Notes under the pieces: model-generated
What the model was told of the DNA's origin: nothing
Seen by the model: only the letters and a program-made list of their open reading frames with translations
Database searches by the model: none
Translations under genes and position numbers: made by a program
Shown here: positions 1-64,000 of the stretch, piece by piece
Layout of the letters: each line of letters opens with the position of its first letter
Numbering within the stretch: position 1 is the stretch's first letter
Assembly: GCA_033816765.1 (NCBI GenBank)
Contig: CM066289.1
Coordinates: 1 to 64,000 of the forward strand
Direction of reading: 5' to 3'
DNA: 64,000 nucleotides
From: Nothopassalora personata
Taxonomy: Eukaryota; Ascomycota; Dothideomycetes; Mycosphaerellales; Mycosphaerellaceae

Positions 1-190
1 CTAACCCTAACCCTAACCCTAACCCTAACCCTAACCCTAACCCTAACCCTAACCCTAACCCTAACCCTAACCCTAACCCTAACCCTAACCCTAACCCTAA
101 CCCTAACCCTAACCCTAACCCTAACCCTAACCCTAACCCTAACCCTAACCCTAACCCTAACCCTAACCCTAACCCTAACCCTAACCCTAA
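1..190. repeat. Telomeric repeat array (CCCTAA)n
   Basis: About 31.7 perfect copies of CCCTAA, i.e. TTAGGG read toward the chromosome end, which is the usual telomere repeat of filamentous fungi. The array starts at base 1 and stops abruptly at 190, with no degenerate copies, so the window begins at a true left chromosome end. Sequence inward is immediately RIP-like. Confidence 0.98.
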
Positions 191-3100
191 TTTAAGACTA
201 CACGTAAAGCATTTATTACTACTACCTATTTCTAGGAATCTCTTTTATAAGAACGATAAAGTAGTCGTCGTAGTTATTAACGATAAAGTATCGACGGTTA
301 GAGTATCGTTCTACAATAGCTTAGTATCGAGACTCCGTAATCGATATTAGCCGCACATTTATTACGCTAGCTCCTCCGAGTAAACCTAATACGATAGAAG
401 TGTAGTACGCTTAAAGTACTATCGCGTGTAGAGTATAGCACTATAAAAGCTTTCTATTACCTAGGTAATTGAGGTTAATATTCGATATACCCTAACTAAG
501 TTTATTAGGAGTATACTTAACGTATAACCGTACTTTATAGGCGTAAGACTTCTACCTCGACCGCCGGCTACTAATAGCAATCGTCTCTTATACTATCTTT
601 ATTTATAATATAGCGATCTCCGAGAGCGCGCTTTAATTTACCTATAAGAGACAACGGATGTCGCGGTACTAACGAGTGTTTTTATATAGACACCTATTAT
701 AGTAGTAATGCCTCGGTATACCTTGATTTATAGGGACTTATAGCTTAAACATAGAAATAAGGGTATTTAAATATTAAAAACTCGTACTCCGCTAGAACTA
801 TAAGCTAACGTTTATCTTAGCCCTTTGGCCGCTATGTTTAAATTATTTAGGGCCTCCTAACTACTATATATAGGTTGTACGGAGGAGTAGGGATACGCGG
901 TAAGACTCCGTAACGTATGTTCGGGCGTAGATGTATATCGGCCCTTTTATATATCGCTCGTTAATTACGTTCTAACGTAATAGAGTACGCCCCTAGTTTA
1001 TCTCTATACCTTATCGGTCTTATACACCGGGCATTAGTACTTAGATACCTATCGAGTATGCGTCTACGAAGCCTCGTACTTGTATAGCGACACTTAAAGA
1101 GATCTAGTATAATAGCCGACCCCGGTCGCCGTTAAGAATAGGATAAATAGCTTAGGGCACGTCGAGCTTCGGCTATTAGTATTTTAATACTCGGCTCGAT
1201 GTTTTATACTTTCGTAGGGAAGGTATATATAAGGTAGTAACCTACGACTACTATCTACGCCGGGTAATCTCTCGTACCTCTACTACTCGCCGCTAGCGGT
1301 ATTTATTACCCGAGCATTTATAACTATTATCTATAATAGATATTAGTAATTACGTTCTATACGATACTAGTACCTAAGCGGTATCTAGGGTCGATCTCTA
1401 GCCTTGGTATAAAACTTTTAGTAGTTAAGGTTAAGCTAAATCTTACCGCTCGAGAGCCGATATACTACGTAGCCGGACACTAGTATTAAGGCTAGAGATG
1501 TGTTAAGAGAGCGAGTAGGACGCCGAGCATACGAGTTACTAGTAGAGTAGTTAAAGAAAGGGCGTATACGGTCTAAGTAGGTAAGTAGTAGAGTACAGGA
1601 AGAGTAGTATATCGATTATTATGCTTTAGAGATAGTAGTACTACTTATTTAGAGAGCGTAAGAACGGTATTAATAAGGGAGAGCTATTTAGAGGATACGA
1701 AGTATCGGAGTCTACTTAAGAAGCTCGGCGAGTAATATTACGACGATAAGCTAGATGCTATAAAGCCCTCCCGTTAAAGGTCTAGGTAGCTATAGGTAAG
1801 ATATAGGTATAAGAGCTAGGTAGTAGTATCGAGGGCCTTAGATCTTTACTACTTTAAGCTCGATCGCGGCTATTAGGTACATCGACATCGACACTTATTC
1901 TAGCTAGCTTAGGATTATACGTACCCGGTTATATTAAGCTACCGCTAGAGGGCGATATATACCTTCTACCTTATAAGCGACTATTAGAGAAGACTACAAC
2001 TTCCGAGACTATCGATATAGGACCGGAACATGTCTATATTAGCGCCCTCTACTACTATATATAGTTAGGTATCGTAGCCGACCGACTACTACTACTGCTC
2101 TATTTAGCGACCTACTCGATACTAGGACTCGTAAGTTAATCCGAAGGTTCCTCTATACTATAAGCATAACGCATTAATAATACCGGTAACTATTATACTA
2201 ATATAATAGCTACATTATTAAGGTAAAGCTTATAGTAAGGTAGTAAAGCTTCGTAGGGTCCTATCTATCCTAACTCGTTCAACGTGTACTAATTAATCGT
2301 ACGAAGTTACTTACTACGTTAAACCTAGTAAGCCGAGAAGTATATTGCGAGGATATTAACAGCTTCTTAAAGGTATATTATAGTATATACTAATCTAGCT
2401 ACCGGTTTATAAAAGGATAATAATAGCTAATATAGACTTAGGGGACGTTCGTAATAAGGCGGAATAGTACGAGATCTAATGCTACGCTACTTTATCTATG
2501 ATTTACTAACTAACTACGATATAGGCTAGGCTATACGAGGACACGTTAACATTCTATCCTTTAGATTTCCTAGGGATTGGCTTACTAGGCTTATATTGGA
2601 GATAAAGATAAGAGTAGTAGTAACTAACGATAAGGCGACTATCGGAGAGTAGCTATAGGGCGCGAGCATACGGGTAGTATAAGCGGCGAATAGCTACTAC
2701 TACGTTACCTATAAGTAGAAGGTAGGTAACTAACTATACGTAGCTTCTCTTTACCCGAAACTTCCGTCTTCGGCTTAAGACATCGAGCTCTACCGATCTA
2801 CCTAGTATATATACTTACGCGACTCTAGACACTTTTTAGATAGTACTAGATCCGTAGCCCTTTCTACGAAACACGACCGTATTATAGAGTCCCTAGAGCG
2901 CGGTCGACTCTACTACCTCGATAAAGACTTACCCTAACCTTCGACCCCGTCGCGTTCGTAGAGACGTTTAGACTATTAAGTGTAGTATACTAACTTCTTT
3001 AGGAGAGCGGATCCGAGTATTCGTACGACGTTATAAATGTCTCGGGTTAGAGGCTACGGATAGGTAAAGATATAATGTCTTTAAACCCGGATCTTGCCGT

Positions 3101-4405
3101 TTAAGTCTACGCCGCTCGCTAGCTTAATGTGTAAAGCCTTAACCGGCTACGAGGTAATATACAATTTATTACTCGGTAAATAGTACTTCTCTTTCTACGT
3201 TAACTAGTTTAGTACTAGTATACTCGGTAGCTTTACTATACTAGATAATACTCTCTAAACGCTTATCGACTTAATAGGCCTAAGATATTATCTACTACTA
3301 TAGTCTTAGCGTACTTGTAGCCGTCCTTACTTGCTTAGAGTCTATATACTAGTATGTACGGTTAAATTACGCGTAGTATACTACGAGGAGCTGTTCCTTG
3401 TTACTTTAGGCTTACTTTTTATTAATGCTATCTACTAGAATAACCTAACTGCTCCGTAATAGCGAGTCGGACTTACGACTTTCTAATGCCTAGTAGTAAG
3501 ATTAACATTATACCTTTTAAATATTATAATACCGGCTATACGCCCTTTATAGTCTACCTATAGTCCGTACTACCGATCTCTACCGCCGTAATAGCCGGGT
3601 ATATACGTAATCTCAATTAGCGCTATACACTACTCGTACGGATACGGTATTACGGTTTAGCGGCCCCTATACTTTACGATTATAGCTACGCTACACTAAT
3701 AGAGGCGAATCACTACTACGTTCTCCCGCTACGATCGCGCGACTATACTTTACTACCTTTCCGTTCTACTACTAGTTCTCATTATAGACTAAATGCTAAT
3801 ACTCTCTATAAAAGATCTTTACCCGATGTTATTATGTCTACTAGCGCTTTATCGTCTACTACGAACGTTATTCTAATATATAATAATTACTAATCTTAAT
3901 TGAAATTGATAGATGTTATTAACTTAAGCCTTTACTAAGTAACATTAAGCGCGTCGTCGGTGTGTAAAGTTAGCGTACGATTAGCGCTCTTACTTCGAAG
4001 GGTAGCCGTAGCTTCCGATTATAAACGCCGTTACGAATGTTATAGAGCCGTATCTATCGATTACAGTCGCGCTAATTAGCTACCATTATAATTATACAAT
4101 AAGCGCTACTAACGTAGTTATCGATAAGTCCTAGATAACGAGCTCTACTAGTATACTTCTCCTAGCTACATCCTCGCGTAAAACGAAGGATAAAGTACAC
4201 TAGTTACGACCTCGGAATTAGATCTCTACTACGAGAACGTTGCCTAAACGCTTAACGCCTAGGTCTTACCTAACTCCCATTCTCTAACTTTATATCTTAC
4301 TAGACTCCCGCCCTCGGAGTAGGCTAACATAAATTAACATTTCTTTATAGGCGTATTCGAAGTATACCGAAAGATAGTCTACTCTAGAGGGACACTATTA
4401 GAGGA
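191..4405. other. RIP-degraded telomere-proximal DNA, no identifiable gene
   Basis: No open frame of useful length. CpA and TpG are almost absent while CpG is kept (positions 241-300: ten TpA, six CpG, no CpA or TpG). Several stretches, for instance 1500-2500 and 3060-3870 on the plus strand, read as protein-like runs interrupted mainly by TAG/TAA where Gln would fit, which suggests one or more old coding sequences destroyed by RIP. The minus strand of 3100-3300 looks equally plausible, so neither strand nor family can be assigned. A telomere-linked helicase is the usual resident here in fungi, but I found no helicase motif. Confidence 0.6.
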
Positions 4406-4670
4406 TATCGTAATATATAGCACGCCTACGACCTTATAGTCGTAGATAAACTAAATCTTGCCTTCTTCTATAGACGCCTTACGCGTCGCTTTATATATGT
4501 ATACACGTTACGTACGGCTTACTAAGCCGTGCCTAGCTATATATTATACATAAGGGTTAGCTATAGGCTAACCTTATAACTACCTCTCTTCTAGTACGAG
4601 CTACTCTTAGCTCGCGGCTTTAGGAGGTTTCTATATAGTAGCTCTATCTACTTCTCGCTAGTTCTAGTAC
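4406..4670 (-). mobile_element. 3' LTR and internal tail of a truncated minus-strand Ty3/Gypsy copy
   Basis: 4406-4578 matches the LTR at 58686-58871 in the same orientation, base for base apart from RIP-type changes (it starts TATCGTAATATATAGCACG against TGTCGCAATGTATAGCACG). 4579-4670 matches the polypurine tract and internal sequence just inside that LTR (58872 onward). The copy is cut at 4670, where the LTR of the plus-strand copy begins. The two LTRs therefore face each other as inverted repeats separated by 92 bp. Confidence 0.85.
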
Positions 4671-4848
4671 TATAAGGGTAGGCTAGCCTATAGCTAACCC
4701 TTATATATAATATCCGGCTAGGTCCAGCCTATTAAGCTATACGTAATACGTATACGTATATAAAGCGACGCCTATAGCGTCTATAGAAGAAGGTAAGATT
4801 TAGTTCATCTATAATTATAAGATTATAGATATACTATATATTATAATA
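4671..4848 (+). repeat. 5' LTR of the outer Ty3/Gypsy element
   Basis: 178 bp. Starts TATAAGGGTAGG and ends TATTATAATA, the RIPed forms of TGTAAGGGGCAG and CATTGCGACA in the unmutated LTR at 58686-58871 (reverse complement). Heavily RIPed, including loss of the terminal CpG. Confidence 0.85.
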
Positions 4849-4929
4849 TTCTCTTATAGTTCTAAATTCTCCCCTACTTATAATCTATATACGCTATAGA
4901 GCCCGATTATAATATATATAATAGTAAGC

Positions 4930-6018
4930 TACCTACGCCCCCTCCTTAAGTCCTAGAGTATATTAGTAGGCGCGTTAAGTAGCCTTAGTTACGAGAAGAG
5001 AGGCCTTAAGGGCTAAGATTAAAGAGTAGGAGATATAGCGTAAGATCAAGCGATTAGAGATCTTATACGCTATAAGTATATCGCCTACGGAGCCTATAGA
5101 AGGACTAGCTAGAGAAGAGTACTTCCCTACTATAATCCCTACCTCTACCCCTATAGCTACTAACGATAATATTATAGTATAAGACGCGCTATAGCGTATA
5201 CGACTCGACCGCGCCTAAGAGAGCTAATGCCTTTTAAGGGAAACTCGATAAAGAAGGTAAGGGTATTCCTTAGAGAGCTCTTACTTATCTTTACCCTTTT
5301 AGGTACTATATATAACAAACGAGTTAAAGGTCCTATATAGGATTATATATCTTAGTAGAGAGGTAAGTAAGTAATAATACGCTAACTATAGCGTCCTTAA
5401 TCTTATAGGGTATATATACTAGGACTTAAAGAAGTTCTATTAAAACGTATACGGCAACCCTATAAATTACGTACTTAACGTTATATTAGAGTGTAAGGTA
5501 GTAAAATAGAAGAATATAGTAAGCTAATCTATAACTTAGTTAGATATTATAGAGGACTAGTTAGGTAATTACTTAGAAGCGTAGTATAAATAGGACCTAC
5601 TAGTAAAGCTTACGCCTTGCTTACGGTCCGCTATCCTTAGGTACTATAATATCCCTATTACTAGAGAAGAACTAGTAGTCCTAGCTTTATATATTAAGAG
5701 TATCGAGCGCTAAAGTAGTAGTAGAGGGTACGATTACAGGTAGTATAGCCGTCGTAAGCGTAAAGCTAAGGGTAGATATAAGTAGAACGATTACCTAAAG
5801 TAGTAGAAGTTAAGTTAAGTACTAAGCGCCTTAAGTACGAGTTAGTAGCGAGACGCCGGTAGCTCGTTTAGGACCTAGAAGTCGAAGGTAGATTACTATA
5901 CCTATAGTAAGAAGGGTTATATTAAGACATAGTACCTAAATAGATACCTATAGAAAGACCGTAATACGTAAGCGGTTCGTAGGCTAGAGACTATAGAGGC
6001 CTTAACTAAGAAGGATTA
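4930..6018 (+). pseudogene. RIPed gag of the outer Ty3/Gypsy element
   Basis: Gag is the structural capsid/nucleocapsid polyprotein of LTR retrotransposons. The frame is broken by TAG/TAA codons. At 5894-5935 the nucleocapsid zinc knuckle is visible in RIPed form: the pattern C-x2-C-x4-H-x4-C reads Y-x2-Y-x4-Y-x4-Y, each Tyr codon being one transition from Cys or His. The surrounding residues (SKKG, IKT, then NRYL and KDR) match the intact knuckle at 63926-63967. The sequence stops where the second element inserted (target duplication TTAGG at 6019-6023) and resumes at 13496. The start is only approximate. Confidence 0.8.
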
Positions 6019-6023
6019 TTAGG

Positions 6024-6452
6024 TGTTAGGTTTAGTATAACCTAATAATATTACAAATTAAGAAGATAAGCTTAATTGGATTTATTCTCGGGCTAATAAG
6101 AAGTCGAGGGAGAGTAATAAAGAAGTAGTTATCTTAGTCTTTATAAAGACTTAAGAAATAGTATAGTAGAGGTTAGGTTTCGGTATATTCTAAATAGTAA
6201 TATTAAATAGTAAGTTAAACGTATTAAAACTATAAGGGTTCTTAGCGTTCCTAAATATAAAGGAGATTTATAGTAGTCTCGTCTTAAATTACTAAGTTAC
6301 TAGTAAGCGAGTAATCTCGAATTACTAAGTTACTAGTAAGCGAGTAATCTCGAATTACTAAGTTACTAGTAAGCAAGTAATCTTATACGTTATACGTAAT
6401 TTCTTTAGCTAATAGGCGCGTATACCGTTATAGCTTAGCCTAAACCGTAATA
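6024..6452 (-). repeat. 3' LTR of the nested element
   Basis: 429 bp. Contains three tandem copies of a 33-bp unit (about 6281-6382, beginning ATTACTAAGTTACTAGTAAG). Its partner at 13095-13490 has two copies, and the 33-bp difference equals the whole length difference between the LTRs. Confidence 0.92.
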
Positions 6453-6529
6453 CTATCCCGCTTCTAGCCTAGCTTCGTTCCGAAGCTTATATAAGGTAAT
6501 ATAACGTCCCCTTAGTTAACGTATTAACG

Positions 6530-7050
6530 ATATTGTCTTCTTCCTCTAAAAACCGTCTTCGGCTTACTAAGGAAATTAACGAATACGGCTACCTAGTAGA
6601 TCTTACCTACGATTATTATTTCTTTAAATGTCTCTCTTATATTACAATAGAGGGTAATTCCCGGCTCCGGTGTTTAGAATATGTTTGTCGTAGGCGTAAG
6701 TACGTAAACTTACCCTAGGAGTCCTTAGATAAAACCCGGGAGGAATATCGAAAAAAGATTAAAAAAGATAAGGAGGAGCTCGTAGAGGTCCTAGCGCGTC
6801 TAATAAGGGATAAGGCGATACTTTACTAAGCGGAAGAGTATACGCGTAAGAAGGCGTAGTACCTAGAGACCAAAATAGAGGCCTCGGGCGAAATTAAGGA
6901 CGTCGATTATCCTATGGCGGACGCGACCGTCGGCCTTTCTCCTACGGTATAGTCCTCGATTAACTTCGTTAATAGCGTAATTAACTTCTCCGTTCCTTCT
7001 AGTAGAACGGTACTATTAGTAGCTTAGCTACCTTCTTCTTAAGGAATATA
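6530..7050 (+). pseudogene. Antisense Cys-rich/coiled-coil gene relic beside the 3' LTR
   Basis: A plus-strand frame, opposite to gag-pol, just inside the 3' LTR. The likely start ATA at 6530 would be a RIPed ATG. It is open from there to 6716, then readable to about 7038 with stops at positions that fit Gln or Trp (TAG, TAA). Two cysteine clusters are visible: C-x2-Y at 6629-6640, then ten residues, then C-x2-Y-x6-Y at 6671-6703, each Tyr being a RIPed Cys (TAT or TAC). After this comes a long Lys/Glu/Arg-rich stretch likely to form a helix or coiled coil. The same C-x2-C ... C-x2-C-x6-C module followed by a helical region occurs in the intact antisense gene at 59173-59943. The role is unknown; the cysteines suggest metal binding. 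A TATA-like TTATATAA lies at about 6487. Confidence 0.65.
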
Positions 7051-7099
7051 AGTTTATAAGTTTCTCTTATTCCTATTAATCGGCTAGGTAGCTTATTAG

Positions 7100-10000
7100 T
7101 AGAGTGTAAGTTATCTAAACTCTTAAGGTTAAAGGTTTGATTCCTACCCTAGTCGTCTATTTAATTAAAGGTAACTATATCTTATAGTACGGTCACTTTA
7201 AGTAAATACCGTTTTAATACTCTCGAATCTTCTACTAATAGTTTCGTAGGTATTCTTTTAGTTCCTAGGTATTTTCTAATTCGTCGTATCCTTTCTATTT
7301 AATAAGGTATCGCTAACGATTCTTATATAGGATTTTCTCGACCTTAAATTTGTTTTCTAGTTCCGGCTTAAAATAGAAGCTCTCTTAGTACGGTGTTTTA
7401 GCGTCTATAGGTTCTAACTTAGAGATATAGAAGACTAGGTAGATTTTTGCGTTAAGTAGTAGTCGTAGGCGGTGGTTAACTAGTCCTATAACTTTATTAA
7501 TAAAAAGTAGTCCGACCTTAATATAATCTAATTTCTTAGTCTTTCTCCTTATTCTATTTTTTTATAAGGAGATAGACCTTATGCCCCTTCTTTAGTAGAG
7601 GTACTATTTTTCTTATATCTTATCGTTCTTAAGACAGTTTTTGTTATATATCTTCGATCGCCTTACGTGTTTCTTTATATACTTCCTTAAGAGTATCCGT
7701 CGTTATAATGACTCTTTCGGCTAATAGGTAGGATCTAGGTGTTCTAAATAGGTTAGGATCTTTACTAAAGTTCGTATAAACTAGTATCGTGAAAGTTATC
7801 TCTAATTTGTAGTTATTTAGTACGATCTTCGCTATTAGTAGTAATAAAACCTAGTTATCTTATACGTAGTTAATATAATATCGTAGGTATTATTCTAGCG
7901 TCTAATTTATCCTCTTAGTTTATCCGTCTATCTCTAGATAATATACTATTAATAACTTATATTTAATTCTAATTGTTCCTATAAGCATTTTCTAGTAATT
8001 TAATATAAATAGCTTATCTCTATCCGTTATAAACAAGTAAGGGAATCCGTAGTATTACATTAGTCTATCTAGTACGAGGTATCCGAGCTACTCTATATTC
8101 TATATCTCTAATATAGGAATGAAGTATACGTATTTTATAAGTCTTTAACTATAACTAATATTATATCGTATGGTTATTTTGTAACTTAATCCTCTAATAG
8201 TAGGAGTTTTGTATTAAAGTCTATCGTGACTTCGTCCTATAGTCTTATTGGTAGTGTCCTAAACTGTAGGTGACCGTATTTCGTATATCTCGTAGCCTTA
8301 TTTTGTTAGTAGTATATATATTACTTAATATATCGTAGTACCTTAAGTCTTATTTATAGTAATAAGAAGCTACGTTATATTAGGTCTATTATCTTTAAAG
8401 TTCTAGGGTGTCTATATATTAGTTCGTCGTAGTATTATCGTATATACTCTTATTCTTAATCCTTCGGTACTTAATATTATCCTTACGATATAGGGAATTA
8501 TTTATCCTTATCGCTTAATATCCGTACGATATTATTAAACTCTCGTAATTTAGTACTAAGACTTCCGTTAGGGCTCGTCTTTAGTATCTTATATTATACT
8601 AGTTCCTTTCCTTCTATATAGTCGCTTCTTTACCTTAGCGCGTTACCGCGGCTATTCTCTCTTCCTAAAGTATATTTAATCTCGAACTTATACTACTCTA
8701 GTAGCTCCGACTAGCGGGCTTACCTTCGGGTAAGTTCTTTCGTTATTATAAAGTACGTAAGATTCTTAAAGTTAGAAAGAATCGTGTCACGGGCCCGGCC
8801 CGGCGACCCGGCGACGGCCCGCGCAACCGTTGAACCTTAATGAGTAGCGAACAATCTACGGACCCCGGTCCGTAGATACTGCCTTTTTCGCGCCGGTGGC
8901 GCAATCGGTCACTTTGCCTTTCACTGTTTGCACGTGATTGGCTGACCGTTACAAATCGTTAACTTTAGTAGGCTCTCGATATATACTCTCTAATATTATA
9001 TAGTAGTAATAATAGCTAGAAGCTCTTTATCATAGATGTCGTAGTTCTATTCCGCTATAGCTATTTTCCGGGAGTAATAGGCTACTAGGTGTCTTTACCC
9101 GTTATATATCTATATTAGACACGCGCCTATTACTATATTAGACGTATCGGTCTCGATATAGACTTCCTTACTACTATTAAATAGTCGAAGCGTAGGGGCT
9201 AATACATATTATTCTTTAAGTTGCTTAAACATATTAGTTTACTCCTTTCCCTATTTCTAGTTAACATCTTTTCTCGTAAGTATCGTTATCGGTACTACTA
9301 TTTTCAAATAGTCCTTAATAAATTTCCGGTTATAATTTGCGAGTCTAAGGAACGATTATACGTCCTTAACTGGTTTTAGTTGTAGCTATTCTCTAATTGA
9401 CTATATCTTCGTAGGGTCGATCGTTATCCCTATCGTACTAATAATAAAGCCTAAGAATTTAACTTCTTTCTTATAGAACTCGTATTTTTTAGGTACTATC
9501 TTAAATTCTAAATACGTAAGCTATTTAAATACGTCCTAGACTTATCTTATATAATTCTAGAGGAATCCTTTTATATAGACTAGTATATTATCTATATATA
9601 TAATAACGTATACGTTAAGTAGGTCTCTAAGTATTTCGTTAATAAGGTCCTAGTAGGATACGGGTATATTAGTTAATCCTATTAGTATAACTAAGAATTC
9701 GTAAAGTCCGTATCTCGTCCTAAAAGCGGTTTTCTATTCTTCTCCTTCTACTATTCGTATAGCGTAGAAGGTATCTCGTAGGTTAATCTTCGTATACTAG
9801 TCTAATCTAGTTAATCTATTATACGCTTCTTTAATATTAGGTAGCGGATATCGATTTTTAATCGTACTCTCATTTAACTTCCTATAGTCTTATATAAGTT
9901 GTAACTTCCCGTTTACTTTTAGAACGAATATATATAAAGTTCCTATACTCGAGGTAGATCTTCTTATCTATCCTTTAGCTAGCTTCTACTTTAGCTATTC

Positions 10001-11699
10001 TCGTAGAGTCTATAGCTCTTTCTTAAACATTTAATATAGGGGTCTCTATAGAGGCTCTTTCCTTAGCTAAATGTTTATCGTATAACCCTATAGTTAGTAC
10101 TTAGGAAGGGCGTCCTTACCTCTCTCCTCTTTAAAGAGTCGCGACTACTTACGATACTCCTTATAAATACTTAACTCTAAGATATTAGTATTCTTTAATA
10201 GTATATTACTTCTATTACTACTAGTAACTTCGTAATCCGGCGGCCCTACGCTAGTATCTATCCCTGTCGAAGGTAGTTCTCTTATTCTTCTAGTCGGCGT
10301 AAGCTATATTCTATTTAGCTATCTCTTTACCTTATCTACTAGTAAACGCTACTACTACGTAGGCTAAATATTAATAATATAATTACATTCCCTAAATATA
10401 AGTACTCCTCTTTTCTAGTTAAGTATTAGATTATACTTTCTTAACTAAGGTATACCTAATATAATATTATAACTAGCTATATTAGTAATATCTAAGATAT
10501 TTTCCTCGTAGTACTACTAGATTACTAGTAATAGCGGTATCGTCTCTCGCTCTATACTAGGTAAGGATAATCCGTCTACCGCAATTAATTTATACCCTTC
10601 GTCTTTCTTTCGGGTTACGATCCCTTTAGTCCTTATAAATGTTTTAGAGGTTAAATTCCCGCTCGCTCCGGAATTAATTATAACCTTAGTCCTATAAGTA
10701 TTAACGATTACTTATATTTAGAAGACTACTTCTACTATTAGTAATACTAAAGTCTTTTCTATATTAAATAACTCCTTTCGGTCGCTTATTTCTAGGGAGA
10801 CAATCCTTTTCCCTATTTGTATATAAAACGTCGTACTTTATGTCTTAAGGCCTCCGCCTAAACCTAGCGCAATCCTCTCTATATCCGTATCTATCTTTAG
10901 TAATGTTCCTAGATCTTCCACGTTTCTAAGTAGAGTACGCATATATATTATACTATATTATATAGTTCGTTTGGTATAAATATTCCTAATATTATAGTAT
11001 ATCTAATATCTATAATTTAGCTTCCTATAGGTACATTTTTAACAACGGCTACTCCTAGATTTTCGGTTACTTCTATAAGTAGGTAGTCCTAAACCTATCG
11101 TCGTAGGCTGTTAAGGACTACGTTAAAATTAACGGGTTATAGTATTCGTCGTCCGTTTACCTTTAGTAGGAATTCTTCGTGTCTTCTTTATAGATAGACA
11201 ATTATATCGTATAGTTTCTTAGGTACGTCTACCGTAAAGGTAAATAGTTCGTTATCGTCGTTAGTATCGCTCTCTTCTCCTTTAGAGGAATCTTCTTCGC
11301 TCGATTCTTCCGGATTCTAGTCTTCCTCGATAGTTTCTAGCCCGGTAGTTTCTTAACTTTCTTCCCATAGTTCTAGTAACTACGATCTATTCTATCCTAG
11401 GTTCTAGTTCTCCTTATTACTTCTATTATTGTCGAAGTAGGATTCTTTTATATTTACTTCTTAAGGCGTAGCGTTTTACCTATACGTTACTCCTAGGATT
11501 CCTCGTAGTTACTAAGGCTAATACCCTACTCCTAATTTCGTAGAGTAGTAAACCTAATACGAGTCTTAGTAATAGAATTGCTAATAAAGGCTTCTATAAC
11601 TATTTCGAGATTCGGATTTAATCTCGTAGTTAACTATTTATACTATTATCCTAAACGTCCGGATCTACTTCTTATAAATATCGATTTAGCTAGTAATAT
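7100..11699 (-). pseudogene. RIPed pol of the nested Ty3/Gypsy element
   Basis: Pol encodes protease, reverse transcriptase, RNase H and integrase. On the minus strand the protease core reads NSGAS (ancestral DSGAS) at about 10640-10690. The RT stretch DYRKLNE...KNRYPLP is readable at about 9800-9910, and the catalytic box reads YIDN (ancestral YIDD) at about 9575-9610. Integrase lies to the left, toward 7100. All frames are broken by RIP stops, and a 169-bp solo LTR interrupts the region at 8785-8953. The gag/pol border is approximate. Confidence 0.8.
8785..8953. mobile_element. Solo LTR, GC-rich and not RIPed, with target duplication AATCG
   Basis: 169 bp starting TGTCACGGGCCC and ending GACCGTTACA, flanked by AATCG at 8780-8784 and 8954-8958. 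GC-rich with normal CpA and TpG, in sharp contrast to the RIPed element around it. No other copy of this LTR is seen in the window. Confidence 0.88.
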
Positions 11700-13094
11700 T
11701 CTACTATCGTATATTTAATTAGTCGCGCGTATTCCCTAGGCTTCTTTTGCTACTGTCCTTATAGGTTACTTTAAGCTTATTAAGCTTATCGAGGGCATTT
11801 CTAATAGTTTTAGATTTGTTAAAGCCTCCCTAGGATACTATTATCCTAGGTACGTAATATATCGTATTCTAGTTCTTCGAGAATTTTGTCGCGCTACGCT
11901 TATATTCCCCTTTCTTTGTCGTAGGCTCGTTTTAGTAGTCCGGTCCGTTAGATATTATTAAACTATCGTAGGTAGTTCTTATAACTATAGTATATTTCGT
12001 CCTTATAAGGGGTCTAGGAGAGGTATATTACTTCCGTTACTAACTATCTTCGCTACTCCTTAAGTATAGTCGGTATTACCTAGTAATCTAACGCTACTCT
12101 CGAGTTTACTAGTTCCTTATTATATTATATTAAATTGCTTACGGCGTACTATATTCTTTTTACCGTAGTAGTCCCTTACTATATAGCCTTCTTTACTATA
12201 AGTATAGTAGGTAATACTTCCTTTTAAACTCTTAGGCCTAAACTTATCCCTATTCTTAATTTTACGACCTTTTTAGGTAACGTCGAGCGCGATTAGTTAT
12301 AGTCCGTAGTATAGCGTATAGTTCTTAGGCTTATAATTATCGTAAACGTTATTAAAGTCTCTATTATTTTAATTATCGTAGCCTAGTATATATCCGGCCT
12401 TTCTAGATACCTTAGAGTCGTGTCGTTGCTCTAGAGCTCTCTCGTAGAGTTTATCGCTAAGATTAATTATAACTTTAACTAAACCGCCTAAGTCCTTAAT
12501 CTCCCTTCCGTTCCTTATTAACTTATCCTTAACTTACTCCTTTAGTCCTCTTTAGTATATAACTTAAAGTACTTCGTCGTTCTAATTAGTAAGCTAGGCG
12601 TACGCCTAGAATTTTGTAGTATAGTTAGTAGTAGATGTTTCTATATTAAGTACTAAATAACGCGTACTATAGTAGTAATTTCGTTCGAAATACTAAAGAT
12701 ACTTCTTATTACTTTCTTAAGATGTCCGTAAGATAGAAAGATTCCGTTCGAGTTATCGTTACCTTAGCTATCTAGGTAGGTCCTAATGAATAGTTTAATC
12801 TAATACTATACTCGTCCTTAAAGGAAGGTAGTAGTAAAGATAGGCTTAAGGTTCTCTTCTATAGCGTTAAATAAGAAGTATATATCTATTTAAGTAACCT
12901 AAGTATTAAACTTATCTTACTCGCTATAGTAGAATTCTAGCTTACTAACCTTAAGATTTTCGTTACCTACATAAGTAGTTAGTGCTTCGATAGTATTATT
13001 AGAGGTCTAAGGTCGTTAGGCTCTACCTACTTTACTAGGGGCGGGTATTCCCCGTTTACTCTATTAGTCTCCTATCGTAGAGGGCGTTTAAAGC
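11700..13094 (-). pseudogene. RIPed gag of the nested Ty3/Gypsy element
   Basis: Minus-strand gag region next to the 5' LTR. The nucleocapsid zinc knuckle is at 12168-12209: the positions of C-x2-C-x4-H-x4-C all read Tyr, with SKEG and IVRD between them. No open frame survives. The limits are approximate. Confidence 0.75.
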
Positions 13095-13490
13095 TATTAG
13101 GTTTAGTATAACCTAATAATATTATAATTTAAGAAGATAAGCTTAATTAGGTTTATTTCTAGGCCGATAAGAAGTTAAGGGAGAGTAATAAAGTAGTAGT
13201 TGTCTTAGTCTTTATAAAGACTTAAGAAATAGTATAGTAGAGGTTAGGTTTCGGTATATTCTAAATAGTAATATTAAATAGTAAGTTAAACGTATTAAAA
13301 TTATAAGGGTTCTTAGCGTTCCTAAATATAAAGGAGATTTATAGTAGTCTCGTCTTAAATTACTAAGTCGCTAGTAAGCGAGTAATCTCGAATTACTAAG
13401 TTACTAGTAAGCGAGTAATCTTATATGTTATACGTAACTTCTTCAGCTAATAGGCGCGTATACCGTCGTAGCTTAGCCCGAACCGTAATA
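13095..13490 (-). repeat. 5' LTR of the nested element
   Basis: 396 bp, direct repeat of 6024-6452. The first dinucleotide is TA instead of TG (TATTAGG), a RIP change. Two copies of the 33-bp tandem unit at about 13351-13412. Followed by target duplication TTAGG at 13491-13495. Confidence 0.92.
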
Positions 13491-13495
13491 TTAGG

Positions 13496-16400
13496 GTAAA
13501 GGTAGAGAACTAGAGAAGGGTCGCTCCGAAGTCCGTGTTCCTATATAGACCCCTTAAGGTAAGTTAATACGAGTCTAGTACGTTACTTACGAGGCGTAGT
13601 CGAGATGTAAAAAGCTTTTACGAGGCTAATTTCTCTCCTAGATAACGGCGTAGATCTAATCCTAGTATTATATAAGTATATACTACGTTATTAAATATAA
13701 CCTATTAGTTGTATAAGGCTCTCAATTTTAGAGCCGTACGTAAAGAACTAAGGCTATTACTACGGTGTTAGGAACCGCTGTACGTTATCACAACTCGGGC
13801 TTGGATCTTTGCAGGGATGTCTCAATCAGTTATGAAGGTAGTGGTTCCAAACAGTATATGGTGTATACTTAAAATGAGTTGAGCACGAGGCTCCTATCTA
13901 TACTCGTAAAGAAGCGTCGTCTATATAGTGCCATGTCTTGGCGTGACTGATCAGTCGGATCAGTTGATCTGTCCTGCTCTCTCTGCTCTGTTACAGAGCA
14001 CGCAGATCGGAGAGAGCACTCTGCATATCGGATCCTTCCACTAGTGTGTAGGCATCGATTGGTTGGCTGGAGCTTCTCCGGATCGATCCGTAACATACGG
14101 TACCCTTACGGTCCGCGTATAACTTACTAATATCGTAGGAGTAGAGCGCGTAAGCTATACTATCTACTATATAGCGCCTATATATAGGCCGTTAGTAATT
14201 TTAGGTAGGTCCTAGTAGTATTATAATTAGATTATATAGACCGATAAGGATAACTAGTAGTTCTACGGTACTAAGATACCTATAGTAGAGTAACGTAGTA
14301 TAGTTAAGTTCCTTAAGGATCTATAATAAGTATTTAGTATATTACTATAGTAGTAACTAAAGTAGAAGGCCTATTATAGCCTAAATAGTTTTCAGACTTC
14401 CGAGATATATACGTACCTAATAAGTAGGTAAAGCGTAAGATACCTAACGGGATTAAGTATACGATCGATCCTATAGACGGAAATAAACCTTCCTTTAAGC
14501 CGCTATACTACTAGTCCTTAGCTAAGCTAGAGGTCTTAAAGGAGTACCTTACGTAAGTAATAGAGGAGGGATAGATTAGACGATCTATAAGTAAGGTAGG
14601 TATGTCTATTCTATTTATACTAAAGAAGAACGGTATTCTTAGACTCTATATAGATTATAGAGTTCTACATAAGATTATAGTAAAGAACTAATATCTACTA
14701 CTCCTAATTAGTAAGATATTAGATAGGCTATAGGGTACGAGGCTCTTTACTATAATTAATCTAAAGGATACCTACTATTATATTCCTATTAAGCAAGGAG
14801 ATAAGTAAAAGACTACGTTTTTTATATAATACGGTTACTATAAGTACTTAGTAATGCTTTTTAGATTAACTAATATACCGGCTACCTTTTAGAATTATAT
14901 TAATAATGCCCTTACCGGATTAGTAAATAATATCTATATAGTCTATTTAGATAATATCCTTATCTATTACGTAAGGCGTAAGGAGTACGTACGAGCCGTA
15001 CGTACGGTACTTAAGAGACTATAGAAGTTCGCTCTATTTACGAACCTAAAGAAGTATAGCTTCTTCTAGGAGAGTACTAAGTTCCTAAGGTTTATCGTAA
15101 GCATCGTAGGCGTATTAATAGATAGGAGTAAGGTACCCGTAATCGAGGAATAGCCTACGCCTACGAGTTTCTATAAGGTTTAATCCTTCCTAGGGTTCTA
15201 TAACTTCTATAGGCGTTTTATTAAAGGGTACTCGAGGATCGCGAAGCTATTAATAGACCTACTACAGGGATATAAGAATAGTAAGAAGTAAGGGCCTCTT
15301 ATATAGTCCGCTTACGAGGAGTAAGCATTCTAACGGCTACAAGCTAGGTTCCTCGGAGTACCTATCCTAAGGCACTTTAACCCTTCGTTACGTACGAGGG
15401 TAGAAACGGATACCTTAGGTTTTACGATTACGGGTATTATCTCTTAGCTATTTAGTACTAAGTAGCACCCTAATACCTTCTATTCTCGTAAGATAATACC
15501 TACTAAGTATAACTATAAGACCTATAACTAGGAGCTACTAGTAGTAGTAGAGGTATTTAAGTATTAGTAACCGTACCTCGAAGGCGTATTATATACGGTT
15601 TAGGTACTAGTCGACTATACGAACCTATAGGGTTTATAATAGTAAAGTAGCTAAATAGGAGGTAAGCTCGATAGATAACGTTCCTATAATCTTTTATTTC
15701 GTAGTAGAGTATAGGCTAGGGTAGAGTAACCTAGCCGATACGCTATCGCGACGTAGTAACTACGTATACGTAGCGTAGCGTAGTAGACGTCGAACTTACT
15801 TCCTACGCTATAAAGGAAGCTATCTTTCTAGAAGGAATCCCTATTAAGAGAGGACGAGCCTATAGTAAGGCGTATAATCGCTACCTACGAGAAGATATAG
15901 AATAAGGCGATAATAACGGTAGTAGAAGCCTACAAGCCGTAGGGGACCCGATCGCTACTAGTAAGAGTATACGCTATAATAATATAGGGCGGCCTAGGTA
16001 AACTACTTATACTACTAATAAAAATCGTATAGGGAAGGGACGATAGGTACGTCGTATACTTATCGTAGGCACCTAGTAAAGGAGACGCTAAGGATTAGTA
16101 TATAAAAGATAGGTTAGTCTATTACGGAAACGCGATTATTATACCCGAAGATTACGTAGTAAGGGTATAGTTACTCTATATATATTATAATAACCTACTA
16201 GTAGGGTACTTTAGTAAGATAAAGACCGAAGAGCTACTACGACGTTACTACTAGTAGGAATTACTTAGTAAGAATATAAGGGAGTATATAGGAAACTATA
16301 GAGCGTATTAGACCTCGAAGGCAAGGCGCTATTAATCCTACGGCGAGCTATAGCTACTACCTAGGCTAGACGTTCTATAGTAAGAAATTACTATAGATTT

Positions 16401-17442
16401 TATTACGGACCTACCGCTAAGTAAGCGAGGAGAATACGTATATAATACAATCCTAGTAATTATCGACCGCTACTCTAAAGTCTTATATATTCCTACGACT
16501 AAGACATATATAGTTGTAGAGCTTATAAGAATCTTACGAGACGAAGTTATACGGTATTATAGTACCCTAACGAATATAGTAAGTAACCGCGGGCTAGTAT
16601 TTACGAGTAACTTCTAGAGTAACTTCTACTTTAAGACGTAGGTAAAGCGTAAGCTATCTATAGCTTTTTACCCTTAGACTAATAGTTAGACTAAGAGGGT
16701 AAACTAAACCTTAGAATAGTACCTTCGTTACTACTATAGCGAGAACTAGATAGAGTAGGCTAAGTAGCTAGCTATTACTAAATTCGTATATAATAATAGA
16801 GTCTACCCTACGCTACGTATAAGCCTATTCGAGATAGCGTATAGTTAGAGACCTAAAATTGCCCTAATACCTATAGGATCTTAAGGCGAGATCCGGGAAG
16901 GGGAGGTACTAGTAGCGGTAGACTTAGTTAACCGTATACGAGAAATACGCGCTACGCTTATAAAGCGCTAGGAAACTGTATGAGCCGACTAGGCTCGCTA
17001 CTATAATAAGACTCATAAGGCTAAGAGCTATTACGTAGGCGATATAGTCTTATTATCTACGAAGAACCTAAGGTTAGCATTACTAAAGAAGAAGATAGAT
17101 CCGAAGTTTATTGGACCGTATCGTATTATTAACGCTATTAGTTTATAGGCGTACTATCTAGTACTACTAGCTAAATTAAGGATCTATAACGTATTTTATA
17201 TATCCCTCCTCGAGCCGTACGTAGGTAGTAAGAAGGTTAGAGGTACTATACCCCTCGCTAATAAGGATAGGAAATATAAAGTAGAGGTAGTACTAGGAAA
17301 GTATAAGTATAAGGGTAAAGTATAGTACCTAGTGCGATAGAAGGGCTAGCTAGAGGAGTATAATAGCTAGGAGCTAGTACTAGAACTCGCGAATACTACA
17401 CGTATAGTAGCTAAATATAAGGCGGTAGTAAAGGCGATATAA
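13496..17442 (+). pseudogene. RIPed pol of the outer chromovirus-type element
   Basis: Continues the outer element after the nested insertion. The translation runs in register with the intact Pol at 60078-63836. Protease box LLDNGVDL at 13635-13658 (with a solo LTR inserted downstream at 13766-14095); RT from about 14480, with the YLDD box read as YLDN near 14945; RNase H ETD box near 15410; integrase; and a chromodomain close to the final TAA at 17440-17442. Stops fall where the intact copy has Gln or Trp. It has one copy of the unit that is tandemly duplicated (99 bp) in the intact element. Confidence 0.92.
13766..14095 (-). mobile_element. Solo LTR, not RIPed, target duplication TACGG
   Basis: 330 bp, starts TGTTAGGAACCGC and ends GATCCGTAACA, flanked by TACGG at 13761-13765 and 14096-14100. 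Inserted in the protease region of the outer element's pol. Base composition is normal (many TG and CA), unlike the surroundings. It matches, in reverse orientation, the solo LTR at 44092-44496 and an eroded copy at 24484-24700. The orientation given is arbitrary. Confidence 0.9.
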
Positions 17443-17959
17443 GCCGTAGAAGGGAGCCTAAAGATCGTATATCTAGCCTTAACCCTTTAGTAGCTAGATA
17501 TAAGGGCCTTACCCTTTAGATATAACTTCCTCTTTTTCTTAATAATATAGGAGCGAGGCTATATAATAGTATCTATATAGGAGAGGGGCCCTTCCTCCTA
17601 ATAGTAACATTAGAGAGGATAGGAGAGAGGATAGAAGATAGGAGAGAAGAGTATTTATTTATAAAAATAAAAATAAAAAAGTAAACTTTTATAGGGGCGC
17701 TACGGCGCTATATAGATAGAAGATAGGCGCGTAGTAGGCGGCTAGTAGGCGTAGAGCGCGCGATTACTTATTATCCTCCTCCTCCTTATTATTATCCTTA
17801 TTATACTTACTATAAAGAGTAGGGGGTAAGAACGTCCTATCTACGGCGGTAGTATCGATGTTTCTAGCCTATAAGAACTATAACTACGGTTAGTATAGGG
17901 TACGTATATAACGTATATAGTACTTATAGTACGGCCGAGCTGAAAGAGCCTATTAAGAG
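17443..17959. other. 3' untranslated region of the outer element, no gene seen
   Basis: Between the pol stop and the antisense gene relic. Contains a short A-rich tract near 17660 and no open frame. It corresponds to the convergent intergenic space at 59944-60077 in the intact element but is longer. Confidence 0.5.
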
Positions 17960-18800
17960 CCCTATTCTACTCTTACTATAGTACTACGGTTATAGTAGCG
18001 GCGGCGGAGGCGGGGGTAGTAGTAGCGGAGGCGCTAGTAAAGCGTACGTAGGTCTTACCTATACGCTTATTCTTATAGGCATTATACTACCTCTTATTCT
18101 AGGAGGAGGTTAGTTAATTTATATAAGGAGCGATAGTACGCCGTACGTACGTAGTACTTATACCTAAGATCTACTTATCTAGCTAGGTATATAGGCGGTA
18201 CTACTCGTCTAGGGCGTCCCATTCCTCCTAGGTAGAAGGATCGCTAAGCTCGCGGATAAGCTTATCGCACTAGGCGCAAGCGGCGCGTAGGCAAGCTACT
18301 AGCTACGCGATAGTAATACTAGTATTACTAACGTACGAGTACCTACTTATCCTATATCGTCCGTACTTCTTAAGTAGCTCGCCGGTAGTAATACTATTAT
18401 ACGTATCTAGCTCGTCTACTATACGGTTAGTAAGCGTATCGTAAGCAATAAGCGTAGTAAATACTTACTAGTTACGAAGTATAGGAGATAACGTAAGTAT
18501 ATCTTAATATCTATACCTAGGCGCTGAGCTAGTAATAACTTAGGGGTCTACGGGCCTAGTACGCTAAACTTACGCTTTACTAACGTATCGGGTACGCCGA
18601 GCGCGCTAGACATCTATAGTAGTGCTAGTAACAGTATTAGTAGTACTAAGATGCCGCCTATAAGGGCCTCTTAGCGTAGTTAATCTTAAATAGCTTCTTC
18701 CAAAGCTATAGTAGTACTAGCGGGTCGCTAGATAGTCTCTAGTAAGGAGCTAGTAGATTACTAGTAGTACGGGTATAGTACGCTACGAGAACGTAGTATA
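17960..18800 (-). pseudogene. RIPed antisense Cys-rich gene of the outer element
   Basis: On the minus strand, between pol and the 3' LTR, this is the RIPed counterpart of the intact gene at 59173-59943. Exon 2 is readable at about 18150-18440: TTGELLKK is kept, and the second cysteine cluster C-x2-C-x6-C reads Y-x2-Y-x6-Y (GRY and SYV around it). The exon 3 counterpart, with a GC-rich Ala/Gly-coding run, lies at about 18000-18100. The helical part differs from the intact copy well beyond RIP changes, so the two elements are distinct subfamilies that both kept this gene. Ends are approximate. Confidence 0.78.
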
Positions 18801-19022
18801 AGAAAAAAGAAGGAAAAGGGGGAAGAGAGTATACTTCTTAAACCCTTAAGTTAGTTAACCGGGTAACTATAACTTTTACTACCTATACCCTAATAACGAT
18901 ACGTACGAGACCCGTAGGCGGGTTGTATAGTAACAGAATCTACGAGAAGTAGATAGATTACTTATATAGAAACCTCCTAAAGCCGTAAGCTAAGGGTAGC
19001 TCGTCCTAGAAGGGGAGGTAGT

Positions 19023-19193
19023 TATAAGGGTAGCCTATAGCTAACCCTTATATATAATACGGCTATACCCGGCTTAGTAAGCCGCACGTAACGCGTATAC
19101 GCACGCTAAGCGATACGTATAGCGTCTATAGAAGAAAGTAAGCTTTAGTTTATCTACGATTAGAAGATTATAGGCGTACTATATATTACGATA
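19023..19193 (+). repeat. 3' LTR of the outer element
   Basis: 171 bp, starts TATAAGGGTAGCC and ends ATTACGATA. Preceded by a purine-rich tract (AGAAGGGGAGG at about 19008-19018), the polypurine primer for plus-strand synthesis, matching the tract beside the intact LTR at 58872-58890. Confidence 0.88.
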
Positions 19194-21584
19194 CCGCCTT
19201 ATAGCCTTATAGTCCTAACATATCTATAGTTAGATAGTATCTAAGCCTATTAATATCCTAGTATATAAGTTGCATTACTAACTAGATCTAAGGTCCTTAA
19301 ATAATAAATAAAGTAATAAGGTAAAAGTAAAGGTAATGTATCGTATAATCCCTAGTAAATCGATTTTATTAAACGCGCTTAACCTAGGTAAGACCTAACC
19401 TAGGTACTATCTTACGACGCTAAAGGAGGAGTAGTCTATAACATTTTACTTTACGTAAGAATAGGGTAAGCGGTATAGAAAGTAGTTAGAAAAAATGTAG
19501 ATAAAAGTTTCGGAGATATCATTATCTAGGGCTACGTATAGGATTGCCCTCTATATACTATAGAGGAGTTATTAATATATACCTGTCCGCTAAATAGAAG
19601 AAGAGTAACGCCGGCCTATACTCTACCTACCACGACTAATCTACTAGCGTAAACTTCTTACTATATACAAGGGACTACTATACGTATAACGAGCTACTAT
19701 AAAATACTTCTAGTACTAAATAGATAACGGCTACTATAAGCTACGCTAGAGTATACTATAGTAGGACGGGATCCTTAGCTAGTTAGTATAGTTACGAGGT
19801 ACAACCGTCTAGTAGTTTATACTATCTTAAATCTTCTACTAACTTTCTTATAGTACATTAGGTACTATAGAAGATAAGGTATATATTTAGTAAAGAGTAG
19901 GCTAGTAAAGGAGATAGTAAGTATAGTAGGATAATAGAAGAATTAGCTTTATTATATAAACGTACCTAAATCGCTCTTTAACCTAGTAAATGGTATTAGA
20001 ATAGAAACTTATCTAGAGTAATACATTTATAGGTCTCTAAGCTACAGAGATATAAGTGGATTACTCTCTATAAGGTATTAAACGTAGAGACTTCAGATCT
20101 ACTAGGTAGTATATAGACATTTAAATGTTAATCTAGGTAACTCTTAGCGAGTAAGAGTAAATATATAGGTATACTTTAAAACGTTAGTACCGGTATATGC
20201 TTCCTATTAAGTATAGCGCTACACCTATTACAAATACTATAGGTCGCGATAGTAATTCTTTATCTAGGAACTCTTTCCTAGTCCTATTAGTAATCCTAGA
20301 GTCACTTAAATATACCTTAGTAGAGTCTATCTTTAAGTAAGTAATAGAAGAGTAAGTAGTATAAGAATACTATAAGTCACCTTATTAGCTAGGAAGATAC
20401 TACTTCCTCGCTTACTTAATAGTTTTATTAAGATAAGAAGAGTTAGGAGTAGTATATTTGTTTTAGATATAAGTACGTATACTACCTCTTTACTATTATC
20501 TACATATGCTACTATGCTACTAGAAAACCCGCCGATAGCTTAGAACTTAGAAGTATCCTATTAAGATACTAGTATATACCTTAAATAGCTATGTAACGCT
20601 CTTCTATAGTAGCTTATATTAATTTGTAGACTCTATATAGACGTTTATTATTCTTCCATAACCTTAGCTTCTATATAAAAGTACTATTAGCGTCTCGCTT
20701 TACGTATATATAATATAAACTTCTTTAACATATAATTTATCTTTATAAGTCTCGTCTTTAGCAAGGTCTGTCTTAGCTTTATTATATAGCTCGCTAGTAA
20801 TAATAAGAAGAGACAATAGTATTTCCTTACCCCTATAATTATCTAGTAAATTAGATACTACCTCTCTTATTATATTACGGGGTCTAGTATTATTTTTACT
20901 AGACAACTTTATTATAGGACAGAAGATAGGGCCTAGTTTATACTAGGTTTAGTACTATAGGCTAATATCTCTTAAACTTACTTTTAATAAGGTAACACAC
21001 CTTAGCTAATCTATTAGTAGACTAGAGTTCCGTAGATAAATACTAAGGCGGATCCTATAATATATATAACATGTATTAGTAAAATCTCTTAGAGGACTAT
21101 TTTTATTCTTTTATATAACAGGTATAAATCTTAAAAGTCTACCCATTTACTTTACTATTTACTAGAGTTATAGTAACGAGGACTTAGGGCTCTTTCTTAG
21201 AGATCCAATTAAATCTAGGACCTAGAGCTTAGTAAACATTTATATTAGATCCGTTTTATAGACTAGAGGTTAGCATTATTAACTTCTATAGCTAGTATCT
21301 ATATTAGTATATTAATACTTCCTAAATAAGTTAATAATATACCTAAGTACTAGTTTATATATAATTATAAGCCTATAGATTTATATCTAAAGGAGGTATA
21401 TCTTAGCGGTCTTTATAATGTTAAGTTACCTCTAGAGAAGATTACGTATTATATTACTTCTTCTATATATCAAGAAAGCTACTTATTTTAGAACGTATCT
21501 TTTCTACTATTAGTATAGTACTAGCGCGCGAGTAATCTTAGTTAAGTAAGTAAATTAGTTATACTATAGTATCTCTTAGTAATA
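19194..21584. other. RIPed DNA without an identifiable gene
   Basis: TpA-rich, CpA/TpG-poor. A plus-strand reading from about 19370 to 20450 gives protein-like runs with stops that fit Gln, so an old gene is likely, but I recognise no family. A 68-codon minus-strand frame at 20700-20906 lacks an ATG and is not supported as a gene. Confidence 0.45.
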
Positions 21585-22413
21585 TAGTCGCCCTATAGAG
21601 AGCGCCTTCCCGCGGCGGACATTATAAGTACCTTTATTATAAGGAAGAGAAACTAAGACTCACCGTCCTAAAAACTTCTACTTAAAATTTAAATAATTCT
21701 CGAACAAGCCTATAACGCGATAATAACGACCCTAGAAACACGGTATGAAGAAGTAGATAATAGAAGAGAGGAGAAGTAGGACGCGCTTAGATATCTATTA
21801 ACGAAGACCTTAAAATGGCTTAAAAGAAGAGGGGACGCGGCGGACTCTGTCTTTAGATAATAACGACCGTATAAAGTAACTTACTCCGCGAAGGTAGCTT
21901 ACTACGGTATTATAAAGGAACTAAAATCTTGTACGCCGTCCGAGATAGTTAAAGACCTTCTACGGAGGGGGACGGGCTATTTAAAATACTATCTCTCTCT
22001 CTCTCTCTTTCTCTTATTTAGCGTTTATATAATAGGGTTATACGGGGCCGTAAGGCATAGAAATAGCTCTTAGTCGCAATCTTAAACGACCGTCCGTCTA
22101 GTCTTGTAGTTACGTAGTTAGTTAGTTAGTTACTCTAGTACTTAAACATAGGCGTAAAACTTATCTTACCTAGGGTAATATAATAAACCGTACCTCTTAA
22201 AATAAGATACGACTACTAGGTACGTAACGTACTATACCGTAACATATTTAACCGACGCCTTAAATAGCGAGCTTCGCTTATATCTTTTAAGGAGTTCTTA
22301 CGTCCCGGTAATAATAGAGCTTTTCTCCTTCTCTTAAATTTTAGTCTTAGTATCGAGACTTGTATTATATAGTTTTAGACTTAAATAGTACGTTAATAGA
22401 ATAATTAAATCAT
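21585..22413 (+). repeat. Dispersed repeat R1, copy a
   Basis: About 0.83 kb. Begins near CGCCCTATAGAGAGCGCC, has a (CT)n tract at about 21990-22012 and ends with a TA-rich tail after ACGTTAATA. Repeated in direct orientation at 27440-28370 and in fragments at 29786-36488 on both strands. Copy 35593-36488 has a T-rich (reverse A-rich) tail and a 9-bp target duplication, as expected for a non-LTR retroelement or SINE-like element. No coding region recognised. Confidence 0.75.
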
Positions 22414-25400
22414 TCATTGTAGCAATATAAATAAGTTAGGCCTAGAGTTAATAGTAATACTTTTAACCTTAGTATTAGAGAGAATATTATATACTTATAT
22501 ATCCTTAGCCTTATAATAATATCTATATCTACAATCGTACTCCTATTTTCAATTTAATAGCTTAACCCTAAGATTACTATAGGAATAAAGCTTAAGCGGG
22601 CTTTCAACTTATATAATTCTACGTCTTAGGCGTCGTGAAGTATAGGCCTTCTCTATCTATATATAACGATAAATATACGGGGTATATATTTATTACATAT
22701 ATTCTACCTACTACTATATAAAGTTAAGAGCGGCTATAGATAGTTAAGGTCTATTATAAGTCACTTAATATAAGATATCATTTTACCCTAATACTAATTT
22801 CTTACCTTATTATTAGGGACGTTATAATCCTAAGTAAATTCTTAAATCTAATCTAGAAATATAATATTCTTAGGGGGCCCCTATATTTTTATAGATAGCA
22901 AAAGAAGTTAACGGATAGGCCTGCGTACTAGAACTTCTAAGTATATTATTTCTATAATAATCTCCGTCTAATACCTACTATATTATCTATAGCGCTAATG
23001 AGATATAGTTAGAAAAGAGGGCGGGATTATATCTACTTAACCAGCCGGTATAATAGCTAGAAAGATAAGCCTAAGGCTTACCCTACGTAACTTAGCTAGA
23101 GAGCTATTTATAGCCTTTTATATTGCCTTCCGTTAGTTTTAGATTACTTCGTACCTTACCTATCTTTATCTAGGTAAAGTCTACGTACTCTATACGTATT
23201 GTTATTAACCCCCTAAATAAATGCCGTAGGACTTTTCTTTAATAGTAAGCTAATAATCTCCCGGCCCTCCTATAATCGTTATAATAGAAACGTATAAAGA
23301 AAGTCCGGTACCTAGTATAGACGAAGAAAAACCTAGGTATTTACAAGTTTATAGGTACTCCCTCCTTAAAGGCTAAAAGATCTATTTAAACCGGAACAAG
23401 ATTTATCTCCCTTGTATATATATATATATATATCTATTAGAGATACCTAGTCTAGAAAACTAAGAAAGTCTAGCTAATGTATACTAGGTATAGTATATTC
23501 TACCGGAGCTTATAGAACTAGAAGAGCAGTATATAACCCTTATAAAGCTAGAACATTAGTCACTACGCCTCGGAAGAATTAATAATAGGCGCTAGTCTTA
23601 TATTATACACTATAATATATTGAGATTAGGGTAAGGATCTATTATACTAAGCGGAGGTAGAGGCTAGATATAATTATACGGCGGCGGTTATAGTTTATAT
23701 AATCTTCTGAGTATACTTTTATTATAAACACTTCAATCAATATTAAAGTCCTTAGCCATACTAATATTAAATAAAAATTAGGATACGGCCCGGTATACCT
23801 CTATTTCTACCCGTAAAGCTTTATTTCTACTAAGTCAGATTACTTTAAGGTAGAGAAAGTAGGTAGTAGGCTTTATCTACTATTACCTCTATATCTCTAA
23901 GGCTAGTTCCTTATCTTACTTCTCCTCCGCTAACGCCTAAAAACTATATAGTATATATACGCTCTTTAATATAAATAGTACCGCTTTAACGCCCGTAATC
24001 TAAGCATTATAAGCGTTAGTATACTTCTCTCTATAGTACGAGTCTTATTTTTAGTAAAAGATAAGGTATAGCTTATATCTACGTCGCCCTATAACGTAGT
24101 ATATAGCCTTTACTAATAGTATAAGACCTACCCTTATATTAACTAAAGGAGTATACTCCGTTAATTATCACCTTAAGTATCTAGTCTAGTCCGCTCTAGT
24201 ATATCTAATACGGTAGTATAGAACTATATAGACCTAGCTATATACTATTATAATCTAGTCTACTTAGGTATAATAACTATAATACTTTAACTCTTCTCTA
24301 GCTATATATATACGCTAGTAAAGGCTAGGTTGTCCTTTATAAAGTATATGTAGTATAATAAGTACCTAGGTAGGATAATAGTTATATCTAGATGACTAAA
24401 GTCTAGGTAGCTTAATATTTAGTCTTTCTCTTAATAGAGGACCGCTAGTCTTATTATAGGCTAACGCATAGAGTGTTAATGGTTGTTAGAATCCGCTATA
24501 ACGTATTATAACATAGGTTTAGTATCTTTGTAGTAACGTCTCTCTTGTTATAAAGGTAGTAAATCTAAATAGGATACAGTATATGCTTTAAAAAAGTTAA
24601 GTACGAGGCTCCTATCTACTTATAAGGAAGCATTATCTATATAGTACTATATCTTAGCGTAACTAATAAGACTACGTAGACTAATTACTTAGCGCTCTAA
24701 TATATTTAACTATACTATTAAAACTAAAATAAAGTAGCTACCTTATTCTCTCTAGTACTCCGTTCTACTAAATAAGTGGTTCTAGGTTCTCTATAGATTA
24801 AATAGTAATACTGTCTCCCTTTTAGCTTAGCTTTATTCTAAAGGTTATAAACGGTTATTCCCGCTCTTATACTTATTATATTCTAAAGATAACTTCTTAT
24901 ACTCTTTATAAAATCTATCTCTCCAAAGAAATTATAGAATACGGTATTAAAATAGCTTTATATACCGCTTACTAGAATACCCGTCCTAAGAGAATTTATA
25001 TACTGCTTACTAGAATACCCGTTCTAAGAAGAGTGTCCCTAGGCAAAAAGACATTGTCTATTCTTACTCTATCTATTACTCTAGATGTATATATAAGGAA
25101 TAGGTAGGATATAACGTAACTATGTTAAATTACTAATAGATAAGGCTACGTAAATCTTGTAATAGGCTTCGTTGTAAACTTATTAAATTACTTTAAATTA
25201 AATAAGATAGAACTCTCTTAATTTTTAGGTAGTAACCTACTCTATAGACTGTTAAATCGCTCTCAATAAGGACTTTTAAATACGGTATATTTTGCAATAG
25301 GGCGGTTTATATTTATAGTTTAAGAGAGGTAAAGATGTTTTTTTTATTATAGAGGAGGCCATATCTATTACTAGACTCTATATAATATATCTCTATAAGA

Positions 25401-27439
25401 ATATACTATTAGTACTTAATAGTATTATATTATAGTAAGACAATTACTTTTCCAACTTTATACTAATATATTAGATATCTTAGAAGAAATTAGTAGTTTA
25501 TATACATCTTTATAGAACTAGAGCTACTATACATATAGAAGACTATAAAAACTCCCTTGGTTATCCATTTCTTAGTATTAAGAAGTTTAAGTTAAAAGGA
25601 CTATAGCCTAATTATACTAAAATTATATTATATCCTATTACTATTTAGACATTATATCTAAATGAACTAATTTATATATATTTATACAATTTTTTAGGCT
25701 TCTATAAACTAATTTAAATTACTTACGAGAGACTAGTACTTAGAGACCTTAACTAGGCTTTAGTTAGCCTCTTTAGCTATAAGAGTTAAGTAGCCGTCTA
25801 CTAGTATTAATATACTAAAGAAAGTATCTATATTAAGTCTAAAGTTCTAACGTTTGTTTTCTAATATAATACTTTTATTTATGTTAAATTAAACCGTTCT
25901 CGTTATAGAATTCTCTATAAAGAGTTATATACTAAGTTAAATTATATAGAACTAATAGAGGAAAAACTAGTAAAAATTATAGTATTTTATTGTTTTGGTC
26001 TAATCTTTTACCTTTGTAGCTATGTTCAATTATTGTATCTAGTTTATTTTACGGCGTAAAAACAGTATAGGAAAACGCCGGGCTCCGTAAGATAGACCTG
26101 TATAATAAAGGAAAAAAATCTAGTTTAACTTCTAGAGGTTTTGTTATCTAAGAGTCCTTCCTCTACTATCTTCAAACCGGTAGATTTACCTACCTATATT
26201 ATTATACATTCTAAGATTTATATAGTATATAAATTGCATAATTAACTCATTAATTTATTGAACTTAGTCTATAGAAAAGTAAAGATATCTTCTAAGCCTT
26301 CTAAGATAACTCTAGGTAACTATAATCTATAGTTAGCTACTAGAAGGAGTTACTTAGTTAGTATACTTAAAGTAGAATTTATATCCTATAGCATTAATTA
26401 AAGCTTTATAGAGTAGTTTAGAATTTAAAGAAGTTATAACATATACTATATTATATTATACTAAGTTACTTAGTATTACTTAATGTAGGCTTCTATAATA
26501 AGCGCTTATAAATAAGTAATATGTTATGTATGTCTATATAAAATTCAATATTATTTAACTAAAAATGCTAGATATAACCAATTGAAGCTATCTATTTATT
26601 AGTAGTTAGAACCTTAGGTTTAATACACTATAGCCGTATTAATCTTAGATAGTAATGCACTCTCTTAGTTGTTATATATTATATGTTAATAAGTAAATCA
26701 ATATAGTTGTATAACTCTCTATGTCTATACGCCTTCTAAACTATTTATTATATAAGTACTCTTAGAACTTTAGATCTCTATACTTTAATTTATTTTACCT
26801 CCATTATAAGGTATGTAGTAGGCTACTAAGTTATTAATATTAAGGAATATTTAGGTAATATAAGACTACTATTATAGTAAAGCTTACCTATCTAATTACT
26901 ATTTATTCTACTAAGTAATTCTACTATAGTTATATATTATTAATCTATATTTAGGTTATAATTAGTATAGGATATTAGTAGGATAGCTAAAGTGATTGTT
27001 AAAAACTAATTACTTTAGTATATAATAGCCTATTAGTAGATAAAATTAACTACTCTATTATAGTCATACTTTCTTCTATAAACTTTATAGTAGGAATATT
27101 GACATTAATATACTTCAAACTTCCTTACTTAAGTTAGGCTTAGGTGCGCTCTTACTAATATACTAGTTCCTAATATAATACCGGTAGTAGACTGAATTAA
27201 TAGTATAATCTAAGTAAAGGTTAATATTATTAAAGTAGAAGATAAGTTATATATATATTAGTTACTAGATAATACTAAAAACTATATTATTATCCTAACC
27301 TTAGTTAAAGCAATCCTTAATATAATGCAAGTATAACTTACTAGATTTCATTTTCTAGAGACAAAGCCCCTTATAGCCTTATTCTTAAGAGCCTAGTTAC
27401 ATATATCTAGTAGTATAATTATACCCTAATAATATAACT
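22414..27439. other. RIPed DNA, no identifiable gene apart from an LTR relic
   Basis: AT-rich with few CpA/TpG and CpG content falling toward the right. Holds an eroded LTR (24484-24700) and a short (TA)n run near 23417-23436. Protein-like fragments between RIP stops occur but none is recognisable. Confidence 0.45.
24484..24700 (-). mobile_element. Eroded LTR related to the solo LTR at 13766-14095
   Basis: Starts TGTTAGAATCCGC, aligns with the 13766 LTR through the shared GTTAAGTACGAGGCTCC block and the CTATATAGTACTATATCTTAG block, then loses similarity after about 24700. RIPed, unlike its two relatives. The right edge and target duplication are not clear. Confidence 0.65.
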
Positions 27440-28370
27440 AGTAATAGTCGTCCTATAGAGAGCGCCTTTACGCGGCGGATAACGTAAGTACCTTCGTTAC
27501 GACAAAGAGAAATTAAGACTCTCCCTCTCAAAAATCCCCTCTTAAAAACTCCCTTTCAAAACACTACGTTTTTCGTCGAAAAAAGAAAGAAACACACTCA
27601 ATAAGTAGCTACGCCTATTTCGAAGCCTACGACGTAACGAATAACTTTACTACAATATAAAGAAGAGAATAGAGGAGAGGAGAAGCAAGGACACGCCTAG
27701 ATACCTATGAACGAAGACACTTAATACCGTACGAAAGGAGGGAGAATACGGCGAACTCTCTCTCTAGATAACGACGGCTATTAAAGTACCTAGGCTTATA
27801 GGAACTAAGAGAGGTAGTAAAGCGCGTAAACTACTACTTAGTATAGCTAAAACTAAGAGAGGCTATAAACTACGTCGATTATAGGTCTAGGTACTACGGG
27901 TCTACGAGGAACTAAAACCTTAGGTCCCGTTACGAGATAGTCGAAGGATAGAGGTACGGGCTATTTAAGGTACTACCTCTCTCTCTCTCTCTCTCCCTTT
28001 CTACGTTCGTACGACGGGGTCGTACGGCGTAGGTAAGAAACAGCTCTCGGTCGCAATCTAGAACGACCGACCGACCGGTCGCGTATAGTCGTATACGTAA
28101 CCGGTCGGTCGGGCGTAAAACTTGTCTCGCCTAGGGTAAGGTAATAAACCGTAACTCTTAAAATAAGACATAACTACCGGGTATGCGACGTACTACGCCG
28201 TAATATATTCGATTTACGTCTCGAATAGCGAGCCTCGCTTATATCTTTTAAGGAGTTTTTACGTCTAGGGTACGATAGGGCTTTTCTCCTTCTCTTAAAT
28301 TTTAGTCTCGTTCTCGAGACCCGTGTTATATAGTCTTAGACTTAAATAGCACGTTAATAAAATCATGATT
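27440..28370 (+). repeat. Dispersed repeat R1, copy b
   Basis: About 0.92 kb, direct repeat of 21585-22413 with the same start (CCTATAGAGAGCGCC), (CT)n tract (27978-28002) and end (ACGTTAATA plus AT tail). Contains extra segments, such as a CCGACCGACCGG-type palindromic stretch near 28069-28110, so the copies differ by insertions as well as RIP. Confidence 0.75.
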
Positions 28371-31300
28371 ATTATAACTAATAATAGGGCTTAATAAAAA
28401 CTCCTAGACTCTTCTATACTAGCTAAACTTACTCTTTATTTATAAAGTTTAGAATATAGAACATATTAATAAAGAAGCGCTATAGCCTAAGTATGTTGCT
28501 ATATACTTATAGTTACCTACTTCTCTTAAATAAGCTTAGAGTCTTAATATTTAAGCTATTAAAGGATTATCGTACGTATAGCTAACTAGTAGTCAATAGG
28601 GCTAACTAGAGTAACTCTAAGGATACTATCTTTAGAATAGCTCATAATATATATAGTATATTCCCTAGGTATATATATAGTTTTCTAGGTTCTTATTTAC
28701 TAGGCTATAAGGTATATCCTTTAGGTATTAGTATAGTAATCTAGGGCATTCTTAGTTAGTTCACATAGTAAGCTTTTAGTCTATAATAGTAAGGTATTAC
28801 TTTCGGACTTTAGTATTATAATTCCTATATTAGGCTTTTCTATTACTTTAGCTAGTACTACTTAGCTACTTTAAGATCTCTAAGGTACCTAAGGACTTTA
28901 TATAGACGTTATATTATATAGATACATTCAAAGATGTAGAGGTTAATAAGTTAGTATACTTATACCTTACCTTCTATATATAGAAGTAGATAAGTAAGAT
29001 AGTACTAAATAAGAGTCTCGTTTCTTATACTTATATACTAGCTCCTTTCTATTCCATTAACCAAAAGTAGTAGTACTAATACTTAGGTTGCTAATTATAG
29101 TCTTTATTACGCTACTTATATTTAAGGGTTTAGTTACTTACTATTATAATATTAAACCTGCTTGAGTTATAGAGTGGATTCCTAGACTATTATCTTTTAT
29201 AATTAAGTTATTCTTAGCTATAGCCTCTTAGACCTTATTCTAATTAACATTAAGCTTCTAAAGTTAAGTAAAAGTTCTTTATTATATTATAATCTACTAT
29301 AATTAGCTTTCTAAACGTCTTAGCTCCTACCTTAAAGTTAGCTAGTCTATAGTAAATAGTATAGGTAAGGGTAGTATTAATCTTTTTAAGTCTTAATAAC
29401 GCCGCTTAAAGGTATTTAACTTCTAGTATCTATTACTTATACTTAGAGTCTTGTTAAGTACTGTATTTTACTATAAGTTATAGAACTAGTAGATTATAAG
29501 AGTCCCAATTACCTTATTAAATTATAACCTTATTGTCTATCCTTTAGATATAGCTTTTAAGAACTAAGGTATATACTTTTAATAAGCTTACTTATTTTTT
29601 CCCGTTATGAATAATTAGTTTAGCTACTACGTTCTTTTATTAGTACATTATAAGGGTTTAACTAGACATAGAAGACGCAGCTAGTAAAGAAATTTATACT
29701 ATCTACTAAGAATACTTATAGGTTCTTCTAGTCCTTTAGTAGTATGTCCTTTTTAAAAGTATAAATAACGTTACGTACTTGCCCTATATTAATTAATTGA
29801 TTATTCTATTAACGTGCTTTATAAGTCTAAGACTATATAACACGGGTCGGACCCGTTACTAACAACTAAATTTAAATATAAAGAGAAAAGCCCCGCGTAC
29901 CCGGACATAAAAACTCTTCAAAAGGAGAGATTTAGGAGATAGATATCGAATATATTATTACGGTAGTACAGGTAGTCTTGTTTAATAGTTATAGTTACGC
30001 TATCTTACCGCCTAAGGTAGACGGTAAATTACGCCTCTCCTAGTATAGAACGTATCTAATATACCTCTGCTTCCTTAAAGAGTAGAACCTTCTTTAGAAG
30101 ATAAGAAGTAAATAGTCTAGTTATAAGGTTACCGTATAGGTTCTCTAGCCTATAGGAGTATAGGAATCTTAGTACTTTATCTTCTCCAATAGGTACTTTA
30201 TTTTATCCTATAGTTACTTTATTCTCTACTTGTTTATAGATTTTAATATAGCGCGCTAGCTATATATAATCTTCTTAGAGCGGCTCTTCTTAATATAACC
30301 TTTTTCTATTAGTACTATTCTTTAGTATTATTATTTTTAGTTAAGTAATGGTACTCTTTTACTTAATACTTAATTTCTGTAATACTTTAGTACCTTATCT
30401 AGAATAGTTAAAAGTCTATCTAGTAACTAAGTTTATAGCTAAAGAAGAGTTACGTCATCTCTTACTATATCCTAGTTATTATTCCTAACCTAGGATGTTA
30501 GGCCTTAATAGAGAGTTTTATATTATAAATAAATATAAACGCTACTAGAGTATTACTAAGAGTATAGTAAGTTATAATCTATTCTACCTATACTACTATA
30601 GATCTATTCTTTTACTAGCTATTCTACTAACTACATATTATGTTTGTTAGAGTAGCTAGAATATAGTTATATCTAAAGTTAATCTAAGAGTTAGAGTACT
30701 AATAGTAGTGTAAGATCTTAGCTCTCTTAATACTTATACTAAGAAGGAGAAGTTCTATTTTTATATAGTAGTTTCTTGCATTGTCTAGTATAAACTTATA
30801 GGCATAGCTCTATAAAGTAAATACCTCCCTATAAAAAAAAGTCTATAATCCACTTTAATATAATGTTCTTAAAGCTATTAGTCATAGGTCTTAGATCTAC
30901 CTATCTAGTATATAACTCTCTTACTATAAGAAGGTCTCCTACTACCTTTACGTATATAGAAGTATAGGCCTATCTCTTCCCTACGAGTATTTATAACGTA
31001 GGGTATAGTTCTATAGCGCGAGAATAGCTATTCTATAAGTACTTTAGTAAGTATAACCTATAATATTATAAGTAGGATTTATATATACTATCCTACTAGT
31101 ACCTTCTACTTAGTTTCTTAGTAATACTTAGTAGAACAGTAGCCTTAGGTTTATATTAACTCTTAATCAGTTAGTTATATATAGTAAGCCTATTTACTAC
31201 TTAGTAGTATAGTATGTTATATTTAACTTATCTATATAGTACTCTATCCTAAATTCTAAACTTATAGGTCCTTTTACTATCCTTATACTACTAGAGAAGA

Positions 31301-33990
31301 CTTATATATTCTAGTCTCCCTCTCTTTATAATTATTTAGGTATGAACGCGAGACTTATACATATACTTTTCCGGGTCTAATAGTACTTTATTATCTTTCT
31401 ACCTATTAATAGTAACTCTTTAGATAGATAAAGATAGCCTAGGAGCGTTATTAATATAACCCTTATAGTTATTTCTAAGGTAGGTAAGTTCTTATAGAGT
31501 AGGTTTCTTACTTATAAAGCTTATATATAATAGTATATCTAGTCCTATATGGAGACGTCCTAGTGTATATTATACTTTAAAGGTAAAAAGATAAGTCTAA
31601 GTAATCTACTTTATAGTTACTATACTAGATAAACTTAATAACTATTACTTTAGATAATAAACTAAGGTATTAGTATTCATCTCTAGTATAAAGCATATAT
31701 TATAAAGCTATAGTCTATACTTCCGTAGTATCTTTAGTACTTCTAGATGTTTAAGTTTACCTTAGTTATACTTCCTTTCTATACCTAGCTATAGTTTACT
31801 CTCGTACTAATTAGGGTATTGTACCTTAATTATTAGTAGAACGAGCTTATATAAGAATATATTCCAATCTAAGTTAAGATGTATTCATATTAAGGATAAT
31901 CTCTAATAGTATTATTAACCTAGGTCAGTAGAATACTTAAAGGACTTTAGTAGAGGAGTACTTATTAGAAGCTTACTAATTTTATTTGTTACCTTTCTAT
32001 AGTTATTGTCCTATATAAATTTAACTTCCTTTCTTATAAGCCTAGAGAAGGGCTAAGCTATAGTTAAGTTATTTAGAAGTCTAGGTACGGGTATAAGGCC
32101 TAGCTATATATATACTTTAGTAGTAGTTAAAACCTCTAGCTAGTTAACTATCGTATAAACTATAGTAGGGTAGATATCTACTATCTATATTAGTTATATT
32201 AATAATAACATTAAGTCTTTTAAATAGTAGTTAAGTTTCTTCAAGGCTATTGTTATCCTAGTACGGTCAAGGCTCTTAAGAATACTATTAAGGGCTATAC
32301 TAGACTCTACTAGAATCCTTCTAAGACCTTACCGGTGCTCTTTCTTATTGTATCTAGTCTTAGGTCCTTTTATTCCTATATTATTAAGAAGCAGTTATAT
32401 ATTATATAATAAATATTTGAAAAATACTTAGGTTATAACTCTTATAAACTAGTTAACTAAGTGTTTTGTACTCTAAGAAAGGTTTGTCTATCTTACTAGT
32501 CTTAATAGTATTTTAAAGGTAGGAAGGTCTTAGTAAAATTTATATAGTAATACCTAGTAATACTTTAGGAAGATTTCTAGTAGTAAAGAAAGCTAGTAAC
32601 CTACAAATTTATTAAAAAGATTCTAGTATCTAGAGGTAGTAAAGTATCTTATTAAGTAGCCGTATTAATATTTACTATAGCATTAAGAAATTAAGACATA
32701 CTATTATTCTTATTTATAACAAAGTATAGATTATAATAGCTTAACTAACTTAGTTCTATAGTACCTACTTATGGACGATTGTAAAATATGCTCTTAAGCT
32801 AGGTTTAAAGAGTATAGTATATTTAATATCTTAGGTACTACTATAGCTTTTAGAAAATATTACTATTCGTCTATATACTATATTGTTACTTCCTTATCTA
32901 GGTAGAACTACTACTAGTAAAGAGATCTACTAGATTAAGTACTATCTATCTTAAATTTATCTATTTTACTAGATTTAATAGATTTAACTTTATTACTTAT
33001 CTTTTTATAGAGAGTACTTACTTATAGTTTATCTAAACTATAGATAGTACGTATCTTTTTCGTAGCTTAGTTTACTTTAACCTACCTTAATATTACTTAG
33101 ATTAAGAGACTATCTCTATTCTTTAGTAAGAGGAATACCGTAAGTATAAATACCTACTATAGCGGCTCTAAATAAAGATTGCTGGTTAGCATAAGACCTC
33201 TTTCTAAGTTCTTATATATATATTTAGTACTTAATGTATCTAGTAAGGTATAAGTAGCGTTATAGATTATATATTCTAAGGTCTAGCTTAGAATTAACCT
33301 AGGTTAATTCTATTACTACTTAGATACTAGCTTCTAAGAGTCTCTAATATATAGCTTAGAGTAAGAGACGAATATTATCTATATACTATAGATAGTAGCT
33401 ACTATTATTAATATACTAGAAGTAGCTAAAATGATACTAGTAGCTCTAGCTAGGCCTAGTATATACTTAATAGTAGTAGTACGTACCTTTAGTAATATCC
33501 TAGTATAGACTATTATACTACTTTCCAAGAATACAATTATATCCTTTAAGGACCTATTAATATACTAACGAGCTATAGGCTATACTTTTCTTTACCTTTC
33601 AAGAATTATAGAGATACTAATAGTATTTAATCCAATGATGTCAAAAACACCGTACTAGATATTAGTCTATAGCTATAGAGAGATACCTTCTAGAGGAATT
33701 AGTCTATTTATACTTTAAAGTTTCCTTACTAGATCTAGTTAAAAGGGTATACCTAGCTCTTAGGCCTATTAATCCCTAATTATAATAGCCTTAGATCTTT
33801 TATTAATTAGAGATCCTAGTAGCTATATATAAGCTCTATCCCCTACTTCTATATATAGGCTAGCTATAAGGTACTAGAAGCGTATATAAGTTTATTTTCT
33901 CTTAGCCTCTAGTTATTTTCCGTTAGCTTACGTCAGTTTAGTAACGACGCCCGTAACTACCTTTACGCCGTTCTTAAGGCCTAGAAGGCC
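28371..33990 (-). pseudogene. RIPed Ty3/Gypsy pol, another lineage
   Basis: On the minus strand at about 31500-31800 an RNase H and connection region can be read through RIP stops: a LEVLKILRKYR stretch, then FILEMNTNTLVYYL (ancestral FILETDANTLV), then TLGRLHIGLDIL, matching the order LAVLKALKKFR...FVLETDANTLV...VPGRKHTAADGL typical of one fungal Gypsy lineage. RT sequence should lie to the right (about 32000-33500) and integrase to the left. The region is almost devoid of CpG and has no open frame. LTRs were not found; an R1 fragment lies inside at 29786-30060. The limits are rough. Confidence 0.6.
29786..30060 (-). repeat. R1 fragment, inverted
   Basis: Matches the end of R1 in reverse: TA-rich tail, then TATTAACGTGCTTTATAAG and GTCTAAGACTATATAACACG, then a segment also present at 35640-35860. 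Only the tail half is present, as with 5'-truncated retroelement copies. Confidence 0.65.
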
Positions 33991-34034
33991 CTTAAGTCTC
34001 TCTAGGACGTAGGCGTTCTCTCTCTATAGATTAA

Positions 34035-34690
34035 TTAATAAACTGTTCTATTTACGTACTATGTAAGTCTAAGACTATATAATACGGGTAGGTTACCCTA
34101 CTACTTTCTAGTTAGTAGAGGAAAAGCCTTTCGGTAATAAAAACTTCTAAAAGTAAGTAAAGTTCCTTTCTCGCAATATTATAGAGGCCTTCTTGCCTTA
34201 CGGGACCCGGTAGTTTCCCTATACTCCTTTTACTCTCTCTATAGATGTTCTATTAGAATCTGTTATTTTACCTATACTAATAGACATTTTCTAGCGGTCG
34301 CGGCTACTTAATTAATTATTTATTCTATTAACGTACTATTTAAGTTTAGACTCTATAATAATAGTCTCGAGACTAGAACTAAAATTTAAGATAATAAGAG
34401 AAGCCCCGTTGTACTCCTAATATAAGAACTCCTTATATTTAAGGACTCTTAGATAGGTAGCCGTTATTGTATTTTAAATATATTATAGCGTAGTACGTTA
34501 TATACTCGGTAGTTTTAGGTTATAAGTTATTACCTTATTCCGGGTAATATAAGTTTCACGCTCGTTTTTAAGAATAACTAGCTAACTAACTAGTCCCGGT
34601 CGGTTAGTTAGGCTTCAAGATTACAACTAAGAGCTATTTCTTTACCTTTACCGCTCCGCGCGGCTCCGTTATATAAACGAAGAATAGAGA
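34035..34690 (-). repeat. Two R1 fragments, inverted, in tandem
   Basis: Two tail ends of R1 in reverse follow each other: one from about 34035, and one from about 34312 (ATTAATTATTTATTCTATTAACG) to 34690, which reaches the region matching 22000-22100. Both start with an AT-rich tail of different sequence, consistent with independent insertions. Confidence 0.6.
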
Positions 34691-34879
34691 TCTATTATAA
34701 GTATATAGAGGAGGTCAATAAATTATATCTAACCTTAAGGATATAGACTAGTTAAAACTAGCCTATAAGAAGGAAAAAAGTAATAATAAGGACGCTAGAG
34801 TAACTACTACGGTTAGAATATGTTCTATAGGGAGACCTACCCTAATCTAAGTTAACACTAATAGTAATATAGTTATAGT

Positions 34880-35537
34880 ACTAGATTAAATAAAGTAGAG
34901 GCTGCTTAAGACTAATACTCTCTCTCTTAAAAACTCCTACTTAAGATATAAATAGATATTAAAAAGCGACGCTTATTTTAAAGCCTATAACGTAATAAAG
35001 ACGACCTTAGGGATACGTTATAAAGAAGAAGAGAATAGAAGAGAGGAGAAGATAGGACCCGCCTAGATATCTATTAATAAAGATCTTAAAACTACTTAAA
35101 AGAAGAAAGTACGTAGCGGACTCTCTTTTTAGATAATAAGGACTATTTAAAGCGGGTGTTCTTACTATAAGCCTAAGAGGAACTTATATCCTTATACCTA
35201 CGTATAAAGAACGCTATTAAAGACTTTCTATAGAAGAGATAGGCTATTTAAGATGTAGTACTACCTTAGTCTCTCTAAATCCGGTGTTTTATATAACGAG
35301 GCTACCTAGCGTAACAAAGGTAAAGAAATAGCTCTCGGTTAAAATCTCAAATAACCTAATGGACTGTTCTCTTAGTTAGTCGATCTTACTCTTAAAGTAG
35401 GAGCGTAAGCCTTATACCGCCTAGGGTAAGGTAATAAAGTATAACCCTTAAAACAAGATATAAGTACTAAGTGGATAACGTACTACGCCGTAATTTTTTT
35501 AACTTACGCCTTAAATAGCGAGCCTCGCTTATATCCT
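34880..35537 (+). repeat. R1 fragment, direct
   Basis: Matches R1 copies a and b from the CTCTCTC-rich start region to GCGAGCCTCGCTTATATCC. It stops at 35537, where repeat R2 begins. Confidence 0.65.
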
Positions 35538-35592
35538 TATTAGAAAGGTAGGTTATAGCGGAAGCTAGCCTTAGGATATATAAGGTAGTCGT

Positions 35593-36488
35593 AGTTTATT
35601 TATTTATTTATTTGTTTATTTCACTAACGTACTTTATAAGTCTAAGACTATATAATACGGGTTATCGCTAAGAACTAAATTAAAATATAAAGAGAAAAGC
35701 CCTACGTGCCCGGACATAAAAAGTCTTTAAAAGAAGAGATTCGCGAGATAGATATTAAATACATTATTACGGTAGTAGGCTACGCCCTAGTAGTCGTGTT
35801 TTATAGTTATAGTTACGTTATCTTACTACCCGAGGTAGACGGCAAATTGCGCCCGTGTTTCTTATCCTTTACCGTACCTAACAATCCCGTCGTACGCACT
35901 CCGAGTTAGAATTAAGAGAGAAAAACAGGTAGTACCTCGAATAGCCCGTACCTCTATTTATAGAGTCTTCGGCTCTATCTTATATATACGGGGTACGAGG
36001 TTTTTATTCCTCGTAGGCCCGTAGTACCTAGACCTTGTATAATCGACGTAGTTTATAGTCTCTCTTAGTTCTAGCTATACTAAGTAGTAGTTTACACGGT
36101 TTGCTACCTCTCTTAGTTCCTATAAGTTACCTAGGTACTTCGATAGCCGTCGTTATCTAGAGAGAGAGTCCGACGTATTCTCCCTTCTTTTATATAGTAT
36201 CAAGTATCTTTATTAATAGGTATTCGGGCGTGTCCTCGCTTCTCCTCTCTTCTATTTTCTCTTCTTTATATCGTAGTAAAGGTATTCGTTACGTCGTAGG
36301 CTCTAAAATAGACGTTGCTTATCGGGTTGTTTCTTATTTTACTGACCTAGTTACTTCCGGTCGAATCTAAGAGGAGATGTTCGAGGGATTAAGATTAAGA
36401 TCGAGATTAAAAGGTTAAAAGAGAGAGGGAGAGACTTAGTTTCGTATCGTCGTAACGATAGTACTTATACCGTCCGCTACTTAAAGGC
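35593..36488 (-). repeat. R1 copy inserted in R2, with 9-bp target duplication
   Basis: On the plus strand it opens with TTTATTTATTTATTTATTTG, i.e. an A-rich tail in the element's own orientation, and ends near the R1 start. It is flanked by TAGTCGTAG on both sides. The A-rich tail and a duplication longer than 5 bp mark target-primed insertion rather than LTR integration. A 67-codon plus-strand frame at 35706-35909 lies inside and has no support as a gene. Confidence 0.7.
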
Positions 36489-36510
36489 ACTCTCTATATA
36501 GACGGTAGGA

Positions 36511-36615
36511 TAGTCGTAGTAAGTAGTAGGTATAAGAGTAGTAAAAGTAGTAAGAGGAGTAAGAGGAGTAAGAAGTAGGTATAGTAGTAGTAAAAGTAGT
36601 AGTAAAAGTAGTAGA
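36511..36615. repeat. GTA/AGTAGTAA-type minisatellite within R2
   Basis: A run of imperfect units such as AGTAGTAAAAGTAGTAAGAGG expands a spot that is a single short stretch (GTAAGTAGTAGTAAGAG) in the R2 copy at 47160-47190. Confidence 0.7.
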
Positions 36616-37070
36616 ACTTACTTTATTACTTATACCTATCTAGAGGGCTAGTTCTACTCTTATTTATAATTGATTGTAGACTCCTAAAACCTTCTATACC
36701 ACGTAATCTATTACGTAGGCATATATATTCTTAGAAGTGGATTTATAAGAAGTTATAGCTAAAACATTCTGTTAAAATCTATAACCTAGACCGTATGTTC
36801 TAGAACGTTCTAGATTTTAATATAGTTATAAACTAACATGTTCTAACTTTATAAGGAGCTGCTAGTCCGGTCCTAGCCTATTACGGCTATAGTCGAGTAA
36901 TTTATAGCATTATAAACGAAAGTTCTAGTATTTACTATCTTAGGATCGTAACTAAGATAGTAACTACTAAGAATAGTACTTTATATCCACTTTATAGCTA
37001 ACAGCACTTTATTAAGTAGCTATATAAAGCTTATAAACTAATACACTCCCGTAAGCTTTATCAAGATACT

Positions 37071-37969
37071 ACTTATTAAGGCGAAAGTACTTATAAAGAG
37101 GGATTCTAGGCTAAATAGTATACTCTCTTCTATAAAATAGATAAATGAGCTATATTCTATACTTATATATAAAGTATAGTACGCTATAAGGTATAGGTAC
37201 GCGCAATTTTAGAGAGTCTATAGGGTAAGCTACCCCCCTAGTTAGATATATATAATCCTTAAGCTAGGTAAAAGACCTCTTTTCAACTATAGTAAAGCTC
37301 TACTATAGTTACTTCTTATAGCTAAAAGTCGTTCCTAAATATTTTAGGATTAACTTACTTTCTACGGGGAATCCCTACCGTTTAGGCAATATTACGCCTA
37401 TAACTAATACCTTTTAGTATTCCTAGCCCTATAGGGTAGGTACCTACTTAGTATTATAAGATTATATACCTCAAAGTTAGTTTATATCTAAATACTACTT
37501 TTATTAAGTAGTATATTAGAAACGGCTTATTACGGGAGATATAACAACTCTACATAGTAACGAACGTCTAAACTTTTTAGGTATACTTAAGTAAAGTAGC
37601 CTAAAACTTTATTTATACTTGTAGAGTTAGCCGTTATTTAATAATCAAATTATCTAATTTAACAAATATAACTTTCTCTAAAGGCGTTCCTCTAAAGAAA
37701 TATAATTAAAGTACTAACTAATAAATATTATATTATTCCTAAATAAATTCTAGGATTAATGCCTATATATATAACTCTACAACTAAGGGCGTTTTACGCT
37801 AATTCACGCCTTATAGGGTACTTTGCCTTGTTAAAAAACCTTTAGTAAAGGAAAAGGAGTATAAAGCTTTATATTAGCTAGCCTTATTAAAAATCTAACT
37901 TAGGGATTTTAATCTAAGTAGGATAAAAAGAGTACTAGCCTAGAACTAGCGATTATGAATTCAATCCCG
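37071..37969. other. RIPed DNA, no gene seen
   Basis: AT-rich, no open frame. Lies between R2 and the copia remnant, and may include the 3' end of that element, but no LTR pair was found. Confidence 0.4.
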
Positions 37970-40900
37970 TAGTCTCTTAAAATCTAGCAAATCTAGAGCC
38001 TTAGTTAAGATATCCGCTATTTCTTCTGTTAGGGATATACTCTAGACTTATAACTTTATCTTGTACGTATTCTCGGACTAAGTGATATTATATATTAATA
38101 TGCTTAGACTTAGCGTAGTACTCGGGATTATTAGATAGTTCTATCGCGGATTTAGAATCCGTAGAGATAGAATTAAGGCCCGTATCTATACCTAGTTTAA
38201 GGTATAGATCTCTTAAAAAGAGAAATCCTTTTATAGTTTCTTTTAGGGCTATATACTCGGCTTTGCAACTTAATAGCGTAACCAATTCTTAAAGAATACT
38301 TCGCTAACTTATAGGCGCTTTAGGACCTAAAGTATAAATACATCCCGTAGTATGTTTTCTAGTCGTAAAATCACCCCCCCTACCCTAAATTAGCATCGCT
38401 ATAGCCTTTTAATAGGGGTGACGATTATACTTTATAGACTAGATTTAGCTCGTAAGCCTTAGGATCATTGAAGTATTTCTAAATCCTATTAAGGGCTTTA
38501 AAATACAAGCTATTAGGATTAGAAGCAAATTTAGCCACCTGCCTCCTAAGTAGCTAATATCTAGCCTAGTTTTAATAGCTAGATAGATTAAGGACCCTAC
38601 TTTAGCTTTAAAACCCGAGTATCTTCTAAACTAGCTTATTCCTTATTTTTCTCTAGACGGAGGCTTTTTTCTATAGGGCTACTAACTAGATTTAGGTCTC
38701 GCTTATTAAATCTAGTAAGGATCTTATCTAAATACTCTTTTTAAGATAGGGTAATAGACTTATTTTCGGGGTTACGAGTATCCTCGATCCCTAGATATTA
38801 ATTAATGTTGCCTAGATTGCTTAATTTAAGCGACTAAAAGAGATTATCCTTTAGTTCCCTTATTAGTCCTAAATTAGGACTAAATATAAGTATATTGTCT
38901 ACGTAGCATGTTATTATAATGCCTGTATTAGCGTTCTTAAACGCCGCCGCCTTGTCTTTCTTTAAAGGAATAAAGCCTATCCTCTTGAGGTATAATTCCT
39001 ATTATCTGGAGACTTGTTTTAAGGCGTATAGCGCCGTAATTTAACGATAAACTCTTAGAGTATTATCTTAAAACCTAAAGGCTATTCTACGTATAACTCT
39101 TTATCTATAGGGCTATTAGAGAACGCTAATTTAATGTCCCATTATTGTATCTCGTAGTCGTTATAAGCTGCATGATAGAATAAAGACTACTAAGTTTTAG
39201 GACGATAAGTAGTCTCGTTTTAACCTACTCTAAATATTTGTTTAAAGCCCTTTATAACCTACTAACTCTTATATTTAATTACATTACCTTTAGCCTTGGT
39301 TTTAATCTTATAACCCTACCGTTCTCTAAGGGCTACGCGATCTTTAGGTAGATTGACTAAGTCCTAAGTTTAAGCTTATTAAAGCCGTTAATCTTAGATT
39401 TTGTTAACTGTAGCTAATTATTTTTATTAGGACTACTTATTAGGTCTTTATAAGTAATAGGATCGGCCCTTTTTAGCCCGCTATAGTTAGCTAATAGCGC
39501 TAATTCGTCCTCTAATCTATTATCTATAAGTATTTTAGAAGTAGAAGATAGATTACGTAAAGTTCTAATTTCTTCGCTACTACAATCATTATTTAAGACT
39601 CTAGCGCTATTATTAACGCTGTTACGATCCTAAGTATTATTTATCTCTATAGATAAAGGGTCTACGTCATCTTTACTAAGGTCTAACGTAGTAGGACGAT
39701 TAATAATGTTCCTGTTTAGAGAGTTTTCGGACGAATGTACGCAAAAGTCGTAATTATTAAGGTTTATAGTAAGATTACAAGTCTCTACGCTATCGCTGGT
39801 ATTTTTACTATAACTTCCTAAGCGTAAACATTAATTTATTAGCTCGTTAGGCTTCGTAGCTATTTTATTTAGTTTATTAGAAGTATTATAATCCTTACTA
39901 AAACTCAACTTATTATTTACCTCGAAATTGCTAACTATAGTAGGTTCTTTGGTTTTAAGACTATCTAAATAGTTTCCCTCTAAGACCTTTACGTCTGTAG
40001 TAAAGATAAGACGATGTATATTAAGGTCTAGTAGTTCATAATTACCGTTATTGGTAGAACCTAATAGAATAGCCTTATTAAAGCGTGTCTCTAGCTTTTT
40101 AGGGCTAGGATTACAATAATATGCGATAGAACCAAAGATTCTTATATTACTTAGGTTAGGTTTTGTCCGGTACCTTAGTTCGTAGGGTGTTTTAAACCCT
40201 AAACTAGAGTGCAGGGTTCTATTATAGATATAAGCCAAACCGCTACTAAAACTGCTTCCCCCTATAGATAAGGAGGTAAATTAGACTCGTAGAATATGCA
40301 CTGCGTACTTTAGATACTATAGTATAGTTAGACCTTTCTATAATAGCGTTTTTTTAGAATAAAAAGATGCGCTAAATTTACAGACTATACCGCTATTTTT
40401 TAATAAGTCTAAAACTTCAATTCTTTAGATAGGAATCCTAAGGCATTATTAGATTTTAAGACCTTAAGTCTAGACCTTTTAGCGCTATTAGATGAAGAAT
40501 TTTCCGTACGAATTTTAAAGGCTTTAAAAGAACAAAAAGCATTAGATTCAGACTTACTAATATTTACCTGTATATATCTTGAAAAATTCTTAATAAAGCT
40601 AATAAAATAACAATATCCGCAATTAGTCCTAGGTTTTGTTCTATAGGACCGTAAATATCGAAACTAAATTTATCTAGAAAGGCTTCTACTTTTATGCTTC
40701 TATTAATATTAATTTCTTAAGTTATATTTACTTTAATACAAATTCCGTAATTTAAGAGCCTAGGATTGTATTTATCTACTTTTAAGCCTAATTTTTCTAA
40801 GACGTGAAAACTATTATATCCTAGTCTTTTATACTAAATTAGCAAATTATTTTCGCTAGAATTAATAGTGTAGTATATACTTTCTTTATATCTTTTTTAG

Positions 40901-41390
40901 GGGTAAAGATAGCTATTTTATATAGTGATTTTTCCTTAATAGCTCCAGTTATAAGAGTATTAACTTTACTATATAAATTCATAACTCTATTCTTAAGACG
41001 GGCATAGTAGTTACGGGCGTCTAATTACGATAGATTTATAAGATTTACGCCTATTTCGGGCTTATAAAGGTAATCCTTTAGAAGGACTACCTTATTTATA
41101 TCTTTAAATGCAATTTAATATCGCCGCGCCTATAAGATATTAATTCACCGGCGTTTCCCTTCCGTGAAAAAATTTAAATATCTTTAAACGTCGTAAAGTA
41201 ATCTCTATTTACTATAATATACCGGTAAGCGCCTAAATCTAGAATAAAATCCGTCGATTCTAAGCTTTTAGCGCTATTATTATCATTATTATTATTAGCG
41301 CTTAAAACAGCTATATCTTTGCCGTTAGAGTCCTCTATATTAGAGAATAGTAGTTCTTCTAGACTTTATTATATATATAATACTACGTAG
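37970..41390 (-). pseudogene. RIPed Ty1/Copia pol
   Basis: Minus-strand Ty1/Copia polyprotein in the copia order (protease, integrase, RT, RNase H). The protease box ILDLGAYRYI (ancestral form ILDSGA) is at about 41230-41270. The end of integrase (NRTLHSSLGFKTPYE, then PNLSNIRIFG) is in an open stretch at 39831-40238. RT has YVDN for YVDD near 38895 and the LVSSPIEK stretch near 38690. The RNase H end is at 38088-38285 (CKAEYIAL, then TDSKSAIEL, then SKHINI). Less broken than the Gypsy copies: two stretches of 65 and 135 codons are still open. No LTRs or gag were identified. Confidence 0.85.
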
Positions 41391-42060
41391 ATAAGTTATA
41401 CTTAATACTACTAGTCTAGTACTAGCTTTCTATAGCTAGAGTACGCTATTTAAGAGGGTTAAAATTATAATTGTTTTAAATGTTCTACCATCTTAACTAT
41501 TGACGTTACTCTTAGTATAACTATCTTACTACTAGTATAAGTATTCTTACTAGATACTAAGTATCTAGCTTTCAAAGTAATATTTAAGTAGATACTAACT
41601 ACTATACTTACTTTACTAGTTAATATCTTAGTTACGACTCTAAGATAGTATAATATTAGGGTTTTTCTCTATAACTTATTAAATAGCTTAACCTTAGCTA
41701 AAAACGGCTAACGCCGGACTCTCGGCTTCTAATATAGCTAGAACTATATATAATATAACTATCTTAAGATTTAGAGCGCGATTGACGGTCTAGAAGTTAA
41801 TTTATATAGATAAATCAAGATTTCTTATTATAAATTCTTCTAGACCTACTTCTAAGAATAGGTACGCCTATAGAATAGATTATAAAGCGTAGAAAGTTTT
41901 AGTAGTCTATACGTAAGGTATATAAGTACTAATATTAGCCCTTTGGAAGGACTAAGGACAATAGAGTCCATATTACTCTTTTATAAAAGACTTATCCTTT
42001 ATTTTACCTTTTAGTCCTTAGTCTGACTTCCTTTATATCTACTATAGCTTATAACTTTAC
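41391..42060 (-). repeat. R2 copy, inverted
   Basis: Reverse-complement match to R2, including the hairpin region (about 41620-41660) and the TTATAAATTCTTCTAGACCTACTTC block. It separates the two copia segments. Confidence 0.6.
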
Positions 42061-42099
42061 TATATCCTATAAGATAATATACTCCTATAATTAACGTTA

Positions 42100-42550
42100 T
42101 TCTATAAAGTTTTAGCTTTATTATTTACGCTATTATAATTGGAATTATCATTTACCTCTATAGTTAGCGGGCCTAAGTTATTGTTACTAAGCTCTAGTAA
42201 GACAAAACAATTAGTATTATTCCTTTAAAGTAAATTATTCGGTAAAATTAAGCTAAAATTATTATTATTAAGGTTTATAGTAGAACTAGAAGCCTCTATA
42301 CCAGAGCTAATATATTTCTTAGTACAATCTAAACGTAATATCCTATTTCTTAGCTTATTAGGCTTCTTAGCCTTTGAATTCTACTTACTAGAGGCGCTAT
42401 TATCCTTAAAGTATAACTTATTATTTACCTTAAATTTCCTAATAGTAGTAGGTTCTTTATCTTTAGGACTATCTTAACATATTTTCCTTAGGAACTTTAC
42501 CTCTCTAGTGTATACTATATAATAAAAATTAAAGTCTAGTTATTAATTTA
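42100..42550 (-). mobile_element. Second Ty1/Copia fragment
   Basis: Matches 39590-40040 of the copia pol (region after the integrase core), same strand, with shared blocks such as TTATTATTAAGGTTTATAGTA and AACTTATTATTTACCT. More RIPed than the first. It shows that at least two copies existed here, which is what triggers RIP. Confidence 0.7.
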
Positions 42551-42779
42551 TAATCTTTATTTAGCTACGAAGAATAGTATAAAGGGGTATAAAGTACCAT
42601 AAGAAGATGGATTATATAAGTACTATATAAATAGTACGAGCTCTAGTAGAAAGATACTAGAAGATAATAAAACATTTTAAGAAGTTATAATTATAATTGT
42701 ATTAAATAGCTTACTTTCGCTACTTTAGGCTAGTTCTGGCCTGGCGATATAAAACATCGATTATATACGTCGTATTACG

Positions 42780-45700
42780 TATATAATAAAGTCTAGAAGG
42801 CTATATCCTTACTAGATAGGAAGCTAGATTATTAGTTAGATTGTTCTTAATAGAAGCTATTAAAAATTTGCTTCTAAGTAAAGAACTATCTACGTAATAA
42901 TTACGTAGCGTAGAAGGTTCTAAAAGTCTATACTCAATATTAGTTTATAAGATTTATATAGCTACTTATTAAAGTGCTCTTAGCTATAAAGTAGATATAA
43001 ACTACTACTCTTAGTACTTAATATCTTAGTTACGATCCTAAGATAGTAGAATACTAGAGCTTTCGTTTATAACGCTATAAATAACTCGACTATGCCGTAA
43101 TAGGCTAGGACCGGACTAGCGGCTTTTAACATAGCTAGAATATATAAGTTCCTAACTATATTGAAATCTAGAGCGCTCTAGACGCTCTATAAGTCAAGTT
43201 CTAGTATTAAATACAATGTTCTAGCTATAACATAACTTCTTATAAATCTACTTCTAAGAATATATATGCCTACGTAATAGATTATGTAGTATAGAAGGCT
43301 CCAGGAGTCTATATTTAAATGTCAATAAGAGTAGAATCAGCCCTCTAGATATATATAAGTAACGAAGTAAGTTCTACTATTCTTACTACGATATCTACTA
43401 CTTGCCTACTATTTACTACGACTATCCTATAAATCCTAAGGCTAGCTTCTACTATAACCTACCTTTCTAATACTAACGGTATATAGATATCTAGTATTAG
43501 GCCTTTAGATAGGCTGAGGAATAAGTCTCCCTACTACCTTTATATACCTAACCTATTCTTTGTTTTACCACTAATCCTTTAGGCTAACTTCTACTATATC
43601 TACTCTAGCTAATATAGCTAATATATCTTATAACGCTAATATATTCTAAAACTAGTACATTAAAGTTAGATTATAGTAGAAGCTAGCCCTAGGAATACGT
43701 AGTAAAGTTATAGTAAATTAAGAATAATAGTTAATATAATACTTATAAGAGTAGTAGACCTACTTAGTTACTTTACTCTATCTAATAAGCTAATTATACT
43801 CCTATTTATATTTTATTATAGATTCTTAGAATATTCTAAGCCGCTTAATCTATCATAAAGGCCTTACTTCTCTAAGTAGTAGATTTATAAGAAGTTATAT
43901 GTAGAGTATTCTAATTAAAAATCTAGTACTCTATCTAGTAAACCTAGAACTCTTTAGATTCTAAAATATACGTAATACTACGTATAAAACTTATATTTAG
44001 TACTACTAGCTTGGTAAAATTATAAGAAGTTAGAACTATAGCTTTCTTTACTAGCTTACTCTAGCTAATATAGGCTAGTACTAGACTAGTATGTTACGGT
44101 TCGGTACGATAGTGTTATAGTTCGGTACGATTGTACACGTAGAGGAACTTTATTAGATAAGAAGACGAGCAGACGAGTAGATAACTAGATAAGCAGTCGA
44201 GCAGTCGAGCTTAGTCTAATTAGCGTGGAGGAACTTCATTAGATAAGTAGACGAGTAGACGAGCAGATAAGCAGATAAGCAGTCGAGCAGTCGAGCAGTC
44301 GAGCTTAGTCTAATTAGTTACGCTAAGACATAGCACTATATAGACGACGCTTCTTTACGAGTAGATAGGAGCCTCGTGCTTAACTTATTTCAAGTATACA
44401 CTATATACTGTTTAGGACTACTACCTTCTCAACGAGTTAGAGACATTACTGCAAAGAACTAAGCCCGGTTAGGATAACGTATCGCGGTTCCTAACATAGT
44501 AGTACTAGAAATAAGACATATATAAAGTAAGGAAGAGCTAAGAAATTCTTAAATTCTTATAAGGAAAGCTAGATTATTAATTAGTATATTCTAAATATAG
44601 ATTATTATAAATCTGCTTTAAAGTAATACCTACGTGATAAATATCTTTCGTAAAAGGCTCTAGGAGTCTATACTTAAGGTATATAAATACTAGTAATTTT
44701 TAGTTTGTAAGCTTTATCTAGCTACTTAGTAATATATTATTAGCTATTGAGTAGATACAATCCACTATTTTAGAAGTTACTATCTTAGTCATAATAGTTA
44801 TGGTTCTAAGCTAGTTTAATCTTCTAACTTTTCTCTAAAATACTTTAAATAACTTAACTATAGCTAGGATATACTAGCGATAGACTTATTAATACAATTT
44901 ACGCTAGAAGTAGTTAGTTTCTAACTAAATAGAAAGCTATAATACTATAGGTAGAAAAGAAATTAAGTTATAGAATAAAATAGAATACTCTAGAGATAAC
45001 TTATTATAAATCTCATTCTAGAAGCTTATTTCTTATTACTAGAAATAATATAATTATAGCCGACGTAGTCTACGGTCTAACTAGCGCCTCTATATATACT
45101 TATAACTAGTTAGACTCTAATTATATTGAATTCTAGAACGCTCTAAGTGGTCTAGGAGTTAAGTTATAGAATTAAATAGAATGTTTAAGTTCTTATAAAT
45201 CTACTTCTAAGATTAATCATTTCTACGTAGTAGATTACGTTTATTATATTAAATAACATTCTATATGAATGTGTTTAGTCTTAGCGTAGTATAAAACCTT
45301 AATTTATAATAGGAGGTAATTAGAGAGTAGGTGTAAAATTATAGTAAACTAAGGATAATAGTTAATATAAAAGTCCTAAGAGTAGTAGACCTAGTTAGTT
45401 ACTTTAGCCTATCTAATAGACTAATTCTACTCCTATTTATGTTTTCTAATAAGCCTCTAGATTATTCTACGCTATATAATCTAATATATAGGCGTTACTC
45501 TACTTAGACGTAGATCTATATTTAAAGTAGGTTTATAGCGGAAGCTAACCTTATAAGTTATAATAAAGTCGTTAAAACTTAGAGATAATAGTTAATAAAT
45601 ATAATAGTGATAAGAGTAGTAGACTTAGTTATTTATACCTATATAGATAGCTATATCTACTCTTAGTAATATTTAGGTATAGACTCTAAACACCTTCTAT

Positions 45701-48000
45701 GCTATATAATATATTACGTAGGCACTATTATAGTCGTAAGTAGATTTATAAGAGCTTATAACTAGAATATTCTATTCTATTCTATAACTTAACTTCTAGA
45801 CCGCATAGAGCGTTAAAGATTTTAATATAGTTAGAAAGTGACTAGTTCTAACTATATTGGGAGCTACTAGTTAAGCGCTTACCTACTACGGCTATAGTTA
45901 AATAATTTATAGTATTATAATTAGAAGTTCTAGTTTTATACTTATTTAGAATTATAACTAAGATAGCAACTCCTAAGAATAGTAGTTTCTATGTACTTTA
46001 TAGCTAATAGCACTTTACTTAAGAGCTATATAAAGCTTAGAAACTAATATAAACTGAAGCTCTAGACTTACTAGATTAAAACTATAGCTAATACTAGGCT
46101 ACTACTTCTTTTATCCTATTAAGAATATTATTGGCCCTACTGAGGCTTCTAATATAGCTAGCTATTATAAGTTTATTATACTCTTTTCCCTATATTAAAG
46201 GATTTTTTACTATATAAAGTATTTTATAAGGGGTTAATTAGTGAAAGATAACCCTTAATTATAGAGCTATATATAAAAGAGCTATATATAAAGGTCTTAG
46301 TCTAAGAACTTGTTAATAAGAATAATAATAAAAGCTAGTATCTTACCTATTTTTCCTTTAACGTAATATAATACCTTAAAAGAAAGTTATAACTTTTAAA
46401 CTAAACTAATTTAATCAGTAAATAACGGCTAGCTCTATAACTATAGACTAAATCTTCGCCTACTATACATAGGTATACCTAGGAGGTTTTAGGGTTTGGT
46501 ATGGTAAATAGCTATTATATCTCCTTTAGACACCTAGAGCCTTCTATACTATATAATCTATAACGTAGGTAGTTTCTTCCTTAGAAGTAGAGCTATATAA
46601 TAGCTTAAATCTAAAACATTTAATTAAATAAATAATCTAGCTTCCCTTCTAGTAATAATAATAACTTTTAGATTTTATTATATATATAATACTATATCTA
46701 TAACTTACATTAAGTACCGCTAAGCTACTACTAGCCTAAAGTAGCTAGAGTAAGCTAGAGTAAGCCATTTTAGAGAGTTATAAATATAACTTTCTAGAAT
46801 ATTCTTATATCTTCTATTCCTACTAGAACTTATACTATCTTAATAAAGTACTTATACTACCCTTTCATACTATTTTATACTAGTTTATACTTTACTAAGT
46901 AGCTTTATTAAGGTTCCAAGCTAATATTACTACGTCTTATAGCCTCTTTAACATTACGTATACCTATACCTTTATAGCCTCTATATACCTAGTTCTAGTA
47001 TATTAGTAGGCTATTTATCTAGTCTTTAGAAGAAAGTATAGCCTATAACCCCCAATATAAGTACTATAACCTTAATAAGTATTACCTTTATTAGAAAGGT
47101 AGGTTGTAGCGGAAGCTAGCCTTAGAATTTATAAGATAGTCGTAGTAAATAGTAGGTATAAGAGCAGTAAGTAGTAGTAAGAGTATTAGAACTTACTTCG
47201 TTACTTATGCCTATCTAGAGGGCTAATTTTACTCTTATTTATATTCGATTATAGACTCCTAGAACTTTCTATACTACGTAACCTATTACGTAGGTATATA
47301 TATTCTTAGAAGTGGATTTATAAGAAGTTATAACTGAAACATTCTATTTAATTATATAACTTAACTTCTAGACCGCCTAGAGCGTTCTAGATTTAAACAT
47401 GACTAGAGACTAACATATTCAAACTATATAAGGAGCCGCTAGTCTAGTCCTAGCCCTTTACGGCTATAGTGGATTTATTTATAGCGTTATAAACAAAAGC
47501 TCTAATATTCTACTATCTTAGGATTATAACTAAGATAGTAACTACTAAGAATAGTATTTTATATTCCCATTACAGCTAAGAGCACTTCGCTAAGTAGCTA
47601 TATAAAGCTTATAAATTAATAACCTTTATAAAGCTTATAGGACTATATTAGTTAAAAGACTTTATATAGTTATAGATAAAGGGCTATTAGCTATAAGGTA
47701 GATGAAAACAATTATTACTAGTAATTACTATCTTCATTACAATTCTAAAACTATATAATACTTAAACTTTGTTTATAGCGCCGTAAATAGTTTTAACTCT
47801 AGCCCATAAGAGGCTAGCGCCGGACTAGGTTCTCTCTATCGTGCTAGAACTGCTTAATTTTATACTAGGTTTAAATCTAGAAGGCACTAGGCTATCTAGA
47901 ACTTAATCTATACAATAGAATAGAATGTTATAGTTATTACTTCTTATAAATCTACTTCTAAGTATAATTACGCTACGTATTAAGCCTTCTAGATCTCATG
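42780..48000. repeat. Cluster of R2 repeats in both orientations
   Basis: At least five more R2 copies or pieces: inverted at about 42870-43475, direct at about 43640-44091 (continuing after the solo LTR), 45300-45480 and 45520-46040, a direct near-complete one at 47085-47620, and inverted pieces at 47690-48000. Markers are GGTAGGTTGTAGCGGAAGC, the AGAAGTGGATTTATAAGAAG block and the ACTATCTTAG/CTAAGATAGT hairpin. No coding capacity. An 81-codon frame at 47998-48243 overlaps R2-like sequence and is not supported as a gene. Confidence 0.65.
44092..44496 (+). mobile_element. Solo LTR, little RIP, target duplication TAGTA
   Basis: 405 bp, starts TGTTACGGTTCGG and ends GCGGTTCCTAACA, flanked by TAGTA at 44087-44091 and 44497-44501. 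Homologous in reverse to 13766-14095. Internally it has two tandem ~80-bp units (starting GAGGAACTT), each with runs of CAGTCGAG. Inserted into R2 DNA. The orientation given is arbitrary. Confidence 0.9.
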
Positions 48001-49430
48001 ATATATAAAGGAGTATATATAGATCTTACATTTCAAACCGTTAGTCTAGTACTAGCCTTGTACGGCTTAAATGCGTTATTTTGGAGAGGTATAACAATAA
48101 CTTTCGTATATATTCTAGTATCTAAAATATTAACGTGCCTTAGTATAGCTATCTTACTTTTAGTAGAAGTACCCTTACTATATACTAGATATGTAGCTTA
48201 TAAACGAGTATTATTAGTCTACCTGTATCTAGGGCTGGAATAACTAACTTATACCGGCAAAAATTGCTTAGTTTTTCCCGCATTTATAAACCTACTAAAA
48301 AAGTAGTGGAAAAAGTAGACTTCTTTAACTTTTTATTTCAAATTCTAAATCCTTAGGATCGAAATACCTTAGAAAGAATATAGATACTACTCTCTACCTA
48401 ATATATACCTAAAGTTAGAGAGGGTTAAAGGTGTAGAGATAAGAGGGTAGGACCTAGTATAGAATCTTAACTATAATACCTATATAGATCTAATAAAGAG
48501 AACCCTAGGGCTCTACGAGATATATAAAAGCAATATAGAAAGCATATAGTAGTATAGTAGGCTAATAGTAGTAACAATAATAATAATAGTCTTTTAAGAG
48601 AAAGATTTAGTCCTAGAAGTACTATATTACTAAGACTCTCTTATACTAACGGCTATAAAAGTAAGTAAGGAACTCTATATCTATATAAGATAGTTTAAAA
48701 TAGGTATATTTAAAGGTTATACTCTATTAGCCCTTAGGGTAAATACTAAAATAATAGTAGAAAAGAGTAAGCCCTAGTAGAGACTATCTACTATTAAGTC
48801 TCTATAGATTTTATGAATAGTATCTTAAGGGTCTCTAGAGTATTATCTAGTAGTATAAGAAGTATAGTAAAATTATAAAAGTAGTACTAGTCTCTTAAAA
48901 TAAAGGAGAGAGATATTATACTATATTATAAACATTCTATTATACTAAAATATAGTATTAGTATTTATATAAAGTAATAGAGAAAAGGGATCTTACTATA
49001 ATATAAATAAATACATTAAACTAATAGTCTTCTTCTAAGTAGGTTTATCTTAAATAGAAGTTAGTTAGAGATTAATAAAATAGTAAATAGAGTACTTACT
49101 TAGATAGAATAAATTTTTTAAAGAGGTTCTTCTTTCCCTTTCGGACGGCGGTACCCCTAAATAGAGATTAGTAAAGTAGAATAAAAGATATATAAACAGT
49201 ATATACTTAGGAGGGCCCCTCTTTTTAGGGAGGGTAGGAGGAGGAATAGGAGATATCTTCTAAAGAAGATAGAAGTATCTTTTTTAGAAGGAAGGTAGAA
49301 AATAAAGTAGTTTCTCTCTTTTCTAAAGAAGAAAGAAAGGAAGAAGAAGAGGAAGAGAAAAGAGAAAATAGATATACTCAGAAGATTCTAGACTATTCTA
49401 GAATAGTCTTAGGTTTAATACTAGGAGTAA
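48001..49430. other. RIPed DNA with purine-rich coding-like traces
   Basis: No open frame. 49240-49380 is a strongly purine-rich (AG) plus-strand stretch that would encode a Lys/Arg/Glu-rich tail. Protein-like fragments with stops at likely Gln codons occur from 48340 onward, but in shifting frames and without a recognisable family. Confidence 0.4.
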
Positions 49431-49435
49431 GTAAG

Positions 49436-49572
49436 AACTAAAATAGTACGTAAGATTTAAAATAGTACGTAAGAACTAAAGTAGTATGTAAGAACTAAAG
49501 TAGTACGTAAGAACTAAGGTAGTACGTAAGAACTAAAGCAGTACGTAAGAACTAAAGTAGTATATAAGAACT
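49436..49572. repeat. 19-bp minisatellite
   Basis: About seven copies of GTAGTACGTAAGAACTAAA with single-base variants (CGT to TGT or TAT, AAAGT to AAGGT), ending just left of the solo LTR at 49595. Confidence 0.85.
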
Positions 49573-49594
49573 AGAGTTATAGAAAGTAACTAAA

Positions 49595-49954
49595 TGTTAT
49601 GTCTCGTTCTAGGGCTAGTCTCAAAAGAGAGATAAGTTAAGTAACGTGGCGGTATTCTTTAGAGAGGCTAAAGTAAGCTAAGCGAAGATAAATGATTAGG
49701 GTAAGAGTATATTCTAGTTAGTGAGATAGTAACATAAGTTAATCACATCGAAACTATAAGGGATTCTTAGCGTTCCTAAATATAAAGGAGATTCGTAGAT
49801 CTCGATAATTAGTCTAATTATTCTAAGTATGAGTAGTCTAATTAGTCTAAGCATAAGCAGTCTAATCGCCCTAAGTCTAAGCGCTTAGGTAGGATGAGTC
49901 ACGTGCTCGTCTCGTTATTATAATTCTAGGGTCTATAGGAATTATTCCGTAACA
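49595..49954. mobile_element. Solo LTR, largely unRIPed, target duplication CTAAA
   Basis: 360 bp, starts TGTTATGTCTCG and ends TTCCGTAACA, flanked by CTAAA at 49590-49594 and 49955-49959. The core CTTAGCGTTCCTAAATATAA is shared with the LTRs at 6024-6452 and 13095-13490, so it is a relative of the nested Ty3/Gypsy family. A tandem block of AGTCTAAT-type units replaces that family's 33-bp units. Confidence 0.9.
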
Positions 49955-50235
49955 CTAAAGTAGGGTAGGTTCTAAGAAATTAAGTATATAGAGTATAGTA
50001 TGAATTTAGTTTAAGCCTCAATTTACTTTATGATACTTCTATATCTTAGTAATTAATCCTATATCTCTACAATTAAAGAACTAAGATAGATAATAGTACT
50101 TAATAATATAGAATAAAGAGACGTATATATAGACGACTCTTTAGGAAACTATTTTAACTTTACTAATTACTTTAGTTTTAAGAGAACATTTTATAATAAA
50201 TATAAGAGTAAGATAAAACAAGTAATTATAGGATA

Positions 50236-50482
50236 TGTTAAGATGTAGCATCTTAAGGGGAGCTAACAGTTAGGTTGTGATCTAATAGCCTAAGGCATCC
50301 ACGATAACTTAGCTTATCGGAAGACACCTTCTCTCCCCTTTAGCTTAGATAGACATTAAACACAACTAACGCATTGGTTCCTAATATATTGCTGTATGCC
50401 CTATGGCTGTTAGCTAGTTGAAGATTAATCTCTTACTCCACTCCGATACTAACTACGTATCCTATTAGGTCTTAACTTAATA
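50236..50482. mobile_element. Solo LTR, unRIPed, target duplication GGATA
   Basis: 247 bp, starts TGTTAAGATG and ends CTTAACTTAATA (ancestral ...TTAACA, giving matching inverted ends TGTTAAG/CTTAACA), flanked by GGATA at 50231-50235 and 50483-50487. Normal CpA/TpG content. No other copy in the window. Confidence 0.85.
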
Positions 50483-50567
50483 GGATATAACTTATTATCT
50501 CTAGACAGTAGTAGATCTAATATCTACTTTAAAAGATATAGTTTAAGCTATTATATAATTATTTTAT

Positions 50568-50939
50568 TATAGAGATTAGTATAGTATAGAATAGAATTTA
50601 TTAGGACTATAACCAACTATCTAAAGAAGGTTTACTAAATAACTCTCTATAGTCCTTTTATCCTCCCTATCTATAATATCTTTAACTTTCTCTAGATAAA
50701 TTCTAGGATCTTCTAGATCTAACGCTCTTTCTAATATATATTAGTAAAGTATAATCTTAGTTAGTAGATAACAACTTACTAATATGAAACTCCTTAATAT
50801 AGTAGTTTAGTATAGACTCTTTTAGTCTTGCTATATTAGTAAAGATTACTTTATTATCTTTATTTCTCTCTATTAAGGTATCTAGTAGTTCTACTACTTT
50901 GTTATTAGTCTTAATACTAATTGTAGCATAAAAAGACAT
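50568..50939 (-). pseudogene. Small two-exon gene broken by RIP stops
   Basis: Minus strand. ATG at 50937-50939; exon 1 runs to 50780 (53 codons plus one base). A 49-bp intron follows (50779-50731) with GTAAGT donor, TACTAAC branch site and TAG acceptor, and splicing keeps the frame. Exon 2 reads on with Leu/Glu/Lys-rich sequence until TAG at 50621-50623 (fits a Gln codon), then on to TAA near 50577. The product would be a small, highly charged, helical protein of roughly 110 residues. I do not recognise the family. It sits about 600 bp from, and divergent to, the helicase-like pseudogene, a possible head-to-head pair. Confidence 0.65.
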
Positions 50940-51534
50940 ATCTTAAGTACTATTAGTATACTATTATTATATAATTAAAGAGAACTTACTTTATTTATTA
51001 ATTAGAAAAAAAGAACTAGTAAGTGTTTTACTACTTTATTAAGTTTTTAAAGTTTTATCTAGTAGATAAAGTTAGTAGAATACTATAGAAATAGTACAAG
51101 TACTTACTTTAATAAACTTATAATAACTATAGAGTTTATTATTTAGGTAGTAAGTTAACTAGAGTAAATATTAGTATAATAGTAATATAATGTTTCTAAT
51201 ATAGTTAATAATATACTTACTTTAGTAAAGGTTAATAAAATAATAAGATATAGAAAGTAAATTAGATTTAGAGGATAAAGAAAGAAAGAGAAAGAAGGAT
51301 AGAAAAGAGAACGTATATATAGATCTTAAGTATAACTACTTTGGATTAAATAATTACTTTAATTATAAGGTTTCTAGAATCTTCTAGAGCTTTGTTAGTT
51401 TAGACGCTTACTAAGAAATCTAGATATATAATAGTCTCTTTTATCTCTTAAAACTTACTTCGTTTTACTTACCTAAAGGAAACTACTTAAGATTATATTT
51501 ATTAAAGAACTTACTACCTACTACTTTATTTAAA

Positions 51535-54500
51535 ATGTCTTCTACTAATAAGACTACCTCTAACTATCTTAATAGCTACTTTAAAGAGAATAGACCTCGT
51601 ACTATAAACGACTTTAAGAATAGTAATTTAGTAACTCCTAATAAGACTACTAAATTAGAAGATACTATTAAGGTCTATAATTTAGATTTAGGTATTTTAT
51701 TTTGCTCTAATTGTTCTATTAATCTTAATAGTATTAACTATATTAAACATCTTCGTAAAAAGCATAATAGCCTATATAATACTTATAAGAGTAATAATAC
51801 TTTAGAGCATTTAGTAAATAGGGTTAATTCTATAACCTTATCTACCTTAGAAGAGCTAGAGACTAAATTAAAAGACAATACTTATCTATTTAAAGAGTTA
51901 GATATTACTTTAGGTAACTTTAAATGTCTAGAGTGTTGTTATACTAGTATTAATAGGAAAGATATTAGAATTTATTTTAATAGAAAACATAATAGTAATA
52001 GAGAAACTACTAATATAAAAGCATCTTATATTATAGAGAATATTCCTTTACAAGTTCTAGAATGCTTTAAATATAATACTCAACTATATCTTATACCTAA
52101 ATTACCTAATTTAGATATAGTAGAGAGTACTTCTAATCTCAATTTAGAAGAAAGCTCTACTACTAGATCTAGAAGTATAAGATCTAGAACTAGAAGAAGA
52201 GACTCTTCTACCTCTAATTCTAATAGTAATAATAGTATAGAAGAGTTAGGAGATATTACTCCTACTTTAAAGAAGACTATTCTTAATAATTATAAAGAAG
52301 ATCTTACAATAGAAGATAATACTATTAATATAGACAGTAATACTAAACTACTAAATACCTTTATAAAGAAGTCTAATATACTTACTTATTTAGAGGGAAA
52401 AAATCGAGAATATCTAATAGAGATAGACTATAGTAATACAGAGCCTACTACTAATATAATAGAATCTAATATAGTTGATCTAGATCTATCTAACTTGGAG
52501 GATCTAGTTCTAGAATACCTAAAGGAAATTAGTACTAAAATAAAGGGTACGCCTTTAACTATAAGACAAAGACTTAAAAGTAGTAATTATAATCCTAATA
52601 TTAAAGAATTTAGTGATTTTATTGCTTTAGAAAATAATACTACAAAGAATACTTACTTTAAAGTATTTTTACAATTATTTATATTTACCTTAAAGGTATT
52701 CTTCTATATATTAAGTAGATTTAATAATAGTAGAGATAAAGCAGAGAAAGAATACTATAACCTAGTAGAGGATATAACTATTAGTCCTACTTTAAAACAT
52801 CTTCTAATAGAAGTTATGAGTTACGACTATACTACTTTAAATATAGACGAAAATAAAATAGACCTATTCTATTTATTTAGTAGAGTCTTTAGAGAACTAC
52901 TTAAGATTAAGAACATTAGTAAAGTTAGTAAAGATACTACTCTTAATAATATAGTTATAGTCTTCTACTATATTAGAAGTCTAGATAAATATACTAAAGA
53001 AATTATAGATCTATCTCTAATAGGAAAACTTAATAGTATTATTCTCTATAATAGTAGAGTAGTAACTCTAGGCTATTATTATTATAAAGAGACTAAAGAA
53101 GAAGAAGAAGAGATAGAAGAAAACGAAGAAGAAGATAACTTATTAATAGAAGATTTTATACTTAGTTATTTAACTAATATTAGTTTAAATTACTTCGGCT
53201 TTATAAGTACTATAGCTCCTTATCTATTAAGACTTAACAAGGAGATAGTAACTACTAAAGGATTAATAGGAGAAACAAAACAAGATATTATAACTTATAA
53301 CTTTATAGAGTATCCTATCTCTAAGTTAAAGGTATTATTTAATAATATTTATATTAAATCAGAAGAGATACTATTAGAAGAGCTCTTAGGACTTAATAGC
53401 TTAGACGATCTTACGCTAGATTTTAATTTAGTAAATGATAATAGTCTAATAAATAGAGTTAACTCTAGGTTATTAGATATAGAAGAACTTAAGAAATTTA
53501 AAGAGGAACCTTACTTCTTAATAGAGACTCTAAAGAAGAATAGTTATTATAATAGAAAGTTCTTTAAGGGTATAAAAGATAATAAAATAGTATTTTAGAA
53601 TACGGCTATAGAGAGATTTAATACTAACATTAATAACTTTATACTATATCTAGCTCTAGTTATTTATCTATTTAGTGGAGGGCCTCTAAGAAGTACCGAA
53701 CTTACTACTATTCTATTTAAGAATATAGATACTAAATCTAGAAGCTTACTATATAATAAAGAAGAAGGAATGTTTACTATAATTACCGATTATTATCAAA
53801 GTAAGAATATTACTAGAAAAGAAAACACTAATATAAGGTACTTACCTCCTAAACTCAGTAAACTATTAGTTATTTATATACTTTATATTATTCCCTTTGA
53901 GGAGTATATTAGTAAGAACTATTTTCATCTAGAAGAGGCTACAACCCCTTATTTACTAGTTAGAGATACTAAAATACTTAATACCTTTATTTGAAGTAGT
54001 ACCCTAGAGCGCGAATCTAGCTTATTATTTAGAAGAGGTCTTACTATTAGTAGCTATAGAAAGATTATAAACTATATTATTAAAACTAAATTTAATAACT
54101 ATAACTATTATAGTAGTAGTAATAATAAAGAAGAGAATCTAATAGAAGATATACAAGCTAATAGAAGTACTAAAGTATCTTATAATTACTATTTTAATAT
54201 AGGTTTTAATCTAGGGAGTAATAATACTTTAGATCTTTCAACTAAAATAAAGGAATTTACTATTAATTACTTCTTATACTTTAACCTATTAGAAGATAGC
54301 TATATTAAAACTAATACGACTATATCTCGATTAGTAAAGAAAACTAAAATAGAAGACTATAGTATACCTAGTAATTTAGATATTAATATTAGTAGTAAAA
54401 GTCTAGAAGATAATATTAAACTATTATATAAGGACTCTAATAAGAGATTCTATAATAACGAGCAAAAATTAGGTCTAATAGAAATAGTTAATAATACGCC

Positions 54501-54631
54501 TATTTTAGTATTTATTCATAAAACTAGTAGCGGGAAGAGTTTACTCTATTTACTTCCTAGTTATATATTTAAGAATAATCTATATATTATTATAACTCCT
54601 AGAGTTACTCTTAGTAAAAATCTATATAATA
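51535..54631 (+). pseudogene. Telomere-associated RecQ-helicase-like gene, RIPed and cut by a retroelement
   Basis: A frame of 1032 codons from ATG 51535 with only two stops: TAG 53596 (fits Gln) and TGA 53992 (fits Trp). It ends where an LTR inserted at 54632. N-terminal zinc-finger-like pairs: C57-x2-C60-x11-H72-x4-H77, then C131-x2-C134-x12-Y147-x4-H152, the Tyr being a RIPed His. This resembles the OrsD/DUF3505-type start of fungal subtelomeric RecQ-like proteins. A middle domain has SGGPLRSTEL (compare SGQPARGTE in that family) and a YLPP...LVIYILYIIPF stretch. The helicase domain begins with a Walker A, KTSSGKS, at 54520-54540, followed by LPS and a TPRVTL motif Ia-like stretch; the rest is lost. 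The first 687 codons contain no Trp and only five Gln and five His, the set RIP removes. These helicases are linked to telomere maintenance; this copy is not expected to work. Confidence 0.8.
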
Positions 54632-54793
54632 TGTAAGGGACGGGCCCCTGTTTCTTAGCATAGGCTGCGCCTGTGCGTTCGGATTGCTTTCCGACACCTT
54701 TTCTTTGGATAGCGTGTAACTTCCCCTTTCTTCTATATCGAACTTATTACAAACTTCATAGAACTTTAGTATATACGTCGTTCACCCGTGACA
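54632..54793 (+). repeat. Probable 5' LTR of the 54632-58685 element
   Basis: 162 bp from TGTAAGGGACGGG to CCCGTGACA, little RIPed. The 5' edge fits the sudden end of the helicase frame. The 3' edge is inferred from the TG...CA rule only, because the partner LTR is outside the window. Just inside it, at 54798-54806, GTTCGATCC resembles a tRNA T-loop and may be part of the primer-binding region. Confidence 0.65.
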
Positions 54794-54849
54794 TTAAGTT
54801 CGATCCATTCAAATGAGCTAGGCACCTACTATTAAAGAGACGGGATACG

Positions 54850-56120
54850 TAATAACGTCGCTGGGTAGCGAGAACCCCGGGACTAGTGCCCCGAATGAAA
54901 ACTTCCAACTTATGCTACAGTAACTATACTAGCGACAGGAAGAGATGTAAGCCGAGTTAATTACAACGCGCGCCGCTTTAAAAGAATCGGAAGACGCTCG
55001 ACGTTAGTTAACACCTACAGTCTCGCTACTAGTTTATAATGAGACGACTACTAGTGACCTAATGAGATAGCTACTATAGACGCTAAACGCCGCCGCGCCC
55101 TCGCCGCGCACCGGAGAAGAACCGTCGGGTCCTAGAGGTTAGAACCCCCCTTCCTAGGACGGTAAGGTAGAGACATTCCGCGATTACTTCTTAAGGTTAA
55201 AGAGCTCTTTTAGGGTACGATCCGCCCTAAAACCGACGCTCTCTAAGGAGTATTACTAGGACGCGATTAACGACACCTTACTAGCGAGAGAGCGTACTAG
55301 GATGCGGCACTTCTAGGACAAGGGAGACGGCGAACTTAGGAAGAACCCCGTTACTTTCTTTACGTAAGTCGATAAAGTCTTCGGTAATAGTAACGAGCGC
55401 GCTAAGGCCCTAGAGTAGCTTACTAAGATTAAACATACGAACGGTTAACCTTAGTACGATTACTAGATGAAATTCGACGGACTCCTACTAAGCGCCGGCG
55501 GAGAGAACTAAAGCGACGACGCGAAGATTAGTTACTTACGTAACACCTTCTCGAACCCCGTTTAGATGTACACGGCGGCTATGCCGAAGAAGGAGGACTA
55601 CTACGAGTTTACGGGGGAGGTCGAACGGATTATAACTAACCTCGAGGATACGGACTAGTTTAAAATAGCCTACAAGAGGTGGAAGGATAACAATAAGGAC
55701 TCTAGTACGACCGCTATAGTTACTACCCGTTCTTTTACGAGAACGGCTAGTAGCTAGATTAATGCCGATAGTAATACTATTATAGCACTAACCCGGATAA
55801 GCGGAGGCCGCTCTAGAATTCGTAGAGATCGGAAGGAGGATAAAGGGAGGTAGAGAGTAAAATAGGTAGACGCCGCGGAGAGGGATCGTAGGCGCTAAGA
55901 ATAGCTCTGCTTCCGCTATAGAGCGAGCGGACATCGAGTGAAGGAATGCCCGTACGCCGTAGCAGTCAATCCCACTAGGATTAATACGGCCTCGGTCGCG
56001 CCGATCCTAGAGGACGACGGGTTTAAGTCGGATCCCGAAGAGATAGGAAAAGACTAGCTCCTAGTCGAAAGCTAGAACTAGGAGATAAAGAAGCACTAGT
56101 AAAGGGGTAGAACGTAGTTA
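54850..56120 (+). pseudogene. RIPed gag of the 54632 element
   Basis: A broken frame rich in charged residues, with the nucleocapsid zinc knuckle at 55908-55949: C-x2-Y-x4-H-x4-C with ASG before the His and RVKE after it, only one of four ligands changed. The start is not determined. Confidence 0.75.
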
Positions 56121-58685
56121 AGAGTTCTATAAATGGAAATCTTATATATACCAACGTACTCCTAAACGAAAGTTACGGAACGTTTGCCCTTATCGATAAA
56201 GGATGTATATGCTACGCTATAATTAACGGAGACCTAGCGAAAGGCCTCGGTCTTACGTATGTTAGTAACGAGAGCCGCAAGGCTATAGGGTTTACGAAGG
56301 CGATACGGAACTCGATCGAAGGAGTAGTCGCCTTCCGTATAGAAACTACCGGGATCTACTAGGTAGTTTATGCTTACGTCGTGCCTAATCTAGACTTCCC
56401 TATAATCCTAGGGAACCCGTAGAAGGCGTATAACTAGATCCAGACTACGCCTAAAAAGCGCCGGTACTACTATAGCTTAGTAAAGAAATAGGTACCCGAA
56501 GGACGTAACTACGAAGAACACGAATCGGGTGAGCGTTTCGCTACGATTGCCGCGGCGACCGTAGAAGATATTAAGAAAGCCCTTAGTAAGAAGGAGCCGC
56601 CTACACGGGAGGAACTTAAGAAGGGCTTACCTCTAGAACTTTAGGATATGTTACTGCTATTTTCTACTAGGGAAGCTAATAAGCTAGCTCCGCACCGCGG
56701 CGACCTTAACTATAAGATCGAGATACGGACGAAAGCCGACGGAAGCCCGGAACCATTGCCCTAGGGACCGCTCTATAGCATGTCTAAAGACGAGCTACTT
56801 GTCCTCCGGAAGTTACTAACGGAACTATAGCGTAAGGGTTATATTCGCCCTTCCACCTTAGAAGCGGCGGCTCCCGTCTTGTTCGTAAGGAAGCCCGGGG
56901 GAGGACTTAGGTTCTACTATAATTATAGAGTATTGAACTCGATTACTAAGTAGGACCGTTATCCGCTACTGTTAATCCCGGAAACTATTCGGAACCTAAC
57001 GGGCGCTAGATAGATCACGAAGGTTAACGTTATTACCGCATTTTACTACCTTCGGATAGCTCGAGGCGAAGAGTATAAGACGGCTTTTCGAACTAGATTC
57101 GGTCTATAGGAGTAGCTAGTATGTCCGTTCGGTTTATCCGGGGCCCCTATAACATTCTAGCGGTACATTAACAGTTTGTTACGGGACTACCTAGACGACT
57201 TTGCCTCGGCCTACGCTAACGACGTCGTTATTTACTCCGACGGAACAAAAAAGGACTATTTCTAGAAGGTTCGCATCGTGCTCTAGAAGCTTTAGGACGG
57301 AGGCCTTTTCCTAGATCTAGGGAAGTATAAGTTTATATAGAAGAAGGTTAAGTACCTCGGGTTTATTATATATACCGACGGGATAGGAGTAGGACCCGAC
57401 CCCGAGAAGGTGGCAGTAGTAAAGGACTAGAAGGCACTAGTTACCTAGAAGGAAGTACGGCGTTTCTTAGGCTTCGCGAACTACCACCGGATGTTTATTC
57501 TAAACTATTCGAAGCTCGCCGAGCCCTTAACGTCGCTAACCGGTAAGAACAAGATGTTTTCCTAGGGAGATCGTTAGGCCAATGCGTTTAAGTCCCTAAA
57601 GGATAAGTACTATAAAGCACTAGTTTTAGCCTACTAGAACCCGGAGCTCCCTACCTTTTTAGAGACGGACTATAGGGGCTTTACGCTTAGAGGCGCCCTC
57701 CTATAAGAAAAGGACGGAGTCGTAAAACCAGTAGGATTCTACTCGAAGAAGCTTAATAAGGCTAAGATTAACTACGACATTTACGATAAGGAGATGCTCG
57801 CGGTAGTGTCCTATCTTAAAGAATAGGCTCCCGAGTTAAAAACATGTAGGCCCTTTATAATCTAGACGGACTATAAGAACCTAGAATACTTTATAACGAA
57901 GAGACAGCTTTCCGAACGGCAGATCCGGTAGGTTAAGGAAGTTACAAAATTCTAGTTTTTACTAGTATATAGGCCGGGCACCGAGGCGATTATACCGGAC
58001 GCCCTTTCTCGAAGGGAGTAGGATACACTTAGGTAGGACGACAAGTTATTACGGTATCGCAGGTTTCTTAAACCGGACATCGTAAAGAATTAGCCGGGCT
58101 CGAAGGTAGTAGACGTTAGCTCGACTATAAAGGTTTCGTTAGTACGAATCTTAGCTACGTAGTTCGAAGGACTATCCGCTATAGAAGAGGCGGATTTACC
58201 GGGCGTACTATAGGGACCCTTCTAAGACTAAGAGCTAAACGACCTCTAGGAAAGAACTATCGAGAAGGATAGCACATTCTAAGCGGTACACCGCGCGATT
58301 AAGGTAGGAGCGCGTTCACTTCCTAGCGAGGTGAAACTTAAGGTGTAAGTAGGTAACTATAGCATCGACCGTAACGGGTATCTTCGCTACCGCGGTAGGA
58401 TTTAGGTACCTAGAGCTCCTAGTTCTACGGAGTCCGACTATAAGGAGGCGGACATAGCGATTCTATAGAACGATACCCTTCGAACTAAGCTAATCTAATC
58501 CGTACACGATTCACCGGTATACGGCTACCCTAGCCGGGACTCTATAGCATCGATACTAAGTCGTAACTTCTACTAGCCCCTATAGTCTAAGCACGTAAGG
58601 CAGTTCTTACGGAACTATAACTACTACGGTAGGAATAAGGTGTGGAGAGAATAAAAACACGGCCTCCTACAACCTGTTAAGGGGA
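56121..58685 (+). pseudogene. RIPed pol of the 54632 element
   Basis: Reverse transcriptase is readable at about 56890-57260 ([27 protein letters not shown]; catalytic YANDVVIYSD at 57212-57241, where YxDD has lost its first Asp). RNase H ETDYRGF is at about 57660. The integrase HHCC zinc finger is at about 58505-58650, with the Cys pair read as YNYYGRNK, followed by KHGLLQP. The integrase catalytic core is missing because of the insertion at 58686. Stops are mostly TAG at Gln positions. Confidence 0.85.
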
Positions 58686-58871
58686 TGTCGCAATGTATAG
58701 CACGCCCACGACCTGCCAGTCGTAGATGAACTAATTCTTGCCTTTTGTTCAAGACGCATCGCGCGTCGCAAGGTGTACTCATGCGTGTCACGTGCGGCTT
58801 GGCAGCCGGTCGCGACCGCATGTCACATGCAAGGCCACATGTAGGGGTTAGCCACTGGGCTGCCCCTTACA
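58686..58871 (-). repeat. 3' LTR of the young element
   Basis: 186 bp. In sense orientation it begins TGTAAGGGGCAGCCC and ends CATTGCGACA. The edges are confirmed by alignment with LTRs 4406-4578, 4671-4848 and 19023-19193, all of which end at the same bases. Confidence 0.88.
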
Positions 58872-58890
58872 ATTGCCTCCCCTCCCGTGC
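58872..58890 (-). other. Polypurine tract
   Basis: In sense orientation a purine run GGGAGGGGAGG followed by CAAT directly precedes the 3' LTR, the expected plus-strand primer. The RIPed copy keeps AGAAGGGGAGG at the same place. Confidence 0.7.
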
Positions 58891-59044
58891 GAGCTGTCCT
58901 CAGCTCGCTAGTTGCTACGTAGAGGCTCCTATGTACTTCCAGAACCATAGTTGCTATGCGGCCCACATGCGGGTTGCGTGCGTGTCGTCATGTAGGTGTA
59001 GGTGAGTGAGGCTTGGTTGCCATGCCGACGCAGCTGGTTAGGGG

Positions 59045-59051
59045 CATAAAA
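59045..59051 (+). promoter_or_regulatory. TATA-like box of the antisense gene
   Basis: CATAAAA about 122 bp before the ATG at 59173, in a pyrimidine/CA-rich leader. It lies inside the element but outside the LTR, so the antisense gene seems to have its own promoter. Upstream ATGs at 59013 and 59022 precede this box. Confidence 0.45.
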
Positions 59052-59172
59052 CTCCAGCCCAACCCAGCCCTTTCTCAGCACGCTCCCCAGCTCATCACCT
59101 TCGCCACACCACCACCACGCACCCGCACCGCACCATCATCGCAAGCGCCTCGCCAGCATCATCATCATCATC

Positions 59173-59943
59173 ATGTCGGCCGTGCCCTCCTCGCCGCCAT
59201 TCTCTGGCCGCTCCGCCTCCTCCAGCAGCACCAGCAGCGACAGCACCACCAGCGCCGCAGAAGACGAGCGCCGCCAGGCGGCTCTGGTGCGCGACGCACC
59301 CAGAACGCCTGGTGGTCGCAAGCGACCAGCATCACCCTCGCAGCCACCAACGCCCTCGCCAGCCACCAAGCTCTCGCAGAGAATCAACATGTGCATGCGG
59401 TGCCTCCCGTACTTCGTCAGGGGTAAGTCTCCACGCGCGTCGCCTGCGATTCGCATGCTAACCACTTGCTAGACGAGGCCGATGACTGTGATAGTGTCAC
59501 CACCGGCGAGCTCCTGAAGAAGTGTGGCCGCTGCAGGCGCAGCAAACACAGCTGCGTGCCCAACACCAGCCACGCCATCGCCTCGCTGGTGAGCCGCCTG
59601 CGCGCCGCGCGGTCCCAGCGCGACTTCCTCACGGCCATGATGGGCCAGGCGCCCACAGACCTCCAGCAGCAGGAGCTGGTGGAGCAGATCCGCCTGTGTG
59701 CCCAGCTGGGCAACGACATCAAGGAGGTAAGTCGCTGCTTCGCTCGTGCGAGTCGACTGCTACTCGCGGGGGAGGGCTCTAGTGCGTCCCCTGTGCTTCG
59801 GCTGACCCTTCCTATAGGCCATCAGGCAGTTCAATGCCTACAAGCACAAGCGTGCCGGGGAGACCCGCATGCGTGCCTCCGCCGCCGCCGCCACCACTGC
59901 CGACCAGGCATTCTTGCCTGAGTCACTGCGTGACGACAACTGA
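59173..59943 (+). CDS. Antisense accessory gene: six-cysteine/coiled-coil protein, three exons
   Basis: Join 59173-59422, 59473-59726, 59818-59943; 209 residues. Intron 1 (50 bp) has GTAAGT, branch GCTAAC and TAG; intron 2 (91 bp) has GTAAGT, branch GCTGAC and TAG. Both splices keep the frame and remove stops or unlike sequence. Residues 1-70 are a Ser/Pro/Thr/Ala-rich tail. The cysteines form C74-x2-C77-x11-C89-x11-C101-x2-C104-x6-C111, with a basic RCRRSKH segment that recalls the first half of a fungal Zn2Cys6 finger. Residues 118-180 are Leu/Arg/Gln/Glu-rich and likely helical. It ends with an Ala run. It faces pol, with 135 bp between the two stops. A RIPed homologue sits at the same site in the element at 4671-19193, so it is part of the element, not a host gene. 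Function unknown; nucleic-acid binding or control of the element are guesses. Confidence 0.82.
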
Positions 59944-60077
59944 GGCGCTCGCCTCACACGCTGCTCGCGGGCTCCTCGCCTGCTACCACTCTGCGTGGCC
60001 CCTGGTGGGCGCGCCACTCTTCAGCTTTTGTTTTGTTTATAGTTGAGAAAGGTTTTGTTTGTGCTCCAGTGCCAGTC
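59944..60077. other. Convergent 3' region between antisense gene and pol
   Basis: 135 bp between the stop of the antisense gene and the stop of pol. T-rich on the plus strand (TTTTGTTTTGTTTATAG near 60026), probably holding poly(A) signals for one or both transcripts. The transcripts are likely to overlap here. Confidence 0.45.
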
Positions 60078-63000
60078 TCATTTGCTTCTCCTTGACGCCT
60101 CATAGTCGGCTACCATGCGATCCGCATTCGCGAGGCCCTCCGCCGGTTCCCAGCTGTTGTACTCCTCTGGCCAGTCCTTCCACTGGACTAGATACTGCAG
60201 CTTGCCCTTGCGCTTACGCCTATCCAGCACTGCCTCTACCTCATACTCTCCGTCCTCATTAGCTAGAGGGGGTACGGGTCCATCCTCATCGCTACCGATA
60301 TACGGCTCGAGGAGAGAGACATGGAAGACGTTGTGGAGCCTTGAGTCGGCTGGTAGCGCTAGGCGGTACGCCTGCGAACCGACAGCGTCCGTAATGCGGT
60401 ATGGGCCGATGAACTTCGGACCCATCTTCTTCTTTGGCACTGCCAACTTGAGGTTCTTCGTTGACAACAGGACTAAGTCACCTACGCGGTAGGTCTTGGC
60501 TTGGTGGGTCTTGTTGTAGTAGCGAGCCTGGCTTTCTGCTGCAGCCTTCCATCGCTCCTCGAGTGTAGCGCGTAGTTTTCGCATGCGACTCGCAGCTGTT
60601 ACCGCTGCTGGTACTTCCCCCCCCTGGGTCTCGTCTCGAGATCCAGTTGGTGCAGGGGCAATCTCAGGTCGCCAACCGTGCGCTATTTCGAACGGACTCA
60701 TCCGCAGTGTTGGGTGGATGCTGTTATTAGCTGCGAATTCAGCAACTGCAAGCCACTCAGCCCACTCAGTTTGATTGTCACTGCAGTAACAACGAAGGTA
60801 TTGTTCGAGGGTTTGGTTTGCCCTCTCAGTTTGGCCGTCAGTCTGAGGGTGAAAGGCCGTGGATAGCTTGCGCTTCACACGCGCCTCGAAGCAGAAGTCA
60901 CTCCAAAACTGACTAGTGAAGACCGGACCTCGGTCGCTCACTATGCCTGACGGGACACCATAGTGTCGCACGACTTCGTCTCGCAGGAGCCTCGCAAGCT
61001 CCACGGCTGTGCAAGTCTTCGTCGTCGGGATGTACAAGCTCATTTTTGAGTAGCGATCGACTATCACTAGGATCGCATCATACACGCAACCGGCTCGCGT
61101 GCTTGGAGGTAGGTCCGTAATGAAATCCATGGTGATTTCCTGCCACGGTCGCTCCGGTCTAGGAAGCGGTTGCAGCTCGCCGTAGGGTCGATGGCGCCTC
61201 GCCTTCGAACCCTGGCAGGTTCTGCAGGCTTGGACGTATTGTTTCACGTCCGTGCTAAGTGAGTCCCACCAATAATTACGTCGCAACAGCTCTTCAGTCT
61301 TGGTCCTTCCAAAGTGACCCGCGAGGACGTCGTCGTGGTGCATGCGAATCAGATGCGACCTGATTGCGTGATCCCTGGGTACCACGATCGCGTCTCCGCA
61401 GTACACAAGGTCATCCTTCACATGCCATCCCTTGGCGTCCCTCGCGCTTGGCGCCTGCGCCAAGCATGCGACACACTGGTCGTCTTGCTGCTGCGCGATC
61501 TTCATCAAGAGTGGGATCAACTCACCCGTCGAGCTGTAAGCTTGACCCTGTATCACTGCAGCGCACACTGCTGCTGGTAAAGACGGCTTGTCTTGATGGG
61601 GAAGGTCACCTCTCCGCATTGCCATCGCCGCGCCTATGTCGCCCTGCATCGCCTCGCAGGTGGCAAGCACGCGCTTCACCGTCGGCTCGCTTGTCCCTTC
61701 CAGAGACTCCTTCCAGAAAGACAGCTTACTTTGCAAGGTAGGCAGCAAGTTCGAAGTTTGTTGCGTTATGGCTGCGTAGTCACTGCGTCTCGAAGGCGCG
61801 TCGGCTGGGTTAGTCTTACCCGGCCGATGCTCCACTACAAAATCAAAAGACTGCAGGAACGTAGCCCATCGAGCTTGCCGCCCATTCAGCTGCTTTACTG
61901 TCATGAAGCCCTGTAGGTTAGCGTGGTCGACTAGCACTCGCACCGCATGCGTAGCGCCCTCCAAGTATGGCCTCCAATGCTTGAAAGCCTCAACCACTGC
62001 AAGTAGCTCCTGATCGTGCGTCTCGTAGTTGCACTCAGCTGGTATCATCTTGCGTGAATAGAACGCGATGGGATGCCACTCAGCACCAAACAATTGGGAT
62101 ATGATACCTGCGATCGCGAAACCTGAGGCATCCGTCTCGACTCGCGTGCGCAGCGCAGGATCGAAGTGCCTAAGTATTGGTGCACCTAAGAATCCGGCCT
62201 TAAGCTGTCGAAACGCCTGCTCTTCGCTTAAGGTCCACGTGAGAGGGCCGTGCTTCTTGCCGTCCTTGGATCCCTTTAGCAGGTCCGTTAGGGGCTTGCA
62301 GACCCTTGAGTATCCTTCTATAAAACGCCGGTAGAAGTTGCAAAACCCAAGGAAGGACTGGACCTCATGAAAGGTCGTAGGTGTAGGCCATTCCTCGATA
62401 GCGGCTACCCTGCTCCTGTCCATCGACACGCCTGCGGCGCTCACGACAAACCCAAGGAACTCTGCACTCTCCTGGAAGAAGTGACACTTCTTAGGGTTTG
62501 CGAACAGGGCAAACTTTCGTAGCCTCTCCAGCACCGCGCGTACGGCTCGCACGTGTGCCTCACGCGTCTCGCTGTAGATGAGGATATCATCTAGGTAGAC
62601 CACGCAAATGTCATCAACTAAGCCGGTCAGCGCCTTGTTGATATACCCTTGAAAGGTTGCCGGTGCGTTGGTTAACCCGAACGGCATCACCAGGTACTCG
62701 TAGTGTCCGTATCGCGTGCGAAACGCAGTCTTCCACTCATCGCCTCGCTTAATAGGGATACGATGGTAGGCGTCCTTCAAATCGATTGTAGTGAAGAACC
62801 TGGAACCTGATAGCCTATCTAGCGTCTCGCTGATTAGGGGCAGGGGGTATCGGTTCTTCACTGTAATCTCATTCAGGCCTCTGTAATCAACACAGAGCCT
62901 AAGAGTGCCATTCTTCTTTGGCACGAACAGGATAGGCGCACCCGCCTCGCTTGCGGACCGCCTAATCCACCCCTTCTCCATTGCTTGCGCAAGGTACTCC

Positions 63001-63836
63001 TTCAAGGCCTCCAACTCAGTCAAGGACTGGTGGTACAGCGGCTTGAAAGGGGGTTTCTTTCCTTCAACGAGATCAATCGCATGCTCAACCCCGTCGGGCA
63101 TCTTGCGCTTCGCCTGCTCATTAGGTGCGTATACATCTCGGAAGTCTGCAAATTCTTCAGGCCACGAGGGGCCCTCTCCTTCAGGTACTGCTGCAGCAAT
63201 AGCCCGAACACTCATCGCATAAACCTGCTTTGAGCTCTCGAGATCCTCAAGGAACTCGCGTGCGTCACGCTGCTGAACCGCAGGCGTCTCTGCACCGTAG
63301 TACCACTGGTCATCCTTATCGGCCTTCACTATCCGATTACGATGCCGCCAGGGTCTACCCAAAATCACTGATGGCCTACCCATAGGCACCGCGTAGCAGA
63401 TGGCGTCACTCACGCGCTCTACTCCCGCGTCATCAGCGAGTCGCAGCCGAACCGCAAAGGCGCCGTAGCAATACCCTGGATCATGCGCATACGACTCTAA
63501 CTTCGGCAGCCTTGCCCCATCAATGGGTTGCATTTGATGTCGGAGTACATACTCATACGACACTAGGCTGAGATCCGCACAGTCATCCAGGAGAAACGTG
63601 GCCTCGCGAAAGCCCTCACGAGTCTCGACTGCGCCTCGCAAGTGACGCGCTGGACACGCATCCACTCGCCTCAAGGGGTCGACTTCAGGAAAACTCGGAC
63701 TCAGGAGCGACCCACTTATGGTCCTCTGCCTTTTCCCTGGTCGCTGCGATGGACACACATCCACTCGCCTCAAGGGGTCGACTTCAGGAAAACTCGGACT
63801 CAGGAGCGACCCACTTATGGTCCTCTGCCTTTTCCC
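60078..63836 (-). CDS. pol: Pol polyprotein: protease, RT, RNase H, integrase, chromodomain
   Basis: Intact frame of about 1250 codons after the frameshift site, ending TGA at 60078. It has no ATG start near its beginning: an in-frame TGA lies just upstream of the site, so entry must be by -1 slippage from gag. Counting from 63773: protease box LLDDCADL at 61-68; RT about 235-455 with YLDD near 385; RNase H about 535-650 (ETDASGF, then LVDHANL); integrase HHCC about 800-850, and DDE residues in MDFITDLP, SDRGPVF and HPQTDGQTER; GPKFIGPYR (GPY/F) near 1115; C-terminal chromodomain about 1170-1225 (EYEVEAVLDRR, then YLVQWKDW, then NSWEP), which directs insertion to modified chromatin. It copies the element's RNA into DNA and inserts it. 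Odd points: Cys replaces Gly in the protease triplet, and a 33-residue stretch is duplicated at the start. Confidence 0.95.
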   Translation of the reverse strand, partial: GKRQRTISGSLLSPSFPEVDPLRRVDVCPSQRPGKRQRTISGSLLSPSFPEVDPLRRVDACPARHLRGAVETREGFREATFLLDDCADLSLVSYEYVLRHQMQPIDGARLPKLESYAHDPGYCYGAFAVRLRLADDAGVERVSDAICYAVPMGRPSVILGRPWRHRNRIVKADKDDQWYYGAETPAVQQRDAREFLEDLESSKQVYAMSVRAIAAAVPEGEGPSWPEEFADFRDVYAPNEQAKRKMPDGVEHAIDLVEGKKPPFKPLYHQSLTELEALKEYLAQAMEKGWIRRSASEAGAPILFVPKKNGTLRLCVDYRGLNEITVKNRYPLPLISETLDRLSGSRFFTTIDLKDAYHRIPIKRGDEWKTAFRTRYGHYEYLVMPFGLTNAPATFQGYINKALTGLVDDICVVYLDDILIYSETREAHVRAVRAVLERLRKFALFANPKKCHFFQESAEFLGFVVSAAGVSMDRSRVAAIEEWPTPTTFHEVQSFLGFCNFYRRFIEGYSRVCKPLTDLLKGSKDGKKHGPLTWTLSEEQAFRQLKAGFLGAPILRHFDPALRTRVETDASGFAIAGIISQLFGAEWHPIAFYSRKMIPAECNYETHDQELLAVVEAFKHWRPYLEGATHAVRVLVDHANLQGFMTVKQLNGRQARWATFLQSFDFVVEHRPGKTNPADAPSRRSDYAAITQQTSNLLPTLQSKLSFWKESLEGTSEPTVKRVLATCEAMQGDIGAAMAMRRGDLPHQDKPSLPAAVCAAVIQGQAYSSTGELIPLLMKIAQQQDDQCVACLAQAPSARDAKGWHVKDDLVYCGDAIVVPRDHAIRSHLIRMHHDDVLAGHFGRTKTEELLRRNYWWDSLSTDVKQYVQACRTCQGSKARRHRPYGELQPLPRPERPWQEITMDFITDLPPSTRAGCVYDAILVIVDRYSKMSLYIPTTKTCTAVELARLLRDEVVRHYGVPSGIVSDRGPVFTSQFWSDFCFEARVKRKLSTAFHPQTDGQTERANQTLEQYLRCYCSDNQTEWAEWLAVAEFAANNSIHPTLRMSPFEIAHGWRPEIAPAPTGSRDETQGGEVPAAVTAASRMRKLRATLEERWKAAAESQARYYNKTHQAKTYRVGDLVLLSTKNLKLAVPKKKMGPKFIGPYRITDAVGSQAYRLALPADSRLHNVFHVSLLEPYIGSDEDGPVPPLANEDGEYEVEAVLDRRKRKGKLQYLVQWKDWPEEYNSWEPAEGLANADRMVADYEASRRSK
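63579..63587 (-). other. Variant protease active-site triplet Asp-Asp-Cys
   Basis: Aspartic proteases of retroelements use Asp-Ser/Thr-Gly. Here the codons read GAT GAC TGT. The RIPed relative has Asp-Asn-Gly at 13641-13649, so Gly is probably ancestral and TGT arose by one transversion from GGT. Confidence 0.75.
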
Positions 63837-63846
63837 TGGTCGCTGC
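63649..63846 (-). repeat. 99-bp tandem duplication at the gag/pol junction
   Basis: Two nearly identical 99-bp units, 63649-63747 and 63748-63846 (for example TCCACTCGCCTCAAGGGG at 63661 and again at 63760). The length is a multiple of three, so Pol gains 33 residues without a frameshift. Each unit contains the GGGAAAA heptamer and the gag stop triplet. The RIPed relative has a single unit (13496 onward). Confidence 0.93.
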
Positions 63847-64000
63847 CCTTCTCAGTCAGAGCCTTCGCAGCGTCTACCCTGCGAACCGCTTGCGCGCCAC
63901 GGTCCTTCCACAGGTGCCTGTTCGGGCAATCCGTCTTAATGTGACCCTTCTTATGGCATCCATAGCACTCCGCTTTGGTCCTATCAAAGGTCACAGACGA
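63815..64000 (-). CDS. gag: Gag polyprotein, C-terminal end (partial)
   Basis: The last 62 codons including the stop; it continues beyond the right edge. The nucleocapsid zinc knuckle C-x2-C-x4-H-x4-C is intact at 63926-63967 (CYGCHKKGHIKTDC), followed by a basic tail (NRHLWKDRGAQAVRR) and TAA at 63815-63817. It binds and packages element RNA. The RIPed copy of the same knuckle is at 5894-5935. Confidence 0.92.
   Translation of the reverse strand, partial: SSVTFDRTKAECYGCHKKGHIKTDCPNRHLWKDRGAQAVRRVDAAKALTEKGSDQGKGRGP
63830..63836 (-). promoter_or_regulatory. -1 ribosomal frameshift heptamer GGGAAAA
   Basis: In the gag frame the bases are split G GGA AAA, the X XXY YYZ form needed for -1 slippage, four codons before the gag TAA. 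Slipping one base back gives GGG AAA AGG, which is exactly the pol frame (the codon beginning at 63830 is in register with the stop at 60078). The pol frame is closed by TGA a few codons upstream, so this short overlap is the only entry. A second copy at 63731-63737 lies past the gag stop and should be silent. Confidence 0.8.

Follow-up and report, generated by a model that had tools for sequence, protein, structure and literature searches.

A probable spliced accessory gene lying antisense between pol and the 3' LTR of a Ty3/Gypsy chromovirus in Nothopassalora personata

Antisense genes additional to gag and pol have been described in LTR retrotransposons, and their function was stated as not known in a review of 2020 (PMC7264820). 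A candidate of this kind lies in the first 64,000 nucleotides of contig CM066289.1 of Nothopassalora personata (assembly GCA_033816765.1), the stretch of DNA analyzed here and called the window. At positions 59173-59943 an earlier note, made from the letters of the sequence, had drawn a frame with introns of its own inside a Ty3/Gypsy element and on the strand opposite to it. This raises the questions of whether the frame is a gene at all, whether it belongs to the element or merely travels with it, how introns can persist in a retrotransposon and what the product might do. The locus is a tractable case in which to ask them: its near-identical copies are numerous, long and short versions of the gene occur naturally, and the cysteines and introns are defined.

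The antisense gene and its carrier

The observation in the window was confirmed: a three-exon frame of 209 residues with clean splice and branch sites runs opposite to the element, as the earlier note had described. Exon 1 (59173-59422, plus strand) encodes a Ser/Pro-rich N-terminus, a basic stretch GGRKRP and the first CX2C, and is followed by intron 1 (59423-59472, plus strand), which measures 50 bp and reads GTAAGT...TGCTAAC...TAG. Exon 2 (59473-59726, plus strand) contributes four of the six cysteines of a cluster (C89 and those of CGRCRRSKHSC) as well as predicted helices, and intron 2 (59727-59817, plus strand; 91 bp, GTAAGT...CTGAC...TATAG) separates it from exon 3 of what is called below the short form (59818-59943, plus strand), read as a fusion of ancestral exons 3 and 4. 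Joined, the three exons comprise 630 nt, that is 209 codons and a TGA. Both introns share the donor GTAAGT and the acceptor TAG, TGCTAAC and CTGAC being their respective branch-like sites. The TATA-like box likewise attributed to the gene is present as CATAAA at 59045-59050 (plus strand), 128 bp upstream of the ATG, and represents a putative antisense promoter; a 25-base stretch including it was found in 58 of 62 collected loci, many of which overlap.

The carrier is a 6,526-bp element (58675-65200, minus strand), and the accessory gene, on the plus strand, sits between its pol and its polypurine tract and 3' LTR, antisense to gag-pol. The order RT-RNase H-integrase, a C-terminal chromodomain, LTRs and a short target duplication identify it as a Ty3/Gypsy chromovirus. 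Its 3' LTR (58675-58871, minus strand; 197 bp, TG...CA) and 5' LTR (65004-65200, minus strand; 197 bp) are 100% identical, and a target-site duplication CAACC flanks the element at both ends. The polypurine tract (58872-58886, minus strand; sense GGGAGGGGAGGCAAT), which was recognised by eye, adjoins the 3' LTR. Pol (60078-63773, minus strand) comprises RT, RNase H, integrase, SH3_Tf2-1 and a chromodomain, and the gag frame (63818-64996, minus strand) reaches into the window with its 3' part (63818-64000). At the gag-pol junction a 99-bp tandem repeat (63647-63846, minus strand) is present as two units in the window copy; its number varies from two to six among otherwise near-identical copies (L032-L058 and the window), and in most copies every unit lengthens the pol frame by 33 residues. 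Directly after the 5' LTR, towards the interior of the element (next to 65004), the sense strand of copy L031 reads GTTCTAATTCTTC..., and no usual tRNA primer site was recognised there by eye. Self-priming is known from Tf1, and a Tf1-like self-priming of the element may be considered, as a thought only.

Relatives of pol were numerous in the protein database, with 7,975 at E<=1e-20. Among the 120 listed, the highest RT-RNase H identity (78%) was that of an unnamed protein, the named fungal relatives with full coverage were led by Elsinoe fawcettii (73%), with Venturia nashicola and Dothideomycetes sp. NU459 next (67%), and the lowest E-value belonged to a Lithobates record with 49% identity. 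Taken by themselves, these relatives make a filamentous ascomycete the probable host. In viral contigs no pol relative was confirmed, and none of 35 pattern-matching stretches encoded one.

Copies in the genome and a second family

Searching the own genome (54.5 Mb, 40 contigs) with the accessory gene yielded at least 201 matches, 150 of 1,093 candidates having been scored. Twenty-four near-identical young copies were fetched, the 3' LTR of each being 100% identical to the window LTR over 197 bp. Both LTRs are complete in nine fetched copies, the two LTRs of each pair being identical, and with the LTR trimmed to 197 bp eight of these nine, all except L043, display perfect 5-bp target duplications. 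Of the 24 young copies, 23 have an open accessory frame, 22 of them in the short form and one, L049, in the long form; in the remaining copy, L053, codon 35 is a stop. An undivided pol frame that unites RT and chromodomain is present in 17 copies of this sample, and a full gag frame in 15. Some of the breaks in pol and gag are single inserted bases which recur between copies (60617, 64323) and are due either to shared descent or to assembly error, the two being indistinguishable; when counted per base, preservation of the accessory gene does not clearly exceed that of pol. L057 and L058, young copies that do not belong to the 24, have a broken accessory gene.

From the own-genome matches 122 accessory loci were typed, rows that merely showed a different exon or fragment of a copy already counted being omitted. 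A chromodomain lies within 3 kb of 87 of them among the matches listed, and all 87 pairs are convergent, which is more than chance; the remaining 35 have no chromodomain partner among the matches listed (150 of 1,607 chromodomain candidates). Of the 27 stop-free chromodomain matches listed from these 150 candidates, 26 adjoin a copy of the gene, broken copies included. The gene shows, in other words, the orientation opposite to gag-pol and, among the matches listed, the presence in most copies of the family by which additional open reading frames (aORFs) of such elements are recognised. The one exception, at C5:4244123 (L062, C5:4244500-4246200), has an open pol frame and no accessory gene. 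In this copy the match to the element ends at about 60014, and GC-rich DNA, read by eye as host-like, replaces the gene, polypurine tract and LTR for 1.55 kb.

Several rearranged or partial copies were observed besides. Locus L056 (C7:2931500-2937500) contains two partial copies in inverted orientation, both of which retain the 3' LTR together with the gene through exon 2. A deletion of about 63-66 bp between accessory gene and pol (approximately 59948-60012) is common to the young copies L042, L043 and L058, which suggests because of this shared loss that the three form a sub-lineage. LTR matches of 100% at C5:253181, C5:463849 and C4:2687658, with no partner LTR an element length away among the matches listed (40 of 893 candidates scored), are candidate young solo LTRs.

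The earlier note had also reported an older relative mutated by RIP at about 17960-18800 and had concluded that the gene was inherited with the element, and both statements were borne out. The copy in question (17960-18800, minus strand) lies downstream of a pol on the plus strand that ends at about 17440, in convergent orientation, and is followed by an LTR remnant with a weak, collinear match to the live LTR (E 0.001 and 0.004); place and orientation are those of the live element. It represents a second, diverged and RIP-mutated family (family B, the family of the live element being family A). A DNA search with this copy gave at least 40 matches including itself (509 candidates), and the others listed are 79 to 89% identical to it. 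Two family B sequences were read, the window copy and L063. Both have kept the position of intron 1 with its GTAAGT donor, a CTAA(C/T) branch-like site and TAG acceptor, and the position of intron 2 with its TAG acceptor; the donor of intron 2 is GTAAGT in L063 and GTATAAGT in the window copy. The position of a third intron, described below, is kept in the window copy, L063 ending before it. The six cluster cysteines and C159 can be traced in both copies as TGY or as the RIP product TAY (Tyr), and no alignment between the families was obtained for the 5' half of exon 1. RIP-like damage is also seen in L061, which differs from L049 by 170 C-to-T or G-to-A changes, 12 differences of the reverse type and 21 transversions, a pattern that fits repeat-induced point mutation as expected. 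A RIP-tolerant amino-acid match between the families covered 117 of 161 codons, and 96 of 142 in the second copy, against shuffled-pairing means of 26 and 22; it was rejected as coding evidence, because homologous DNA would score in whichever frame it was read, and was taken to indicate homology only.

Splicing, constraint and the protein

Indirect evidence for splicing comes from a difference in length between copies. Additional exon 3 sequence is present in the un-RIPed copies L057 (C6) and L049 (C13), the only long-form matches of at least 99% among 40 scored of 261 candidates, and also in the RIPed copies L059, L060, L061 and the window copy at 17960-18800. In L057 and L049 this long form has an exon 3 of 165 bp, a 59-bp intron 3 (GTGAGT...TGCTAAC...CCTGCAG) and an exon 4 of 69 bp. 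It is open in L049, with 245 residues and the same C-terminal residues, ADQAFLPESLRDDN, as the short form, and broken in L057 by a one-base deletion in exon 2. Since the older RIPed copies carry it, the long form is likely the ancestor of the short one. The short form is without 167 bp, equal to 108 coding nt plus the 59 bp of intron 3, and its C-terminus stays in frame; as 167 is the sum of these two, the reading frame survives only when intron 3 is spliced out. This deletion gives good, though indirect, support to splicing and translation, the strongest in this analysis, with the caveat that a random deletion keeps the frame about one time in three. No spliced (processed) genomic copies were seen among the candidates scored (40 of 245 and 40 of 218), and with a query of exons 1 and 2 the copies aligned with the intron as a gap, or exon by exon. 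The locus C3:1060745, considered as a partly intronless copy, was rejected, its 93-bp deletion over exon 1, intron 1 and exon 2 lying off the splice sites.

Between families A and B, transversions, which are not produced by RIP, numbered in the accessory gene 28, 22 and 38 at codon positions 1, 2 and 3 (161 each; P 0.034), and 28 of 143, 21 of 142 and 37 of 142 with the second family B copy (P 0.040), which is not independent of the first. The same comparison gave 55, 41 and 130 of about 986 each in pol, which is far more constrained than the accessory gene; with 22 of 161 transversions at position 2, against 41 of 987 in pol, the accessory gene has diverged faster between the families. Its introns (24 of 172; second copy 29 of 138) are similar to its exons (88 of 483; 86 of 427) and not higher. 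Within family A the numbers, at 3, 6 and 6 for L060 and 2, 3 and 6 for L061 at positions 1, 2 and 3, are too small to judge by. The earlier note had proposed a dN/dS test across copies. Among the 23 short-form young copies three polymorphisms are common to at least two copies and all of these are synonymous (P 0.019, the test having been chosen post hoc), whereas of all 8 polymorphic sites 4 are synonymous, where about 27% would be expected (P 0.14), and the other four, non-synonymous or nonsense, are not clearly below neutral. Selection on the accessory gene is suggested, but weak.

The short-form protein has a mass of 22.7 kDa, a pI of 9.5 and seven cysteines (74, 77, 89, 101, 104, 111 and 159), the first six forming the cluster. 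These six had been described as regularly spaced; their number held, whereas their spacing, CX2C-X11-C-X11-C-X2-C-X6-C, is not strictly regular. An AlphaFold model of exon 2 alone, with a pLDDT of 60, predicts helices after the cluster. The Zn2Cys6 cluster (Gal4-type, PF00172), which binds two zinc ions, has the spacing CX2CX6CX5-12CX2CX6-8C. CGRCRRSKHSC resembles one half of this motif, basic residues are likewise present and helices follow, whereas the other half here is CX2CX11C instead of CX2CX6C; the cluster departs from Zn2Cys6 spacing, and PF00172 gave no match up to E 10. The search for homologues of the 209-residue protein, which the earlier note had recommended, brought no match in the protein databases at E<=10: neither the short form nor, subsequently, residues 64-236 of the long form had a relative among 5.8 billion proteins (sources including ncbi, nr and uniref) in a search that requires shared 5-residue words. 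No Pfam family matched the accessory protein above cut-off, matches to Rpn3_C, UL92 and Ribosomal_60s lying below it and being taken as chance. In the PDB the short-form query had no match, and a tetracycline repressor found with the core query (E 1.6) was dismissed as being at chance level.

Possible function and known systems compared

On this evidence the locus very likely holds an accessory gene of the retrotransposon that is spliced and codes for a protein. Taken as a whole, a protein-coding antisense aORF with a regulatory product is the best explanation, at a little better than even probability, while its mechanistic part, a regulatory zinc-cluster protein, falls slightly below even. 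Established here are the anatomy of the gene and its conservation; beyond these, an RNA would initiate near CATAAA at 59045, run towards pol and be spliced, and would give rise to a basic 22.7-kDa protein with a probably disordered N-terminus, a probable zinc cluster of six cysteines and a helical C-terminal part. This protein would enter the nucleus and act in trans on the transcription, silencing or integration of its own element, presumably through the binding of nucleic acid or chromatin. The antisense placement would let the introns outlast retrotransposition, because the genomic RNA holds their complement, which the spliceosome cannot read, and this points to a simple cause for the antisense position of such a gene, as introns so placed cannot be spliced from genomic RNA. 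Pairing of the antisense transcript with the genomic RNA is conceivable as well, so that the protein and RNA routes may both be at work. A more far-reaching proposal, which we regard as doubtful, is that of an element-encoded, zinc-cluster-like nuclear regulator unrelated to known families, its introns kept via antisense placement, which was conserved through at least two families in a fungus with RIP and of which a version shorter by 36 residues recently took over the young copies (23 of 24), perhaps altering control.

If the antisense transcript itself were the active agent, it would form double-stranded RNA with the 3' end of the genomic RNA, small RNAs would limit or tune the element and the protein would be secondary. 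The layout suits this idea, in that a full-length sense RNA crosses the complement of the whole gene before the 3' LTR, and the same has been proposed for plant elements (PMC7264820). However, an RNA acting alone leaves unexplained a deletion that preserves the frame only once splicing has taken place, as well as traceable cysteine codons and shared polymorphisms that are all synonymous, and we hold it to be improbable. A captured host gene travelling as a passenger, transduced once and multiplied by an element to which it is of little or no use, would agree with a base composition unlike that of pol (GC 0.67 and GC3 0.83, against 0.56 and 0.62), with introns of spliceosomal type and with divergence faster than that of pol, and transduction is discussed in PMC7264820. 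Against such a passenger stand its occurrence in two families, no fewer than 40 matches being listed for either, and its open state in 23 of 24 young copies, so that it appears rather unlikely. No host homologue appeared among the own-genome matches listed (150 of 1,093 candidates scored), a list filled by element copies in which one could have been missed. GC-rich sequence yields long chance frames, and other frames on both strands overlap the locus; yet a chance frame opposite an untranslated 3' region would hardly have introns with proper signals at positions kept in two families, nor a frame kept after splicing, and is very improbable.

The kind of gene to which the favoured coding interpretation assigns the locus is already known from Botrytis and from plants, the protein itself being without match in searchable sequences. 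The remark of the earlier note that it knew of no named fungal system of this kind did not hold, as brtn, an antisense additional gene of Boty-like elements in Botrytis cinerea, is a named precedent (PMC8365987, PMC7264820, PMC4227169, PMC5987419). Its original description is credited by citing papers to Zhao et al. (2011, Virology 417:248-252), and a review places it in the group of antisense frames that separate pol from the 3' LTR (PMC7264820). The likeness, drawn by description and not by sequence, consists in a fungal LTR element with gag-pol, a chromodomain and an extra antisense gene (PMC4227169). In Monilinia, a transcript that resembles Boty pol and BRTN has been reported (PMC5987419). 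No further fungal antisense element gene appeared in the titles and abstract openings searched, and neither 'antisense' nor 'Boty' occurs in the text of a survey of fungal LTR elements (PMC3248453). Antisense RNAs from transposons are described in Blumeria (PMC10648671).

Among plant Gypsy elements, antisense aORFs are described as Grande gene23, RIRE2, Retand ORF4 (TRP28) and PvRetro13; position, orientation and presence in most copies are shared with the gene studied here, and they have been suggested to act in the nucleus or as regulators (PMC7264820, PMC11963269). Unlike these, the present gene has a six-cysteine cluster, at least two introns and a fungal chromovirus as its carrier, whereas Retand belongs to a non-chromovirus lineage (PMC11963269). 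The accessory protein had no Pfam match above cut-off to TRP28 (PF04195) or SMC domains, TRP28 being absent up to E 10. HBZ of HTLV-1 is spliced, and a regulator of its type contains a bZIP domain, for which the accessory protein gave no match up to E 10; no sequence relation between the two is known. HBZ is likewise an antisense retroelement gene with a nuclear product (PMC11963269), and the antisense promoter of HTLV lies inside the 3' LTR (PMC7264820), whereas the candidate promoter here is placed between the LTR and the ATG.

Two further features were seen elsewhere in the window. A frame of 687 residues with a sub-threshold match to OrsD occupies AT-rich DNA at 51535-53598 (plus strand), and positions 4400-4489 match part of the live LTR (58680-58769) at 80%, probably as an old LTR remnant.
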